DNA of 64,000 nucleotides from Desulfurobacterium sp. TC5-1 (lineage in GTDB: Bacteria > Aquificota > Aquificia > Desulfurobacteriales > Desulfurobacteriaceae). The notes under the pieces are model-generated. The model saw only the letters and a list, made by a program, of their open reading frames with translations, was not told the origin of the DNA and searched no databases. Below, one piece after another: positions 1-64,000 of this stretch (the first letter of the stretch is position 1; every line of letters begins with the position of its first letter). The position numbers were made by a program, and so were the translations under genes. Location of the stretch: assembly GCF_000421485.1 (NCBI RefSeq), contig NZ_ATXC01000002.1:124001-188000 (forward strand), given 5' to 3'.

Positions 1-1
1 T

Positions 2-178
2 GAATTTCAGAGAATAATACCGTTACCCGTAGAGGTAAAAGAAGAAGGCATAGAGGCAACCTACGACAAGGGAATACTTGAAATAAGACTTCCAAAAGCC
101 GAAACGGCAAAGAAAGAAGTGAAAATAATAGTAAAAGAGCCGGAAGAAAAGGAAAAGGGAGAAAACGAAGAGAAGTAA
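2..178 (+). CDS. Hsp20/alpha-crystallin small heat-shock protein, C-terminal part
   Basis: Open frame entering from the left edge and ending at TAA 176-178; 58 residues are visible. The stretch around 'ATYDKGILEIRLPKAE' is the end of the alpha-crystallin domain, whose last strands carry the A-x-(F/Y)-x-x-G-x-L-x-(I/V)-x-x-P-K signature of Hsp20 chaperones (family knowledge). A short Lys/Glu-rich tail follows (KEPEEKEKGENEEK). Small heat-shock proteins hold unfolded proteins in large oligomers in the cytoplasm. The N-terminus and promoter lie outside the window. Identification rests on this short C-terminal motif only. Confidence 0.75.
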   Translation, partial: EFQRIIPLPVEVKEEGIEATYDKGILEIRLPKAETAKKEVKIIVKEPEEKEKGENEEK

Positions 179-184
179 CCTCCG

Positions 185-210
185 GCGGGGGATTCTTCCC
201 CCGCTTTATT
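185..210 (+). terminator. Rho-independent terminator after the Hsp20 gene
   Basis: Perfect 7-bp GC stem GCGGGGG (185-191) / CCCCCGC (198-204) with a 6-nt loop, followed by TTTATTTCTTT. It begins 6 nt after the Hsp20 stop codon and separates that gene from rlmD. Confidence 0.8.
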
Positions 211-309
211 TCTTTCTCCTCATAAATCTTCACAAATCCCACCGTGGTAAAATTCAATCTGCACCATAAATTTCAACCTAATCACTCCCGACACACATAG
301 GAGGCTTCC

Positions 310-1587
310 TTGCAGATTGAAATTGAAAAACTGGTTTACGGTGGGAAAGGACTCGGAAGATACAGAGGCAGAACATTCTTTGTGCCGTTCACAGCACCTG
401 GAGACATCGTCGAAGTAAGGGAAACATCAAGGAAGAGCGGTTACAGTGAAGGTGAAGTTATAAAAATTCTGAAAAAGGGGAAAAACCGCATAAAACCGCG
501 ATGCCCCTACTTTGGAAAATGCGGAGGATGTGACTGGCAACACATAGATTACGATTCTCAGGTTGAGTTTAAAAGGAGTATCCTTGAAGAGAACCTTCAA
601 AAAATTGGAAGGATAAAAAAACCGAATATCGATGAAGTCATACCATCACCGTCACCCTGGCACTACAGAAACCGAGCCCAGCTAAAGGTTAAAAACGGTA
701 AGGTCGGATTCTACGCAAAGGGAACCCACGAAATTGTTGACATAGACACCTGTTACATTCTAAAAGAGGACATTGCAGGCGCAATTCCAAAAATAAAAGA
801 ACTTGTTAAAAGGCTTGCAACTGAACCAAACGAGGTTCACATATACTCCTCTAACAAGAACGAAGTTATCCTCAAGCTTGTCTATCAGGGAAAGTTTAAA
901 AAGGTAACACTAAGCCTTGAAGAAATCAGAAATATTTTAGAGATAAACGTAATCGGTTTTGGCATCTACAAGACGGGCGAATCTGGATATCCTGAAAGAA
1001 TTAAATTTTTCGGAAAAGACTTTACGTACGAAACGGTAGATAAGTTTAAGTTCCGCGTCAGTGCCGACTCCTTCTTTCAGGTTAACAGATTTCAGGTAGA
1101 AAACCTCATTAAAAAAGTCTCCCGCGGTGCAATGGAATATCAATATCTGCTTGCTGCAGACCTATACTGCGGCGTTGGAACGCTAACAATACCTGTAGGA
1201 AGGTACGTTCACAGGGCTTTTGGAATAGAGGCAAACTTTTCCGCAATAAGCGATGCCCTTTATAATAAAGACATAAATGGACTGAGAAATATAAGCTTTT
1301 ACTGTCGCGAAACGGAAGAGGGTATAGAAATCATTAAAGAAAACAGCCCCGACTTAATAGTTATCGACCCACCAAGGAGTGGCTTAAGCCAGAGAATCAT
1401 AAGGGAAATTGCTTCTCTTCCAAGACTTAAAAGGATTATCTATGTCTCCTGCAATCCGGCAACCCTTGCAAGAGATATAGCACTGTTCTATCAACACGGC
1501 ATTCACATGGAAAAATCAAAACTCATAGATATGTTCCCGCAAACTTACCACATAGAAACAATAGCCTTTTTAAGGAAGGTGAGATAA
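310..1587 (+). CDS. rlmD: 23S rRNA (uracil-C5) methyltransferase, RlmD/TrmA family
   Basis: 425-residue SAM-dependent RNA m5U methyltransferase. An N-terminal TRAM RNA-binding domain (about 1-60) is followed by the cysteines of the family's [4Fe-4S] cluster: C65, C71 and C74, with C148 the likely fourth. The SAM motif DLYCGVGTL is at 284-292, the DPPRSGL motif near 353, and the catalytic Cys is C381 in VSCNPATLARDI. The start is TTG at 310, with the SD GGAGG ending about 5 nt upstream; no ATG fits the conserved N-terminus better. The stop overlaps the pyrD start (TAATG), so the two are probably translationally coupled. Members of this family modify 23S U1939/U747 or tRNA U54; the Fe-S cluster favours rRNA, but the exact site cannot be read from sequence. 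Confidence 0.88.
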   Translation: MQIEIEKLVYGGKGLGRYRGRTFFVPFTAPGDIVEVRETSRKSGYSEGEVIKILKKGKNRIKPRCPYFGKCGGCDWQHIDYDSQVEFKRSILEENLQKIGRIKKPNIDEVIPSPSPWHYRNRAQLKVKNGKVGFYAKGTHEIVDIDTCYILKEDIAGAIPKIKELVKRLATEPNEVHIYSSNKNEVILKLVYQGKFKKVTLSLEEIRNILEINVIGFGIYKTGESGYPERIKFFGKDFTYETVDKFKFRVSADSFFQVNRFQVENLIKKVSRGAMEYQYLLAADLYCGVGTLTIPVGRYVHRAFGIEANFSAISDALYNKDINGLRNISFYCRETEEGIEIIKENSPDLIVIDPPRSGLSQRIIREIASLPRLKRIIYVSCNPATLARDIALFYQHGIHMEKSKLIDMFPQTYHIETIAFLRKVR

Positions 1588-2498
1588 TGGCTGACATAAG
1601 TGTTGAACTTTTTGGTGTAAAGTTTGAAACACCCGTTTGGACTGCTTCAGGCACGTTTGGATTTGGTCTTGAGTACGAAAAGTACACGGACTTAAACCGT
1701 ATAGGTGCCGTGTGTGTTAAAGGTCTATCAATAAAACCTAAAGAGGGAAATCCGCCACCAAGGATATGGGAAACGCCCTGCGGCATGCTTAACTCAATAG
1801 GCCTTCAGAATCCGGGCGTTTACCATTTCATAGAAAAAGTACTGCCAAAACTTAAAAAATACAGACTAAAGGTAATCGCAAATGTTTACGGAACGACCTA
1901 CGAAGAGTACAGGGCAGTTGCAGAAGCCCTTAAAGGTGTTGAAGGCGTTCACGCAGTTGAGGTGAACATCTCCTGTCCAAATGTGAAAAAAGGCGGACTT
2001 GCTTTTGGAACAGATCCGAAAGAAGCGGCAAAAATAACAGAAATTGTAAGGAAAGCCACAGATAAACCCGTAATAATGAAGCTCTCACCAAACGTTACAA
2101 ACATTGTGGAAATAGCAAAAGCCGTAGAAGAAGCCGGAGCAGATGCAATATCCGCCATAAATACCCTCCTTGGTATGGCAATAGACATAAGAACTAAAAA
2201 ACCCAGGCTAAAAAATGTAGTAGGCGGACTTTCCGGTCCCGCCATAAAGCCGGTAGCTGTAAGAATGGTCTTCCAGATAGCGAAAGCGGTATCCATTCCC
2301 GTAATAGGAATTGGCGGTATAACCACCTGGGAAGACGCCGTTGAATTCATAATAGCAGGAGCTTCAGCCGTTCAGGTTGGAACGGCAAATTTCCTCAATC
2401 CAAACGCTGCTGTTGAGATCGCTGAAGGCATTAAAAAATATCTTGAAGATAATGGACATAGATGCATTGAAGAGATAAAAGGAAAAGTTAAAGTGTGA
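1587..2498 (+). CDS. pyrD: dihydroorotate dehydrogenase, class 1B catalytic subunit
   Basis: 303-residue FMN enzyme oxidising dihydroorotate to orotate, fourth step of pyrimidine synthesis. The N-terminus carries 'TASGTFGFGLEY' and the loop 'GMLNSIGLQNPG' of class 1B enzymes. The catalytic base is a cysteine, C130 in NISCPN; class 2 enzymes have Ser. FMN-phosphate motifs GIGGI and GASAVQVGTA are near the C-terminus. Class 1B enzymes normally pair with an Fe-S/FAD subunit PyrK to pass electrons to NAD; no pyrK is adjacent here. The start ATG overlaps the rlmD stop by one base. Confidence 0.95.
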   Translation: MADISVELFGVKFETPVWTASGTFGFGLEYEKYTDLNRIGAVCVKGLSIKPKEGNPPPRIWETPCGMLNSIGLQNPGVYHFIEKVLPKLKKYRLKVIANVYGTTYEEYRAVAEALKGVEGVHAVEVNISCPNVKKGGLAFGTDPKEAAKITEIVRKATDKPVIMKLSPNVTNIVEIAKAVEEAGADAISAINTLLGMAIDIRTKKPRLKNVVGGLSGPAIKPVAVRMVFQIAKAVSIPVIGIGGITTWEDAVEFIIAGASAVQVGTANFLNPNAAVEIAEGIKKYLEDNGHRCIEEIKGKVKV

Positions 2499-2521
2499 AA
2501 AGGGCGCCTAAAGCGCCCTTT
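2499..2521. terminator. Bidirectional terminator between convergent pyrD and the LamG gene
   Basis: Perfect inverted repeat AAAGGGCGC (2499-2507) / GCGCCCTTT (2513-2521). The flanking A and T runs let it serve both strands; it fills the whole 24-nt gap between two convergent genes. Confidence 0.85.
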
Positions 2522-2522
2522 C

Positions 2523-4106
2523 TCATCTCATGTTAAAGTAGAGAACTTTCCTTACATTACCGTTTACCAAAATATCCACCTCATACTTTCCCTGCGGCCA
2601 GTTTCTGTTCGGCGGCATTTCAAGGTAAAACTTGAGATAATTTTTGGTGACTGGACGGCTCAACGTAATGGATTTTCTTATGATGTACTCTTTTTCACCG
2701 GAGGGTCTAAAGTAGTACCAGACGGTGTCTATGTTTGCCTTTGCAGATGATGAGATTTCACATACGGCGTAAACACTTCTTGTATTGACTGGAAACGCTG
2801 GTTGAGTGCCTGCCCTCTCAAAAGCAGCAACAGAAAGCTCATTCATCACGGCACATCTGCCAAATCTTACTATACCAGCCGGTTTTTGATTGAAGGTAGT
2901 TTGAGGCTTTTTAATAACACTGCTGCTTCTATACAGAGCAGCTACCTGTTCAGGAGAAAGGGCATAGTTGAATATCTTTACTTCATCAATCATTCCTTTA
3001 AAGTCCGGATCAAAAAAGCTCCAGTTTGAATGGCCTATAAAGTTCTGGAATCTCTCAACGTTGGCGACAGAATTTCCGAATTTTTGAGCAACTTTTCGCC
3101 CATTTATGTAGATAGCCATTTCTCTATTACTGTTGTTTATTGTAAAGCAGTAAAATTTTGCCTTTCCGTTTTCTATACCGCCGGGATAAGTTAATCTTCC
3201 AACACTTCGGTTTATATTGCCGTCACTGTTTATCCAGCTTTCAACGGCGATGTTGTTGGTTGTTCCCACCCTTCCAAACCAAACGTTCATTCCGTTAGAA
3301 TCACCGGGACCGTTTCCAAAATCAACTATCCTTTCAAAATTTCTCGGCTCTTCAAACCTTGCCCATGCACAGACACTCATTCCTTTGCTCCAGATTGCAC
3401 CAAAAGGTGGAAGTTTCACATAACCGTTGCCCGAAAAGTAAAGAGCTTTCCCCTTTGCACCGTTAACACACGCCACGTTACCCTTTATTTCACCATCCTG
3501 CCCGTGACCTGAATAGTCTTTAGCAGTGCAGGTATCAAAGCTGTAGTAGGCAACAGGTCTTCTATCAAGCTTTATAGAAGAACGGAAAACAGGTTTTATC
3601 TCGTCAATAAAAGCGTACTCAAAAAACCAGCCGTTAGCCTTTGCAAAAAGGTCAACAGTCGTGTATCTCCTATTATTCCTCACAGGTATCGTATATACGT
3701 ACCACCTCTTCCCATCCACCGTGGCAGTCTTTACTGTCTTCCCGTTAACCTTAAGAACCATAACCCAATCGCCATTCCTATTACCAGCCACTTTCACTCT
3801 AATAGCTTTTATGTTCCGCTGTGGAAATCTGCACCTCAGGTGAGCCGGAACTGACGTTGAAACAGGATGAAGATAAAATGCACCCCCGCTACCACCCGGT
3901 GGAGGATTTGCATCGCCTATTGTCCTTATCGGATACTTCCAGCCAAAATGCTCCTGACTGTGATATATCGGTGTGCTTATTGTCTGGACAATCTGACAGT
4001 AGTTTGCCCAGTTTTCCTGATAGGCGAAGGCAAAGCCGGTATAAATAATAGAAAGTAGAAAAGCAAAACAGACAGTTAAAAAACATGGCTTTTTAAAAGA
4101 AACCAT
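2523..4106 (-). CDS. secreted LamG/concanavalin-A-like domain protein
   Basis: 527 residues from ATG 4106, chosen because GGGAGG lies 5 nt upstream and a clear signal peptide follows (MVSFKK, hydrophobic core, cleavage near FAFA|YQ). The frame could open 15 codons earlier but without an RBS. The middle, starting RPVAYYSFD with 'AKDYSGHGQDGEIKG' and ending 'MIDEVKIFNYALSPEQVAALY', is a LamG_3 jelly-roll domain, usually a carbohydrate or protein binding module. An N-terminal beta-rich region and a C-terminal Ig-like region (W-P-x-G-x-Y-x-V motif) flank it. Likely exported to periplasm or surface. No anchor is visible and the ligand is unknown. It is monocistronic, convergent with pyrD. Confidence 0.8.
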   Translation of the reverse strand: MVSFKKPCFLTVCFAFLLSIIYTGFAFAYQENWANYCQIVQTISTPIYHSQEHFGWKYPIRTIGDANPPPGGSGGAFYLHPVSTSVPAHLRCRFPQRNIKAIRVKVAGNRNGDWVMVLKVNGKTVKTATVDGKRWYVYTIPVRNNRRYTTVDLFAKANGWFFEYAFIDEIKPVFRSSIKLDRRPVAYYSFDTCTAKDYSGHGQDGEIKGNVACVNGAKGKALYFSGNGYVKLPPFGAIWSKGMSVCAWARFEEPRNFERIVDFGNGPGDSNGMNVWFGRVGTTNNIAVESWINSDGNINRSVGRLTYPGGIENGKAKFYCFTINNSNREMAIYINGRKVAQKFGNSVANVERFQNFIGHSNWSFFDPDFKGMIDEVKIFNYALSPEQVAALYRSSSVIKKPQTTFNQKPAGIVRFGRCAVMNELSVAAFERAGTQPAFPVNTRSVYAVCEISSSAKANIDTVWYYFRPSGEKEYIIRKSITLSRPVTKNYLKFYLEMPPNRNWPQGKYEVDILVNGNVRKVLYFNMR

Positions 4107-4222
4107 ATTTCCTCCCCGAAAGATAAATTGAGAAGTTGACGGAAAAGCCACCCCCTCGTAACTAAATTTATATTAAAAATTTTTAAGAGTAAAGATTTAT
4201 GGATGGGAAATTTGCTTTTTTC

Positions 4223-4489
4223 CTACGAGGAAAAAAGGGCTTTGACTTTTGCAAGAAGAAGCTCATACTCAAGGTAGATAGAATCCACAAAAGCCTGAAG
4301 AGGATCTTCTTCCGTGAGACTTTCAGCAAAGTGTTCTTTCAAAAATTCAACAACTGCCTTTTCAAAACTGTCCCTATCGTGATTTTCTCTCTCTTCTTCG
4401 ATAGCTTTAGAGAGAGCTTCCTCTTTTGAAAGCCCTCTCTCTATGTTGTTTTTATATTTCTCTTCAAGTTTCTTTTTAATCTCTTCCAT
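4223..4489 (-). CDS. small conserved-looking hypothetical protein coupled to infB
   Basis: 88 residues, strongly charged and helical, no Cys, no signal peptide or membrane segment. It is not recognised. Its ATG overlaps the infB stop (TAATG at 4489), so it is probably translated by coupling after infB. Acidic/Lys-rich helical composition suggests a cytoplasmic helical bundle, but no function can be given. The gene is real on grounds of coupling and codon pattern. Confidence 0.6.
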   Translation of the reverse strand: MEEIKKKLEEKYKNNIERGLSKEEALSKAIEEERENHDRDSFEKAVVEFLKEHFAESLTEEDPLQAFVDSIYLEYELLLAKVKALFSS

Positions 4490-7110
4490 TACAGTTCTCT
4501 CTCAACGGTTTCTATTGTGTAACACTCCACGACATCACCAACCTTAATGTCGTTAAAGTTCTCAAGTCCAAGACCACATTCGTATCCAGCCTGCACTTCC
4601 CTGACGTCATCTTTAAACCTCTTTAAGGATGCAATCTTACCGTCGTAGATGATGACACCGTCTCTCACAAGTCTCACATTGGCGTTTCTTCTTATAACAC
4701 CATCTTTAACGTAGCAACCGGCAACGGTTCCAACTTTCGGCACCTTAAATGTTGCTCTCACTTCAGCACTTCCAAGGTAAACCTCTTTTTCCTCAGGCTG
4801 GAGGAGACCCTGCATGGCTTTTTTGACTTCATCAACAATGTCGTAAATAACACGGTAAGTACGCATATCAACTTTTTCTCTCTCTGCCGCTTTTCTGGCA
4901 GCAGAATCAGGCCTGACGTTAAATCCAACAATAATGGCGTTTGACGCTGCCGCAAGCATCACATCGTTTTCAGTAATGGGACCAACACCTGCGTGTATTA
5001 TCTTAACTTTAACTTCATCTGTTGAAAGTTCTTCAAGGGATTTACGTATAGCCTCTATTGAACCTTGAGCATCGGCCTTAAGAACGATGTTAAGTTCTTT
5101 AACTTCACCTTCCTGTATCTGAGCAAAAAGGTCTTCAAGGGATACTCTCTTTTCCTTCTCAAGAGCAGATTCTCTGGCAAGCTCCTGTCTCTTCTCTGCT
5201 ATCTTCCTTGCCGTCTTTTCATCCTTAACAACATAGAATTTATCACCAGCAAGAGGCACATCTTCAAGGCCGAGAATCTCAACAGCCATTGAAGGTCCTG
5301 CCTCTTTAACAGGCTTTCCTTTATCATCAAACATAGCTCTTATCTTGCCTGCGTAGAGACCTGCAACAATCGGATCACCAACTTTAAGCGTTCCGGACTG
5401 CACCAGCAACGTTGCAACAGGACCTCTCTGTTTATCAAGTTTAGCCTCAAGAACAACGCCACGAGCCTTTTTATTGGGATTAGCTTTAAGTTCCATGAGT
5501 TCAGCCTGAAGTGCAATCATCTCAAGAAGTTCATCAACACCTTCACCGGTTTTTGCTGAAACGGGCACCATAATAGTTGTGCCACCCCAGTCTTCAGGAA
5601 TAAGGCCATGCTGCGTTAACTCCTGCTTAACTCTATCGGGATTTGCACCGGGTTTATCAATCTTGTTAATAGCGACAATTATAGGCACACCAGCAGCCTG
5701 AGCATGGTTTATGGCCTCTATGGTTTGAGGCATAACGCCGTCATCTGCCGCAACGACAAGAACGGCGATATCTGTTACCTGCGCTCCCCTTGCCCTCATT
5801 GCGGTGAAGGCTTCATGTCCCGGCGTGTCAAGGAAGGTAATCCTTTTCTTTCCTTCAGTTGTATCAACCTCTACAATGGAAGCACCTATGTGCTGCGTAA
5901 TTCCGCCGGCTTCACGTTCGGCAACTTTTGTGTTTCTTATGTAGTCAAGGAGTGTCGTTTTTCCGTGGTCAACGTGTCCCATTACGGTTACAACGGGAGG
6001 TCTTGGTTTAAGATCCTCCGGTTTGTCCTCTGTCTCTTCAAGTTCCGCCTCAAGGACAGCCTCTTCCTCTTCGGCACCTTCAAGCTTTGCAACTTTTCCG
6101 TATTTTTCAACAAGCTTACTTACCGTTTCAAAATCTATCGCCTGATTAATGGTCACAAACTTACCAAGAGATATAAGGTCTGCGATAAGCTTATTAGGGT
6201 CTTCGCCCATCTTTTCGGCAAGCTCTCTAACAGAAATAACTTCCGGAACAATAACCGTTTTAGCTTTCTCTTCCTCTTCAATGAGCCTTTGAAGCTGTTC
6301 TTCTTCAGAGAGCTGCTCAAAAGGAACCTCTTCAGGTTTCTCTTCTTTTTTCTTTTTCTTCTTACGCTTTTTAGCCTTTGCCCTGTTTTTCTCTTCTATT
6401 TTACGCATAAGTTCCATAAAGTGCTTCTCACTTTCTCTCTCTTTCTCTTCTCTCTTTTTCTCAGCTATTATCGCTTCTTCCGTCTTGGGTTTCTCTTTCT
6501 CCCTCTGTTCTTTGGTTGAAGCGACCAACTTTTCAAGCTGTTCCCTCGTGATTTTTTCCTCTTTTTTAGAAGCTGGCGCAGGACGCCTTCTGTCTCTCTG
6601 AGGATGCCTTCTGTCTCTCCTCTCTCTGTGACCTTTTTCTCCCTTTTCTTCCTCTCTCCTGCGAGGAGAACGACGCCTTCTGCGCCTTTTCGCAAGCTCT
6701 TCAGGTGAAAGAATCCTTACATCCTTCTTTTCTCTCTGTCTTCTTTCTCTTCTTGTCTCTTTTTCACCTTTTTTCTCTTCCTGTCTCTCAACTTTTTGAG
6801 AAGGAATGTTTGGTTTCAAAGGTTTAACTTCTTTTTCTGAAACAGTCTTCTCGGCAGAGACTTCAGGTTTCTCCACTTTTTCTATTTTTACAGGTTCTTT
6901 TTTCTGTTCAGCAGGTTTTTCTTTTCTTTTAACTGCAGGTTTCTTTTCAGGAGGTTTAATAAACTCCTTAACAAGCATAACCTGTTTTTCGTCAAGCCCT
7001 GACTGAGCATTTTTTACCTGAATATCAAGCTCATTTTTAAGTTTCTCTATCAGCTCTTTTGAACTCATTCCAAGTTCTTTAGCAAGCTGATACACTCTCG
7101 TCTTAGCCAA
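4489..7110 (-). CDS. infB: translation initiation factor IF-2
   Basis: 873-residue GTPase that delivers initiator fMet-tRNA to the 30S subunit. The N-terminal winged-helix IF2_N motif ([20 protein letters not shown]) comes first. A long, very charged Lys/Glu/Arg linker (about 60-290) follows, then a second IF2_N motif ([19 protein letters not shown]). The G domain shows GHVDHGKT (G1), DTPGHEAF (G3) and NKIDKP (G4), followed by domains II-IV. The start is TTG 7110, six bases after GGAGG. Its reverse strand carries a long open frame (5704-6519) that is only a composition shadow. It lies 59 nt downstream of yraN and may share the rplS promoter. Confidence 0.97.
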
Positions 7111-7169
7111 TTACAACCTCCAAATTGTTTACGCCTTAAATATAAACACCCGCGCAATTATATCAACTT

Positions 7170-7535
7170 TTAAAAGGCGTTTTCTATGTGGTTAACTTTT
7201 ACCCGACCTTCACCTTTTTCAATTCCTATAACATCAAACCTCAAACTCTCAAACTTAACCTTATAAGTACTTAAAAACTTAAAAGCTGCTTTCTTTACTC
7301 TTTCTATCTTCCTCTGGGTTACAGCCTCTTCAGGCATAACATGAGAACCGGATTTCCTTAATTTTACCTCAACAAACACAACTGTTTTAGAATAAGGATC
7401 AAAAGCAACAATATCAATTTCGCCGTAATAACTCCTGAAATTTCTCTTCAAAATAGAGTAACCTTTCTTGAGTAGATATCGGGAAGCAATCCTTTCCCCT
7501 TCTTCCCCTGAATTTACACTCTCTAACCCGCCCAA
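7170..7535 (-). CDS. yraN: YraN/UPF0102 family nuclease-fold protein
   Basis: 121 residues from TTG 7535, chosen because AGGAGG is 4 nt upstream and this gives the usual family length; an ATG nine codons earlier (7562) has no RBS. Family motifs are G-E-x-x-A-x-x-(Y/F)-L near the N-terminus, then 'GEIDIVA' and 'VFVEVKLR', the D/E-x-K core of an endonuclease-like fold, and a C-terminal 'RFDVIGIE'. YraN homologues follow rnhB in many genomes and are linked to DNA processing, but the activity is not settled. The gene lies inside the 3' end of the rnhB frame (see finding). Confidence 0.85.
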   Translation of the reverse strand: MGGLESVNSGEEGERIASRYLLKKGYSILKRNFRSYYGEIDIVAFDPYSKTVVFVEVKLRKSGSHVMPEEAVTQRKIERVKKAAFKFLSTYKVKFESLRFDVIGIEKGEGRVKVNHIENAF

Positions 7536-8124
7536 AACTCCTCCTGTGAACAGGTGAAGCACCGTTTTCTCTGAGTAAAATTATATGCTCTTTCGTAGGA
7601 TAACCCTTATGCTTTTTAAAATTATATTCAGGAAACACCTCATGAATAGATTCCATTATAAAATCCCTTGTAACCTTTGCAACAATACTTGCAGCGGCGC
7701 AGGAAAGGCTTTTTTCATCACCTTTAACAAGATTGAGCTGATTCTTTCCAAAAGGAAGGAGAAAAACCGCATCGGTGACTGCAAAATCAGGTTTCACAGA
7801 TAAAGATTCAACCGCCCTCATCATTGCCAGCTTTGTTGCATTTAAAATGTTTATTTCGTCTATTTCAATGCTGTCAGCAAAACCAACACCAACAGATATG
7901 GCCTTTTCAAAAATTTCAAAAAAAAGAGCTTTCCTCTGCTTCTCGGAAAGTTTTTTTGAATCTCTAAAGATAAAAGGCGAAATTCCTTTTGGAAAGACAA
8001 CTGCGGCAGCAACAACGGGACCCGCAAGGGGGCCCCGTCCAGCCTCATCTATACCAACAACATACTTTTTTCCTGACTGCCACAGTTTTGACTCATAAAA
8101 TATTATTTTTTCTTTGTCATCCAC
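7414..8124 (-). CDS. rnhB: ribonuclease HII
   Basis: 236-residue RNase that nicks RNA-DNA hybrids and removes misincorporated ribonucleotides. The active-site block is [19 protein letters not shown] (D and E catalytic), followed by [23 protein letters not shown] and 'HKGYPTKEH'. The canonical end HRRSF is at 193-197, but the frame continues 39 more residues with no family counterpart that I recognise. Start is GTG 8124, inside the last codons of rplS (22-nt overlap) with a weak GAAAGAG RBS. No better start exists before the conserved block. Transcribed with rplS and yraN. Confidence 0.92.
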
Positions 8125-8480
8125 TCTTTCTTCTCTTTAATTCTTGCAGCCTTACCCTTACGCTCTCTGAGGTAGTAAAGTCTTGCTCTTCTTACAATAC
8201 CTCTCTTGAGAACTTCAACCCTTTCAATCACCGTAGCATTAAACGGGAAAATCCTCTCAACACCGATTCCGTAAGAAACCTTCCTCACGGTAAAAGTACC
8301 GTCTGTGCCACTGCCTCTCTTTCTGATAACAACACCTTCAAATGCCTGGACTCTCTCCTTGTCACCCTCTTTCACTTTAACATAAACTCTTACGGTATCA
8401 CCAGGCCTGAAGTCAGGAAGAGGGACCTTTGCGGCGTACTTCTCCTTTACCGCCTGCATAAGCTCGTCCATTCCAGCCAT
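8103..8480 (-). CDS. rplS: 50S ribosomal protein L19
   Basis: 125 residues; the block '[15 protein letters not shown]' followed by '[12 protein letters not shown]' and '[11 protein letters not shown]' is diagnostic of L19, which sits at the 30S-50S interface. The C-terminus is extended and basic. ATG 8480 has GGAGG 7 nt upstream. First gene after a strong promoter at 8525-8552, with rnhB and yraN overlapping behind it. Confidence 0.97.
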
Positions 8481-8524
8481 ATCTAAAACCTCCAGAATTC
8501 ATTTCACCGCTGTGCGAAGTTCAA

Positions 8525-8552
8525 ATTATATTTGGAAAATTGGAAAAGTCAA
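8525..8552 (-). promoter_or_regulatory. sigma70-type promoter for rplS-rnhB-yraN
   Basis: On the minus strand TTGACT (8552-8547), a 16-nt spacer, then TATAAT (8530-8525). The start codon of rplS is about 45 nt downstream of the -10 box. Ten or eleven of twelve consensus positions match. Confidence 0.75.
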
Positions 8553-8675
8553 CCGCCGAAGGGAAATCAAGCATCTTTACACCACTTAGGCTTTCCAGGT
8601 AAGCATTTTAAAGATATTTATTGAACGACTGGAATTTATTTTTTAAAAATTTCAGACTTTAACGGATAATTGCAA

Positions 8676-8705
8676 TTGACAATGCAAATTAAAATAAATT
8701 AAAAT
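8676..8705 (+). promoter_or_regulatory. sigma70-type promoter for the DUF4332 gene
   Basis: TTGACA (8676-8681), an 18-nt AT-rich spacer, TAAAAT (8700-8705), then 32 nt of AT-rich leader to the ATG. The leader contains GGGGG 6 nt before the start codon. Confidence 0.65.
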
Positions 8706-8737
8706 TTATTAAACAAATCCATTATTGGGGGTTAATC

Positions 8738-9145
8738 ATGGGAAGAAAAATTACAGAAATTGAAGGAATTGGAAATGCTTATGCCGAAAAATTAGCAGAA
8801 ATAGGCATAGCAACTGTGGAGGACCTCCTTGAGAAAGGAGCTACTGCAAAAGGAAGGGAAGAAATTTCCGAGAAAACAGGCATATCAAAAAAGACAATTT
8901 TAAACTGGGTAAACAGAGCAGATCTGATGCGGATAAAAGGTGTTGGTGAAGAATATGCCGACCTTTTAGAAGCCGGCGGCGTTGACAGTGTTCCTGAACT
9001 CGCAAGGAGAAATCCAGAAAACCTGTACAGGAAACTAAAAGAGGTAAACGAGCAGAAAAAATTAGTACGTCAGATTCCGGGGATAAAACAGATAGAGAAC
9101 TGGATAGAGCAGGCTAAAGAATTGCCTAAAAAAGTTACACATTAA
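8738..9145 (+). CDS. DUF4332 helix-hairpin-helix protein
   Basis: 135 residues with two tandem helix-hairpin-helix-like units: 'EIEGIGNAYAEKLAEIGI' near the N-terminus and 'RIKGVGEEYADLLEAGGV' near residue 67. This is the pattern of DUF4332 proteins, related to the HhH regions of DNA ligases and helicases. Sequence-non-specific nucleic-acid binding is therefore likely, but the role is unknown. The gene has its own strong promoter and a hairpin behind it, so it is probably monocistronic and well expressed. Confidence 0.75.
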   Translation: MGRKITEIEGIGNAYAEKLAEIGIATVEDLLEKGATAKGREEISEKTGISKKTILNWVNRADLMRIKGVGEEYADLLEAGGVDSVPELARRNPENLYRKLKEVNEQKKLVRQIPGIKQIENWIEQAKELPKKVTH

Positions 9146-9172
9146 AAAAAGGGGGGGCTTTTGCACCCCCTA
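9144..9172. terminator. GC hairpin with A run, terminator-like
   Basis: AAAAAAA followed by GGGGGGGC-TTTT-GCACCCCC (9151-9170). One mismatch interrupts the stem. On the plus strand the tail is TAAAAAATAA, not a T run, whereas the minus strand would have a perfect T7 tail. Its position right after the DUF4332 stop supports a terminator. Confidence 0.5.
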
Positions 9173-9221
9173 AAAAATAAAGAGAAGGATAAAACAAAAA
9201 TTTGAGGGATAGGAGGCAGGA

Positions 9222-9524
9222 GTGGAACTTTTCAAAATACTCTTCGATTTCAACTTCTCTAAATTCATAACGACAAAGATAGCAGGAGCAACACTGGCTA
9301 TTGCATATGTTGTAGAAGCTTTAGTCGCACTTGCTGCACTGCTTGGAAGCTACAAGGAAGGGGCTGCTGCATTTATAGGAACATTTATAGGAATTATAAT
9401 CTTTCTGCCCCTTGTGATGATTGGAACAAGAGTCTGGATGGAAGGTATGATAAGCCTTATTAAAGTAGCAGAAGAAAGTACCAAAATCAGAGAACTTTTA
9501 GAGAAAAAAGTTGATTCAGATTAA
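9222..9524 (+). CDS. DUF4282 small membrane protein
   Basis: 100 residues. The start 'LFKILFDFNFSKFITTKIAG' matches the DUF4282 opening (F-D-F-x-F-x-K-F-I-T), followed by two hydrophobic segments (about 20-42 and 46-70) and a charged C-terminal tail. Probably an inner-membrane protein; function unknown. The start is GTG 9222 with AGGAGG upstream; no ATG lies near. Confidence 0.7.
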   Translation: MELFKILFDFNFSKFITTKIAGATLAIAYVVEALVALAALLGSYKEGAAAFIGTFIGIIIFLPLVMIGTRVWMEGMISLIKVAEESTKIRELLEKKVDSD

Positions 9525-9584
9525 AGTTTTACACTGTGGAATCCTCTAAATTTGAATGCCAGACCACGCATTCAGGAGGGTTCC

Positions 9585-10175
9585 ATGGAATATCCAGATT
9601 TTTTTGAAAAAATAGAGAAAATCAAGGTGAAAGACGAACTTGCCACATTCTTAGGAGCCGGAAACGGAATTTTTGAATACTCCTACTACGATATGGTGAA
9701 GATAACAGGGCACAGCTGTGCAACCGTTGCAGGCGGTTATCTAATAGCATCAGAAGGGCTAAAGCACCTCTACAAAGATGAGATTCCTGTAAGAGGAAAC
9801 ATAAAAGTTGAAATTTCAAAATTGCCAACGGAAAATAACTTTGGGGTTATAGGCCTAATCATCTCTGCAATAACAGGTGCAGGCGGCGATGATGGATTTT
9901 CCGGCATACCTGACGGGCGGTTTAAAAGGAGAGGATTGCTGTCCTTTAACGCCAACGTGCCTTACGACGTTGTTATGACAAGACTTGATAATGGAAAACA
10001 GGTGGGAATAAACTACAACCCGTATGCTGTTGTAAATCCGAAAGAGATACTGAAAACCGTTTTGAATCCAGATGCGACCGAAGAAGACATCAGAGCATTT
10101 CCCAAAAAGTTTCAGAAAATGGTGGCAACAATCTTTGAAAACAGAGATAAAGTTATTAAGGTAGAAGAGCTTTAA
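9585..10175 (+). CDS. FmdE-like domain protein
   Basis: 196 residues from ATG 9585, which follows GGAGGG by 5 nt; an in-frame ATG 11 codons upstream has no RBS. The core 'ITGHSCATVAGGYLIASEGL' resembles the GH-x-C motif region of FmdE-type proteins (formylmethanofuran dehydrogenase operon E), which bind metal through the His/Cys. No signal peptide and no C-terminal zinc ribbon are seen, and no other molybdenum-enzyme gene is adjacent. The role is therefore open; the family call is by motif recollection only. Confidence 0.5.
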   Translation: MEYPDFFEKIEKIKVKDELATFLGAGNGIFEYSYYDMVKITGHSCATVAGGYLIASEGLKHLYKDEIPVRGNIKVEISKLPTENNFGVIGLIISAITGAGGDDGFSGIPDGRFKRRGLLSFNANVPYDVVMTRLDNGKQVGINYNPYAVVNPKEILKTVLNPDATEEDIRAFPKKFQKMVATIFENRDKVIKVEEL

Positions 10176-10194
10176 AGTATAAATGATTTTTTTT

Positions 10195-10546
10195 TGGTGG
10201 AGGTGGCGGGAATCGAACCCGCGTCCGGAGATGCGGTCCGGATAGCTTCTACACGCTTAGCCTGTGTTTTATTGCTTCGCTTCGGAGTTAGCCCACAGGC
10301 AGGCGCTCCGAAGCTATCCCCGTAAAGTTTCGGTTATCACCTCCGGGGAAAAGGTGATAACCTATCTCCCCTCTCTGTCGCCCTACCTGTAGCCGGGGAA
10401 ATGAGCCACAGGGGACGTCGCTGCGTTATTAGGCAGCGAGAGCTAAGTTTTCGTCGGCAGCTATTTGCTGTGCCTTTTTTACGAGGTAGGCGCCTCGGCG
10501 TGCCGCTATCCGTACCGTTGCATCCCCGTCGAAACCTGTCACCCCC
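10195..10546 (-). ncRNA. ssrA: transfer-messenger RNA (tmRNA)
   Basis: One-piece tmRNA, about 352 nt, rescuing stalled ribosomes with SmpB. The 5' end GGGGGUGAC pairs with the 3' end CACCUCC-ACCA as a 7-bp acceptor stem (one G-U). The 3' half has GGTTCGATTCCCGCC, the T-arm, and the 5' half has ACAGGTTTCGAC, the D-loop-like region. The tag frame lies at 10473-10429 and reads AQQIAADENLALAA then two stops if the resume codon is GCA 10473. The ending ALAA is the usual degradation signal. Several GC stems in the 3' half fit the pseudoknots. Confidence 0.95.
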
Positions 10547-10633
10547 ATTATTTATAAAGACAAATGAGGGTAGAACAAAATCCTTATTCAATTTTGCATA
10601 ATAGTAATTTATGCTATAATGGAATTTTGGCAA

Positions 10634-11647
10634 TTATTTCATCAACAGGTCTTTGGCCCATTTAACATCAAAACCTTGTTTTAAAATCAAATAGGCTTCG
10701 TCCCTCTGAGAAAGTTGAGAGTGCCACACTCCAAAGTGGATGAAGAGAAAAATAACTCCCATAAAAGCACCTATCAAAAGGGCGGGGTAAAGGAGGGAAG
10801 GAATTTCCCTTCCTAAAATCTGAAGCCTGACTGCATCCTTATTACAGGCACTTCTGCAATCAAGACACATGGTACACTCTGTATTATTAAATTCAACGCT
10901 TTTATAAGGTTTAAGACCGATAATGCATTTTGAACACAACTTGCAGTCGTTACACTTTTCCGGACATCTCCTGAGATGCGTGAAAGAAAACAGGTTAAAA
11001 ATCCCGTAAAAAGCACCTAAAGGACACAGATATTTGCACCAGAACCTCGGGATTACAATGGAAGAAACAACAATGGCAAGCAGAATGGCAGCCACCATGG
11101 GTTTGTTACCTTTAAAAAGTTCAATCCAGAATTTAAAAAGTTCAATATCGGCAGCAGCATTGATGTTTTGATTCATCATAGCCATCATCTGTGCAGGTAT
11201 CTGGAAAATTATGTAGAGAATCCAGGCAAGCAGTACAAACTTTATCGAGCGCAAAGGGTAATCCATAAAGTTATAAAATTTCCAGCTCTTTATCTTCTCA
11301 CCAAACTTATCAATCTTCTTGAAAAAAGAGATTTTACTCCTAACAAAGGTAATGTAATCTTGAAGTGTTCCAACAGGACATATAAAACTACAAAATCCCT
11401 TACCGAAGATAAGGGTAGTCAGTATTGCCGATACCATTATCGCCATTGCCGCAGGGTGGAACGGGTCAGTTACACCACTTCTAACTTTCATAATGATGTC
11501 ATAAACGCCAGAAATTGGACAAAAACCATCCATAAAATCGGGACGCTGTGCTCCGTAATAGACAAACTGTGCATATTCAAAAATTCCGTAAGCCACAAGA
11601 AGGAAAAAAGCGGTCTGAACGAGCCATCTGATTTTTCTTATGTTCAT
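10634..11647 (-). CDS. NapH/MauN-like polyferredoxin membrane protein
   Basis: 337 residues from ATG 11647 (GGAG 6 nt upstream; a TTG four codons earlier is the RBS itself). About five membrane helices alternate with Fe-S motifs. Two Fer4_5-type motifs are present, 'FCSFICPVG' and 'WCKYLCPLG' (C-x3-C-P-x-G). A cytoplasmic ferredoxin-like part near residue 230-280 carries C-x3-C-x2-C-x2-C and C-x2-C-x2-C-x3-C. This is the NapH/NosR/CcoG-type quinol or electron-transfer architecture. No nap, nos or cco gene is adjacent, so the partner is unknown. It is monocistronic, between ssrA and tyrS. Confidence 0.8.
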   Translation of the reverse strand: MNIRKIRWLVQTAFFLLVAYGIFEYAQFVYYGAQRPDFMDGFCPISGVYDIIMKVRSGVTDPFHPAAMAIMVSAILTTLIFGKGFCSFICPVGTLQDYITFVRSKISFFKKIDKFGEKIKSWKFYNFMDYPLRSIKFVLLAWILYIIFQIPAQMMAMMNQNINAAADIELFKFWIELFKGNKPMVAAILLAIVVSSIVIPRFWCKYLCPLGAFYGIFNLFSFTHLRRCPEKCNDCKLCSKCIIGLKPYKSVEFNNTECTMCLDCRSACNKDAVRLQILGREIPSLLYPALLIGAFMGVIFLFIHFGVWHSQLSQRDEAYLILKQGFDVKWAKDLLMK

Positions 11648-11730
11648 TTTCTTCTCCAAAAATTTCGTTATTTGAACTAAAAATAGACCGCTTTTGTTTT
11701 TGGCAAATAAATAAAATTATTGTTTTATTA

Positions 11731-11757
11731 AAAACAGAGGGCTAACCCTCTGTTTTT
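11731..11757 (-). terminator. Rho-independent terminator of the lysS-lolC-argA-tyrS operon
   Basis: 11-bp perfect inverted repeat AAAACAGAGGG (11731-11741) / CCCTCTGTTTT (11746-11756) with loop CTAA. It overlaps the tyrS stop codon and is followed on the minus strand by TTTTTAATAAAAC. Confidence 0.85.
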
Positions 11758-12965
11758 TCCACATTTTCAGGTTTTATTCTGGCAAATCTTCTCTTACCTA
11801 CCTGAAGAATTAATTCCTTTTCAAGAACATCAACCTTTTTATTCTCATCAAGAACTTTTTCGCCATCTATTCTGACACCGCCACCTTTTATCTGTCTTCT
11901 ACCTTCAGATGTACTCTTAACAAGCCCTGCCTCCTTTAAGAGCCTTGGAAGCCAGACAGGATTTTCAGGAACCTTTATTTTTGGTTCCGGAATCTCTTCC
12001 GGCAACTCTCTCTTTGAAAAAACTCTCTCAAAGTGGGCTCTTGCCTCCCTGGCTGCCTCCTCTCCGTGGAAGGTGGAAACGATAACCTCTCCAAGTCTTT
12101 TCTTTGCTTCCATTGGATGGAGTTTTCCTTCGGCCACTTCTTTTCTCATCCTCTCTATTTCTTCTTCAGGAAGCCTTGTAACAAGCTCGTAGTAGCGCCA
12201 CATAAGTTCGTCTGAAATCCTCATAACTTTACCAAACTGCTCTTTCGGATCTTCCATTATGCCAATGTAGTTTCCAAGGGACTTACTCATCTTCTGAACG
12301 CCGTCAAGCCCCTCAAGAATAGGCATCATTATGCAGGCCTGCTGGGACTTACCGTACTCCCTCTGAAGGTGCCTTCCCACAAGAAGGTTAAATTTCTGAT
12401 CTGTCCCTCCAAGTTCAACATCGGCTTCAAGTGCAACAGAGTCGTATCCCTGAAGGAGAGGATAGAGAAACTCATGTATGTGAATGGGCCTGTTTTCTCT
12501 GAATCGCTTGGCAAAATCGTCCCTCTCAAGCATCCTTGCAACAGTGTACTTTGAAGCAAGCCTTATAAGATCTGCAGAAGACATCCCTGAAAGCCACTCA
12601 CTGTTAAAGACAACAACCGTTTTTTCAGGATCAAGAATCTTATAAACCTGCTGGGCATAAGTTTCAGCGTTCTTTAAAACCTCTTCCCTCGTTAAAGGCG
12701 GTCTCGTTTCGCTCTTCCCGGTAGGATCACCAATCATTGCTGTAAAATCACCTATCAGGAAATAGACCGTATGCCCGAGTTCCTGAAAATCTCTCAACTT
12801 CCAGAGCAAAACTGTATGTCCAAGGTGAAGATCCGGAGCCGTCGGGTCAAAGCCGGCTTTTACCTTCAAAACCTTTCCTTTTTTTAATTTTTCAAGGAGT
12901 TCCTCTTCTCCAATAATTTCAGCAACGCCTCTTTTTATAATCTCAAGTTGCTTTTCAGGATTCAT
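11742..12965 (-). CDS. tyrS: tyrosyl-tRNA synthetase
   Basis: 407-residue class I synthetase charging tRNA-Tyr. The HIGH motif is HLGH at 47-50 and KMSKS is at 225-229; GTDQKFN near 187 is typical of TyrRS type 2. The C-terminal S4-like RNA-binding domain (about 340-400) shows '[17 protein letters not shown]'. Start ATG overlaps the stop of the acetyltransferase gene (ATGA), so it is coupled to the upstream operon. Final gene before the terminator. Confidence 0.96.
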
Positions 12966-13432
12966 TCATCTCCTCCTGTTCTAATTTCCATAGCCGTCTC
13001 GTCACAGTTTGGAAACTTCACACAATTTATACAGTCACGCCATATTTTCTGGGGAAGCGTGTTTTTATCTATCTTTTCAAACCCAAGTTTTTCAAAAAAG
13101 TCAACCTGATACGTAAGTGTAAATACTCTGTTTATTCCGAGAGTTTCTGCATCTTTAAGACAACTCTTAACAAGAGCTGTACCTATTCCCTGTTTTAGCC
13201 GTTCAGGATGGACAGCAAGGGAACGAACCTCCGCAAGGTTATCCCAGACAACAGTTAAAGCACAAACACCAAATATCTTTCCAGCCTCTTCATAAACGAA
13301 GAAGTCTCTTATGCTTTCGTAGATGCTGTTGAGAGAACGGGGAAGCATCAGCCCTTTCTTTGCGTATTCATTGATGAGAAACTGTATTGCCTCTGCATCC
13401 TTTATCGTTGCCTTTCTTATTGTTCCTTTCAA
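12962..13432 (-). CDS. argA: short N-acetylglutamate synthase-type GNAT acetyltransferase
   Basis: 156-residue GNAT enzyme. The motifs '[18 protein letters not shown]' (acetyl-CoA binding Q/R-x-x-G-x-G/A), '[11 protein letters not shown]' and the C-terminal '[15 protein letters not shown]' are the pattern of stand-alone short N-acetylglutamate synthases, which make acetylglutamate for arginine synthesis. The amino-acid-kinase domain of classical ArgA is absent. Start is TTG 13432 with AGGTG 5 nt upstream, overlapping the permease stop. The substrate is inferred from family similarity; another amino acid is possible. Confidence 0.7.
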
Positions 13433-14652
13433 TTTTCACCTGCCCTTAAAACTTTTATAGGATCTGTTTTTGCAGCCTTTTTAGCAGGATAAATAGTTGC
13501 TAAGACACTTATCAATATAGCCGCTATACCGGCAATTATACAGTCTGACGCCTGAAGTTTAAACGGCAGGTGGTCTATGTAGTAAACATCAGGCGGAAGG
13601 GCTATAAGCTTATACTTTTCACCTATGTATGAGATACCTATCCCTAAAAACTCTCCAATTGCCGTTCCTATTATGCCTATTAAAAGCCCCTGAGCCATGA
13701 AAATTTTCAGTATAAATCCATCCTGGGCACCAAGCGTCTTAAGTATAGCAATATCTTTGCTGCGGTAGTTAACGTTCATCATAAGAAGACTTGAAATGTT
13801 GAAAGAGGCAACTATAACAATAAGGGTCAGTATCAGGAACATTGCTAACTTCTCGAGCTTCAAGGCAGAGAAGAGACTTTTATTCATTGATATCCAATCG
13901 TTAACCACAAAACCGGGACCAAGCGTCTTCCTTATCTCTTGCTCAACAAGTTTTACATTATCAGGATTGTCAAGTTTAACCATCAATCCTGTAGGTTGCT
14001 TCACATTGAACATCTCTTTTACCGTACCTATGTGTGCCAACACCAATGCCGAATCAAACTGATACATACCAACATTAAAAATACCAACAACCTTAAACCT
14101 TCCTGTTTTTGGAATGTAGCCGAAAGGGGTTTTTGTTCCCATCGGCGTTATCAGGGTAATGCTGTCACCCACAGAGATACCGACTGTATTGGCCAACGTC
14201 TCACCAACAACTGCACCGTTTGGCGTCTTTTCAAAATCTTTCCAATTCCCCATAACAAGATGTGATGGTATGTCCGTTATCTTCGGCTCTTTCGATGGAA
14301 CACATCCTCTAAGGGTACCACCGGAAAAAGAATGAGCACCGGCAGAGACCATAACAGGAATGTATATGAAAGGTTCTACACCCTTAACATGAGGGAGGGA
14401 TGAAATCTTCTCTTCAGCTTCTCTATAAGGCGTTTTAAGTTCCGTCCCCATTACAATTATGTCGGCATTACTGGCAAGAAGCCGCTCTTTTATGGCACTC
14501 TGAAATCCCGTCATAACAGAGTTAACAATTATGAGAGCCGCCACGCCAACAACAACACCAAGAACCGCTATAAGAAAAACGAAAGAGAGGTAACCGCCTC
14601 CCTTCCGTGGTTTTACAGTCCTTAACGAAAACCATTCAATAAGTTTATTCAT
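13429..14652 (-). CDS. lolC: lipoprotein-releasing ABC permease, LolC/LolE (FtsX) family
   Basis: 407 residues. There is one N-terminal membrane helix (about 22-45), a large periplasmic MacB/LolE-type domain (about 46-265), and three C-terminal helices of the FtsX domain ending '[20 protein letters not shown]', which is typical of LolC/E. It extracts lipoproteins from the inner membrane with an ATPase LolD, which is not in this window. A single permease gene suggests a LolF-like homodimer rather than a LolC/LolE pair (inference). ATG 14652 overlaps the lysS end by 8 nt. Confidence 0.85.
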   Translation of the reverse strand: MNKLIEWFSLRTVKPRKGGGYLSFVFLIAVLGVVVGVAALIIVNSVMTGFQSAIKERLLASNADIIVMGTELKTPYREAEEKISSLPHVKGVEPFIYIPVMVSAGAHSFSGGTLRGCVPSKEPKITDIPSHLVMGNWKDFEKTPNGAVVGETLANTVGISVGDSITLITPMGTKTPFGYIPKTGRFKVVGIFNVGMYQFDSALVLAHIGTVKEMFNVKQPTGLMVKLDNPDNVKLVEQEIRKTLGPGFVVNDWISMNKSLFSALKLEKLAMFLILTLIVIVASFNISSLLMMNVNYRSKDIAILKTLGAQDGFILKIFMAQGLLIGIIGTAIGEFLGIGISYIGEKYKLIALPPDVYYIDHLPFKLQASDCIIAGIAAILISVLATIYPAKKAAKTDPIKVLRAGEN

Positions 14653-16171
14653 CCGCCTCTTCTTCTCTCTTCTCCGGCTTAAGCTGCGGGAAGAGAAGTA
14701 CCTCTCTTATGGAATCTTTATCCGTAAAGAGCATCGTAAGCCTATCTATACCTATGCCTTCTCCTGCTGTTGGAGGCATACCGTACTCAAGTGCTCTTAC
14801 AAAATCTTCGTCGTAGGCCATTGCCTCTTCATCACCTTTCGCCTTTTCCTGAAGCTGCTGCATGAACCTTTTTGCCTGTTCTTCAGGATTGTTAAGCTCG
14901 GAATAGGCGTTAGCTATCTCCTGCCCAAACACAAAAAGCTCAAACCTCTCTACAAGCTCGGGATTGTCTCTCTTTTCTTTTGCAAGAGGGGAAATGGCTT
15001 TTGGAAAATCAACAACGAACGTCGGCTGAATAAGTTCTGGTTCAATCAGAATCTCAAAAAGTTCCTGCACCCTCTTGAAGTGGGAAAGCTTTTCCGCATC
15101 TTCAACACCGTGTTTCTTTGCTACTTCCAGAACCTTCTGTTCATCGTGGAGAATCTCATCAACCGTAAGCCCTGTCCTTTTTGCAAGCTCACCAACAAAA
15201 GAAATTCTTTTCCATGGCCTTTTGAAAGAGATCTTCATTCCCTGATACTCTATCTCTCTTACACCTTTACCTTTTATCTCATCAAGAAGATACTCAAAAA
15301 GCTCTTCCGTCATCTCCATCAAGTCGTAGTAATCAGCGTAGGCCATGTACCACTCTATCATCGTAAATTCAGGATTATGCCTTGTGCTTATTCCTTCGTT
15401 TCTAAAGTTCCTGCCTATTTCATAAACCCTATCAAGACCACCCACAATTAACCTTTTAAGATACAGCTCAGGTGCTATTCGGAGATAAACGTCTATATCA
15501 AGAGCGTTGTAGTGAGTAATAAACGGTTTTGCGGCAGCACCGGAAGCAACAGTCTGAAGAATGGGTGTCTCAACCTCCATAAAACCTCTACTGTTAAGAA
15601 AATCCCTTATTTTTTGAATAAGTTTTGAGCGGGTTTTAAATATCTCTCTAACTTCTGGATTAACGATAAGGTCAAGATAACGCTGTCTGTATCTCTTCTC
15701 AACATCTTTTAGCCCATGCCACTTTTCTGGAAGCGGTCTCAAAGACTTTGTAAGCGGCGTCATCTCTTTTACTTCTAAAGTGAGCTCCCCTGTTCTCGTT
15801 CTAAAAAGCACCCCCTTAACACCTACAATATCACCTATATCTATCAGCTTTTTAAAAACTTTATTGTAAAACTCAGTCCCAACGTCATCTCTCCTTATAT
15901 AACACTGGAGTCTTCCGGTAGAATCCTGAATATGGAAAAATGCCGCTTTTCCCATAATCCTCATGGAAACAATTCTTCCAGCTAAAGAATAGGTGTCCTC
16001 CGGCAACCTTTCATTTTCTCTCTCTTCTTCATCTTTTGTTTTGCCAAACTTCTCTATCAATTCACCGCAGGTAGCATTTGTCTCATACCTGTAAGCATAA
16101 GGATTAAAACCTTCCTCTTTCCACTTCTCAGCTTTCTCTTTACGAATTTCCATTATGGTCTTTTCAGCCAT
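14645..16171 (-). CDS. lysS: lysyl-tRNA synthetase, class II
   Basis: 508 residues. An N-terminal OB-fold anticodon-binding domain (about 60-170, 'YSLAGRIVSMRIMGKAAF') is followed by the class II catalytic core. Motif 2 is 'FRNEGISTRHNPEFTMIEWY' and motif 3 is 'GMPPTAGEGIGIDRL'. Charges tRNA-Lys in the cytoplasm. ATG 16171 follows GGAAGGAG. First gene of the lysS-lolC-argA-tyrS operon, driven by the promoter at 16216-16243. Confidence 0.97.
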   Translation of the reverse strand: MAEKTIMEIRKEKAEKWKEEGFNPYAYRYETNATCGELIEKFGKTKDEEERENERLPEDTYSLAGRIVSMRIMGKAAFFHIQDSTGRLQCYIRRDDVGTEFYNKVFKKLIDIGDIVGVKGVLFRTRTGELTLEVKEMTPLTKSLRPLPEKWHGLKDVEKRYRQRYLDLIVNPEVREIFKTRSKLIQKIRDFLNSRGFMEVETPILQTVASGAAAKPFITHYNALDIDVYLRIAPELYLKRLIVGGLDRVYEIGRNFRNEGISTRHNPEFTMIEWYMAYADYYDLMEMTEELFEYLLDEIKGKGVREIEYQGMKISFKRPWKRISFVGELAKRTGLTVDEILHDEQKVLEVAKKHGVEDAEKLSHFKRVQELFEILIEPELIQPTFVVDFPKAISPLAKEKRDNPELVERFELFVFGQEIANAYSELNNPEEQAKRFMQQLQEKAKGDEEAMAYDEDFVRALEYGMPPTAGEGIGIDRLTMLFTDKDSIREVLLFPQLKPEKREEEADE

Positions 16172-16215
16172 TTACGTCTCCTTCCTTTTATTTTCACCAG
16201 TTTGCAGAGTGTAAT

Positions 16216-16243
16216 ATTATAATCCTAATGACAGATTTGTTAA
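16216..16243 (-). promoter_or_regulatory. promoter for the lysS operon
   Basis: Minus strand TTAACA (16243-16238), 16-nt spacer, TATAAT (16221-16216), about 45 nt before the lysS ATG. Confidence 0.65.
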
Positions 16244-16250
16244 ATCCAAC

Positions 16251-16279
16251 CTGAAAAGCCTCACTTTAGCCACTATAGT
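16251..16279 (+). promoter_or_regulatory. probable promoter for the mla operon
   Basis: CTGAAA (16251-16256), 17-nt spacer, TATAGT (16274-16279), about 42 nt before the mlaE start. The -35 match is only four of six. Its divergent arrangement with the lysS promoter in a 150-nt gap supports it. Confidence 0.45.
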
Positions 16280-16321
16280 AGAATTAGGATATTAATTTCC
16301 GGAACTTGAGAGGTTTAACCT

Positions 16322-17101
16322 GTGAAACTTTTTGAAATCACCGGTAAGATAGTCATTGGATTCCTCGAATTTATCGGGAGATGGTTTTTAATCGCTGGAA
16401 AGGCCGTATCCCTTGCATTTAAAAAGCCCTTGAAAGCAGGGAGATACTTCTACTACCTGGCCACGATAGGAGCAGATTCCTTCCCGGTTATAGCAATCAC
16501 TTCCCTATTCACCGGCGGTGTTATAGCACTTGAAACCTATACTGCATTTCACAGATTTAACGCAGAATACCTCATAGGTGCAGTTGTCGGTATCTCTATG
16601 GCAAGAGAGTTAAGCCCCGTTTTAACAGCACTCCTCGTCACGGCCAGAACCGGTTCAGCAATGGCTGCTGAAATCGGAACGATGAGGGTAACTGAACAGA
16701 TAGATGCCCTCGAAATGATGGCGGTTAATCCTATAAAATACCTTATAACGCCGAGGGTTTATGCAACCATCGTTGGAACGGTTGTCCTGAGTGTTCTATC
16801 GGATATTATCGGTTTTGTCGGTGGATACATAGTAGGTGTAAAAATGTTCAACATCAACAGCACCCTTTTTATGAGATACACTCAAAACTTCATGACTATG
16901 GACGATGTATGGCACGGTCTAATCAAAGCTGCTTTCTTTGGTTTCATCCTCTCTGTGACAAGCTGTCTGTACGGATATTACACAAAAGGAGGCGCCAAAG
17001 GTGTCGGTGAAGCAACAACGAAAGCTGTAGTCACATCATCGATGGCCATTCTTATATTTGACTACATAATAACTTACATTTTAAGAACCCTGAACCTCTG
17101 A
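16322..17101 (+). CDS. mlaE: MlaE-type ABC transporter permease
   Basis: 259-residue permease of an MCE (Mla) lipid transporter. It has five or so membrane helices and the MlaE signature region 'ELSPVLTALLVTARTGSAMA' followed by 'EIGTMRVTEQIDALEMM', the conserved cytoplasmic coupling segment. It acts with MlaF and MlaD encoded directly behind it. Start is GTG 16322 with GAGAGG about 9 nt upstream. Confidence 0.93.
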   Translation: MKLFEITGKIVIGFLEFIGRWFLIAGKAVSLAFKKPLKAGRYFYYLATIGADSFPVIAITSLFTGGVIALETYTAFHRFNAEYLIGAVVGISMARELSPVLTALLVTARTGSAMAAEIGTMRVTEQIDALEMMAVNPIKYLITPRVYATIVGTVVLSVLSDIIGFVGGYIVGVKMFNINSTLFMRYTQNFMTMDDVWHGLIKAAFFGFILSVTSCLYGYYTKGGAKGVGEATTKAVVTSSMAILIFDYIITYILRTLNL

Positions 17102-17111
17102 CGGAGTATAG

Positions 17112-17882
17112 ATGAAAATAGCCATAAAAGTGGAAAATTTAAAGAAAAGTTTTGGAAATAAAATCGTACACAACGGCGTATCTTTCAACGTGTACGAAGG
17201 TGAAATCTTCGTCATAATGGGTCCATCAGGAACGGGCAAAAGTGTTTTGCTTAAACAGATATCAGGACTGGTAACACCGGATGAAGGAAAAGTAATCGTA
17301 TATGGAAAAGACGTTTTTTCTCTATCCGAAGAAGAAAAATTCCACTTTAGAGAAGAGCTAACTTATGTTTTTCAGGGAGGAGCTCTATTTGACTCCCTAA
17401 CAGTATGGGAAAATGTCGCCTTCTTTCTCCTTGAAAACAAAGGTATTCCAGCCGAAGAGGCAAGGAAGGAAGCTGAACGTTACCTTTCCCTCGTTGGAAT
17501 GCACGGAACAGAAGACCTATACCCTTCTGAACTCTCCGGCGGTATGAGAAAAAGAGTTGCCATAGCGAGAGCTCTCTGTGTAAACCCCAAATGTATCTTG
17601 TTTGATGAACCAACATCGGGACTTGACCCCGTAATGACCGCTATAATTGACAAGATGATCTTAAAGCTTAAAAATGAACTCGGTAAAACATGCGTTGTAG
17701 TCAGCCATGATATCAACAGTGCTTTTAGGATAGCTGATAGAATGGCCATTCTCTGGAACGGAAAAATACTGGAACTTGGTAAACCAGAAGAGATAGAAAA
17801 ATCTCAAAATCCAGCAGTAAGACAGTTTATAGAAGGCCTTCCTGAAGGCCCGATAACAGCTAATCTGGGGTATAGAGGATGA
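17112..17882 (+). CDS. mlaF: MlaF-type ABC transporter ATPase
   Basis: 256 residues. Walker A GPSGTGKS near 37, Q-loop 'YVFQGGALFDSLTVWENV', signature LSGGMRKRVAIARAL, Walker B 'CILFDEPTSGLDP' and the H-loop 'VVSHD' are all intact. Powers lipid movement by MlaE/MlaD. The mlaD start overlaps its stop by 4 nt (ATGA), so stoichiometric translation is likely. Confidence 0.95.
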   Translation: MKIAIKVENLKKSFGNKIVHNGVSFNVYEGEIFVIMGPSGTGKSVLLKQISGLVTPDEGKVIVYGKDVFSLSEEEKFHFREELTYVFQGGALFDSLTVWENVAFFLLENKGIPAEEARKEAERYLSLVGMHGTEDLYPSELSGGMRKRVAIARALCVNPKCILFDEPTSGLDPVMTAIIDKMILKLKNELGKTCVVVSHDINSAFRIADRMAILWNGKILELGKPEEIEKSQNPAVRQFIEGLPEGPITANLGYRG

Positions 17883-19468
17883 AAAATCTTTCCGTAGAGG
17901 CAAAGGTCGGTGCGTTTGTAATAGCAGGACTTCTTGGACTTGGCATAATAGCCACAACAATAGAACCCCTAAAGTACAGTAGTGAAAGGGCTATCAGCCA
18001 ATATTACATTCTCTTTGACAACGTTGCAGGACTTGCCGAAGAAGCACCGGTTATGGTTGCAGGGGTTCGCGTCGGAAAAGTTACAAACATAGAGGTGCTA
18101 CCAAACGGAAAAGCAAAAGTCAAAGTTGTGTTCACAAAACCTGTAACGCTCCACCAGGACGCCTATGCAATCATAGAAACGATGGGACTAATGGGTGAAA
18201 AATACGTAGAGATAATCCCCGGTTCTGAAAATGCGCCCGTTCTGACTTCCGGCTCAACTATTACAAGAGGAAAATCTACAATTTCAACCGACCAGCTTAT
18301 GCTCAAAATTTACGAAACCGTTGACGCTCTAAATCAATCATTAATAACACCTGACGGAAAAAACAGAATAGCACTGCTCCTCAATCAGATAACAAAACTC
18401 ACCGAACAGGTTACAGCAACAGTGGAAGACAACAGAGAAAACCTGAGAAAACTCGCCCAAAACCTTGCTTCTTTGTCTGAATTTTTAAAAAGTGACGTTC
18501 CTGAAATTGCAGAAAACCTTAAGTCACTCTCTTCACAGCTTAATGAGATAGTCGTAGAAAACAGGGGAGACATTAGAGACATCGTAAAAAACTTAAAAAC
18601 TTCATCAGAGGAAGCACCTAAACTTGTAGCTGAGGCAGAAAGAATAGCCGATCAAATAAACGCAACTGTGACACAGATAAACAGACTCATAAGCGGAAAG
18701 AACGAAGAAAACATTTCAGCAGCCATTGAGAATGTTAAGAAATCTACAAGAAACCTCAATGAACTTATCAAGAAACTACAGCAGGGCAACGGCACAATAG
18801 CAAAGATAATAAACGACGATACACTGTACAAAAACCTCACAAGTGCCGCTCATGCCCTTGGTAAACTTGCCGACAAATTTGAACAAACAAAGGTTTACAT
18901 AGGATTCAGGGGTGACGTAAACACCGCCACAGGCAACGCAAGAGGTGGCATCTCTTTAAGAGTTGTTCCCGAATCAAAAGACAGATATTACCTGTTTGAA
19001 GTTGTTGCAGATTCCCACGGAAAGATAGACCACACAACCTATTACATAACAAACGCAACGGGTGCTCTATCTATTGATGAGAAGGTAACGCAAAGCTTTG
19101 ACACAGAATTTACACTCCAGTACGCAAGAATTTTTAAAGACCCGTTTTTCCTGAAAAATGGAAAGTGGGTGCTGAGAGGTGGCGTCATAGAGACAACTGC
19201 CGGTGGTGGAATTGATTATCTCTTTCCAGACAACAAATGGAAAATTTATACATCCATCTGGGACATAGACAGAAAGGACGGTTACGGAAAGCAACTGCCT
19301 CCTCATCTGCGAATAGGCTTATCCTACAACATAAACAAAAACTGGTATCTTTACTTCGGCGGAGATGAACTTCTCTACAATAAGTGGCGGGGATTCTTTA
19401 TTGGAAGTGGTTTATCTTTTGGTGACGAAGATGTTAAGTACCTCATGGGTTCAATGCCATCTTTTTAA
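17879..19468 (+). CDS. mlaD: MlaD-type MCE protein with long helical region and C-terminal beta-barrel-like domain
   Basis: 529 residues, far longer than the roughly 180 of E. coli MlaD. One N-terminal membrane helix (about 10-27) is followed by an MCE domain (about 36-120, with 'LFDNVAGLAEEAPVMVAGVRVG'). A long alpha-helical/coiled-coil stretch (about 140-320, repeated D/N-I-x-x-x-L-K heptads) follows. The last ~200 residues are rich in alternating aromatic/polar strands (VYIGFRGDV, LRIGLSYNINKNWYLYFGG, GFFIGSGLSFGD). This looks like an outer-membrane barrel, so one protein could bridge the envelope. That reading is inference; the same layout is known for MlaD of the diderm Firmicute Veillonella. 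Confidence 0.88.
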   Translation: MKNLSVEAKVGAFVIAGLLGLGIIATTIEPLKYSSERAISQYYILFDNVAGLAEEAPVMVAGVRVGKVTNIEVLPNGKAKVKVVFTKPVTLHQDAYAIIETMGLMGEKYVEIIPGSENAPVLTSGSTITRGKSTISTDQLMLKIYETVDALNQSLITPDGKNRIALLLNQITKLTEQVTATVEDNRENLRKLAQNLASLSEFLKSDVPEIAENLKSLSSQLNEIVVENRGDIRDIVKNLKTSSEEAPKLVAEAERIADQINATVTQINRLISGKNEENISAAIENVKKSTRNLNELIKKLQQGNGTIAKIINDDTLYKNLTSAAHALGKLADKFEQTKVYIGFRGDVNTATGNARGGISLRVVPESKDRYYLFEVVADSHGKIDHTTYYITNATGALSIDEKVTQSFDTEFTLQYARIFKDPFFLKNGKWVLRGGVIETTAGGGIDYLFPDNKWKIYTSIWDIDRKDGYGKQLPPHLRIGLSYNINKNWYLYFGGDELLYNKWRGFFIGSGLSFGDEDVKYLMGSMPSF

Positions 19469-19483
19469 TCGGGAGTTATAGGG

Positions 19484-20101
19484 ATGATAGCGGTTATAGA
19501 CTACGGTATGGGAAATTTAAGAAGTGTTAGTAAGGCCGTCGAGTACGTGGGCGGCAACGTTGTTGTTACAGACGAAATGCATAAGATAAAAGACGCAGAA
19601 GCCATAATTCTGCCAGGTGTCGGAGCTTTTAAAGACGCCGTTAAAAATTTAAAAGAAAGAAACCTATGGGAAGTCATAATAAGAGAGGTTGAAAAGGGTA
19701 AACCTTTTTTAGGGATATGCCTCGGACTCCATCTGCTTTTTGAGAAAGGTTACGAATTCGGCGAAGAAGAAGGACTTGGCATCATAAAGGGAAAAGTTGT
19801 AAGATTTGAACTCCCCCATGAGTACAAAATCCCACACATGGGCTGGAATCAGGTTTCTATCAAAAAAGAATCAAGATTCCTAAACGGTATAAAAACCGGC
19901 GAATTTTTCTACTTTGTCCATTCTTACTACGTTAAACCAGAGGATGCGTCTGTTATCCTTACAACAACAGACTACGGTATCGACTTTGTCTCTTCTATAG
20001 AAAAAGAAAACATAATAGCCACTCAATTCCACCCCGAAAAGAGTCAGAAAGCCGGACTCAAACTCCTTTCAAACTTTCTTGAAATGGTAGGGACAAACTA
20101 A
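19484..20101 (+). CDS. hisH: imidazole glycerol phosphate synthase glutaminase subunit
   Basis: 205-residue class I glutamine amidotransferase supplying ammonia to HisF in histidine synthesis. The catalytic triad is visible: C79 in GICLGLHLLFE, H183 and E185 in QFHPEKSQ. The oxyanion strand 'LPGVGAF' is near 43. The other his genes are not in the window, so histidine genes are scattered, as is common in Aquificota. Stop overlaps the rlmB start (TAATG). Confidence 0.95.
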   Translation: MIAVIDYGMGNLRSVSKAVEYVGGNVVVTDEMHKIKDAEAIILPGVGAFKDAVKNLKERNLWEVIIREVEKGKPFLGICLGLHLLFEKGYEFGEEEGLGIIKGKVVRFELPHEYKIPHMGWNQVSIKKESRFLNGIKTGEFFYFVHSYYVKPEDASVILTTTDYGIDFVSSIEKENIIATQFHPEKSQKAGLKLLSNFLEMVGTN

Positions 20102-20805
20102 TGGTTATCTACGGCGTTAATCCCATAATGGAAGCCTTAAGGGCAGACTACCCTATACTGAAAGTCTATGTTGATGAAAGGTTTAAACATCGGGAAATTC
20201 TATCCCTTTTAAAGAAAAAGAGGATTAAAACGGTAAAAACCGGAAGGAAAAAACTATCCGAAGTTTCCAAAACGGATAAACATCAGGGCATTGTAGCCCT
20301 CGTCTCCCCTGTCGAACCAAAATCCTTTGATGAACTTGTGGAAAGGACTATCGCAACAGGCGGCTACCTTTTATTTTTAGATAGAGTGGAAGACCCCCAC
20401 AACTTGGGTGCCATCTTTAGAAGTGCCGACGCCTTTGGTGCCGCAGGGATAGTTATCCCTAAAGACAGAAGTGTTACCATAACGGACACCGTGGTAAAAG
20501 CATCAACCGGTGCAGTATTCTACGTTCCATTTGCCATAGTAAACAGTTTCCGCCAGAGTCTGTTTGAATTCAAAGAGAAAGGCGGTTGGCTAATAGGACT
20601 TGAGGCAGGCGGAAAAGACATAAGCAGATACTCTTTTCCCTATCCTGTAGGACTTATTGCCGGCTCTGAAGGGAAAGGTATCTCAAAACCTGTAAAAAAA
20701 CTGTTGGATGACATCGTAACGATTCCCATGAAAGGACATGTTAATTCTTTAAACGTTTCCAATGCTGTAGCCATAGGATTATATTTATTATCAGTCCAAA
20801 AATAA
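20101..20805 (+). CDS. rlmB: SPOUT rRNA 2'-O-methyltransferase, RlmB/TrmH family
   Basis: 234 residues. An N-terminal substrate-binding domain ('YGVNPIMEALRA') precedes the SpoU knotted SAM fold. The motifs are 'LDRVEDPHNLGAIFRSADAFG' (motif 1, with the catalytic Asn/Arg) and 'IAGSEGKGIS', then 'IPMKGHVNSLNVSNAVAIGLY'. RlmB methylates G2251 of 23S rRNA; the exact target here is assigned by similarity. Coupled to hisH by one-base overlap. Confidence 0.88.
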   Translation: MVIYGVNPIMEALRADYPILKVYVDERFKHREILSLLKKKRIKTVKTGRKKLSEVSKTDKHQGIVALVSPVEPKSFDELVERTIATGGYLLFLDRVEDPHNLGAIFRSADAFGAAGIVIPKDRSVTITDTVVKASTGAVFYVPFAIVNSFRQSLFEFKEKGGWLIGLEAGGKDISRYSFPYPVGLIAGSEGKGISKPVKKLLDDIVTIPMKGHVNSLNVSNAVAIGLYLLSVQK

Positions 20806-20816
20806 CGGAGGAAATT

Positions 20817-21209
20817 ATGGAAAATCTCAAGGGAAAACTTGTATTTATTCAAACAACTTCAGGTGAAGGTGTAATACCTTCTTCAGGTATCATAGGTATC
20901 TTAGATGAAATAGGCGATGACTACCTGAAAATCAAAGATGCAGGTATGTTTGCACTTATACCAACATCCCAGGGTGCACAAGCCACGATAATGCCTGTCG
21001 ATCCAACTGCAAACGAACCCGTTGATGCAATCGTAATGAAATCCCAGATCGTAACAATCGTTCCTGTCGGAGAAAGATCAAGATTGAAAGAGTTCCATCA
21101 ACAGTTTAAAGCGGCAGCAGCAGGAATAGAACTGCCATCAACCGGCCTTGACATCTCTAAGATTAAAGAATTTCCAAAAGGCGGACAGGGAGGTATATCA
21201 CTCACTTGA
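20817..21209 (+). CDS. conserved-looking hypothetical protein upstream of an NtrB/NtrC pair
   Basis: 130 residues, not recognised. The N-terminal half is beta-rich (KLVFIQTTSGEGV, GIIGILDEIGDDYLKIKDAG) and resembles a small barrel such as an Sm- or PilZ-like fold, but no motif settles it. There is no signal peptide. The C-terminus ends in a Gly-rich tail. RBS GGAGG is 6 nt from ATG. The kinase start (TTG) overlaps its stop by 4 nt, so the three genes are translated together and it may take part in the same signalling pathway. Confidence 0.65.
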   Translation: MENLKGKLVFIQTTSGEGVIPSSGIIGILDEIGDDYLKIKDAGMFALIPTSQGAQATIMPVDPTANEPVDAIVMKSQIVTIVPVGERSRLKEFHQQFKAAAAGIELPSTGLDISKIKEFPKGGQGGISLT

Positions 21210-22219
21210 AAAACCCGGAATTTTCAGACCTAATATTCTCTCTTCCCTTCCCGATTGCCGTATGCGATAGGTCGGGAAGGGTTTTCTTTTTCAATCAAAA
21301 GCTGGAAATGCTACTGAACCGCTCAAGGAAATATCTTGAAGGTAAAAACATTTCTGAAATCCTCGCAGCAGACATCAAAAAATGGATAGAAAAATGCGTG
21401 ACTGACGGAATAGAGATTCACAACGTGGAAGTCAACGGCTTTATACTGTCCATATCTCCGTTTTTCTCAGGTGAAGAGATAAAAGGTGCTGTCGTCGCCG
21501 TAAAGACAAAAAAGAAGGACAACCCGGCAGAACACTTTGATGTCTTTTTAAAAGGCATATCTCATGAACTCCGCAATCCGTTAAGTGGAATGAAAGCCTC
21601 TGCAAAACTGATGCTTACATTAAAAAACTTTGATGAAGAACTGTTAGAAGTCATCCTTTCAGAAATAGAGCGAATAGAGAGGTTCTTAGACAGAATATCT
21701 GAAAGCTTTGACTTCACAAATCTTAAATGGTGTAGATACAACATACACAGACTTTTAAACGATGTTCTAAAAACGTTTAAAACGGTATTCGAAGAAAAAG
21801 GAATAGAGATAGATAGACGGTTTGACCCTTCCCTGCCTGAAGTTTACATGGACAAAGACCGAATGTTTCAGGTCATCTCTAACCTTATAAAGAACAGCAT
21901 TGAAGCACTTGAAAACGCAAAAAACAAAGTCATAACGATTGAAACAGGATACGCAATTCAACCAAAGGGCTTTTACTTCATAAAAATAAAAGATACCGGC
22001 AGTGGCATGGAAAAAGAAGACCTGGAAAACCTCTTCACACCGTTTTTTACAAAAGGCAAAGAAAAGGGAACAGGCCTCGGAATGTACATATCAAAAGAGA
22101 TTGTAACCAACCACGGTGGTAAAATAGAAGTTCAAAGCGAGAAAGGAAAAGGCACAACTGTATCCATCTATCTACCTATCGGAGACCTGAAAGGCAATGG
22201 CAAGGATTCTCATAGCTGA
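21206..22219 (+). CDS. NtrB-like sensor histidine kinase
   Basis: 337 residues, no membrane segment, so cytoplasmic. A PAS domain (about 5-100, 'LPFPIAVCDRSGRVFFFNQKL') is followed by a HisKA helix pair with H120 in GISHELRNPLSG. The HATPase domain has N-box 'SNLIKNSIEAL', G1 'DTGSGM' and G2 'GTGLGM'. It most likely phosphorylates the NtrC-type regulator encoded next, overlapping by 23 nt. The signal sensed is unknown. TTG start 21206. Confidence 0.9.
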   Translation: MKNPEFSDLIFSLPFPIAVCDRSGRVFFFNQKLEMLLNRSRKYLEGKNISEILAADIKKWIEKCVTDGIEIHNVEVNGFILSISPFFSGEEIKGAVVAVKTKKKDNPAEHFDVFLKGISHELRNPLSGMKASAKLMLTLKNFDEELLEVILSEIERIERFLDRISESFDFTNLKWCRYNIHRLLNDVLKTFKTVFEEKGIEIDRRFDPSLPEVYMDKDRMFQVISNLIKNSIEALENAKNKVITIETGYAIQPKGFYFIKIKDTGSGMEKEDLENLFTPFFTKGKEKGTGLGMYISKEIVTNHGGKIEVQSEKGKGTTVSIYLPIGDLKGNGKDSHS

Positions 22220-23579
22220 CGATGAAAGAAACATAAGGTTAGTACTGAAAAAGTATCTTGAAACCCTGGGGCACACAGTTTACGAAGCGGAAGACGGAAA
22301 CAGAGCCCTTGAGATACTAAAGACCAAAAAGCCGGATTTGGCCTTTTTAGATATAAAAATGCCCGGTATTAGCGGCATAGACCTCCTCTCTTATGAAAAA
22401 GATATCCCTAAAGTAATACTAACAGCTTACGGCACGATGGACTACACGATTAAAGCAATTGACAGAGGTGCCGTTGAGTACATTACCAAACCTTTTGAAC
22501 TTGAAGACATAAAAACGATCGTTGACCGAATTACCTTTTCAACAGAAAAGGAAGAACTTGACGTAATAGATGAAGACGCCATCATAGGCTCAAGCAAAAA
22601 GATGCAGGAAGTTTTTAAGCTAATAGGAAGAGTGGCCAGGACAGATGCAACCGTTCTGATAGTTGGTGAAAGCGGAACAGGAAAAGAGCTTGTAGCCAGG
22701 GCCATTCACAAGTATTCCAAAAGGGCAGACGGACCATTCGTTGCCATAAACTGCGCCGCCCTCCCGACAAACCTGTTAGAAGCAGAACTTTTTGGATACG
22801 AAAAGGGAGCTTTTACAGGAGCAACTTCAAGGAAAAAGGGATTTTTTGAACAGGCACATGGAGGAACGCTCTTCTTAGATGAAATAGGCGAGATCGAACT
22901 TTCATTACAGTCAAAACTTCTAAGAGCCATACAGGAAAAAGAGATAAGGCGCCTCGGGGGTGATGCACCGATAAAGGTTGACGTGAGAATAGTTGCAGCC
23001 ACAAACAGAGACTTAGAAAAAGAGGTGAGAGAAGGAAGGTTCAGAGAAGACCTCTTTTACAGATTAAATGTTTTAAGAATAGAATTGCCGCCACTTAGAG
23101 AGCGACGGGAAGATATCATTCCCTTAGCCTGCTTCTTCATCAAAAAATTCTCAAAAGAGTTTAAACTCCCCGTAAAACAGTTAACAGAAAGGGCAAAAGA
23201 GTGGCTCTGCTCTTACGATTTCCCGGGAAACGTGAGAGAGCTTGAAAATATGATACTGAAGGCAATGCTGCTGTCACCTATCGATATCATAGATGTCAAC
23301 GACCTTCAAACGGAAAAACAGGAAGAGAAAACACCGAACCTTGAAGAAGCCATCAGAGAATTTGTAACCTACGTCTTTATGGTAGAACAGAAAGACAAGA
23401 ACAACCTGTACAACATCGTAATGAGAAGCGCCGAAAAGATACTTATAACGGAAGTTTTAAAGCACTCAGACTGGAATCAGGTGAAAGCAGCTCGAACACT
23501 TGGCATTCATAGAAACACCCTCAGGGCAAAAATCAAGGAACTTGGAATAGAAATCCCCCGCAGAAAGCATAAATTCTAA
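22197..23579 (+). CDS. NtrC-family sigma54-dependent response regulator
   Basis: 460 residues. The receiver domain has phosphoacceptor D52 in AFLDIKMPG. The AAA+ domain has Walker A GESGTGKE (157-164) and the sigma54-contact loop GAFTGA (204-209), both intact, so it should open sigma54 promoters. The C-terminal Fis-type HTH is '[21 protein letters not shown]'. An insert of about 60 residues precedes the HTH. Targets cannot be named: no gene of nitrogen metabolism lies nearby and no sigma54 promoter was spotted in the window. Confidence 0.93.
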
Positions 23580-23613
23580 ATGTCAAAATCACAAAATCCG
23601 AAGGAGTGAGAAG

Positions 23614-24876
23614 ATGGGAATGACGATAACTCAGAAAATCTTGGCCGAACATGCCGGCAAAGAAGAGGTCCATCCCGGCGAATTGATAATGTGTAAGGTA
23701 GATATTGCCCTTGCTAACGATGTTACAGCACCAATTGCCATTAAAAGAATAAAAGAACTTGGTGCTGAAAAGGTATTTGACAAAGACAAGATAGCCCTCG
23801 TGCCTGACCACTTTACCCCGGCAAAAGACATAAAGTCTGCCGAACAGGTAAAGATGATGAGAGATTTTGCAAAAGAGTTCAACATTACCCACTTCTGGAA
23901 CGAGGGAAGAGTTGGTATTGAACACGCCCTCCTCCCAGAGCAGGGAGTTGTTGTTCCTGGTGACGTAGTTATAGGTGCCGATTCACACACCTGTACATAC
24001 GGTGCCATCGGTGCATTTTCAACAGGTGTCGGTTCAACAGATATGGCCTACGCATGGCTTACAGGAGAAGTCTGGTTCAAGGTTCCGGAACAGATAAAGT
24101 TCATCTACTACGGAAAGAGACAGAAGTGGGTTTCCGGGAAAGACCTTATCCTTTATGTAATAGGTATGATAGGTGTTGACGGCGCCCTTTACAAAACCAT
24201 GGAGCACACAGGCGAAGCGATAAGAGAGCTTCCCATAGATGACAGATTCACAATCTGCAACATGGCAATAGAAGCCGGTGCTAAAAACGGCATAATAGAA
24301 CCTGACGAAATTACGCTTGAGTATGTTAAAAATAGAGCTAAAAGGCCCTTCAAACTCTACAAGAGCGATCCGGATGCAGAATATTCAGAAGTTTATGAAA
24401 TAGACGTTTCAAAAATAGAACCTCAAGTTGCGTTTCCTCACCTTCCGTCAAACACCCGTCCGGTAACGGAATCTACACACGTTACCATTGACCAGGTCGT
24501 TATCGGTTCATGTACAAACGGAAGGATAACAGACCTTAGAATAGCCGCTGAAATTCTCAAAGGTAAAAAGGTTAATCCAAACGTAAGGTGTATCGTAATT
24601 CCTGCAACTCAGGAAATCTACAAGCAGGCAATGGATGAAGGCCTTATTGATATATTCATAGACGCCGAATGCGTGGTTTCAACACCTACGTGTGGACCGT
24701 GTCTTGGCGGACACATGGGCATTCTCGCAAAGGGTGAAAGAGCGGTCGCCACAACAAACAGAAACTTTGTTGGAAGAATGGGACATCCTGAAAGTGAAGT
24801 TTACCTTGCTTCTCCTGCTGTCGCAGCAGCATCCGCCATCCTTGGAAGAATCGCTCACCCTGACGAAGTACTCTAA
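23614..24876 (+). CDS. leuC: 3-isopropylmalate dehydratase large subunit (LeuC/HacA type)
   Basis: 420 residues of the aconitase superfamily, short 'type 2' LeuC form. Fe-S ligands are in '[13 protein letters not shown]', '[14 protein letters not shown]' and '[14 protein letters not shown]'. Interconverts 2- and 3-isopropylmalate in leucine synthesis with LeuD, which is not adjacent. The short form overlaps with homoaconitase and methylmalate hydrolyases, so the substrate is likely but not certain. RBS AAGGAG precedes ATG 23614. Confidence 0.88.
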
Positions 24877-24885
24877 AGATCAATC

Positions 24886-24915
24886 GCCGGGGCCTTCCCG
24901 GCTTACCTTTTCTTT
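24886..24915 (+). terminator. hairpin with pyrimidine tail after leuC
   Basis: Stem GCCGGG (24886-24891) / CCCGGC (24897-24902), then TTACCTTTTCTTTTTC. Terminator-like but imperfect in the tail. It lies just before the RBS of the next gene and could reduce read-through. Confidence 0.55.
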
Positions 24916-24929
24916 TTCTGGAGGGGGCA

Positions 24930-25445
24930 TTGAGAATAACGATCACAGGAACGCCGGGTACGGGGAAAAGTACAGTCGCTCAAATACTCTCCAGAAAACT
25001 ATCTCTTCCGCTGTACAACTTAAGCGATCTTATAAAAAAGGAAAAACTTTACACCAGTTACGACGAAAAAAGAGATGCATTTATAGTGGATATTGAAAAA
25101 TTAAAAGATTTTTTTAAAGAAAAAAAAGATTTTATAGCAGAAGGACTTATCGCCCACTACATACCTTCAGACGTTATCGTGATTTTACGGGCAAAACCGG
25201 AAGTTATCATCTCAAGACTTAAAGAGAGAAACTATCCTCAGGAAAAGCTTAATGAGAATGCCGAATCCGAAAGAATTGCATTCTGTGCAACGGAGGTTTT
25301 TCAAAATCCACTATCACCTGTAATAATCCACATAGACACTACGGAGAGAAAGCCCGAAGAAGTTGCAAATGTTATAATGAAAGGAATTAAAAATGGTGGG
25401 TTGGTGGAAGAGATAGACTGGCTGGAGGATCAATGGGATATTTAA
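24930..25445 (+). CDS. adenylate-kinase-like P-loop NTPase (AAA_18 / Fap7 type)
   Basis: 171 residues with P-loop GTPGTGKST at 7-15 and a short LID region, resembling the archaeal/eukaryal Fap7 (hCINAP) type rather than canonical bacterial Adk: 'EGLIAHYIPSDVIVILRAKP' replaces the AMP-binding layout of Adk. Probably a nucleoside monophosphate kinase, possibly with a role in ribosome maturation as in Fap7 (inference). Start is TTG 24930 with GGAGGGGG upstream. Its end overlaps pgi by 13 nt. Confidence 0.7.
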   Translation: MRITITGTPGTGKSTVAQILSRKLSLPLYNLSDLIKKEKLYTSYDEKRDAFIVDIEKLKDFFKEKKDFIAEGLIAHYIPSDVIVILRAKPEVIISRLKERNYPQEKLNENAESERIAFCATEVFQNPLSPVIIHIDTTERKPEEVANVIMKGIKNGGLVEEIDWLEDQWDI

Positions 25446-26659
25446 AGTACGACATCAGCGGGCTTAATATAAATGTGAAAAATTTAGAAGAAAAAACAGT
25501 GAAACTTCGAGAAAATTTAGAAATTAACACGAAAAATATGCCTTTTCTATACTCATTTTCAACGAGAATAAAAGACATAAAAGAAATTTTAAGACGATTT
25601 AAAATCGATTTTGATAACATGTTCGTTATAGGTATAGGCGGATCATCCCTCGGCATACAGGCAATATACGAAGCCATACACGGAAAATACAAAATTGGGG
25701 GAAGAAAGCTCTACTTTCTTGAAAACATAGACCCCTTCAATATCCATCAGATATTTCAAAACGCTCCCTGGGATAGAACGGTTTACTGCGTTATCAGTAA
25801 ATCCGGGAAAACCCTCGAAACAGTATCAATAATGAACCTCGTCCTCCACGAAATGAAGAGGAGAGGATTCAGAGACCTTCACAGACGCTTCATTTTTATA
25901 TCCGGCGAAAACACGCCTCTCCACAGGCTGTCTAAAGAATTAGAAGCTCCCTTCTTTCACATACCGGAAAACATAGGTGGCAGGTTTTCCGTCCTGACAC
26001 CGGTGGGACTTGTCCCTTCAGAATTTGTTGATATAGACCCCTACGCTCTTCTTGGCGGAGCCATGGAAACAGTAGAAGAGATTATAAGAGAACCGCTACA
26101 CCCTTCCATCGTATCCGTACTTGCACAGTATTTAAACTACAAAGAAGGTAGAGATGTAGCCGTTTTAATGCCCTACTCAGATTCTCTTAGAAAGTTTTCT
26201 GATTGGTGGGTGCAGCTCTGGGCTGAAAGTCTTGGCAAAGAGGGAAAAGGGCAAACACCTCTTCCAGCCGTCGGAACCGTTGACCAGCATTCTCTCCTCC
26301 AGCTGTTCATAGACGGCCCGGACGACAAGTTTTACCAGTTCATAAAACTTAGAAGTTACGGGAGTAACTTCGTCCTTCCGGAAAAAACAGAGATCCTTGA
26401 CTTTATAGGTGGAAAAACCATCTCTGAAATTGTCCACGCAGAGTTTGAAGGAACGGTGGAATCCCTTAAAATGAAGAAACGACCTGTGTGCACGATAGAG
26501 ATAGACAGAATCACACCTGAAGCCATCGGTGCTCTTTTCATAGTTTTCATGATAAAAACGACAATAATGGCACATCTTATAGGTGTAAACCCCTATGGAC
26601 AGCCGGGCGTTGAAATAGGAAAGAAAATAGCAAAAGAAAAGTTGGGCGGTAGCCAATGA
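25433..26659 (+). CDS. pgi: glucose-6-phosphate isomerase
   Basis: 408 residues, shorter than the 450-550 of most homologues. SIS-fold motifs are 'VIGIGGSSLGIQAIYEA' and 'VISKSGKTLETVS'. The catalytic segment 'WAESLGKEGKGQTPLPAVG' and the active-site 'DQHSLLQLFIDGP' with the C-terminal 'GVEIGKKIAKEKL' lysine are present. Links glucose- and fructose-6-phosphate for gluconeogenesis and wall sugars. ATG 25433 has GGAGG 6 nt upstream. The rsmB start overlaps its stop (ATGA). Confidence 0.93.
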   Translation: MGYLKYDISGLNINVKNLEEKTVKLRENLEINTKNMPFLYSFSTRIKDIKEILRRFKIDFDNMFVIGIGGSSLGIQAIYEAIHGKYKIGGRKLYFLENIDPFNIHQIFQNAPWDRTVYCVISKSGKTLETVSIMNLVLHEMKRRGFRDLHRRFIFISGENTPLHRLSKELEAPFFHIPENIGGRFSVLTPVGLVPSEFVDIDPYALLGGAMETVEEIIREPLHPSIVSVLAQYLNYKEGRDVAVLMPYSDSLRKFSDWWVQLWAESLGKEGKGQTPLPAVGTVDQHSLLQLFIDGPDDKFYQFIKLRSYGSNFVLPEKTEILDFIGGKTISEIVHAEFEGTVESLKMKKRPVCTIEIDRITPEAIGALFIVFMIKTTIMAHLIGVNPYGQPGVEIGKKIAKEKLGGSQ

Positions 26660-27951
26660 GCACCCGAGAAACTGCCGTAAGAATCCTCTGCAACTTTGAG
26701 AAAGACCTGAAACTTAAACCCCACTTTGAATCGCTAACAAATCATCTAAACTTCAGAGATAGAAGCTTTGTAAGGGAGCTGACTTCTGGAAGCGTGAGAT
26801 TTCTAAAGCTTTTAGACTTTTCCATAGAAAAAGCATCCGGAAAAAAGCAGAAAAAACAGAAACCCTTCATCCGAAACGCTCTCCGCATATTAGCCTACCA
26901 GCTATTTTTCATGTCTGTGCCCGCCTACGCAACGCTGTACGAAACGGTTGAAGCGGTTAAAAAGGTAAGCAGAAAAAGTGCCGGTTTTGTAAACGCAGTC
27001 GGTAAAAAGCTGATTAGCTTCAACTACAGAAGAGAAATAGAAAAGATTCCAGATGAAATTGAAAGAACAGCAACACTTTTCTCTTTTGAAACCTGGATGG
27101 TTGAAAGGTGGAAAAGATTTTATCCTGACTATATAAACCTCCTTGAAGGATTAAACAGAACACCCTCCCTGTTTTTAAGGATAAACAGGACAAAAACCTC
27201 TCCGGAAAACTTTGCAAAACTCCTTGAAAAGGCAAACATAGAATTTGAACCGCATCCCTTCCTGCACGACATGTTCAGAATAAAGGGAAGAGTGGAAATA
27301 ACCTCTATTCCGGGCTACAGAGAGGGATTTTTCTACATTCAGGATCCTGCTTCTTTTCTGTCGGCAGTTCTGCTAAATCCACAACAAAACGAAAAGATAC
27401 TTGACATAGCTGCCGCGCCCGGCGGAAAAACGACAGCAATAGGCTCTTTAACAAAAGGGAAAGCCGAAATCACTGCTGTTGACATAGACGAAGAGAGATT
27501 AAAGCTTCTAAAAGAAAACGTTCAAAAGGCAGGACTAAAATGTAAAATCCTTCTCGAAGACATAACAAAAAGGACTTCCCTTCCCGAAAACTATTTTGAC
27601 AGGATACTCCTTGACGCTCCGTGCAGTGCAACCGGCGTAATAAGGAGGCATCCCGAAGGAAAATGGAACAAAAGCCTTAACCTGATAAAACACAATCAAA
27701 AGATACAGAGAGCTCTCTTAAAAAGTGCCTATAAGCTACTAAAGCCGGGGGGATATCTGCTTTACAGCGTCTGCAGTCTCGAAAGGGAGGAAGGAGAAGA
27801 AAACGTAGAATACGCAGTTAGTATAGGTTTTAAACCTGTCCAATTTGATATAAAATTTGGAGATGTGGGAAAAAACCGGAAAAACACCATGAGAGTTTTT
27901 CCCCACAGAGACAACATGGACGGCTTCTTCTACGCCATATTTAGAAAATAA
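26656..27951 (+). CDS. rsmB: 16S rRNA m5C methyltransferase RsmB/NOL1-NOP2-Sun family
   Basis: 431 residues. An N-terminal NusB-like RNA-binding domain (about 1-130) precedes the methyltransferase. SAM motif 'LDIAAAPGGKTTAIGSL' and both catalytic cysteines are visible: motif IV 'DAPCSATGVIRRHPEGKWN' and motif VI 'SVCSLEREEGEENV'. The NusB domain argues for RsmB (C967 of 16S) over RsmF. Coupled to pgi by a 4-nt overlap. Confidence 0.9.
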   Translation: MSTRETAVRILCNFEKDLKLKPHFESLTNHLNFRDRSFVRELTSGSVRFLKLLDFSIEKASGKKQKKQKPFIRNALRILAYQLFFMSVPAYATLYETVEAVKKVSRKSAGFVNAVGKKLISFNYRREIEKIPDEIERTATLFSFETWMVERWKRFYPDYINLLEGLNRTPSLFLRINRTKTSPENFAKLLEKANIEFEPHPFLHDMFRIKGRVEITSIPGYREGFFYIQDPASFLSAVLLNPQQNEKILDIAAAPGGKTTAIGSLTKGKAEITAVDIDEERLKLLKENVQKAGLKCKILLEDITKRTSLPENYFDRILLDAPCSATGVIRRHPEGKWNKSLNLIKHNQKIQRALLKSAYKLLKPGGYLLYSVCSLEREEGEENVEYAVSIGFKPVQFDIKFGDVGKNRKNTMRVFPHRDNMDGFFYAIFRK

Positions 27952-27960
27952 GGAGGGGAC

Positions 27961-28611
27961 ATGGCAGAAGTTGAAAGGCTGAAGCTAAAAAGAGAAGTCA
28001 TGCTTAAACTTATCAAAGCTCTGATAGACGGTGAAGAGCTTGAAAAGGTTTCCGAAATAGTCAGCATGGATCCAAACCTATCCTTGAGACTCCTTAAGTT
28101 CATAAACTCACCGTACTTTGGATTGAGAAAAGAGATTACCTCTATCGTCCAGGCAGTAGCATACCTTGGATACCAAAATCTGAAAGATTACATTTTCGTT
28201 TTACTAACTTCTTCACTGTTAAAGTCAGCTGATAGAGACGAGATTACAAAAATACTCAAGCAGGCATTCGCAATGAGATACGTTTCTGAAAAGCTCCTTC
28301 CGGCCCACACAGATGAAGCCTTCATGGTGGGACTCCTTGACCCCGTTCTCAAAGAGGTTGACGAAGCAGAAATCAAAAAAATTCTCCAGAAAGCCGGCGT
28401 ATCAGACAACATCGTAATGGGACTCCTCGACAAGGACAGCTCTCTTTACAGAATAAAAGAATTCACAAAGAAAATTCTCTCTTTCTGCGAAAAAGTATCA
28501 AGAAATGAGCAGGCTGACCTAAAAGATACAGAAGGACTCTCTTTCAGCGAAATTGACGAGATATGCAAAAAAGCCGAAAAAGAGGCAAAAGCTCTCGTTT
28601 CTGCCCTGTGA
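27961..28611 (+). CDS. HDOD domain signalling protein
   Basis: 216 residues. The HDOD motif is clear: 'VSEIVSMDPNLSLRLLKFINSPYFGLRKEI' is split here as a VSMDP helix, LRLLKFINS and FGLRKEI, followed by 'SIVQAVAYLGYQNLKDYI'. These domains are regulatory relatives of HD phosphohydrolases without a metal site. There is no EAL domain N-terminally, so this is only the output half of a YuxH/CdgJ-type protein. Likely cytoplasmic; often linked to motility or c-di-GMP networks (family knowledge). It ends at a strong terminator. Confidence 0.85.
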   Translation: MAEVERLKLKREVMLKLIKALIDGEELEKVSEIVSMDPNLSLRLLKFINSPYFGLRKEITSIVQAVAYLGYQNLKDYIFVLLTSSLLKSADRDEITKILKQAFAMRYVSEKLLPAHTDEAFMVGLLDPVLKEVDEAEIKKILQKAGVSDNIVMGLLDKDSSLYRIKEFTKKILSFCEKVSRNEQADLKDTEGLSFSEIDEICKKAEKEAKALVSAL

Positions 28612-28620
28612 AAACTGAAA

Positions 28621-28644
28621 GAGGCGCCGAACGGCGCCTCTCTT
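28621..28644 (+). terminator. Rho-independent terminator at the left edge of the accessory island
   Basis: Perfect 9-bp stem GAGGCGCCG (28621-28629) / CGGCGCCTC (28632-28640), then TCTTAATTATT. Ends the mla-to-HDOD gene run. Confidence 0.85.
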
Positions 28645-28675
28645 AATTATTCAAAGCTATACTGTAGAGGAAAAG

Positions 28676-28906
28676 ATGCTTAAAAAGACAAACTCTGACA
28701 AAAAGAAAGCAAAAAATTTCATGAAATTCTCAAGAGCTTGACCAATTAAAAAGACAAACTCTGACAAAAAGAAAGCCGATGAGTTCGTGAAAAAGGCGGA
28801 TTTAAAGAAGAATACTGGAAAAAGAAAGCGTAGCGAAACTTACATAGCCGTTTACTTTTCTCAAGAAGAGAAAGAAAAAATACTTGAGCTTGCAGGAGAG
28901 AGGTAG
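28676..28906 (+). pseudogene. decayed ribbon-helix-helix-like antitoxin gene with an internal duplication and stop
   Basis: One frame runs from ATG 28676 (RBS AGAGG) to TAG 28904-28906, interrupted by TGA 28739. Before the stop it encodes MLKKTNSDKKKAKNFMKFSRA. After it, the frame restarts with the same KKTNSDKKKA, then a CopG-like segment 'RKRSETYIAVYFSQEEKEKI'. A 31-nt sequence is repeated at 28680-28710 and 28746-28776, exactly 66 nt apart and therefore in frame. The C-terminal part resembles RHH antitoxins or partition proteins. It could still be translated from GTG 28787, but no RBS supports this. Confidence 0.45.
28680..28776 (+). repeat. 31-nt direct repeat, 66-nt period
   Basis: Copies at 28680-28710 and 28746-28776 are identical. 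The period is a multiple of three, so the coding frame is kept, which suggests a local duplication of the 5' end of the antitoxin-like gene followed by a nonsense change. Confidence 0.85.
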
Positions 28907-28917
28907 GAATACCGGAG

Positions 28918-29073
28918 ATGGCACGAAAAGTGGGTAATATAGAGGTAAAAAATTAGATTTACCGCTGACAGAATTTACCGGGATAAATTATTAGACGAAA
29001 ATATTTCTATTAAGCATTTATTGAGTGAGGGGTTTTACCTTTTGGATACAGCTGTTGAGGGAGCAGGAACATA
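28918..29073 (+). pseudogene. broken small ORF, identity unknown
   Basis: ATG 28918 follows CCGGAG and reads MARKVGNIEVKN then stop. One base out of phase the sequence stays open to TAA near 29071 and encodes 'FTADRIYRDKLLDENISIKH' followed by 'LLSEGFYLLDTAVEGAGT'. Joined, the two would be about 50 residues. The order after an antitoxin-like gene suggests a toxin-antitoxin relic, but no family is recognised. It could also be chance reading frame. Confidence 0.25.
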
Positions 29074-29129
29074 ATCACAGTTGACCGTCAGACGGAACTC
29101 TACTGTGTTAACAGAGCAGGGAGCAGAGA

Positions 29130-29432
29130 ATGGAAAGCTTAAAACAGTTTGAACCTGAGAAGGGTGAGATTCACTACGATAAGAGTAAGGATATTCTTTA
29201 TGTATCGTTTTATGATACTGAAAAAGGAAAATGGGTATCACTCACCTTAGAAAATCTCAAGGATAAATCAAAGTATTTTCCTGAAGACGATACTCTTTGG
29301 GTGAATATAGTTGATAAAAGCAGTTGTGAGGGTGAATATTTTAGTGGTGGTTTTGTAGTTGATTTTGATAAAGACGGAGAACCCGTAGGTTTAGAAATTT
29401 TCGGTTGGAAAAAGTTTTTCGATACAAAATAA
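29130..29432 (+). CDS. DUF2283 family small protein
   Basis: 100 residues with the DUF2283 pattern: 'IHYDKSKDILYVSFYDTEKG' near the N-terminus and 'GFVVDFDKDGEPVGLEIF' near residue 75 (D-x-D-x-x-G-x-x-V-G-x-E-(I/L)). RBS GGGAG lies 8 nt before ATG. DUF2283 proteins are tiny beta-rich proteins of unknown function, common beside toxin-antitoxin and defence loci. A second, shorter member follows at once. Confidence 0.7.
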   Translation: MESLKQFEPEKGEIHYDKSKDILYVSFYDTEKGKWVSLTLENLKDKSKYFPEDDTLWVNIVDKSSCEGEYFSGGFVVDFDKDGEPVGLEIFGWKKFFDTK

Positions 29433-29443
29433 AGAAGACGGCA

Positions 29444-29644
29444 ATGCTAAAAATTCCTAAAAGAGCCAATGCAGTTATTCATTATGATGGTGAAGCTGAC
29501 GTTTTATATGTTTCTTTCGGGAAGCCCAAGCCCGCCGAAGGTTTAGACATTGGAGACGGAACTATCCTTAGAATAGACCCTAAAACAAATGAAGTCGCAG
29601 GATTTACCATTCTTGATTTTTCAAGAAGAACAGAAAGCGAATAG
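29444..29644 (+). CDS. second DUF2283 family small protein
   Basis: 66 residues from ATG 29444; the open frame extends upstream into the previous gene (ATG 29405), but the DUF2283 domain begins right after 29444. The pattern is 'VIHYDGEADVLYVSF' and 'ILRIDPKTNEVAGFTIL'. The 12-nt gap from the upstream paralogue suggests one transcript. RBS is weak (GAAGACGG). Confidence 0.65.
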   Translation: MLKIPKRANAVIHYDGEADVLYVSFGKPKPAEGLDIGDGTILRIDPKTNEVAGFTILDFSRRTESE

Positions 29645-29720
29645 ATGTGAGGGGGTTTATCAGGGAGTATCCCCCCAAGTGTAAAAATTTTTAATCTTTA
29701 ACCTAAAGGAGGGTGGACAC

Positions 29721-29891
29721 ATGAAAAAGCAGTATGATCCCAAACTCATATGGGAAGATCTTTAAAAGCTCATCCAGCAGGCCCTTAGAGAAGCCCTTGA
29801 GGCAGAACTTGAAGTTATGTCAATAATTTTGTGGAAGCTATCAGAAATACCTCCTGGAGAACATCTCCCGAATTTCCTTTTTGACTTCTAA
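29721..29891 (+). pseudogene. possible IS256-type transposase N-terminal relic
   Basis: ATG 29721 (RBS GGAGGG) reads MKKQYDPKLIWEDL, TAA, then continues in frame as 'KLIQQALREALEAELE' before drifting to a stop at 29889-29891. The L-I-x-x-A-L-x-E-x-L-E-A-E-L/M motif is the usual N-terminal helix of mutator/IS256 transposases. No catalytic part remains. The identification rests on about 16 residues and is tentative. Confidence 0.35.
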
Positions 29892-30065
29892 AAAGCCGTT
29901 CACTGCCCTGTTAGACCACCCACACCTGTACATTGCTACTATTAAGTAAACGAACTTCAAAAGCAGAACTAACAGACGGTAACGCTTCTATTAGCTTAAC
30001 TTACTTCTCTGTTTTCTTTATAGTCTTTATCTATTTTTAGGTTTCAAAGTTTCCCAAAGGTTGCA

Positions 30066-30230
30066 TCATAAAAATACTTTTATAAAAGCCGTTTTTGTTC
30101 CTCCGTGTTCTTTAAGAAACACTTTTCTTTCTGCTGTCATGATGGATTCCAGTATCTGCTTTACCGCTTCTTTAATGATACCTGGTAAAATTTTCTATAG
30201 TTCCAGTTGGTATTTGTGGGATGTTCCCCA
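30066..30230 (-). mobile_element. IS256-family element relic, 5' end and transposase N-terminus
   Basis: On the minus strand, a 22-nt segment at 30226-30205 matches, with one indel, the segment at 37686-37706. It is followed by a broken frame reading 'ILPGIIKEAVKQILESIMTA' then 'ERKVFLKEHGGTKTAF' and a stop at 30066. LP-x-(I/L)-(I/V)-K-E-A-V-x-Q-I-L-E-x-(I/L)-M-x-A-E-R is the N-terminal signature of IS256-type transposases. Beyond 30066 traces continue out of frame. The rest of the 29892-30352 interval shows no gene; a possible -10 TATAAT is at 30261-30266, upstream of the cas operon. Confidence 0.55.
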
Positions 30231-30352
30231 GGATGTGCTAAAATCGTAATACATAAGGAGTATAATCGTAAATTAAATAAACACCATAATTGTAGAAGAT
30301 GGCTAAAAGAAGATAAAAGATTCTATTGGAGGAGGATTAGGAGGAAGAAAAA

Positions 30353-31534
30353 GTGGGAAGAATCCTCATAGGCTGCCAAGGAACAAGCCAGCGGATGTAT
30401 GAATATAGTTATAATGGACAGAAAGTAAAATCGAAAGCAACATTCATAGCTCTTTCTAAATTTCTAAATGACATAGAAAAGGTAATCCTTTTCGTTACTC
30501 CTCAGTCTCGCAATGTTACCGAAAAATTAATAAAAGGAAAAAACTTCTCTATACCCATCGAATATAGAGATATTTCCAGTACAGATTTTGAAAAAGTTAT
30601 AGAAAGCATGTTTGACTGTCTCGATAGAAATTCCAATGTTGTTATCGATCTAACACAAGGTTATAGACATTTACCTATGTTGCTCCTTATGGCAACATTG
30701 ATAGAGGGCATAGATTTGGAGAAAAGAAGGAACATATTTTTTGCTTTGGAAACGGAAAGCCCTTCTGATGGAAAGTACGGTAAAAGTGAATTTATGGATC
30801 TCACTGTTTATCTTGACATCGCCTACTTTAATCAGATTCTTCATTTCTTCGGAAAATCAGTCAATATGGCTTCTTATCTATCAAAGAAAATTCAAAACAC
30901 GGAACTAAGAAAAGTAAGTAGAGAACTTGCAAAATTCTCCAACTTCTTTTTTGAGAACAATATACCCGAAATTAAAAAGGAAGTATCTGATTTTAAAAGA
31001 AAGTTAGTGAATTTAAGTAAGCACCCATCACTCAAGTTTTCGATAGTTGGGATAAAAAAAGCCATTGATTTTTTAGAAGAAATTGAAAGGATAAATACAT
31101 CTTCTTGCGAAGCTGAAGAACGGTTGTTATTAGCAGGTATATACAATAAAAGAAATTATCAACTAAATGCTATAACCAACTTATCCGAAGCTCTATTATG
31201 CATTATAGAGATGATAGTTAAACCTTCGGCTCTTCGAAATAAAAAGGGGAGTATATATTCTATAAGAAATGCTTATAAACGATTGTTACTAAATGCTAAA
31301 GAGATAGAAAGATATGGAAATATCCTTGTTTCAAGAAGCGAACTTGATGAAAAAAAACTTTCTAAATTAGGAGAACATAAGTTCAAGAAAATTCTCCTTG
31401 AAGTGGATAAAATAAGGAACAATATGGCACATGGATTTGTAAATAAAGACAAACTGAAAAAAGCAGGTAAGCTATCTCAGCGAATAAAAGATTACATAAA
31501 AGAAACTGAAAAATTTCTACATACGTTTGTGTAA
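30353..31534 (+). CDS. csx1: CARF-HEPN ribonuclease, Csx1/TM1812 (Csx2) family
   Basis: 393 residues. The N-terminal CARF ligand-binding domain starts 'RILIGCQGTSQR' and has the family loop DLTQGYRHLP (99-108), which in TM1812/Csx1 proteins contacts cyclic oligoadenylate. A long helical linker leads to a C-terminal HEPN domain with the RNase motif R355-x4-H360 (RNNMAH), intact. On binding cOA made by Cas10 such proteins degrade RNA unspecifically. GTG 30353 has AGGAGG 7 nt upstream. First gene of the type III-A operon. Confidence 0.85.
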   Translation: MGRILIGCQGTSQRMYEYSYNGQKVKSKATFIALSKFLNDIEKVILFVTPQSRNVTEKLIKGKNFSIPIEYRDISSTDFEKVIESMFDCLDRNSNVVIDLTQGYRHLPMLLLMATLIEGIDLEKRRNIFFALETESPSDGKYGKSEFMDLTVYLDIAYFNQILHFFGKSVNMASYLSKKIQNTELRKVSRELAKFSNFFFENNIPEIKKEVSDFKRKLVNLSKHPSLKFSIVGIKKAIDFLEEIERINTSSCEAEERLLLAGIYNKRNYQLNAITNLSEALLCIIEMIVKPSALRNKKGSIYSIRNAYKRLLLNAKEIERYGNILVSRSELDEKKLSKLGEHKFKKILLEVDKIRNNMAHGFVNKDKLKKAGKLSQRIKDYIKETEKFLHTFV

Positions 31535-31546
31535 AGAGAGGTGGTG

Positions 31547-32116
31547 ATGGAAAGCTATCTTGTTAAAGGAGATATAAACGGCATTCAGAATTTTATATAC
31601 AATGTCTATGAAGGAGAAGGAGGCGTTGCAAAGATTTTAAGAGCAAGAAGTTTTTACATTTCTATATTATCGGATGTCATTATTGAATATGTTAAAGACA
31701 TAATGGACAAAGAATGGGAGTGTAAAACAATACTTAACGGCGGTGGTGGATTCATTATGGAAATTACTCCCAAACAAGAAGGAAAAGAAGAAGAGTTTAA
31801 AGAAAGATTAGAAGATGTAAGAAAAAATGTAGAAGAGTTTCTACTGAAAAAACTGTATGGAGAAATTGGAATAACGTTTGGGTATCTAAAAGGAAAGAAT
31901 GAAGAGATCAACTTAAATAAACTTTATGAACGTGTTGATGAGGAAAAAAAAGGAAGTTTAGAAAAGCCCTTACCGATGCTTCAGCGTTTTCAAAGGATAA
32001 AGAGGGCGTTCTTTTCCTTGAAAAACCTGAAAAGAATGGGAAGAACAAAAGGTGTGCTGTCTGCAGAACCTTTTTTGAGAAGGATAGGAACGTCTGCGAA
32101 TTTTGCAGGACATTAA
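31547..32116 (+). CDS. cas10: cas10/csm1, N-terminal part (frame broken)
   Basis: From ATG 31547 (GAGAGGTG upstream; two GTG codons precede it). The start 'SYLVKGDINGIQNFIYNVYE' and 'LRARSFYISILSD' are the first palm domain of Cas10/Csm1, with 'LNGGGGFIMEI' following. The roughly 200-residue HD nuclease domain normally in front is absent; the neighbour upstream is csx1, so it is not merely split off. The Cas10-like reading ends at the A run 31944-31951. Beyond it this frame is nonsense to TGA-free stop TAA 32114, while the correct sequence continues one frame over (see next entry). Confidence 0.85.
   Translation: MESYLVKGDINGIQNFIYNVYEGEGGVAKILRARSFYISILSDVIIEYVKDIMDKEWECKTILNGGGGFIMEITPKQEGKEEEFKERLEDVRKNVEEFLLKKLYGEIGITFGYLKGKNEEINLNKLYERVDEEKKGSLEKPLPMLQRFQRIKRAFFSLKNLKRMGRTKGVLSAEPFLRRIGTSANFAGH
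31944..31951 (+). other. A8 run at the cas10 frame break, possible slippage site
   Basis: Codons GAG GAA AAA AAA GGA switch to AGG AAG TTT in the frame that carries the zinc ribbon and GGDD motif. One extra A (nine instead of eight), or a -1 shift on the run, restores a single 566-residue Cas10. Confidence 0.8.
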
Positions 32117-32244
32117 AAAGACTTGGAACAGTTCTTCCCAAAACCACCGAGAAAAAAATAGAGACATCCGGTAAAACAGACGGCGAAGAAGAAAACGAAA
32201 CATTCGAAATAGGTAAGATAGGAAACACCTGCTTTACACTATCT

Positions 32245-33246
32245 TTGTCCAAAAACAAAGAGAGTGATAAAACACCTCTGATCACCGTCCCTCTGCTGAA
32301 AAGAAATCTGACACATGAAGATATAAATAGATATCAACTATCGGAAGACATAGCAGATTTGAGAAAAGGAATGGTAGCCCCTTTTGAGGTAATATCTCTT
32401 TACTCAAAAGGAGACAATAAGTTAGGATACTTAGTTATGGATGTTGACAATTTAGGATTACTGTTTGGAAAAATTCGCAGTGTGGAACTTCAAGAAAAGA
32501 TAAGTAAAAAGATAGACGAATTTTTTTCAGAAGAAGTTCCAAAGATTGCAAGGAGCAATTTTAAACCTGAAAGTGAGAAAATTGATCTACTTGATGACAC
32601 AGTTATATACATTCTTTATGCTGGAGGGGATGACCTTTTTGCAATAGGTCCGTGGGACAAGCTTTTAGAGTTTGCAGTGAAAGTTAACAAAGAGTTTGAA
32701 AACTTTGCAAAATCCCTTAATGGAGATAGGGAAATTGCACAACTCCTAAAAAAAGAGAATAAAAAAAATGAAATCATCTTCTATCAAAAAGATGAAAATG
32801 GAAAAAGGAAAGGACTTTCCCTTTCTGCAGGATTCGTTACCGTTAAACCCAAGTTTACGGTCAGAATGGCAGCAGAAATGTGTAAAAAAGAAGAAAAGAA
32901 AGCCAAAGAAAAAGGGAAAAATGCCATAGGAGCATTCGGAGAAGTTCTAAGCTGGGAAACAGCTGATTGCCTGATTAACAAGTGTAAAGAGAAGTGGGTA
33001 CCCTATATAGAAGAGGAAAGAATACCAAGAGGATTTTTTTTCAGGCTCTACAATCTCTATGTAGAGATGCTGGCAGGAGAGAAAAAAAATATGATGTTTT
33101 ACCCTTTAATGCACTACACCATTGCCAGGAACATCAAAGATGAAAAAGTAAGAGAGGAAGCTACAGAATTTGTCAACAATGCAGAAAAGTGGAAGATAAA
33201 GTTTCTTTGTAACTATATCTTAACAGCTACGAGGGGGAGAAAATGA
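32245..33246 (+). CDS. cas10: cas10/csm1, C-terminal part with GGDD cyclase palm
   Basis: The frame is open from 31942; the first ATG, used here as a formal start, is 32245 and has no convincing RBS. Before it the frame encodes 'KRCAVCRTFFEKDRNVCEFC', the two-CxxC zinc ribbon of Cas10 (32053-32106). The second palm domain carries 'ILYAGGDDLFAIGPW', with GGDD at 32623-32634 intact, so cyclic-oligoadenylate synthesis from ATP should be possible if the protein is made. Domain 4 follows. Protein from 32245 alone would lack palm 1 and zinc ribbon. The csm2 start overlaps the stop (ATGA). Confidence 0.88.
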   Translation: MSKNKESDKTPLITVPLLKRNLTHEDINRYQLSEDIADLRKGMVAPFEVISLYSKGDNKLGYLVMDVDNLGLLFGKIRSVELQEKISKKIDEFFSEEVPKIARSNFKPESEKIDLLDDTVIYILYAGGDDLFAIGPWDKLLEFAVKVNKEFENFAKSLNGDREIAQLLKKENKKNEIIFYQKDENGKRKGLSLSAGFVTVKPKFTVRMAAEMCKKEEKKAKEKGKNAIGAFGEVLSWETADCLINKCKEKWVPYIEEERIPRGFFFRLYNLYVEMLAGEKKNMMFYPLMHYTIARNIKDEKVREEATEFVNNAEKWKIKFLCNYILTATRGRK

Positions 33247-33653
33247 GTGCCATAGAAGAGTTAACAGGAAGAATAAAAGCAGAAAAGGGAAAGAAGCTAA
33301 CGCAGATTTTAACCGATGAAGAAATACTGAAACCCGGTAAATTTGCGGACAAAATAGCCAGTGACCTGGAACTCAAAAAGAAATTTAAAACTGCTCAACT
33401 TCGTAAAGTCTTTAATAAAGTTAAGGAGATAGAAAGAGCAATAGAAAGAGGAGAAGACTACAAATCTAAAATTCTGGAACTATATCCCAAGCTTGCTTAC
33501 TCAACAGGAAGGGGTTTAATGCCGAAAAATTTCTTTAAGCTACTCACTTTGCTGCTTGAAAAAGCAGAAAAGAATAAAGAAGATGCCAAAATGGTGGTCA
33601 AACTGATAACAGCTATAGTGGCTTATTCTAAACTTCACGGTGACAGGGGGTAG
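33243..33653 (+). CDS. csm2: type III-A effector small subunit Csm2
   Basis: 136 residues, all-helical. The family pattern is visible: 'FKTAQLRKVFNKVKEIE' then 'LYPKLAYSTGRGL' and a final helix 'LITAIVAYSKLHG'. Several copies line the Csm filament against the target RNA. Its presence, not Cmr5, types the system as III-A. Coupled to cas10 by a 4-nt overlap. Confidence 0.9.
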   Translation: MSAIEELTGRIKAEKGKKLTQILTDEEILKPGKFADKIASDLELKKKFKTAQLRKVFNKVKEIERAIERGEDYKSKILELYPKLAYSTGRGLMPKNFFKLLTLLLEKAEKNKEDAKMVVKLITAIVAYSKLHGDRG

Positions 33654-33655
33654 TT

Positions 33656-34432
33656 ATGGAGTTTAAGTTTAGAGGAAATGTTATCATCCATTACAGGCTC
33701 AAGACTTTAACAGGACTTCACATAGGAGGTTCGAAGGACTCTTTCGAAATAGGCGGGGTGGATAATCCCGTAATAAAGCTTGCAAGACTTTCTGACAACT
33801 CAAATGAATACCTTACCATCAAATCCGCTTTCGGTGGAAAGATAAACGTACTTCCTGAACAACCTTACATTCCCGGTTCTTCTTTGAAAGGTAAAATGAG
33901 AAGCCTCTTGGAACTCAAATACAACGATGTGGATTTTGACAGCAGTTCAAAATCTTTTGGAGAACCTGCTTTTGGCAATCCACTGATAAAGAAGCTTTTT
34001 GGAGCTCCAGCGGATAAAGACTTCAACGAACCTGTAAGAATTCGTGTCTTTGACGCTTATCCGGTCGAAAAAGTGGAAACAAAGCTCAAGTTTGAAAACT
34101 CAATCAACAGGATAACCTCAAAAGCCAATCCCCGAAACTTTGAGAGGGTACCAGCGGGAGCAGAATTTGAAGGAAAGATAGTTATTAGAATTTTCTCAGA
34201 AAAGGATAGCGAGCTTCTCCGTTTGCTATACGAAGGTTTCAGCCTTCTTGAGGATGATTATCTCGGAGGAGGAGGTTCAAGAGGCTCAGGCAGAGTGAAG
34301 TTTGAGAAAGTTAAAGTAGTTTTTAGAAGCAAAGAGTACTATGAAAATAGGAAGGAAGAAGTAATTCTTTCAGAAGGAGAAACTGATGCTCTACTAAAAG
34401 CTACAGATGAATTGGCAAAAAATCTGCAGTAA
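33656..34432 (+). CDS. csm3: type III-A backbone ribonuclease Csm3
   Basis: 258-residue RAMP (Cas7 group). Forms the crRNA-bound backbone and cuts target RNA every 6 nt. The catalytic aspartate is present: D36 in IGGVDNPVIK. 'TGLHIGG' near 19-25 and 'PYIPGSSLKGKMRSLLE' are typical, as is the Gly-rich 'GGGGSRGSGRVKF' near the C-terminus. RNA cleavage by the complex should therefore be intact. Two-base gap after csm2. Confidence 0.93.
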   Translation: MEFKFRGNVIIHYRLKTLTGLHIGGSKDSFEIGGVDNPVIKLARLSDNSNEYLTIKSAFGGKINVLPEQPYIPGSSLKGKMRSLLELKYNDVDFDSSSKSFGEPAFGNPLIKKLFGAPADKDFNEPVRIRVFDAYPVEKVETKLKFENSINRITSKANPRNFERVPAGAEFEGKIVIRIFSEKDSELLRLLYEGFSLLEDDYLGGGGSRGSGRVKFEKVKVVFRSKEYYENRKEEVILSEGETDALLKATDELAKNLQ

Positions 34433-34451
34433 GTTAAGCGGAGACTGAAAG

Positions 34452-35441
34452 ATGGAGAACCTTAAAGTTTTCAGGATTACTTTAAAACCCCTGAGTTATT
34501 TCTCATCAGAACTTTCCTCTCACACGATCTTTGGAGCTCTCTGCTGGGCGGTAAGATACCTCTACGGAGAGAAAAGAGTTTCAGAACTGATCAAACTGGT
34601 AAAAGAGGGGGAACTTTTAATCTCTTCTGTTATGCCGGTAGTCGATGGGAAACTCTATGTATTCAAGCCGATACTTAAACCTGAACGTATTGGTGCGGAA
34701 GACCTCAAATTTCTAAGCAGCAATGAAGAAAACAGAGAGAGTGAATTCAGGAACTTCATCAAGAAATTCAAAAAGCTCTCTTTTGTCCCTCTCGATGTTC
34801 TGATGAAAGTGTCAGAAGGAGAAATAAAAAACGATAAGGATCTTATGCTAACATTGGGAAAGGAACCTGGAGAAGTTTTTCCATTTACCTCTTTAGCTCT
34901 ACCCCATGCAAAACTGAACAGAATAACAAACAGTACATCGGAAGGTGGTGAATTTTACTTTGAAGAATCCCTCTTTTTCAGATCTGATGTTTACTTTTTG
35001 GTTGCTGTCAAAGATGAAAATATTACCGACGAGGTGTTAATACCACCCTTGAAACTTTTGCAGGACTGGGGAATTGGAGGAAACAGAAGCGTAGGATTCG
35101 GAAGTTTTTCTTTCAAAATAGAGAGAGAAAAGAGGTTTGAGAAACTCATCAACAGGAATGGAAAAGACTTCATAACTCTTTCGCCAGTTGTTGCTACAGA
35201 CAGAATAGATTATGAAAAGAGCTTTTACGATATAAAAACCTATAAAGGAGCAGTGGAGAGCGGATGCCAGAATTTCCTCTGGAAACCGAAAATTTTCTAT
35301 CTGAAAGCCGGAAGTTTAATAAAACTAAAAGAGGATAGTAAATTTGCAGGAGCTTTAATAAAACCGTTTGAAGGGATAGAACTCTACCATTACGGTTTTG
35401 AATTTCCCATCTACATTAAGGAGAGTGGAGATGAAAGTTAG
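34452..35441 (+). CDS. csm4: type III-A subunit Csm4
   Basis: 329-residue RAMP (Cas5 group) that holds the crRNA 5' tag and contacts Cas10. The opening 'LKPLSYFSSELSSHTIFGAL' with 'CWAVRYLYG' is the usual Csm4 N-terminus, and 'WGIGGNRSVGFGSF' is the Gly-rich RAMP loop. Order between csm3 and csm5 agrees. Start ATG follows GAGACTGAAAG, a modest RBS. Confidence 0.9.
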   Translation: MENLKVFRITLKPLSYFSSELSSHTIFGALCWAVRYLYGEKRVSELIKLVKEGELLISSVMPVVDGKLYVFKPILKPERIGAEDLKFLSSNEENRESEFRNFIKKFKKLSFVPLDVLMKVSEGEIKNDKDLMLTLGKEPGEVFPFTSLALPHAKLNRITNSTSEGGEFYFEESLFFRSDVYFLVAVKDENITDEVLIPPLKLLQDWGIGGNRSVGFGSFSFKIEREKRFEKLINRNGKDFITLSPVVATDRIDYEKSFYDIKTYKGAVESGCQNFLWKPKIFYLKAGSLIKLKEDSKFAGALIKPFEGIELYHYGFEFPIYIKESGDES

Positions 35442-36594
35442 ACTGAAAGTGATCACTCCTATTCACATAGGAAATGGAGAAAAGTATTCTGCATTTGAAT
35501 ACATTCTTGAAAATGGACTGCTGAAAAAGTACAGCATTGAGAAAATAATCAGCAAAGCGGAAGAGAGAAAGCTTTTAGAATCGTTAGCTTCTTATTTCAA
35601 GAGAGAAACTTTACCAAATAAAAGACTCTACAGTTTAAATGAAATTTGCAATACAAATCCATCTCTCAGGAAAATTATTCTCGAGCAGGAACCTGAGTAC
35701 ATAATCAGGGCAGAAATTGGAAAAGAAGAGGAGGTGGAAGAATTTATAAAAAGCAGTGGAAAAATCTACATTCCGGGTAGTGAAATTAAGGGAAGTATAA
35801 GGAGAGCTCTCCTTTTTCACGTTTTAAAAGAAGACAAAAAAGTTTTTGAAAAACTCCTAAACATGCTAAAAGAAGCAAAGGAAAAGAAAAACTTTAAAAC
35901 AGTCAGTAAACGTATAGAGAATATAGTTTTTAGAGGAAGGGAAGAAGATGTACAGTATGATATCATGCAGTATGATATCATGAAGCTCCTGAGAGTAAGT
36001 GATACAAATCTTCTTAAGCCTTCTGAGAAAAATCTAAAAGTGAAAAAAATTGGTCTTTTTTACATAACGTCCCAGAAACGAAAAGAGTTTCCTTCGGAAG
36101 TTGTCTTAGCGGGAACACAGTTTGAATTTAATATAAATTTATCTCTCAGCGCAAAGAGGCTCGCTGATGTGCTTGATTGTCATCATATCATCAAGTCTCT
36201 CTTTTTAGATTCTAATAACGAAGACACAACGATAGAAGGAATCATCAAGATCTGGAAAGAAGCTGAGAAAGAGTGCATCAAACTTGATCCTTACCTTGTT
36301 CCAGTTTCTGATAACGAAATCCTCTCCTCAACAAAAAATAAGAAGAGGGCTAACCAGATATTGAGGTTCATCAACCAGCTAAAAGAAGGAAAGCGGTCGG
36401 TAGTAAGAATCGGTAAACATGAAGGTTATCTTTTCACAACGGTAATGGCCTTATTGAAAGAGAAGAATGAGAAAACCTTTGAAAAAGTGTTCAAACTCTC
36501 CGCTCCGAGAGTATCAGGAATTCCCAACAAGACAAGAAAACTTACAATGAAGGAGAAACTTCCCCTCGGATTTTGTAGTGTGGAGAGTATTTAA
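35431..36594 (+). CDS. csm5: type III-A subunit Csm5
   Basis: 387 residues from ATG 35431, chosen because AGGAGAGTGGAG precedes it and 'MKVRLKVITPIHIGNGEKY' is the exact RAMP start; an ATG 11 codons earlier lies in csm4. 'IYIPGSEIKGSIRRALL' is the conserved crRNA-contact segment. Csm5 caps the crRNA 3' end and recruits trimming nucleases. It overlaps csm4 by 11 nt and cas6 by one (TAATG). A short in-frame tandem repeat gives QYDIMQYDIM near residue 175. Confidence 0.9.
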   Translation: MKVRLKVITPIHIGNGEKYSAFEYILENGLLKKYSIEKIISKAEERKLLESLASYFKRETLPNKRLYSLNEICNTNPSLRKIILEQEPEYIIRAEIGKEEEVEEFIKSSGKIYIPGSEIKGSIRRALLFHVLKEDKKVFEKLLNMLKEAKEKKNFKTVSKRIENIVFRGREEDVQYDIMQYDIMKLLRVSDTNLLKPSEKNLKVKKIGLFYITSQKRKEFPSEVVLAGTQFEFNINLSLSAKRLADVLDCHHIIKSLFLDSNNEDTTIEGIIKIWKEAEKECIKLDPYLVPVSDNEILSSTKNKKRANQILRFINQLKEGKRSVVRIGKHEGYLFTTVMALLKEKNEKTFEKVFKLSAPRVSGIPNKTRKLTMKEKLPLGFCSVESI

Positions 36595-37382
36595 TGCCTG
36601 TAAAACTCGGTTTAATTCTTCATCTTGAAAAGTCCATTAAGATAAAGGAAGTATATCCTAAAAGAGTGCATGCTCTTTTTTTCTCTATTCTCCCTGAAGA
36701 TATATCAGAAAAAATTCACTCTCAAAAAAGTACGAAACCCTTTACCATCTGCTTTGAAAAGTTTTTTAGAGAGAATGGAGAAAATGAAGTTTCAAAGTTA
36801 AAACTGAAGGTAACCCTTCTGGATGACTTTCTATTTCCGTATTTTTCTCAGGGAGTCATCCTCGGAGAGAAAAAACTATACATGGGCTCTACTGCAATAA
36901 GAAAAAAAGAAATACTCTCCATCGAACACAAAAGTTATGAGGATCTGATTGGAAATACTGAAGAGAACAGGGATTTCCTATTTTACTTCAAAACCCCCAC
37001 CACATTCAAAAAAGGAAGTTCTGACTATCCCCTTCCCGAACCGGTTTTAATATTCAAAAATCTTTTGAAGAAGTGGAATAAATTCTCCCCTTTCAAAATC
37101 GAAATATCTACTAAAGAGCTATTAAAACTTCTTCAAATCGGAGGAGTCTGGATAAAAACCAGAAAATTTTCCCTTTTACCTAATGGAAAAACAATCGGAT
37201 TTTACGGTAGAGTTTTCATAAATGTAAGAACAGAAAAAAAAGAAACCTTGCGTAAACTAAATATTCTCTTTAATTTTTCCTCCTTTTCAGGAATCGGAAG
37301 AAAAACAACAATGGGTATGGGAAACGTAGAACTACCCTCTTCTACCTTTCAGGACACTAACGGCAAAAGGTTGGAGGATTAG
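36594..37382 (+). CDS. cas6: CRISPR repeat endoribonuclease Cas6
   Basis: 262 residues. 'RVHALFFSIL' places a likely catalytic His near 26. 'YFKTPTTFKK', 'YPLPEPVLIFKNLLKKWN' and the C-terminal Gly-rich loop 'SGIGRKTTMGMGNVEL' are standard Cas6. It cuts pre-crRNA within repeats, which must come from an array elsewhere because none is clear in this window. Last gene of the operon. Confidence 0.92.
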   Translation: MPVKLGLILHLEKSIKIKEVYPKRVHALFFSILPEDISEKIHSQKSTKPFTICFEKFFRENGENEVSKLKLKVTLLDDFLFPYFSQGVILGEKKLYMGSTAIRKKEILSIEHKSYEDLIGNTEENRDFLFYFKTPTTFKKGSSDYPLPEPVLIFKNLLKKWNKFSPFKIEISTKELLKLLQIGGVWIKTRKFSLLPNGKTIGFYGRVFINVRTEKKETLRKLNILFNFSSFSGIGRKTTMGMGNVELPSSTFQDTNGKRLED

Positions 37383-37394
37383 TAACCTTCTAAT

Positions 37395-37505
37395 GTTCCT
37401 CATTCTTTTCACTCTTCAGGTTGATTCGAATTAGCCAACAGTCATGTGGAAAGGTAAGGAGTAGTCCTTATTGCAATCCCTTTCACTTTTCAGGGCATTT
37501 CAAGT
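37395..37505. repeat. two degenerate CRISPR-repeat-like sequences
   Basis: Segments 37395-37431 and 37469-37505 share about 22 of 37 bases, with a common core CACTYTTCAGG at 37410-37420 and 37484-37494. The offset of 74 nt would fit one repeat of about 36 plus one spacer of about 38. The second copy contains TTGCAATCCC, the complement of the GGGATTGCAA end seen in many CRISPR repeats. Only two diverged copies exist, so this may be a relic or chance. The rest of 37506-37635 shows nothing else coding. Confidence 0.3.
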
Positions 37506-37635
37506 CTCCCGTCAGGAAGTATTAAAAATTAATATATTATAGAAGATGTGACTCGCACTATTTTAAACTTTCATAGAGTCGTAAATAAAAATTTCTGCTT
37601 TTAGATAACTCTAACAATTAGTCCTTTTCTCCGGT

Positions 37636-37748
37636 AGTGTACGATATTTTGTGTAAGCTTGAGAAATTAGATAAAAAGCTCCCGAGGAACACCCACAAAT
37701 ACCAACCTCAGGAGTAAAAAATGAAAGCACAGAAGACTTTACCGGGTT
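37636..37748 (+). mobile_element. IS256-type element 5' end fragment
   Basis: TGTACGATATTTTGTGTAAG near 37638 resembles the T-rich, GTGTAA-bearing terminal inverted repeats of IS256 elements. The 21-nt segment 37686-37706 matches the minus-strand relic at 30226-30205. Then RBS CAGGAG and ATG 37721 read MKAQKTLPGFN, aligning with the ILPG start of that relic, before the frame runs antisense into dus. Only the first dozen codons of the transposase survive. Confidence 0.5.
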
Positions 37749-38699
37749 TTAACGGTTTATATATTGACGCAACTCCTCTAAACCTTTTATCAGCTCCTCA
37801 CAGCTTTTGCTTCGCATTACTCTTTCATTTAACTTTGCTTTGCCGCGGATGCCCTTGAAAAGCTGGACTGCTTCCATTTTTATCTCTTTGCAGGCTCTTT
37901 CTTTTTCCATAAATTCCCACATTAATTTTAGTTCTTCCAAAAGAAATTCTATTCTTTCGCCAAATGTTGCTTTGTAGTCTCTTTTTTCTTTAAATTCTTT
38001 AAATATCCAGGGATTTGAAATGGCGCCTCTGCCTGCCATGACACCGTCACAGCCGGTCTCTTCAAACATTCTCTCTATATCTTTCCAGCTCCAGACATCA
38101 CCGCTGCCAACAACAGGAACAGGTGAAATTTTTTTAAGGTCTCTTATCCTTTCCCACCGTGCCTTTCCTGTGAAAAGTTCCCTTGCAAGCCGCGGATGAA
38201 GTGCAATGAGGGAAACACCTGCTTCTATCAGTTCTTCGGCTATCTTTTCAAGGTTGTCTTCATGAAAGCCGAGCCTGATTTTGGCAGTAACAGGAACACC
38301 GTAAGGTTTAAGGGCATTAACAGTCTCCCTTACTATCTCCCCCATAATTTCGGGAAACTGGAGAAGGTATCCTGCAGATTTTGCTTTTAAAACCTTTTTA
38401 ACGGAACAGCCGAAGTTTATATCTACAGCATCGGGCTTATACTCCTTTACCACTTTAACAGCAGCTCTTGCTATCTCTTCGGGGTTTCTTCCGTAAAGCT
38501 GTAAATGTATCGGCCGCTCCTCTTCGGTGAAGTAGGCAAGTTCTTTTTCTATTCTTTTAAAAACGATACCGGTAGCGTTCATGAGTTCTGAATAGACCCT
38601 GTCGGCACCGAGCCGCCTGCACAGCCTCCGAAACGCAGAGTGGGTGTATCCTGCCATAGGTGCAAGGATGACTTCTCTTTTTATCTCTAACTTATTCAA
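37749..38699 (-). CDS. dus: tRNA-dihydrouridine synthase
   Basis: 316-residue FMN enzyme reducing uridine in tRNA D-loops. 'ILAPMAGYTHSAFRRLCR' opens the TIM barrel. The catalytic Cys is in 'DINFGCSVKKVLKAKSAGYL'; FMN contacts are 'VTAKIRLGF', 'HPRLARELFTGKARW' and 'GSGDVWSW'. The C-terminal helical domain is present. Of two in-frame TTG codons (38705 and 38699) the second has GAGG at the right distance. Start overlaps the radical SAM gene stop by 8 nt. The DusB subtype is likely but not certain. Confidence 0.92.
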   Translation of the reverse strand: MNKLEIKREVILAPMAGYTHSAFRRLCRRLGADRVYSELMNATGIVFKRIEKELAYFTEEERPIHLQLYGRNPEEIARAAVKVVKEYKPDAVDINFGCSVKKVLKAKSAGYLLQFPEIMGEIVRETVNALKPYGVPVTAKIRLGFHEDNLEKIAEELIEAGVSLIALHPRLARELFTGKARWERIRDLKKISPVPVVGSGDVWSWKDIERMFEETGCDGVMAGRGAISNPWIFKEFKEKRDYKATFGERIEFLLEELKLMWEFMEKERACKEIKMEAVQLFKGIRGKAKLNERVMRSKSCEELIKGLEELRQYINR

Positions 38700-39540
38700 C
38701 TGCAAGCCTCAATCCGAGTTTTTTTGCGTGGTTGTAAACGGTTAAAAATTCCTCTTCCGTTATCCGCCGCGCTATTTCAGGAAATTCAGATGCCCTGTAA
38801 GCGGGAAAGTACTGATCCATAACGTTTACGTAAGCACCTTTTCCTATCGTATCTTTTATCCAGTTAAGAATTTCTATGGTGTCACCGGTGTATCCCGGCA
38901 TGACAAGGTGCCTTATTAAAACGCCCCTTTTAGCTGTCCCGTCACTGCCGATTTCAAGATTTCCAACCTGACGAAACATTTCCAGAACCGCATCTTTTAC
39001 AACTTCCGGATAATCCGGCGCTTTAAGGTATTTAGTTGCAAAATTCCGGTTAAAAGTTTTAATGTCCGGCATGTAGATGTCAACGATACCATCTAACTCT
39101 TTTAACGTTTCAACCTTTTCATAACCTCCGCAGTTGTAAACTACAGGGACGGAAAGGCCTTTCTCTTTCGCCTTTAAAATCGCAGGAACTATAAGGGGAA
39201 TCTGATGGGTCGGCGTCACAAGGTTTATGTTGTGGCACCTGTTTGCCTGAAGGTAGAGCATGATTTCTGTAAGCTCTTCAACCGTTATCTCTTCCCCTTC
39301 GCACAGGTGCGAAATGTCGTAATTCTGACAGAAAACACACCCGAGGTTACAGCCTGAAAAGAATATAGTTCCCGAACCGTAAATACCCGTTAAAACAGGT
39401 TCCTCACCGAAGTGGGCAAAGGCAGAGGCAACCTTCAGTTTAATTCCCGTTTTGCAAAAGCCCTTTTCCTTTTCCCTATCTACGCCGCAGTTTCTGGGAC
39501 AGATTGTGCAGTTTTTAAAAGCTTCAGTAGCAAGAATCAA
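38692..39540 (-). CDS. radical SAM protein, pyruvate-formate-lyase-activase-like
   Basis: 282 residues. The radical SAM cluster motif is CNLGCVFC (C-x3-C-x2-C). An N-terminal Cys cluster, 'CTICPRNCGVDREKEKGFC', is typical of the PflA-related family often annotated MJ0804/AMMECR1-associated. No glycyl-radical enzyme gene is nearby, so its substrate is unknown. TTG 39540 lies 6 nt after GAGAGG and overlaps the decarboxylase stop by 17 nt; dus overlaps behind it, giving a tightly packed three-gene operon. Confidence 0.8.
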   Translation of the reverse strand: MILATEAFKNCTICPRNCGVDREKEKGFCKTGIKLKVASAFAHFGEEPVLTGIYGSGTIFFSGCNLGCVFCQNYDISHLCEGEEITVEELTEIMLYLQANRCHNINLVTPTHQIPLIVPAILKAKEKGLSVPVVYNCGGYEKVETLKELDGIVDIYMPDIKTFNRNFATKYLKAPDYPEVVKDAVLEMFRQVGNLEIGSDGTAKRGVLIRHLVMPGYTGDTIEILNWIKDTIGKGAYVNVMDQYFPAYRASEFPEIARRITEEEFLTVYNHAKKLGLRLAVE

Positions 39541-40681
39541 CCTTAACCTCTCTTAAAATCTCTTCTGGAGAAAGGGGAATTGTTCCGACCTTTTCATTTC
39601 CGGGATTAACAACAACCTGAAGGAACGGTTTATCGGATGTAAAGAACCACTCAAGCTTTTCCTTCAAACCGTCCCTTTTCCATACCGAAGAAGTGTTTTT
39701 AAAGCCCATTCCCTTTGCAACAACCTCAACATCAACCGTTGAAAAGTTAAAGTTCTCCTGATCACCGGTGCTTCCCCACGTTCCGTTATCAACGCAGAAA
39801 ATTCTAAAGTTTTCCGGTGCGTAGCTGCTGCACGTTGCAAGCGTTCCCGTGTTCATTAAAAGGGAACCGTCACCGTCTATGGAAATAACGGATCTGCCTG
39901 TTGCAACAGAGTATCCAAGGGCTATTGAGGAAACAAGGCCAAGACTTCCGAGCATGTAAAAAACGGAATTTTCGATACCAAAAAGGTTTTTAAGATGGTA
40001 AACTTCCCTTGCCGGGAAACCGATGTTTGCAAAAAGAACCGTACCTTTATCTCCCTTTTCCTTCAGGAAAGAGAAAAGTTCCGCCACAGCTTCAAACCTT
40101 CTCATGTCGGGATTTTTAATACTTTTTTCAACCTTAACAGAAACAACTTTTTCTCTCTCTTTCTCAAATACCGGATTTTTATACTCTTCACCTTCAAAAA
40201 GTGCAGGAGAAAGCAGAATGGCTATTGGCTCCCTCTTCCTAAAAGCTTCTTCTACAGCTTTTGGAATGATAGGCAGGGCACTCTTATCATAAACCTTTAC
40301 AACAGGAACACCGCAGGCTTTAAAAAGGTTTTCCGTAACCTCGCCCATCAAAACCTGAGGAAAAATTTTCTCTTTATAAATACCCCTGTGAGAAACAAAG
40401 ATGGGAAGGGGAATTCTGTAAGTCTTTATCAGCGTCATAAGAGCACCGAAAATGTTACCCACACCGGAAGACTGAATGAAAAGAGCATAACGCTTGCCGC
40501 CGGCAAAAAGTCCCGCAGCTATACCTAAACCCTCTTCCTCCCTTGAAAGGTGAATGTGCTTTTTACCGTAAACATCATCAAGTTTAGCCAGTAACGTCTT
40601 AACCCTATCACACGGAAGAGAAAGAACATAATCTATCTTTAAACCTTTCAAAGTACCCGTTATAAATCCCGTAGCTTCCAT
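39524..40681 (-). CDS. comDE: ThDP-dependent decarboxylase, fused ComD-ComE type (sulfopyruvate decarboxylase-like)
   Basis: 385 residues from ATG 40681 (GAGGTGG upstream; the frame extends 13 codons further without an RBS). The N-terminal half (about 1-170) matches the PYR/ComD type: 'IDYVLSLPCDRVKTLL' and 'LSREEEGLGIAAGLFAGGK', with the ThDP-activating Glu. The C-terminal half matches the PP/ComE type with 'MLGSLGLVSSIALGYSVATG' and the ThDP-Mg motif 'GDGSLLMNTG...N'. Sulfopyruvate decarboxylase makes sulfoacetaldehyde for coenzyme M; phosphonopyruvate decarboxylase is the close alternative. No other coenzyme M or phosphonate gene is adjacent, so substrate is open. Confidence 0.75.
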   Translation of the reverse strand: MEATGFITGTLKGLKIDYVLSLPCDRVKTLLAKLDDVYGKKHIHLSREEEGLGIAAGLFAGGKRYALFIQSSGVGNIFGALMTLIKTYRIPLPIFVSHRGIYKEKIFPQVLMGEVTENLFKACGVPVVKVYDKSALPIIPKAVEEAFRKREPIAILLSPALFEGEEYKNPVFEKEREKVVSVKVEKSIKNPDMRRFEAVAELFSFLKEKGDKGTVLFANIGFPAREVYHLKNLFGIENSVFYMLGSLGLVSSIALGYSVATGRSVISIDGDGSLLMNTGTLATCSSYAPENFRIFCVDNGTWGSTGDQENFNFSTVDVEVVAKGMGFKNTSSVWKRDGLKEKLEWFFTSDKPFLQVVVNPGNEKVGTIPLSPEEILREVKVDSCY

Positions 40682-40724
40682 CAACCACCTCACAAGTAGA
40701 AAGTGGTTTAATAATAGCAAAACA

Positions 40725-40753
40725 TTGCAACCGGCAAGAAACTGACATACTAT
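40725..40753 (+). promoter_or_regulatory. possible hslU promoter
   Basis: TTGCAA (40725-40730), 17-nt spacer, TACTAT (40748-40753), 45 nt before ATG 40798. Only a fair consensus match, in the 116-nt gap between divergent genes. Confidence 0.35.
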
Positions 40754-40797
40754 CAGTGATAAAATAATTGAGGTTTCATATCAGACAAGGAGGCAGA

Positions 40798-42222
40798 ATG
40801 TTTAAGAATATCTTCAGAAAAAAGGGAAACGAGGAAGGATTTCTGACACCAAAACAGATAGTTGAAGAGCTGGATAAATACATCGTAGGACAGCAGGAAG
40901 CAAAGAAAGCGGTTGCCATTGCCCTTAGAAACAGGTGGAGAAGGCAAAAACTTCCTGAAGATATGAGAGAAGAAGTTGCGCCCAAAAATATTATTATGAT
41001 AGGACCTACAGGCGTTGGAAAAACGGAAATAGCAAGGAGATTGGCAAAGCTTGTAAATGCACCGTTCGTGAAAGTAGAAGCCACAAAGTTTACAGAAGTC
41101 GGTTACGTCGGAAGAGACGTAGAATCAATGATAAGAGACCTTGTTGAAATAGCGGTTAACATGGTAAAAGAGGAAAAGATAGAAGAGGTAAAGGTAAAGG
41201 CGAGAGAACTTGCTTACGAAAGACTTCTTGACCACATGATACCGGAACAGCCCGCCAAACCTCAATCCCTTGAAACTCTATTTGACGTTTTTCTGCCTTC
41301 ACAATCAAAGAAAAAAGAAGAACCATTAGCAAGAGAGATTAAAAAGGAAAGGGAAAGATACCTGAAGCTTTTAAAAGAAGGAAAACTTGATGAAGAAGAG
41401 GTTGAGATACCGGTAACCGTTGAAACACCTGCCAACATAGGCGTAATAGGCATAGGTCCCGGGATGGGAGGCGACGCCGGAAACATTCAGGACATAATTT
41501 CCTCGCTCTTTCCAAAGCCTAAAAAGATGCGAAAAATGAAAGTAAAAGAAGCCCTCAGATACCTTGAACAGGAAGAGGCACAAAAACTGATAGACATGGA
41601 CGAAGTAATCAAAGAGGCAATAAATCGCGTTGAAAATCACGGCATCGTTTTCATAGACGAAATAGATAAGGTAGCTGCAAAGGGAAGCGGAAAAGGCCCG
41701 GACGTTTCAAGGGAAGGTGTCCAGAGAGATCTGCTGCCGATAGTAGAAGGCTCAAAAGTGCCAACAAAATACGGCCTGATAAAGACAGACCACATACTAT
41801 TCATAGCGGCCGGTGCTTTCCACATAGCAAAACCTTCTGACCTGCTACCGGAACTTCAGGGAAGATTCCCGATAAGGGTAGAACTAAAACCGCTCACAAA
41901 AGAAGATTTCATAAGAATCCTGACGGAACCGAAAAACGCACTAACAAAACAGTACACTGAACTTCTTAAAACGGAAGGCGTTGAAATAGAATTTACAGAA
42001 GACGGCATCGAAGAGATAGCTAAAATGGCGGAAGAGGCAAATACAAAAGCCGAAAACATCGGCGCAAGAAGACTTCACACCGTACTTGAAAGACTCCTTG
42101 AAGACATATCATTCAACGCACCCGAAATGAAAGGACAAAAGGTCATAATAAACAGAGAATACGTAAAAGAAAGACTCGGCAACATTATAGAAGACGAAGA
42201 TCTTACAAGATACATACTGTGA
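40798..42222 (+). CDS. hslU: ATP-dependent protease ATPase subunit HslU (ClpY)
   Basis: 474 residues from ATG 40798, which follows AAGGAGG; an upstream in-frame ATG has no RBS. AAA+ unfoldase: Walker [10 protein letters not shown], '[16 protein letters not shown]' (pore/GYVG motif), a long I domain (about 130-240), Walker B 'VFIDEIDK' and the C-terminal sensor '[12 protein letters not shown]'. The extreme C-terminus '[10 protein letters not shown]' is the HslV-docking tail. HslV, usually directly upstream, is not here; the neighbour is divergent comDE. Confidence 0.95.
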
Positions 42223-42235
42223 ATCTGGAGAAAGC

Positions 42236-43252
42236 ATGCTTGAAAGGATAGCCGCAAAGATAAAAAAGTACGGTGATCTTTTAATAACCATTGATGGAAA
42301 GGAACGGTTCTATCTCACAAAGTTTCCGTCGTCATTTGGCGTCGTGGTTATCACAGCAGAAGGTGAAGGCTTTTTCTTCACCGATAAACGCTACCTTAAC
42401 GCTGCAAGAGAAAGAGCAAAAAAGTTCAACGTTTTAGAGTGGAAAAGCTTTGAAAACCTGAAAGAAATTTTCGGGAACAGGAAGGTAATAGTTGACGGCG
42501 AAAGAGTAACGTTAAAACAGTTTAACGAAATAGAAAAACACTTTGAAACCACCACGGTCAACGGCTTTTTGAAAGAGTTTCGCGTGGTAAAAACGGAAGA
42601 AGAGATCTGCGCCATAGCCCGTGCAGTTGCCATTGCCGAACAGTCATTAAGGGACGTTCTGCACCTTTTAAAACCGGGTATAACAGAGTATCAGTTCAGA
42701 AAAGAGTTAGTAAACAGAATGTTTCACTACGGCAGCGAAGAATCGTTTGAGACGATAGTCGCATCCGGGAAAGGTGCATCTATTCCTCACTGGAAAACCT
42801 CTCATAAAGAGGTAAAGGACGGTGATGTTGTTATTGTTGATTTCGGTTCAATTTTCGGCGGCTATCTTTCAGACATAACAAGAACTTTTCTTATAGGAAA
42901 CGTTTCTTACGAACTTAAAAAGATTTACAATATAACCCTTGAAGCTCAATTAAAAGGAATAGAAGCAGCAAAATCGGGCATGCCCTGCCGCGAAGTTGAT
43001 AAAATAGTAAGAGATTTCATCACTGAAAAGGGATACGGTGACTACTTTGTCCACGGTACGGGACACGGAATAGGCGTTGAAATCCACGAAGCACCAACGT
43101 TAAGCCCGAAATCAAATGAGATTTTAAAGAAAAACAGCGTTGTAACGGTAGAACCGGGTATATACATACCCGAACTTGGCGGCGTAAGAATTGAAGATGA
43201 TGTTTTAGTAAGAGAGGACGGAGGTTATTCACTTATAACCCTTCAAAAGTAA
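42236..43252 (+). CDS. M24 family aminopeptidase (Xaa-Pro peptidase type)
   Basis: 338 residues. A creatinase-like N-terminal domain (1-115) is followed by the pita-bread fold with all five metal ligands: D in 'VIVDFGSIFGGYLSDITR' (two Asp), H in 'FVHGTGHGIGVEIHEAP', E in 'VVTVEPGIYIP' and E in 'GVRIEDDVLV'. Removes N-terminal residues before proline, or acts as a dipeptidase (PepQ); the two cannot be separated here. GGAG lies 6 nt before ATG 42236. Confidence 0.88.
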   Translation: MLERIAAKIKKYGDLLITIDGKERFYLTKFPSSFGVVVITAEGEGFFFTDKRYLNAARERAKKFNVLEWKSFENLKEIFGNRKVIVDGERVTLKQFNEIEKHFETTTVNGFLKEFRVVKTEEEICAIARAVAIAEQSLRDVLHLLKPGITEYQFRKELVNRMFHYGSEESFETIVASGKGASIPHWKTSHKEVKDGDVVIVDFGSIFGGYLSDITRTFLIGNVSYELKKIYNITLEAQLKGIEAAKSGMPCREVDKIVRDFITEKGYGDYFVHGTGHGIGVEIHEAPTLSPKSNEILKKNSVVTVEPGIYIPELGGVRIEDDVLVREDGGYSLITLQK

Positions 43253-43265
43253 TAGGGAGGTTTTA

Positions 43266-44000
43266 ATGGCAAAAAGCATCGATTTAAGCGGTAAAGTTGC
43301 CCTCGTAACAGGCGGCACAAGAGGTATAGGAAGGGCAATAGCTGTTGCTCTTAAAAGTGCAGGTGCAATAGTCTATATCACGGGAACAAACGAAGAGAGA
43401 ACAAAGCAAGCCGCAGAAGAGATAGGCGTAAACGGCGTGAAGATGAATGTCTGCGACAGAGAAGAGGTCAAAAAAGTTGTTTCAGAGATAGCGGAAAAAG
43501 AGGGAAAAATAGACATTCTCATAAACAACGCCGGCATTACAAGGGACACCCTTTTTATGAGAATGAAGGATGAAGATTGGGATGCAGTAATAGAAACAAA
43601 CCTCACAGGCATCTACAATGTAACAAGGCAGGTAGTCCCCCTTATGATGAAAAAGAAAACCGGCTCCATCGTCAACATCTCCTCTGTCGTTGGATTCACA
43701 GGAAACCCGGGACAGGTTAACTACTCATCTACAAAAGCAGCACTTGTTGGATTTACGAAATCCTTGGCAAAAGAAGTTGCATCTCGGGGAATCCGCGTAA
43801 ACGCCGTAGCACCGGGATACATAACAACAGACATGACGCAGAAAATACCGGAAAAGGTAAAAGATGCCCTAATAAAGTCCATACCTATGCGCAGAGAAGG
43901 TGAACCATCAGAGGTTGCAGACGCCGTCCTATTTTTAGTGTCAGACATGGCGTCATACATCACAGGCACCACAATTCACGTCAACGGTGGACTTTTCTAA
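43266..44000 (+). CDS. fabG: 3-oxoacyl-[acyl-carrier-protein] reductase
   Basis: 244-residue SDR enzyme of fatty-acid elongation. NADPH motif 'TGGTRGIGRAIA' and 'NNAGITRDTLFMRMKDEDW', with the catalytic S (NISSVVG) and Y-x3-K in 'YSSTKAALVGFTKSLAKE', are intact. The next gene is acpP, whose product carries its substrate, so the assignment is firm. Confidence 0.96.
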   Translation: MAKSIDLSGKVALVTGGTRGIGRAIAVALKSAGAIVYITGTNEERTKQAAEEIGVNGVKMNVCDREEVKKVVSEIAEKEGKIDILINNAGITRDTLFMRMKDEDWDAVIETNLTGIYNVTRQVVPLMMKKKTGSIVNISSVVGFTGNPGQVNYSSTKAALVGFTKSLAKEVASRGIRVNAVAPGYITTDMTQKIPEKVKDALIKSIPMRREGEPSEVADAVLFLVSDMASYITGTTIHVNGGLF

Positions 44001-44045
44001 AGTTAGGAATATAATTTCCACTATCAACTATTTAAGGAGGTTGGC

Positions 44046-44282
44046 ATGGCAGAAAACATCGAAGAAAAGGTGAAAGAACTTATCGCCGATAGACTTGGAG
44101 TTGATCCCGAAGAAGTAACTCCAGATGCTTCTTTTGTAGAAGACCTCGGCGCAGACTCTCTTGACACAGTTGAGCTCGTTATGGCTCTTGAGGAAGAGTT
44201 CGGAATTGAAATTCCTGACGAAGACGCTGAAAAGATTCAAACAGTTGGCGACGCCATCGAATACATCAAAAACCACACCTAA
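44046..44282 (+). CDS. acpP: acyl carrier protein
   Basis: 78 residues, acidic. The phosphopantetheine serine is in '[20 protein letters not shown]'. AAGGAGG lies 6 nt before ATG 44046. Directly behind fabG in the usual order; fabF does not follow. Confidence 0.97.
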
Positions 44283-44307
44283 AAGTACTCATCTTTTCAA
44301 AATTTAA

Positions 44308-44323
44308 GGGGGGAAATCCCCCC
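44308..44323 (+). terminator. GC hairpin behind acpP
   Basis: Perfect GGGGGG (44308-44313) / CCCCCC (44318-44323) with AAAT loop, 25 nt after the acpP stop. No T run follows, so factor-independent termination is uncertain. Confidence 0.4.
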
Positions 44324-44399
44324 TCCTAACAAAAACCTGCCGAAATCCCATCTTTCTCTTTAAACCATCAGAACTTATTCGTAAAAGCATTCAAAAAAG

Positions 44400-44426
44400 T
44401 TTACAATTTCATATAAAGTCTATAAT
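44400..44426 (+). promoter_or_regulatory. promoter for the yhaM-purM-purN gene run
   Basis: TTTACA (44400-44405), 15-nt spacer, perfect TATAAT (44421-44426), 33 nt before ATG 44460. The short spacer lowers confidence. Confidence 0.5.
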
Positions 44427-44459
44427 TTTCCCCTAAAACTCATCACTATAAGGAGCGTG

Positions 44460-45431
44460 ATGGACGTACTTGTAAGGGACATTTATAAAATGCCGGCAGG
44501 GCAGGAGTTTAAGGGCTTTTTTATAATAGAGAGCGCCGAGATCAAAAAGCACCGAACGGGCGAACCATACTTGAGACTTATCGTTTCTGACAGGACAGGA
44601 ACTCTTCCAATTCTCTGGTGGAAGCCGCCAAAGGATGCAGACCTCACAATTTTCAAAAAAGGTGACGTCGTTTTTATTGAAGCTTACGTTGAACTTTTTC
44701 AGGGAAACGTCCAGCCAAAGATAAAATTTATGCGCCACGCAGAAAAAGCCGAATTTAAGAGAGAAAAATTTATAAAGGTAAGCAGGTTTGACGTTGAAGA
44801 ACAGTTTACAAAGCTGCTTGAAATTATTGAAACGATAGAAAATCCATACCTGAAAAAACTTCTTGAACTCATATTCTACGACGATGAGATTGCATCAGCA
44901 TTTATGAAAGCACCAGGTGGAAAGTTCATCCATCATGCCTCCATCGGTGGTCTTTTAGAACACACTTTAGGGGTTGTTGAAATATGCGAAGTCGTGGCAA
45001 AAAGGTATAAAAGCATAGACAGAGATCTCCTCATTACTGCTGCAATACTTCATGACATAGGAAAGATAGACGAATACAGCATGGACGTAGCAATTGATAG
45101 AACAGACGAAGGAATACTCTTAGGCCACATTTTCACGGGAAGCGAACTAATCTCTAAAAAAATTGATGAAATAGAAGGATTTCCTAAAACCTTAAAAGTA
45201 AAACTGCTCCACTGCATCCTTTCCCACCACGGTGAGTACGAATTCGGTTCACCAAAAAAACCAAAAACACTCGAGGCGGTAGCTCTCCACTATGCGGACG
45301 CCCTCGATTCTAAAGTCAAAGGATACGAAGAGCACATAGAGAGAGAGCTTGGTGAAGGAAAGGGATGGACAAAGAGACACTTTGCCTATGAAGTTCCTAT
45401 CTACTTTGACGGGGAGATTAGCTATGAGTGA
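44460..45431 (+). CDS. YhaM-like 3'-5' exoribonuclease (OB-fold plus HD domain)
   Basis: 323 residues from ATG 44460 (AGGAG 4 nt upstream; a GTG sits directly before). An N-terminal OB nucleic-acid-binding fold (about 15-100, '[21 protein letters not shown]') is joined to an HD phosphohydrolase domain with '[19 protein letters not shown]' and '[13 protein letters not shown]', plus H in '[11 protein letters not shown]'. This is the YhaM/CBF1 layout. Ends overlapping purM by 8 nt. Confidence 0.85.
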
Positions 45432-46458
45432 GAAAAAACTTACATACAAGGACGCTGGCGTTGATATTGAAGCTGGAGACGCACTCGTTGAGAGGATAAA
45501 ACCTTTCGCGAAAAAAACGTTTGACAGTAACGTACTTGCCGGAATAGGCGGTTTTGGTGCAGGATATCTTATACCTGAAGGTTACAAAAAACCCGTTTTA
45601 GTTTCCGGAACAGACGGTGTTGGAACAAAACTTAAAGTTGCCCAGATGGCAAACGTTCACGATACTGTTGGAATTGACCTTGTAGCAATGTGCGTTAACG
45701 ACATATTGACCGTTGGTGCAAAACCCCTCTTTTTCCTTGACTACTTCGCAACAGGTAAACTCTCAGTTGACACCGCCGCAGACGTTGTAAAAGGTATAGC
45801 AAAGGGATGCGAAATTGCCGGCTGTGCACTCATCGGTGGCGAAACGGCTGAGATGCCTGACTTTTACCCTGAAGGTGAATATGACCTTGCAGGTTTCGTA
45901 GTCGGAATCGTTGACATGGAAAAGTACATAACCGGCGAAAAGATAAAGCCGGGGAATATTGTTATAGGTATTGCATCATCGGGAATACACAGCAACGGAT
46001 ACTCTTTAGTAAGAAAGCTCTTCTTTGAAATTCTGAAATTAGACGTAAACGATACCGTTGATGAGTTAGGAAAAAGCGTTGCCGAAATTCTGCTGACACC
46101 CACAAAAATATACGTAAAATCGATATTAAATCTCCTGTCAAAAGTAAATGTTAAAGGGCTTGCCCACATTACGGGCGGTGGAATACCCGGAAACCTTGTA
46201 AGAATTCTTCCAAACGGAACAAAAGCCGTAATAGAGAAAGATTCATGGGAAGTTTTGCCAATATTTAAATTCATTCAGGAAAAGGGAAACGTTCCTGAAG
46301 AAGAGATGTTTAAAACGTTCAACATGGGCGTTGGAATGTGTGTGGTAGTTTCACCTGAAGACGTGGAGAAAACACTTGCCGTTCTTAAAGAAGCGGGTGA
46401 AAAAGCTTTCATAATAGGTAAAATAGAGGAAGGAAACAAAAAGGTTGAGATAAAATGA
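45424..46458 (+). CDS. purM: phosphoribosylformylglycinamidine cyclo-ligase
   Basis: 344 residues from ATG 45424 (GGGGAG upstream; the family N-terminus '[20 protein letters not shown]' starts here, and the earlier in-frame start lies in the previous gene). ATP-grasp-like PurM fold with '[14 protein letters not shown]', '[20 protein letters not shown]' and '[11 protein letters not shown]'. Makes AIR in purine synthesis. Followed by purN with a 4-nt overlap. Confidence 0.96.
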
Positions 46459-47102
46459 AAATAGCAGTCCTTGCTTCTGGAAGAGGTTCAAATTTTAAGA
46501 AAATAGCAGAAGCCGTAGAGGCAGGAAAAATTCAAGCTGAAATAGCATTGCTTATCACTGACAGAGAAACCGCCGGTGCGATAAATATTGCAAGAGAATT
46601 TGGAATAAACATTTGCTACCTGCCTTTCAAAAAATTTTCAAATAGAGAAACTTACGATGAAAAAATCGTTTCCATATTAAAACGGGAAGGTGTATCCCTC
46701 GTCTGTCTTGCCGGTTACATGAGAATAGTTACGCCAACTTTCGTAAAAGCCTTTGAAAACAGAATAATGAACATACACCCTTCGCTCCTTCCCGCTTTTC
46801 CAGGACTTGGCGTTCACAAAAAAGTTCTGGAATACGGTGCAAAGTTTTCCGGCGCCACAGTCCACTTTATTGATACCGGTGTTGACACAGGTCCAATAAT
46901 CATTCAGGCGGTTGTACCTGTAAAGCCGGAAGACACGCCTGACACACTTGCTAATAGAATCTTGGAATGGGAGCACAGAATTTATCCCCAGGCTGTAAAG
47001 TGGTTCGTTGAAGGCAGGATAACAATCAACGAAAGAAAGGTTACAGTAAAAGGTGCATCCTATGACTCCCCGCCGGTCGTTCCGGCACTGGAGGACTTTT
47101 GA
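46455..47102 (+). CDS. purN: phosphoribosylglycinamide formyltransferase
   Basis: 215 residues. '[16 protein letters not shown]' is the N-terminal phosphate loop. Catalytic motif '[20 protein letters not shown]' contains the N-x-H-P-S triad and '[17 protein letters not shown]' the catalytic Asp. Uses 10-formyl-THF. Coupled to purM (ATGA). Confidence 0.96.
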
Positions 47103-48310
47103 TGGAGAGGTTTAAAATTTCTGAAAACGTTGAAGCAGTCCTCAATCCCGTAGATGAACTTGACATAACTTCTGTCGTCATCTTTTCAGAAAACGGAAGC
47201 GTAACAGACAACGGAAAAGCAGGACTCACAAACTTGTCCCTCCACGTTGGTCTAAAAAGGAGTGTTTCAAAAACGACCAAGGAAATAGCATTCTTAACAG
47301 AACCTTACGGTTCATCGATAATTCCAGAAACAGGAAAAGATTTTTCTACTATATCTTTCCAGATAACTCCCGATGGATTCCCGGTCTTCATAGAAGTCCT
47401 CTCTGAACTGATAACGGAACCGGCCTTTACCGAAGAAGATTTCATAATAGAAAAAGAGACAACCATTGCTGCCATAAGGGCAAGACTTGAAAGTGCATTT
47501 TCGTTTGGTTACGAAGAATTTAACCTTTTCACCTATAAAAACACACCTTACAAAAATCTACCGTCCGGAACGGTAGAAACCGTCGTGCCCATAACTCTCA
47601 ACGACCTTAAAGAGAAATACAGAAGGTTTTTTAACGAAGGAAAATTCATTATTTCAATTGCAGGGAAAATCCCCGAAAATGTGGAAAAACTACTCTCTAA
47701 ACTTCCCATAAAGGGAGGAAAGAACAGAAAACTTCTCTTTAAAACGCCCATTGAAAAAAGTGAAAGTGTAAACTTATGCAGGAAAGGTTCAACACAAACC
47801 TTCATAATAAGAGGATACGAAGCACCGTCAGTAAATGACTGGAAAAAGTACGTCTCCTATAAGCTGCTGAACACCGTTGTAGGTGATGGATTTAACTCTA
47901 TCCTCTTTCAGCAGCTACGGGAAAAACAGGGACTTGCCTATTCAACAGGTTCCTTCTTCCCGACACTAAAAAATCCTGGAAGATTTGTCATATACATAGG
48001 CACGTCGCCGGAAAAGGAAGAACAGGCACTAAAAGGCATTGACAACCTGATAGAAAACCTGCCGGCGTTAATCGGCGAAGAAGATATTAACAGGGCCAAA
48101 AACTACCTTAAAGGGACTTATCTACTTGACCACGAGAAAAGACTACGAAAAGCCTGGTACTACGGATGGTGGACAGTGCTGACAGGAACACCGGAAAAAG
48201 ACACCCAATACATAGAAGAGATTGAATCACTAACACTTAAAGACGTAAAAGAAGCAGCTGAAGAGTTAAGTAAAAAACCCTACCATCAGGTAATCGTCTG
48301 CAATGGATAG
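47102..48310 (+). CDS. M16 peptidase homologue, zinc site missing
   Basis: 402 residues from ATG 47102 (GGAGG 7 nt upstream). Two M16 half-domains are recognisable: a C-terminal part with 'ILFQQLREKQGLAYSTGSFF' (the conserved R and Y that contact substrate) and a typical '-EDINRAKNYLKGTYLL'. Where catalytic members have H-x-x-E-H, this protein reads 'LTNLSLHVGL', so it cannot bind zinc the usual way. Such proteins form heterodimers with an active M16 partner, not found in the window. Periplasmic signal absent. Confidence 0.8.
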   Translation: MERFKISENVEAVLNPVDELDITSVVIFSENGSVTDNGKAGLTNLSLHVGLKRSVSKTTKEIAFLTEPYGSSIIPETGKDFSTISFQITPDGFPVFIEVLSELITEPAFTEEDFIIEKETTIAAIRARLESAFSFGYEEFNLFTYKNTPYKNLPSGTVETVVPITLNDLKEKYRRFFNEGKFIISIAGKIPENVEKLLSKLPIKGGKNRKLLFKTPIEKSESVNLCRKGSTQTFIIRGYEAPSVNDWKKYVSYKLLNTVVGDGFNSILFQQLREKQGLAYSTGSFFPTLKNPGRFVIYIGTSPEKEEQALKGIDNLIENLPALIGEEDINRAKNYLKGTYLLDHEKRLRKAWYYGWWTVLTGTPEKDTQYIEEIESLTLKDVKEAAEELSKKPYHQVIVCNG

Positions 48311-48779
48311 CGTAATAGTTGTAAGTATGTGTTTATTAGGAATACGATGCCGTTACGACGGAAAGAGTGTTCCGTGGGAAGGATTAAAGTTTATTAAGGA
48401 TAGGTTTTTTATCCTTCCCGTCTGTCCGGAACAGCTTGGAGGACTTTCAACGCCAAGATCTCCATCAAAAATAGAGAAAGGAGACGGCTTCACCGTTTTA
48501 GAAGGAAAAAGCAGAGTTTTAACCGTTGAAGAAAAAACAGACGTGACAGCAAATTTTGTGAAAGGTGCGCAGGAGGCACTCAAAATAGTAAATCTATTCA
48601 GAGAAAATGTGAAAGCTGTAATATTAAAGGAGAAAAGTCCTTCGTGCGGCGTGAAAACCATATATAATTTTAACTCAGACTCTCTAAAAGCAGGGAAAGG
48701 CGTAGCAGCAGCCCTATTTATTAAAAATGGCTACCGCGTTTTAAGTTCTGACGAACTTGAAGAGATAGAAAAACTTTAA
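48303..48779 (+). CDS. DUF523 family protein
   Basis: 158 residues. The DUF523 pattern is clear: 'VSMCLLGIRCRYDG', 'ILPVCPEQLGGLSTPR' and 'VILKEKSPSCGV', with conserved cysteines that suggest metal or Fe-S binding. In related genomes the domain occurs alone or fused to DUF1722; some homologues act in 2-thiouracil desulfuration. Role here unknown. Start overlaps the M16 gene stop by 8 nt. Confidence 0.85.
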   Translation: MDSVIVVSMCLLGIRCRYDGKSVPWEGLKFIKDRFFILPVCPEQLGGLSTPRSPSKIEKGDGFTVLEGKSRVLTVEEKTDVTANFVKGAQEALKIVNLFRENVKAVILKEKSPSCGVKTIYNFNSDSLKAGKGVAAALFIKNGYRVLSSDELEEIEKL

Positions 48780-48791
48780 AAAGGAGTACAG

Positions 48792-49868
48792 ATGAGTAGA
48801 TTGCCAGAACTTGTTATAGCAGGACTAAAACCAAAATACCCGATTATCCAGGGCGGAATGGGTGCGAAAGTATCCCTCCACAAACTTGCAGCTGCTGTTG
48901 CAAACGCAGGTGGAATGGGCGTTATATCAGCCGTTCTACTCCAGGAAAAAGACAGAAAAAAGGAACCCAAAAAGACTTGCAAAGGCAAAAACCTTGAAGA
49001 ATTGGGAATGAAGCCTTATCTATACGCAACAGAGCTTGCAGAAGAGATAAGAAAAGCAAAGGAACTTGCACCAAACGGTCTGATAGGCGTAAACATAATG
49101 TACGCATTGACACACTTTTACGAACTGCTCCTTACAGCCATTGATGCAGGTGCGGACTTTATCATTCAGGGAGCAGGCTTTGGAAAGGACGTCTTTAAAA
49201 TATGTAAAACCTTTGACATCCCGCTTATAGAGATAGTATCAACGCCAAAAGGCGCCGCTCTATCTGAAAGACTCGGAGCTTCTGCGATAATTGTTGAAAG
49301 CGTCGAAGCGGGCGGCCATCTTGGAACAGACAAAGGATTGTGGGAAGTTCTTCCAGACATAGTAAAAGCCGTTAAGAAGATACCTGTAATAGCGGCCGGT
49401 GGCATTTTCGACGGAAAAGACATGGCAAAAGCCTTTGAAATGGGTGCAAAAGGCGTTCAAATCGCAACAAGATTTATAGCAACCTACGAATGTGACGCCG
49501 ATCAAAAATTCAAAGAGTATATAATAAATGCGAAGCCGGAAGATTCTATATTTATAAAAAGCCCTGTTGGCATGCCGGCACATGCAGTTAGAAACCCATT
49601 TACGGAAAGGTTGGAAAAGGAAGGGAAAATACCTCACAGATGCCACTACAACTGCTTAAAGACATGTGCAAAGGCAGATTCTATATACTGTATAGCTGAT
49701 GCCCTGCTTGCATCTGCAGCGGGCGACGTGGTAAATGGACTTGTATTTTCCGGCAGTAACGTAGGAAGAGTTAACAGAATGTACCACGTTGACGAACTGA
49801 TACAGGAACTTGTAAAAGAGTGCGAAGAGGAACTTGCAAAGAAAAATCTTAACTTCCGGGGGGAATGA
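48792..49868 (+). CDS. nitronate monooxygenase / NPD-like flavoprotein
   Basis: 358 residues. TIM-barrel FMN enzyme with 'YPIIQGGMGAKVSLHKLA' N-terminally, 'VESVEAGGHLG', and 'VIAAGGIFDGKDMAKAFEMG' then 'GVQIATRF' for FMN-phosphate binding. The C-terminal extension carries four cysteines ('CHYNCLKTCAKADSIYC'), as in anaerobe members. FabK-type enoyl reductases share this fold, so a lipid role is an alternative. Coupled to the lipoprotein gene by 4 nt. Confidence 0.82.
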   Translation: MSRLPELVIAGLKPKYPIIQGGMGAKVSLHKLAAAVANAGGMGVISAVLLQEKDRKKEPKKTCKGKNLEELGMKPYLYATELAEEIRKAKELAPNGLIGVNIMYALTHFYELLLTAIDAGADFIIQGAGFGKDVFKICKTFDIPLIEIVSTPKGAALSERLGASAIIVESVEAGGHLGTDKGLWEVLPDIVKAVKKIPVIAAGGIFDGKDMAKAFEMGAKGVQIATRFIATYECDADQKFKEYIINAKPEDSIFIKSPVGMPAHAVRNPFTERLEKEGKIPHRCHYNCLKTCAKADSIYCIADALLASAAGDVVNGLVFSGSNVGRVNRMYHVDELIQELVKECEEELAKKNLNFRGE

Positions 49869-50668
49869 TGAAAAAGATACTTGTTGCTGCAGTTTTTCCT
49901 CTTCTGCTGGCAGGTTGCGTTCAGACACAGCCGGTAAACACAACACCTGCAAAGCAGGAGAGCGCATACGATAAAAAACTTGAAGAATTAGAAAAACGTA
50001 TATCTTCAATAGAAGCAAAAAGTTTACAGAACAGCGCTCAAATTAAAACTCTCAACGAGAGAGTCGCCAGAGTAGAGGACAGGCTCGTTGAAGACGAAAA
50101 AGAAATATACGAACTCAAGAAAACATCACAGCAGACACAAAAAGTTTTGAAAGAAATAACCGTATCTGCTAAATCCGCCGTACAACCGGAAAATCAAACA
50201 GAGGCAGTTCCGCAGGAAACTGCCGAAGTCGAGCAACCTTCAGCAGAAGTCCAAACACCAGAAGTAATAAATGTATCTGACGAAGACATCTATAAAAAGG
50301 CTTTCAACGCAATGGAATCGGGTGAACTCGACACGGCCAGAATCCTGTTTGAAACACTGGTTAAAAGGTATCCGGACAGTCCTCTGGCAGACAACTCCCT
50401 CTACTGGATAGGTGAAATATTCTACTCCCACGGCGATTACGCAACAGCACTTGACTACTTCAAAAAGGTTGTTGACAACTACTCAAACTACTACCCATCA
50501 CCAAAAGGAAACAAAGTGCCTGCAGCCCTGCTTAAAGAAGCCCTCTGCTACAAAGGACTCGGTGACAATGCAAAAGCAAAGCAGCTGCTGAAAAAACTGA
50601 TTTCAAAATACCCTTCAACAAACGAAGCAGCCATAGCCAAAGTAAAACTGATGGAACTTGGAGATTGA
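49865..50668 (+). CDS. CpoB/YbgF-like lipoprotein with coiled coil and TPRs
   Basis: 267 residues. Signal peptide with lipobox LLAGC (Cys about 18). A coiled-coil segment (about 35-100) matches the trimerising region of YbgF. The C-terminal TPR region (about 135-267) has 'YKKAFNAMESGELDTARILF', 'YWIGEIFYSHGDYATALDYF' and the ending 'KYPSTNEAAIAKVKLMELGD', typical of CpoB. CpoB couples Tol-Pal to peptidoglycan synthesis. No tol or pal gene is adjacent. Confidence 0.8.
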   Translation: MMKKILVAAVFPLLLAGCVQTQPVNTTPAKQESAYDKKLEELEKRISSIEAKSLQNSAQIKTLNERVARVEDRLVEDEKEIYELKKTSQQTQKVLKEITVSAKSAVQPENQTEAVPQETAEVEQPSAEVQTPEVINVSDEDIYKKAFNAMESGELDTARILFETLVKRYPDSPLADNSLYWIGEIFYSHGDYATALDYFKKVVDNYSNYYPSPKGNKVPAALLKEALCYKGLGDNAKAKQLLKKLISKYPSTNEAAIAKVKLMELGD

Positions 50669-50671
50669 TAG

Positions 50672-51061
50672 ATGAATGAAAGAGATATGAGAATCAAAGG
50701 ACTTGCATATAGAGGCTTCGATCTCTGGCTTAACCTTGAACTTTCGAAGTTCCGGCCGGACGGCGGTTACGAAGAGGTCGAAAGGTTTCTGTCAAAACGG
50801 TTCAAAACGGAAAATCTCAATCCCTTGCTTGAAGTTTTAGGACTCCTTGAAATGGCATTAATAGAGGATGCTCTGAAAGGTAAGGAGTACTTTACTGAAG
50901 AAGAGAGAGAACAGGTAATAAAAGAGGTTGTGGAGCAGCTTGCGTCTGACTTTCCCCTCATAGTGGAAGAGATGGAAAAGATAGCAGAAAGTATAAATGG
51001 TAAAATTAGCCAGTTCAAGGAGCTTGCTAAAAAGTATAGAGAAAAGGAAGGAGGCAATTAA
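50672..51061 (+). CDS. hypothetical helical protein
   Basis: 129 residues, mostly charged helix, no signal peptide, no Cys. Not recognised. It has GGAG 8 nt before ATG 50672, starts 3 nt after the CpoB-like stop, and its own stop abuts the ino1 ATG, so it is an operon member. The C-terminal half has heptad-like spacing that suggests a coiled coil. Confidence 0.6.
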   Translation: MNERDMRIKGLAYRGFDLWLNLELSKFRPDGGYEEVERFLSKRFKTENLNPLLEVLGLLEMALIEDALKGKEYFTEEEREQVIKEVVEQLASDFPLIVEEMEKIAESINGKISQFKELAKKYREKEGGN

Positions 51062-52159
51062 ATGTCAGGGAAAATAAAAGTTGCCATAGTAGGGGTTGGA
51101 AACTGTGCCAGTTCCCTCATACAGGGAATTTACTACTACCAGGGGAAGTCAGAAAAAGATATATCTGGACTTATGCACTACGATATAGGCGGCTATAGAC
51201 CGTGGGACATAGAAATCGTTGCCGCATTTGACATTGATAAAAGAAAAGTTGGAAAGGATGTAAGCAGGGCAATTTTTGAAAAGCCAAACTGCACGACCGT
51301 TTTCAATCCCGATGTTCCGGAAATGGGTGTTGAAGTCCAGATGGGACCCGTTCTTGACGGCTTTGCAGAACACATGAATGAGTACCCGGAAGACCAGAGA
51401 TTCGTGGTAGCTGACAAGGAACCTGTCGACGTAACAAAAGTTTTAAAAGAATCGGGAGCAGAGGTTGTTATCAACTACTTACCTGTTGGCTCTGAAGAAG
51501 CAACAAGATACTATGCCCGGTGCGCTCTTGACGCTGGATGCGCCTTTGTCAACTGTATTCCTGTTTTCATAGCATCAGACAGCGAATGGGCTAAAAAGTT
51601 TGAAGAAAAAGGACTACCAATCGTCGGAGACGACATAAAATCACAGGTGGGCGCAACAATCACTCACAGAGTTCTGGCAACACTCATGTCAGACAGAGGC
51701 GTTGCAATAGACAGAACCTACCAGTTAAACTTTGGTGGAAACACAGACTTCTTAAACATGCTCGAAAGAAAAAGACTTAAAACAAAGAAAATATCAAAAA
51801 CGGAAGCCGTTCGCTCACTGATTCCGTACCCTATGGCTGACAACAACATTCATATAGGACCAAGTGACTACGTCCCATGGCTTAAAGACAACAAAATTGC
51901 ATACATAAGACTTGAAGGAAGGCTCTTTGGCGACGTTCCAATGTACATAGAATTGAAACTATCCGTTGAAGACTCACCAAACAGTGCAGGTTCTGCAATT
52001 GATGCTATAAGATGTGCAAAAGTTGGACTTGATAGAAAGATAGGCGGTCCCCTCTACTCCATCTCTTCATACACGATGAAACATCCACCTATCCAGTATC
52101 CGGACTGGAAAGCAAAAGAGCTTGTTGATAGATTTATCAAAGGTGAAGTGGAAAGGTAA
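51062..52159 (+). CDS. ino1: myo-inositol-1-phosphate synthase
   Basis: 365 residues. NAD motif '[19 protein letters not shown]' and the catalytic region '[19 protein letters not shown]' followed by '[11 protein letters not shown]' are those of prokaryotic Ino1. Converts glucose-6-phosphate to inositol-1-phosphate, for inositol lipids or di-myo-inositol phosphate, a thermophile solute. The solute role fits the inferred lifestyle, but the downstream synthase is not in the window. pgi in the same window handles the same substrate. Confidence 0.92.
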
Positions 52160-52179
52160 AAAGTCCTTAAAAATAAAAA

Positions 52180-52206
52180 AAAAGGGGGCTTCAAAGCCCC
52201 TTTTTT
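52180..52206. terminator. bidirectional terminator between convergent ino1 and mtnP
   Basis: A-rich run, GGGGC (52185-52189) / GCCCC (52196-52200), then TTTTTT; with the flanking A/T pairs the stem reaches about 10 bp. Serves both strands. Confidence 0.8.
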
Positions 52207-52209
52207 ACT

Positions 52210-53064
52210 TTAAATTCTATCTTTTATTAGAAGCTCAAGCCTTTTCATCGCCTCTTCAGAGATATACTCTTTTTTTGTCTGAATAGCACCAACAAGCGCC
52301 GTTTTTGCGTAAGAGTTTTCAATGTCTTCTGGCTTAATCGTCTCTATAACACGCTTAAGCATCCTTTTAGCATTCTCAATGTTCTTCGCCATAGTGGCAA
52401 GAACTTTTTCAACGTTAACCTCTTCACCTTCCTTCCATACATCGTAATCTGTTGCAAGAGCAACAGCCGCATAAGGAATCTCTGCTTCCCTTGTGAGCTT
52501 TGCTTCAGGGATGTTTGTCATTCCAATCACATCAACACCCCAGCTCCTGTAAATCTTTGATTCAGCCTTTGTTGAAAATTGAGGTCCCTCTATACAGATG
52601 TAAGTTCCTTCTCTATGAACCGGGATACCTTCATCAAGGCAGGCCTTGTAAATAAGCTCGTTCAAACATTCGCAGGTGGGTTTATCGAAAGGAATGTGGG
52701 CAACGATGCCGTTACCAAAAAACGTAGAAGGTCTGTTTTTTGTTCTGTCAAAGTACTGGGTAACTATAACAAAATCACCGGGCTTTATTTCTTCCTTCAT
52801 TGAACCAACAGCACTGACAGAGAGAATGGCATCAACGCCGAGCATTTTAAATCCGTAAATGTTTGCTCTATAAGGAACTTCTGAAGGAAGGTAAACGTGT
52901 CCCCTTCCGTGTCTTGGAAGGAAATAGACATCCTTACCGGCAAGTTTTCCGTGAATGTAAGCATCTGAAGGTTTACCAAAAGGTGTATCAAGTGTTATTT
53001 CCTCAACATCGGTAAGACCTTCAATGTCGTAAAGTCCGCTTCCACCGATAATTCCTATCTTCAT
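52210..53064 (-). CDS. mtnP: S-methyl-5'-thioadenosine phosphorylase
   Basis: 284 residues. 'IGIIGGSGLYDIEGL' holds the phosphate loop; 'LPRHGRGHVYLPSEVPYRAN' and 'TYICIEGPQFSTKAESKIYR' with 'GMTNIPEAKLTREAEI' are the MTAP active site. Cleaves methylthioadenosine from polyamine and other SAM pathways. AGGAGGAG precedes ATG 53064. It may share a transcript with the small upstream gene. Confidence 0.93.
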   Translation of the reverse strand: MKIGIIGGSGLYDIEGLTDVEEITLDTPFGKPSDAYIHGKLAGKDVYFLPRHGRGHVYLPSEVPYRANIYGFKMLGVDAILSVSAVGSMKEEIKPGDFVIVTQYFDRTKNRPSTFFGNGIVAHIPFDKPTCECLNELIYKACLDEGIPVHREGTYICIEGPQFSTKAESKIYRSWGVDVIGMTNIPEAKLTREAEIPYAAVALATDYDVWKEGEEVNVEKVLATMAKNIENAKRMLKRVIETIKPEDIENSYAKTALVGAIQTKKEYISEEAMKRLELLIKDRI

Positions 53065-53085
53065 ACTCTCCTCCTGAATTCAAAT

Positions 53086-53385
53086 TTACCTATTGAAGGA
53101 TATCTCTTTACCGCCTTCTTCAACCTTTATTATCGTTCCCATACCCCAAACATTAATCACTTTATCACCGTCGTTATCAACGCCTTCAAGAATCTTGACA
53201 GTAATATTCTTAACACCGTTCCCGCCGATATCCTCAGCCTGCTGCTCAAGCATTGCAACAACCCTCATAACAGGGTCAATCGGAAGCTCGCCGTTGAACC
53301 AGTTTTTCTCTTTCTGCTGAATGAAAGCGTAAGCTATGTTTATAACCTCATGCTTCTGTGGAACTTCTCCAAAAGAGAGAATCAT
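53086..53385 (-). CDS. small protein, possibly YbjQ/UPF0145-like
   Basis: 99 residues. The second half ('LEQQAEDIGGNGVKNITVKI' then 'GDKVINVWGMGTIIKVEE') resembles the YbjQ pattern of an A/G-x-N-A/G-V helix-strand followed by x-G-T-(A/I)-V-x-(V/I). The first half does not show the family's usual start, so the link is weak. Cytoplasmic. GGAGG lies 7 nt before ATG 53385; mtnP follows 21 nt behind. Confidence 0.5.
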   Translation of the reverse strand: MILSFGEVPQKHEVINIAYAFIQQKEKNWFNGELPIDPVMRVVAMLEQQAEDIGGNGVKNITVKILEGVDNDGDKVINVWGMGTIIKVEEGGKEISFNR

Positions 53386-53458
53386 CTTTAAACCTCCGTA
53401 GGACTGTTGTTAGTGCCATTATTCTACAACAAAATCAACTTCCAAAGACAAAGGAAAA

Positions 53459-55537
53459 TCACTCTCCGACTGTTCCTACGACGTTAACCTTTGCGCCCGG
53501 TTCTACTTCAGAGTAAGAAAGAACAACAATATTTGGTGCATACGGTTCTATTATCTTTTTAAGAAAACGGCGAACGGCAGGAGAGGTGAGAATAACCGGA
53601 ACTGCCTGCTTCCTGGTGAAAATGTCACGGTATTTCATAATGTCACCCATTATTCGCTGAACGAAAGCAGGTTCAAGAGGCGGAAGGTAACCGTCGTTCT
53701 GTTTCACCTTTTCTAAAATGTAATTTTCTGCTTTTGGAGTCAGCGTCAGAACGGTAATCTCACCGTTCACAGCGTAAAGGTTCGTTATCAAACGGGCAAG
53801 TGCCTGTCTTACAAATTCGGTGAGGATGTCCGGATCCTGCGTTTTTGAAATGTTATCTGAAAGCGCCTCCAGGATAGTCATAAGGTCTTTAACAGGAATG
53901 CCCTCTTTAAGCAAATTCTGAAGAACCCTGTGAACGACACCTAAAGGCACCTGCTCCGGAACGATGTCTTTAACGAGAGGATACTTCCTGGCAAGGTTGT
54001 CTATGAGCTCTTTTGTTTCAACCCTTCCCAAAATCTCGTAGGCATGTTTCTTGATAACTTCCGAAAGATGAGTAATTATAACTGTTGGAATGTCAACAAC
54101 AGTATATCCCAAAAGTTTTGCCCTATCTTTCAGGTTAGGTGCTATCCAGTAAGCTGTAAGCCCGAATGCCGGCTCTTTTGTCTCCTTCCCGGGAATCTTT
54201 TCCTTTGTTGTCCCCGTATCAATGGCAAGTAGCTTGTTAGGCTCTACCTCACCTCTGGCAACCTCAACATCTCTTATTAAAATTCTATACTCACCCGGTT
54301 TAAGCTCAAGATTATCTTTTATGTGAACAAGGGGAATGATTATTCCTAACTCTTTAGCAAGCTGCTTTCTTAGCGATTTTATCCTCTTAACAATTTCCCC
54401 TTTTTTCTTATCCTCAACATAAGGTATCAAAGCATAACCTATTTCCATTGCCAGCGTTTCCGGTGGAGAAATCACATCTTCTTCCTCTTCTTTCGCCTTT
54501 GCCTCTTTTAAAAGCTCTTTTGCCCTCTCTTCTGCCTCTTTTAACTCTTTCTCTTTAGTAGCTTCGTAAACCATGTAGGCAACTATTGCAATGAGAGAAG
54601 CTACAAGCAGGAACGGAATTGTTGGCATTCCCGGAACGATACCCATAACTGCAAGAGTTCCTGCCGCCATGAAAAGGGCTTTATGGTAACCTGTCAACTG
54701 CTTGAAAATTTCCGTTCCAAGGTCAGTCTCGGCTGCTGCTCTTGTAACCATAAGACCGGCCGCGGTTGAGGTAATGAGAGAGGGAATCTGTCCTACAAGT
54801 CCATCACCAACGGTAAGAATAGTAAATGTTTTTGCGGCATCAGACAAACTCATGTGATGCTGAAAAACACCTATGGCAAGACCGCCAAGGATGTTTATAA
54901 GCGTAATGATAATCCCTGCAATGGCATCGCCACGGATAAACTTCGAAGCACCGTCCATCGCCCCGTAGAAGTCCGCTTCTCTTGCTATTTCCTGACGGCG
55001 CCTCTGGGCTTCTTTCTCATCGATCAAACCGGCGTTAAGGTCAGCGTCTATCGCCATCTGTTTACCTGGCATGGCGTCAAGAGTAAACCTTGCGGCAACT
55101 TCTGAAATCCTTTCAGTACCTTTTGTAATGACGATAAAGTTGATTACCACAAGTATCAGGAAAACGATAATACCTACGATGTAGTTACCACCAACGACAA
55201 ACTGTCCAAAGGCCTCTATAACCTTACCGGCTGCCGCAGGTCCCTCATTTCCATGAAGGAGAATTCGCCTTGTTGTTGCAATGTTAAGAGATAGACGAAA
55301 AAGCGTTGCGATAAGGAGTAGAGATGGAAAAGAAGAAAGTTCAAGGGGATGGTTTATATAAATCGTAGTCATCAGAATTAACAGAGATAGTGTAATGCTA
55401 AAGGTTAAAAGAATATCAAGAGCCATAGGAGGAATGGGAAGCACCATCGAGGCAAGAATGGCAAGGAGGAGAAGAACAAAAAGAAGATCAGAATACTTGT
55501 AAAGCTTGTTCACGTAGAGAAGAAGTGTTTCTTTCAT
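53459..55537 (-). CDS. flhA: flagellar export apparatus protein FlhA
   Basis: 692 residues. The N-terminal part has about eight membrane helices, with the FHIPEP-family segment 'GTERISEVAARFTLDAMPGK' and 'QMAIDADLNAGLID'. The cytoplasmic C-terminal domain (about 345-692) forms the nonameric export gate that docks chaperone-substrate complexes. The ATG overlaps the flgJ-type gene stop (ATGA). Last gene of the chemotaxis-flagellar operon; flhB and flhF are not in the window. Confidence 0.96.
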   Translation of the reverse strand: MKETLLLYVNKLYKYSDLLFVLLLLAILASMVLPIPPMALDILLTFSITLSLLILMTTIYINHPLELSSFPSLLLIATLFRLSLNIATTRRILLHGNEGPAAAGKVIEAFGQFVVGGNYIVGIIVFLILVVINFIVITKGTERISEVAARFTLDAMPGKQMAIDADLNAGLIDEKEAQRRRQEIAREADFYGAMDGASKFIRGDAIAGIIITLINILGGLAIGVFQHHMSLSDAAKTFTILTVGDGLVGQIPSLITSTAAGLMVTRAAAETDLGTEIFKQLTGYHKALFMAAGTLAVMGIVPGMPTIPFLLVASLIAIVAYMVYEATKEKELKEAEERAKELLKEAKAKEEEEDVISPPETLAMEIGYALIPYVEDKKKGEIVKRIKSLRKQLAKELGIIIPLVHIKDNLELKPGEYRILIRDVEVARGEVEPNKLLAIDTGTTKEKIPGKETKEPAFGLTAYWIAPNLKDRAKLLGYTVVDIPTVIITHLSEVIKKHAYEILGRVETKELIDNLARKYPLVKDIVPEQVPLGVVHRVLQNLLKEGIPVKDLMTILEALSDNISKTQDPDILTEFVRQALARLITNLYAVNGEITVLTLTPKAENYILEKVKQNDGYLPPLEPAFVQRIMGDIMKYRDIFTRKQAVPVILTSPAVRRFLKKIIEPYAPNIVVLSYSEVEPGAKVNVVGTVGE

Positions 55538-55815
55538 AGATTCTCCGCCTTTTTATAGGCGTTAAGGGCATTCTCTATATACTTTGCAAGTCCAAATCTA
55601 TCAGAGGAGGCAAGTTTATTTGCAACTGTCATATCAAACATATCGGTGTACATCTTATCTGAAAAGGAGGAAAACATACCTTCCGGTATTCCCTTTCTCA
55701 TCTCTTTCAACATAATCTCAAGAAACGTTGCCTCAAACTCTCTGGCAACGTCTTTTACCGTTTTGATATTTTTAATTGCCGTAACATCCCAGTAAGGAAT
55801 AATCTTCGGCTCCAT
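55534..55815 (-). CDS. flgJ: FlgJ-type rod-binding protein without muramidase domain
   Basis: 93 residues. 'VAREFEATFLEIMLKEMRKG' and 'YTDMFDMTVANKLASSD' match the N-terminal rod-scaffold domain of FlgJ. The C-terminal peptidoglycan hydrolase domain of the E. coli protein is absent, so the wall must be opened by a separate enzyme, as in many non-gammaproteobacteria. Sits between flgI and flhA in the expected order. Confidence 0.85.
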   Translation of the reverse strand: MEPKIIPYWDVTAIKNIKTVKDVAREFEATFLEIMLKEMRKGIPEGMFSSFSDKMYTDMFDMTVANKLASSDRFGLAKYIENALNAYKKAENL

Positions 55816-55826
55816 CTCTCTCCCCG

Positions 55827-56924
55827 TTACATAATCACTATTTTAGCATGAAGCTTGCCAGCTGCTTTTATAGCCTGAATTATCGCTATTAAATCCCTCG
55901 GGGATATACCAAGCTCGTTGAGAGCCTTAACAAGATCTCTAAGGTCGGCAGACTGAACACTAAATATACGACCCTTCTCCTCTTTAACCTCGGTAGTTAC
56001 ATTCTCGGTAGCAACCGTCTTGCCGTTTGAAAGAGGGGATGGCTGCGAAACCTGCGGCGTTTTCGTTACTGAAACATAAATATTACCGTGGGCAACATAA
56101 ACAGGAGGGTCTATCCTAACGTTACCGCTCATTATAACCGTTCCTGTCCTTTCATATATCACAACTACAGGTTCAGGCTCGGTATTTATGGAAAGGTTAA
56201 GAATCTTTGAAATGAAATCAACCTTGTTAACGCCTTCCGGAAACCTCACTTTAACCGTTGAAGAATCAACGGCAACAGCCGTTCCTCTACCAAAGGCACT
56301 GTTAATGGCATCGGCTATCGTAGCAGCTTCAGAAAAGGAAGGATGCTTCAGCGTGAGAGTTACAGAATGTTCATCGGTAAGTTCAAAGGGAAGTCCCCTC
56401 TCAACTATACCACCATCTGGAATGATACCGGTTGTTGGAAAGTTCTTCTGAACCTTTCCTCCTTTGTTTGATTCTGAATAACCACCGCCGGTGGAAACAG
56501 AACCCTGAGCAAAGGCATAAACCTTTCCATCGGGACCAAGGAGCGGCGTTCTTATAAGAATTCCGTTGGAAATATCCTTTGCATCACCTATTGAAGCAAC
56601 ATTAACATCAAATGTCATTCCCGGTTTCGCAAAAGGTGGAAGTTTTGCCGTAACTATCACAGCTGCAGCGTTTTTGGTCTTAACTACCTTTGGATCAACA
56701 TAAATCCCCATTTTTCTCAGCATATTTGAAATACTCTGAAGCGTAAAAACGCTGGAAGAGCCGTCACCGGTACCGTCAAGCCCGACAACAATACCGTAAC
56801 CCGTCAAAAAGTTCGGCCGCACGCCTTCAATATTTACCTCAGAACCTATCTTCGTAGTGACCGCTCCGGCATTAACTGAAAAGATAAACAAAACAGCGAA
56901 GAGAAAAAACACCCTTTTAATCAT
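55827..56924 (-). CDS. flgI: flagellar P-ring protein FlgI
   Basis: 365 residues from ATG 56924 (GGGAGC upstream and signal peptide starting at once; a start 8 codons earlier has no RBS). Signal peptide cleaves near NAGA. 'GVRPNFLTGYGIVVGLDGTG' and 'SISNMLRKMGIYVDP' are diagnostic. Forms the periplasmic ring in peptidoglycan around the rod. The presence of P and L rings proves a diderm envelope. Confidence 0.95.
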   Translation of the reverse strand: MIKRVFFLFAVLFIFSVNAGAVTTKIGSEVNIEGVRPNFLTGYGIVVGLDGTGDGSSSVFTLQSISNMLRKMGIYVDPKVVKTKNAAAVIVTAKLPPFAKPGMTFDVNVASIGDAKDISNGILIRTPLLGPDGKVYAFAQGSVSTGGGYSESNKGGKVQKNFPTTGIIPDGGIVERGLPFELTDEHSVTLTLKHPSFSEAATIADAINSAFGRGTAVAVDSSTVKVRFPEGVNKVDFISKILNLSINTEPEPVVVIYERTGTVIMSGNVRIDPPVYVAHGNIYVSVTKTPQVSQPSPLSNGKTVATENVTTEVKEEKGRIFSVQSADLRDLVKALNELGISPRDLIAIIQAIKAAGKLHAKIVIM

Positions 56925-56935
56925 AAATCTGCTCC

Positions 56936-57622
56936 CTAAAATGGCCATATCTTCATCAAGAATCTTGCAAGCCAGCCGGGCCTCTGACTCTCTGCCCAGA
57001 AACCTTTACCGTTATATTCAACGTACATGTCAGAAATTCTGGAAGATAGTATCGAGTTGTCCTGTTCTATGTCGGTTGGACTGATTATCCCCGATATTTT
57101 TAAAACCTGAGTATCGTCGTTTATCTTTATAACCTTTTCGCCTTCTATGTAGAGATTCCCATTAGGATAAACTTTAACAACCCGTGCAGTTATCGTTGCC
57201 ACAAGCTTGGCATCTCTTTTTGTAGCTCCTTGACCGGAAAAATCCATCGAAGGCGAAGTAGAAAAACCAAGAATCGGATTGGTTGAATTACCGGGAATGC
57301 TCTTACCTAAAACGGTTGGACCATTAACGTTGAGACTCATAGAAGACTTCTTTCCCGTTGAGCTGGTTGAACTTCCCTCACCAGAAAGCGACTCCACAAC
57401 CTTTATCGTTATAATATCTCCAACCTGATGAGCTTTGGGATCAGAAAAGAGATTGTCATAGCCAGTGTAAAGAGAACCTTTTGAAAGCGGTTTTGCCTCT
57501 TCTACTGGTGGCGGCGGCGGTCTGTAGGCCACCTCCTTTTTCACCGGCGGATTACTTGCGCACCCTGAAAGAAAGAAAATCAGGGCACAAATTCCACAAC
57601 ACCACTTCCTATAACTCTGCAT
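56936..57622 (-). CDS. flgH: flagellar L-ring lipoprotein FlgH
   Basis: 228 residues with lipobox LSGC near 20, as in FlgH, which makes the outer-membrane L ring. 'GSLYTGYDNLFSDPKAHQVG' and 'DIITIKVVE' plus 'GIISPTDIEQDNSILSSRIS' are the family motifs. ATG 57622 overlaps the end of flgA by 43 nt; no later in-frame start precedes the lipobox, so the overlap is real. Confidence 0.92.
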   Translation of the reverse strand: MQSYRKWCCGICALIFFLSGCASNPPVKKEVAYRPPPPPVEEAKPLSKGSLYTGYDNLFSDPKAHQVGDIITIKVVESLSGEGSSTSSTGKKSSMSLNVNGPTVLGKSIPGNSTNPILGFSTSPSMDFSGQGATKRDAKLVATITARVVKVYPNGNLYIEGEKVIKINDDTQVLKISGIISPTDIEQDNSILSSRISDMYVEYNGKGFWAESQRPGWLARFLMKIWPF

Positions 57623-58230
57623 AGCAATTTCTTCCCGGTAGATATGTTTTTAACCTCTATTATATCCCCTAAAGCACCATTTTGAAGTGCCTGTCCCACC
57701 ATCTCTATTCTTATGTTGTTAGAAACATAGACAACCTTAACCGGCGCATTTTTGAAAACCTTAAAATCTGGAATCACATCTGAAGGCTTAATTATAGCGC
57801 CGGCTCTTATAAGTCTTTTTGCCCTTTTACCGATAACATCTTCAGCAGAGTTGAAACCAAGAGAAGCCCTGCCTTCTAAAACCTTTTTAACTTTAAGGTC
57901 ACTCTTTTTTATAAGCGTTTTAGGAAGAATATCATGTGCAGCAACAACTACAGGTTTAAGATTTGCAACCCTCACGTTTACAGGAATAATCTCTTCCTTT
58001 GCGCCATCTTTTACAAAAAGTCTGAAACGCAGATAATATTTATCTTCTGAAGTAAGCGTAACCCTGACAGAATCAGAATCTATATCTTTATCAGGTGCAC
58101 TTACAAAAATTACCGCTTTACCCGGAAAATGAACATCAATGTAGTGTTTTATAAAATCTTTAACGGTTTCACCACTTGCCGGCAAAACCGTTAAAAGAAG
58201 AAACGAAAAAGCAAGGAGTAAAAAGCGCAA
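57580..58230 (-). CDS. flgA: P-ring assembly chaperone FlgA
   Basis: 216 residues from TTG 58230, which lies 6 nt after AGAGGG and opens directly into the signal peptide (cleavage near ASG). A TTG five codons earlier is possible. The SAF domain is C-terminal: 'VVAAHDILPKTLIKKSDLKV' with 'LGFNSAEDVIGKRAKRLIRAG' and 'DVIEVKNISTG'-like ending (here IIEVKNISTGKKL). Periplasmic; helps FlgI fold. Confidence 0.9.
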   Translation of the reverse strand: MRFLLLAFSFLLLTVLPASGETVKDFIKHYIDVHFPGKAVIFVSAPDKDIDSDSVRVTLTSEDKYYLRFRLFVKDGAKEEIIPVNVRVANLKPVVVAAHDILPKTLIKKSDLKVKKVLEGRASLGFNSAEDVIGKRAKRLIRAGAIIKPSDVIPDFKVFKNAPVKVVYVSNNIRIEMVGQALQNGALGDIIEVKNISTGKKLLCRVIGSGVVEFVP

Positions 58231-58248
58231 AACACACCCTCTCAAAAC

Positions 58249-59049
58249 TTATGATTTAAGAGAACTGACAACCCGAAGCATATCGTCAGCCGTTGTTATG
58301 CCTTTTGAGTTAATTTCATAGGCACGCTGGGCCACTATCAGGTTAACCATCTCTTCAACGATATTGACGTTGGAAGCCTCAAGGAATCCCTGAAGTAGTT
58401 TTCCGTAACCATCGGTGTTTGGATCACCTTCAATAGGTTCACCTGAAGCATCTGTTTGAGCGTAAAGATTGCCACCGAGTGACTTTAAACCTGAGGGATT
58501 TATGAACTTATAAAGCTTTATTTTTCCAACCTCTTCTGTTGTCTCCTGCCCGCCGCTGTTTCTAACAATGTAAACGTTTCCATTTGGACTTATGGACACA
58601 TTTACTATCGTTTCAGGGGAAGAAATCTGTATATTTGGGCTCAAACGGTAACCTTCAGGCGTAACAAGATAACCTTCACTGTCAACCTGAAAATCACCCG
58701 CTCTCGTATAAGCCTCTCCGCCGCCGGGAAGCTCTATTTTGAAAAATCCATCACCCTGAATGGCAAGGTCAAACTTTTTATCTGTCTTTATCAAACTTCC
58801 CTGTGTGAATATCTTGCTGACGTCAGAAAGCTTAACGCCAAGTCCTATCTGAATGCCGGAAGGCACCATGTTTTCATCTGAACTCATAACTCCGGGATCT
58901 TTAATCGTCTGATACATCAAGTCTTCAAAGTTTGCTCTCGAACGTTTAAATCCAATAGTGTTAACGTTGGCTATGTTGTTTGAAACAACGTCAAGGTTTG
59001 TCTGCTGTGCTTCCATTCCGGAAGCGGATGTCCAGAGAGCCCTTATCAT
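58249..59049 (-). CDS. flgG: flagellar distal rod protein FlgG
   Basis: 266 residues. 'ALWTSASGMEAQQTNLDVVS' followed by 'NNIANVNTIGFKRSRANFED' is the FlgG N-terminus, and the C-terminal 'LEASNVNIVEEMVNLIVAQR' completes the coiled-coil core. No signal peptide; exported by the flagellar system. GGGGGAAG precedes ATG 59049. Confidence 0.95.
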   Translation of the reverse strand: MIRALWTSASGMEAQQTNLDVVSNNIANVNTIGFKRSRANFEDLMYQTIKDPGVMSSDENMVPSGIQIGLGVKLSDVSKIFTQGSLIKTDKKFDLAIQGDGFFKIELPGGGEAYTRAGDFQVDSEGYLVTPEGYRLSPNIQISSPETIVNVSISPNGNVYIVRNSGGQETTEEVGKIKLYKFINPSGLKSLGGNLYAQTDASGEPIEGDPNTDGYGKLLQGFLEASNVNIVEEMVNLIVAQRAYEINSKGITTADDMLRVVSSLKS

Positions 59050-59064
59050 CGTCTTCCCCCTTTA

Positions 59065-59781
59065 TTAAACCTTTCCTATTTCAACACTCTTTATGTTAAT
59101 TCTGTCAAGGCTTCGTATCAAATTTCCATAAATGTCGAAACGTCTCTGTGCTTCTATCAGATTAACCATCTCCTCAACCGGATTGACGTTAGAATTCTCA
59201 AGATAACCGGCCAAAACTTTATACTCTGCCTTCTTACGGTTTCCTGAACCCCGATAGTAACCTTCCCCAACGGGCGTCACAGAATCGTAATCCTCTATAC
59301 CTAAAACAGCAACCTGAACACCACCCTGTAATACTCTGCCATCTTCTGTAACATTAAAAGGCATTGTCCCGTCTAAAAGAATAGGCTTCCCCGCACCATC
59401 AAGAACTTTATTCCCATTTGCATCAACTAAAAAGCCGTTTTTATCAAGGTGGAAGTGTCCGTTTCTGGTAAGAAGAACGCCCGCTTTTGTTAAAACGGTA
59501 AAAAAGCCTTTACCGGAAATGGCAAAATCAAAGGGCGAATCGGTCTTTTGAAGTGAACCCTGGGAAAGTACAGGAACCGTTTCTTTAAACCTCGGGAAGG
59601 TCAACAGTTTGGCGGCTTCTCCTTTATTAACAGGAACATTCTGGTACATCTCTTCTTCAAAAATTTTTTTAAAACCCGGCGTGTCAACGTTGGCTATGTT
59701 GTTTGAAACAACATCCAACTGTTCCATAGCACGCCTGCCGCCACTTGCAAGCATATATATAGATTGAAGGTCAACTGCCAT
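59065..59781 (-). CDS. flgF: flagellar proximal rod protein FlgF
   Basis: 238 residues, related to FlgG but shorter. 'MLASGGRRAMEQLDVVSNNI' and 'ANVDTPGFKKIFEEEMYQ' start the protein and 'LENSNVNPVEEMVNLIEAQR' ends it. Position upstream of flgG and length identify FlgF. GAGGAAAC precedes ATG 59781. Confidence 0.9.
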   Translation of the reverse strand: MAVDLQSIYMLASGGRRAMEQLDVVSNNIANVDTPGFKKIFEEEMYQNVPVNKGEAAKLLTFPRFKETVPVLSQGSLQKTDSPFDFAISGKGFFTVLTKAGVLLTRNGHFHLDKNGFLVDANGNKVLDGAGKPILLDGTMPFNVTEDGRVLQGGVQVAVLGIEDYDSVTPVGEGYYRGSGNRKKAEYKVLAGYLENSNVNPVEEMVNLIEAQRRFDIYGNLIRSLDRINIKSVEIGKV

Positions 59782-59788
59782 AGTTTCC

Positions 59789-60184
59789 TCACTTTTTATA
59801 GGCAGAAAATATCTTTTCTATCTTTTCTTTCAGCGTTTCTGCGGTAAATGGCTTAACAACATAGTTATTAACACCGGCTTTTATGGCTGCAAGAACGTTT
59901 TCTTTTTTCGCTTCAGCAGTTACCATCAAAACGGGCAGATGTTTTAACTTTGGGTCCTTTCTTATCTCCTGAACAAGCTCAAGTCCGGTCATGTTGGGCA
60001 TGTTCCAGTCTGTAAGAACAAAATCGTAATCCCCCTGCCTTAATTTTTGAAGGGCAACCTTTCCGTCTTCAGCTTCGTCTATGTTTTTAAAACCAAGCTG
60101 CATCAGAAGGGATTTTTCTATCCTCCTCATTGTAGCCATATCGTCAACTACCAGAATCTTTATATTCGGATCAGGAAGAGGCAT
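59789..60184 (-). CDS. cheY: chemotaxis response regulator CheY
   Basis: 131-residue single receiver domain. Acidic pocket '[20 protein letters not shown]', phosphoacceptor Asp in '[13 protein letters not shown]', T in '[12 protein letters not shown]' and K in '[11 protein letters not shown]' are those of CheY, including the W-N-M-P around the Asp. Binds the flagellar switch. Two ATGs are adjacent; 60184 is better spaced from GGAGG. It overlaps the cheV end by 14 nt. Confidence 0.92.
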
Positions 60185-61151
60185 CATTCCTCCTTAAAGC
60201 GTATTTATGGACAAGCTTTATCAGGTCAGGTGCATCAAACTTTACAAGGTGCGCATCTGCTCCAACAAACTTACTCTTGCTAACGTTAGCCTGGTCACTG
60301 AGCGATGTATTTATTATAACAGGTATCTTTGCAAGCTCAGGATTGCCTTTAACTTTCTTGGTGAAAGTTAAACCATCCATTCCGGGCATCTCTATGTCAG
60401 AAATTATAAGCTGAACAAAATCGGAAAGGTCTTTCCCCTCTTCTTTGGCATTTTTAAGCCAGTCGTGAAGTAACTCAAGAGCTTCTATACCGTTTGTCGC
60501 CTCATATACGGTGTGACCATCTTCGGTCAGAATTTTTCTCATTATTCTGCGAGCAACGGAACTATCATCAACAATGAGAATCTTAAAGTGTTCATCTTCC
60601 TTAATTCCGAGTTTTTTCTTATTAATACTGCTGACGCTCATAACCCTTATCATACCAAGCTCATCAAGAATACCTTCAAAGTCAAGCAGTAGAAGAAGCT
60701 GACCGTTCTCTATCTCTATAACTCCAACAATCTTGCCGCCGAGCTTGTTGTTCATACTCTCAGGCGGTTTTTTAATCTCGTTCCACTTTAAACGGCGGAT
60801 TCTCTTTGCCTCGTGAATTGTTATACCGACAATCTCTCTCAAAAATTCCATTACAATAGTGTATTTCTCATCCATTGCCGGTTTAATCTTCATCCATCTT
60901 GCAAGAGAAAGGAGAGGGACATTCTTATCCCTTATTCTGGCTATTCCCACAACTTCAGGAGGTGACTTCGGCGTCTTCGCCACATTCTCAGGGGTAAAGA
61001 TAACTTCTTTTACCTTGGCAACATTAACGCCTAAAGCCCACTCATATATGGAACCGTCCTCAAGCTCCTCATACATTCTAAAGTCAACTATCTCAAGCTC
61101 ATTGGCTCCGGTTTCAAGTATTTTCGGAAGCAGCTCCTGTTTCTTAGGCAT
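60171..61151 (-). CDS. cheV: chemotaxis adaptor CheV (CheW-receiver fusion)
   Basis: 326 residues. CheW-like domain (about 20-175, '[20 protein letters not shown]' and '[20 protein letters not shown]') fused to a receiver domain (about 190-320, '[20 protein letters not shown]', Asp in '[13 protein letters not shown]'). Links receptors to CheA, with phosphorylation of the receiver thought to help adaptation. Lies between mcp and cheY. Confidence 0.93.
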
Positions 61152-61154
61152 TTA

Positions 61155-63044
61155 TCAACGGCCTCCATCTTTTATGTTCAGATAGGTTTTTATACAAACA
61201 ACTACCTTTGATGTAATCTCGTTGCTCACCTTGATAAGCTCTTCCATCTTTTCAAGTGTTTCTCCAAAGTCCCTATTCTGAAGAGCTACGGCTATCTCTT
61301 TAGCCTCTACAAGAAGATCCTCTATAAGTTCTTCTATCTCAGAAATTAAAGAAGCAAGCTCTGGATGTTTTGAAACAACCGTTCTAAAGACGTGGGTTGA
61401 AGAGGTTATCGTATTCATCAGTGAATTAACGGAAGCGATAAATGTTGTATCGGGCTGAATATTGAGAACGTAAACTTTCCTGATGTTCTCCTCAATGCTT
61501 TCAATAATATCAAGAACATCGGTAACAATCTTGATGAGGTCTTTTGCATCTCCAAGATCAACCATACCAAATGTAGCAAGAACTTTTTTAATCTCGGCTT
61601 TCGTTCTGTCAGAATTCTTAATAACATTATCTGTAATCGTGGAAAGGTTACTGATAATCTCTGAAGAATCCTGAATCTTCTCAACAATTGTCTCGATGTG
61701 TTTCTCTTCCTCTTCAACGGCAGTAAACAGCCTGTTGATAACTGCAAGTGTGTCTTCCGCTGAATCCTTAATATTGTTGTAAACCTCCTTGTTCTGACTG
61801 AATATATCCATCCCGTCGTTGACAGCTTTCGTTGCTTCTTCCGTAATCTTAGTTGTTTTTGCCATCTTCTCACGCATGTTCTTAACAACCTCTTTAATCT
61901 CAACGGCAGACTTATTCGTTCTTTCTGCCAGCTTTCTTACCTCATCAGCAACTACGGCAAAGCCTCTACCTGCTTCTCCTGCCCTTGCGGCTTCAATGGC
62001 AGCATTGAGAGCAAGCAGGTTAGTCTGCTCAGTTATGGAAGTTATCACTTCCACAACCTGGTCAATCTGCTCTGTCTGATGCCTTAAGTCCTGAACAACC
62101 TCTTCAAGGTTGCTGGTTATTGAGTGAATGTACTTCATCTGCTCAATAGAAGAGGTGGTTTTCTTCTCCGCTTCGTTAAGATATTCAAGTATTTTGTTGT
62201 AGTTTACTTTAAGCTGCTCAGAAACCTTCACAAGGTCATTTATCTGTTCCTTTATCTTTCTTGCCGCTTCAGACTCTTCTTTTGATGTCTCTATAACCTT
62301 TTGAATGCTGTTGAGAACAACAGAAACGGAAACGGCCGTGTCAATAGCCTGGAAGAGACTCTCTTTCGCTGCTTTAAGGTTTGAAACTATCATCTGTTGC
62401 GTTGTTTTCAGGTTTTCAACTATCTCTCTTTCTGCAGTTGCATCCTTCCAGGTTGCAAGATAACCCCTGACGCTTCCGTCTTTATTGAGAATAACATGCC
62501 TGTATGATGCCATAACGTAAGGGCCTACAGGGATGTCGGCGTTTTTAATGTGTTCACCGGGTCTTGTCGCTTTAAGAAGAGTCTTTATCCTTTCCGGATC
62601 TTTATGCATCACGTGAATAGACGTCCCTATTAAATTATCGGGATTAACGCCAAACTCTTTAAGGAAAACGTCTTTCCACTTTGAGGCTATCTCGAGAGCT
62701 CTCCTGTTTGCCAGCACAATTTCGTTACCCGCCCGACCTGGCTTAAAGTCCGGACTGGCAAGGAAAAATGCTTCTTCCATGAAAGAGTCAACTATCTGTT
62801 TATACATGTAGAGATCGTTATCTATCTTCTCTTTTTCTTCCTTAACCTTTTCAAGCTCTTCCTGTAATGCCCTCTTCTCTTCTTCCGCAGTCCTTTTTAC
62901 CTGTTCTACTGTTTCAAAAAGGTTCTTCTTCTCCTTTTCACAAGCCTTCAGCTGCTCTTCAAGTTTTTCTATCTCTTTCTCAAGATTGGCTATCGTTTTT
63001 TTGAGAAAAACTGTGGATTCCCCGTTCCCTCTGTTGCCAAACAT
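61155..63044 (-). CDS. soluble PAS-domain methyl-accepting chemotaxis protein
   Basis: 629 residues, no membrane helix, so a cytoplasmic receptor. An N-terminal coiled coil (about 8-85) precedes a PAS-type domain (about 88-205, '[14 protein letters not shown]' end). The signalling hairpin tip is '[20 protein letters not shown]' then '[17 protein letters not shown]', fully conserved. A C-terminal helical extension (about 510-629) follows the usual domain; no CZB zinc motif or NWETF-type CheR tether is seen. The signal is unknown. AAAGGAGG precedes ATG 63044. Confidence 0.92.
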
Positions 63045-63548
63045 CTATTTTTCCTCCTTTGAAAAAATGGTTTTCGTATCAAGGATTATCAAAAGCTGAC
63101 TGTCTAACTGAACCACACCTTTTATGTGTTTAATCTCAATCCCTATTGTTCCCGTCGGCTCCGGCAGGATATCATCCTCAGTAAACCTCAGAGAACCGAC
63201 TATTTCATCTACCGTAATTCCAACCTCTCCGTAGTCGGTATCAAGGATAATGATGTTATTCTTTTCAAACAGCTCCGGTGTAATTTCTTCCCTTATCCCC
63301 AACTTCTTTTTTACAGTAGCTACGGGAACAATCTTTCCTCTCAGGTTCATTACTCCCAAAACAAACTCGGGCGACTTTGGAACAGGCGTTATATCTTTAT
63401 CGGTCGTTATTTCAACAATCTCTTCTATAGGAATACCGACAAGTTCATCGTTCAACTTAAAACCTATTACCTGTATCTCTCTTGAAACCGTCGCACCAAC
63501 TATCTCTTCTATCTCCAGCTCTTTCTTCCTACCATCTTCTACCTGCAT
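63045..63548 (-). CDS. cheW: chemotaxis coupling protein CheW
   Basis: 167 residues. 'IQVIGFKLNDELVGIPIEEI' and 'VLGVMNLRGKIVPVATVKKK' then 'GITVDEIVGSL' are the CheW fold. Bridges receptors to CheA. The ATG overlaps the cheA stop (TAATG). Confidence 0.93.
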   Translation of the reverse strand: MQVEDGRKKELEIEEIVGATVSREIQVIGFKLNDELVGIPIEEIVEITTDKDITPVPKSPEFVLGVMNLRGKIVPVATVKKKLGIREEITPELFEKNNIIILDTDYGEVGITVDEIVGSLRFTEDDILPEPTGTIGIEIKHIKGVVQLDSQLLIILDTKTIFSKEEK

Positions 63549-64000
63549 TAGATTACCCCTATCAGGTCTTTTTTAATGTCGTTCAAAAGGGAATTAATGT
63601 CTAAAATCAGAATTACTCTTCCATCGCCGGCAATTGTTGCACCGGCAATTCCGGGAATATCTTCAAGAAGAGCCCCCATTGATTTAATAACTATCTCTTC
63701 TTCTCCGTAAAGTTTATCAACAGAAACGGCAATATACTTTTCACCAACTTTAACAACAACGATGAAATTTTTATCTCCTGATTCCTCAATGCCTAAAAGT
63801 TCATTCAAGCTAAACAAAGGTAAAACTTCATCTCTTAATACAAGACTCTTAAACCTTCCAACATTTTTAACTTTTTCTTTATCGTACTTCACAATCTCTA
63901 TTATGGCATGGAGTGGGATAGAGAATATTTGATTATTAACGCCTATGATAAGGGTTCTTATAATGGCAACAGTCAGCGGTAGTTTGAGAAGAATTGTAGT
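63548..64000 (-). CDS. cheA: chemotaxis kinase CheA, C-terminal part (runs off the right edge)
   Basis: 150 codons to the window edge; the frame stays open past the ATG at 63892, so this is not a small separate protein. 'TTILLKLPLTVAIIRTLIIG' joined to 'IPLHAIIEIV' is the start of the CheA regulatory P5 domain, and 'FKSLVLRDEVLPLFSLNELL' with 'GATIAGDGRVILILDINSLL' its end. The kinase core lies beyond 64000. First visible gene of the chemotaxis-flagellar operon. Confidence 0.9.
   Translation of the reverse strand, partial: TTILLKLPLTVAIIRTLIIGVNNQIFSIPLHAIIEIVKYDKEKVKNVGRFKSLVLRDEVLPLFSLNELLGIEESGDKNFIVVVKVGEKYIAVSVDKLYGEEEIVIKSMGALLEDIPGIAGATIAGDGRVILILDINSLLNDIKKDLIGVI

Follow-up and report, generated by a model that had tools for sequence, protein, structure and literature searches.

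A type III-A cas10 gene with a frame break at a run of eight adenines in Desulfurobacterium sp. TC5-1

A type III-A CRISPR operon of Desulfurobacterium sp. TC5-1 carries a cas10 gene which, judged by its sequence, is a Cas10/Csm1 gene by descent, frame-broken in the DNA at a run of eight adenines (A8). The probable cause, to which we assign a probability of about 0.68, is a recent one-base contraction of the run from nine adenines (A9) to eight, an ordinary mutation that would inactivate or strongly lower Cas10. The remainder of the gene and of its operon is intact, conservation in relatives is seen for neither run nor break, and runs of nine adenines are rare in the genes of this organism.

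The operon and the break in cas10

The window, that is the whole 64,000-nucleotide stretch analysed, lies in a genome of 1.65 Mb in four contigs (G000) in which this cas10 locus, from G000:C2:155943, is present in a single copy. The operon occupies window positions 30353-37382 and comprises a gene for a Csx1-like CARF-HEPN nuclease followed by cas10, csm2, csm3, csm4, csm5 and cas6:

30353..31534, + strand, Csx1-like CARF-HEPN nuclease gene, intact (PADLOC CARF_HEPN 1.4e-35, Csx1/Csm6 1e-28)
31350-31357, + strand, in-frame A8 within the Csx1-like gene
31541..32116, + strand, first part of cas10: palm1 in frame 0, then an off-frame tail past the run to a stop at 32114-32116 (TIGR02578, Csm1_B)
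31944..31951, + strand, A8 run at the cas10 frame break; the conserved E-K-K-R-K-F is in frame only with A9
31951..33246, + strand, second part of cas10, in the -1 frame: zinc ribbon, palm2 with GGDD, C-terminal domain (TIGR02578, Cas10-Cmr2_palm2)
33243..33246, + strand, ATGA overlap between the stop of cas10 and the start of csm2
33243..33653, + strand, csm2, intact (Csm2_III-A 7.2e-18)
33656..34432, + strand, csm3, intact (TIGR02582 3.5e-54)
34452..35441, + strand, csm4, intact (TIGR01903 1.1e-48)
35398..36594, + strand, csm5, intact (TIGR01899 4.8e-32)
36594..37382, + strand, cas6, intact (CRISPR_Cas6 5.6e-20)
37234-37241, + strand, in-frame A8 within cas6

The frame-0 part of cas10 runs from a GTG at 31541 or an ATG at 31547 to the stop at 32116. 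It matches positions 230-360 of the NCBIfam Csm1 model TIGR02578 (1.4e-24, 86.8 bits) and Csm1 domain B (Csm1_B, 7.7e-12). The second part, in the -1 frame, takes up the same model at positions 363-598 (2.1e-56, 192.1 bits against a cutoff of 170) and matches Cas10-Cmr2_palm2 (1.8e-28). The first-pass annotation had placed palm1 in one frame and the zinc ribbon and GGDD palm in another, with the split exactly at the A8 run, and this is what is found: two stops in the -1 frame at 31934-31939 lie just 5' of the run and frame-0 homology ends at the run itself, so that the break is pinned to about a dozen bases and is not a matter of chance. Its estimate that a single extra A restores an ORF of about 566 codons is likewise correct, since the addition of one A yields a single ORF of 566 amino acids starting at ATG 31547. 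The single ORF of a Cas10/Csm1 gene is thus interrupted at 31944-31951. The GGDD cyclase motif is found at residues 360-363, and the paired CxxC zinc ribbon (C170, C173, C184, C187) is invariant across this Cas10 and its two nearest relatives. The broken site sits inside K-K-R-K-F, a motif recognisable in many Cas10 relatives. The ortholog from a genome of the same genus (G003, 45% identity) encodes this motif in one frame, as GCT AAA AAA AGG AAA TTT; read in frame, the DNA of the present gene would be GAA AAA AAA AGG, that is, A9.

No CRISPR array was found adjoining the operon; in the part of the genome read, arrays occur at C1:585 kb, 643-647 kb, 772 kb and 863 kb. The GC content of window positions 30353-37382 is 0.359, against a comparison value of 0.397. 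The 1.7 kb upstream of the operon (window 28620-30340) has a decayed appearance, with a 47-nt repeat in two copies 66 nt apart (28680 and 28746) and a DUF2283 gene (29130-29432) followed by a second, similar reading frame.

Integrity of the gene and comparison with relatives

No sign of old decay is seen in cas10, whether from the conserved columns of the family, from identity to G003 or from the open frames of the operon. Of the 44 columns that at least 80% of Cas10 relatives conserve, 40 are kept by the gene, which ranks 34 among 92 relatives. Its two halves are 43% and 39% identical to G003, as compared with 43% for csm2, 38% for csm4 and 42% for cas6, and the frames of csx1, csm2-csm5 and cas6 are all open. 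The earlier assertion that there is no other damage, and the argument drawn from it against long-standing decay, are therefore upheld. The protein is without the N-terminal HD nuclease domain, positions 1-229 of the Csm1 model being unmatched. This domain is usual but not universal in Cas10/Csm1. It is missing too from the two nearest orthologs, those of G003 and of G018, a genome of the same family, so that its lack is ancestral and not a form of damage. The HD-less orthologs are alike in palm1, zinc ribbon, GGDD palm2, csm2-csm5 and cas6. They differ in that the frame is broken here, and in the accessory gene, which is Csx1-like here and SAVED-Lon in G003.

The comparison drew on 94 Cas10 sequences from two collections, of which one on a gapped contig and one fragmentary MAG gene were set aside. 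All 92 usable relatives read through the site in one frame, none sharing the break, and a single relative has A8 there, in frame. This failure of run and break to persist counts against a programmed element, which would be expected to be kept. The nearest genome compared stands at about 45% protein identity; scans of genome contigs for closer relatives returned only distant ones, and there was no plasmid match. An apparent second broken cas10, in G038 (L029), proved to be an assembly gap of N with no frameshift, and the cas10 of a Caloramator MAG (L098) was left out on account of several frame changes.

In the orthologous operon of G003, csm5 is broken beside an A7 run that is one A short (G003:C1 ~293,470-293,510; L127), which makes it another type III-A gene with this kind of loss or sequencing fault. 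Two more G003 genes are frame-broken relative to G000 (G003:C1:3389 and G003:C1:305,812), one at an A7 that is one A short and one away from any run, and G003 may therefore contain indel errors.

Homopolymer runs in the genome and in dnaX

About 1.25 Mb of the genome (75%) was sampled, read as stretches. Within matches to G003 proteins, 24 A8 and 8 T8 runs are bridged by homology and all are in frame; when runs are judged by coding potential, 48 A8 and 8 T8 are unbroken. Against 420 G003 ORFs the only real frame break is that of cas10, and no other gene in the sampled 75% is broken at an A or T run. Together the bridged runs and the solitary break indicate that the assembly is sound at eight bases, and a general homopolymer error signature is absent at A7, A8 and T8. 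A scan for broken genes by composition only proved insensitive, missing cas10 itself, and homology was used in its place. Nine other apparent frame switches at A7 or A8 were discarded, eight because they fall where neighbouring or overlapping genes end and the ninth (C1:751116) because an open frame overlaps an ordinary ORF there; two more apparent breaks relative to G003 were shadows on the antisense strand.

The frequency of such runs in genes was compared with a synonymous-codon shuffle over 1054 genes (75% of the genome). Avoidance of poly(A) grows with run length: A7 stands at 0.83 of expectation, A8 at 0.59 (86 seen, 146 expected) and A9 at 0.06 (3 seen, 54 expected), whilst no run of ten or more was met in these genes. 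T8 is also strongly avoided (12 against 65). Glu-Lys-Lys before a codon starting with A is written as A9 in only 1 of 98 cases. The in-frame form of the broken tract would have been one of very few coding A9 runs in the genome, and an A9 kept in frame in cas10 would be unstable or bring a cost.

No other 7-kb stretch of the sampled genome is as dense in A8/T8 tracts as the operon (6, where 0.7 would be expected), and cas10, with 4, carries more of them than any other sampled gene. Selected enrichment in cas10 was rejected on a shuffle of its own codons (2.9 expected, P = 0.31). In the 60 most tract-prone sampled genes, by contrast, tracts are depleted about fourfold (27 against 105), and cas10 thus looks unpurged of tracts and not enriched in them. 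It may be a Lys-rich gene of foreign origin, or one under weak selection, that carries hot spots by chance.

Among the few coding A9 runs of this genome is one in dnaX (G000:C1:605998-606006; L124, dnaX ORF 4844-6310). In Thermus thermophilus an A9 in dnaX gives rise to the short subunit through slippage of RNA polymerase (PMC1088944). In each of 18 full-length dnaX genes compared from the family of the present organism (L189-L206), a poly(A) run lies 0.77-0.80 of the way along the ORF; it is exactly A9 in 17 and A8 in one, and one or two added As lead, in both other frames, to a stop within 4-17 codons; the codon phase of the run differs between some genera. By analogy with Thermus, the family A9 is likely to be a programmed transcriptional-slippage site, which suggests that the RNA polymerase of Desulfurobacteriaceae slips on A9. 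No report of dnaX slippage in this family was found in the literature searched, and the dnaX of A. aeolicus reportedly yields tau alone on expression in E. coli (PMC3290774). The run lengths prone to slippage are nine in many bacteria, with use of A8 argued for a few (PMC1088944, PMC3711429), and insertions climb exponentially with run length (PMC5574713).

Origin and consequences of the break

The first-pass annotation had left the choice between mutation, sequencing error and slippage. A mutation is favoured here, in the form of the loss of one A from a nine-A run coding Glu-Lys-Lys-Arg (GAA AAA AAA AGG). The continuous family match across the break, the unbroken nearest relatives, the lack of decay elsewhere in cas10, the rarity of A9 in genes and the solitary status of the break among 420 ORFs speak for a probable recent contraction, albeit one read from a single assembly. 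Ordinary translation would then give palm1 and about 55 wrong residues before the stop at 32116, and no Cas10 with zinc ribbon and GGDD palm. A complex without such a Cas10 would be predicted to make no cyclic oligoadenylate, or little, and to fail to activate the Csx1-like nuclease encoded alongside. The early stop may also lower the translation of csm2, through the ATGA overlap at 33243-33246; csm2 has its own ribosome-binding site. Loss of this Cas10 would probably be buffered by a second type III-A locus, checked for cas10 and csm2, which has an intact HD-bearing Cas10 of 823 amino acids beside a SAVED-Lon gene and should make the loss at the first locus tolerable. The allele would be null or, should RNA polymerase insert an extra A into a minority of transcripts, strongly reduced. 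Since the dnaX genes of the family hint at a polymerase that slips on A9, some full-length Cas10 may be made, and to call the allele null is maybe too strong.

Losses of this kind are known from the laboratory. Among Staphylococcus epidermidis escapers of type III-A immunity, 14 of 111 genotyped had single-adenine deletions; five isolates of strain RP62a carried the same deletion in cas10, dA979, and others were found in csm2, csm4, csm6 and cas6 (PMC3784566). There a type III-A operon lost one A and with it the frame of cas10 or of another gene of the operon, as is probable here for cas10. In S. epidermidis, however, immunity was lost in laboratory escapers of plasmid targeting, whereas the present allele, of predicted effect, is a natural one from a thermophile. 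If a mutation it is, it would parallel in nature the deletions that cost a laboratory strain its type III-A immunity, and would point to the poly(A) tracts of Lys-rich cas genes as a way in which such immunity is lost.

A chromosome that really has A9 and an intact cas10, the A8 being an error of sequencing or assembly (or one part of a mixed A8 and A9 culture), is less likely than a recent mutation and has a small though real chance of being correct. The in-frame run would be nine bases, where base callers are at their least reliable, and with 8 A9 runs in 1.25 Mb there are too few for the assembly to be judged at that length. Cas10 is otherwise pristine, and homology-supported singleton frameshifts are expected by the authors of GeneTack to be mainly errors (PMC3711429). 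Against this, all 32 bridged A8/T8 runs are in frame, setting an upper bound of about 9% per run by the rule of three; this assembly gives the A9 of dnaX correctly, and no further gene among the 420 ORFs is broken. Slippage survives from the earlier choice as a possible leak, raised from an idle to a plausible idea by the resemblance of the family dnaX to that of Thermus. A low level of full-length Cas10 made in this way is possible, and would not thereby be selected; were the polymerase to slip on A9, mixed transcripts would already have come from cas10 in its A9 form. That the dose of Cas10 is set by polymerase slippage, the A8 gene giving a small, tolerable full-length fraction, is unlikely. 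Somewhat less likely still is slippage or a phase switch maintained by selection, in which A8/A9 variation in RNA or DNA sets the dose: the kept A9 and flanking stops of dnaX, the abundance of tracts in cas10 and its operon and the intactness of the gene would suit it, but neither run nor break is kept in 92 relatives and the tract number matches what the codons of the gene predict. Moreover A8 is so frequent in ordinary genes (86-90 cases) that it is unlikely to be very slippery. Of the earlier proposals, then, slippage as a mechanism is reasonable given the conserved dnaX A9, whilst its selected use as dose control or phase-variable switch finds no support.

Recoding by the ribosome is highly improbable. 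Programmed -1 frameshifting on A_AAA_AAA could yield full-length Cas10, as GAA AAA AAA GGA holds a slippery heptamer in the correct phase and the frame needed is -1. The heptamer is nevertheless commonplace in frame (271 occurrences in 1197 predicted genes), unconserved at this site in 92 relatives and, in E. coli, much less shifty than A_AAA_AAG (PMC5009743). Downstream RNA structure is insignificant (z -1.2 and -0.6), and the sole SD-like GAGG abuts the run instead of lying 10-14 nt upstream. With a heptamer that is not special and no structure, this mechanism was rejected. That the two parts are made separately and then assemble is scarcely credible. Internal starts are present in the second part, a TTG at 32245 and, where palm2 begins, an ATG at 32371, but they are without a good ribosome-binding site, a restart there would drop the zinc ribbon, the off-frame tail of the first part has no homolog and no relative is split at this site.

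Slippage in cas10 may be set beside known cases. Like the pseudo-pseudogenes of Baranov et al. 2005 (PMC1088944) and the poly(A) frameshifts of Blochmannia (PMC3017870), cas10 is an otherwise intact gene with a single poly(A) indel that slippage could repair in mRNA; those genes mostly have runs of nine or more, some kept between species, in contrast to the unconserved A8 of cas10, which is known from DNA. With Thermus dnaX it shares a poly(A) run in the gene of a thermophile, matched by an A9 in the family's own dnaX. The Thermus run is in frame and slippage truncates, whereas that of cas10 is out of frame and unconserved, and slippage would have to restore. No CRISPR effector dosed by transcriptional slippage was found in the literature searched; should the run slip in transcription, this would be, to our knowledge, the first such case, and the conserved dnaX A9 offers a ready internal control in the same family.

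The accessory gene before the HD-less cas10 is a Csx1-like CARF-HEPN gene in the window (30353-31534) and a CalpL-like SAVED-Lon gene in G003 (L010:70-1443). The genome of the window has its own SAVED-Lon gene beside its other Cas10 (L122:14162-19998), and the genes preceding it might be, at a guess in both cases, CalpT and a sigma-like CalpS.
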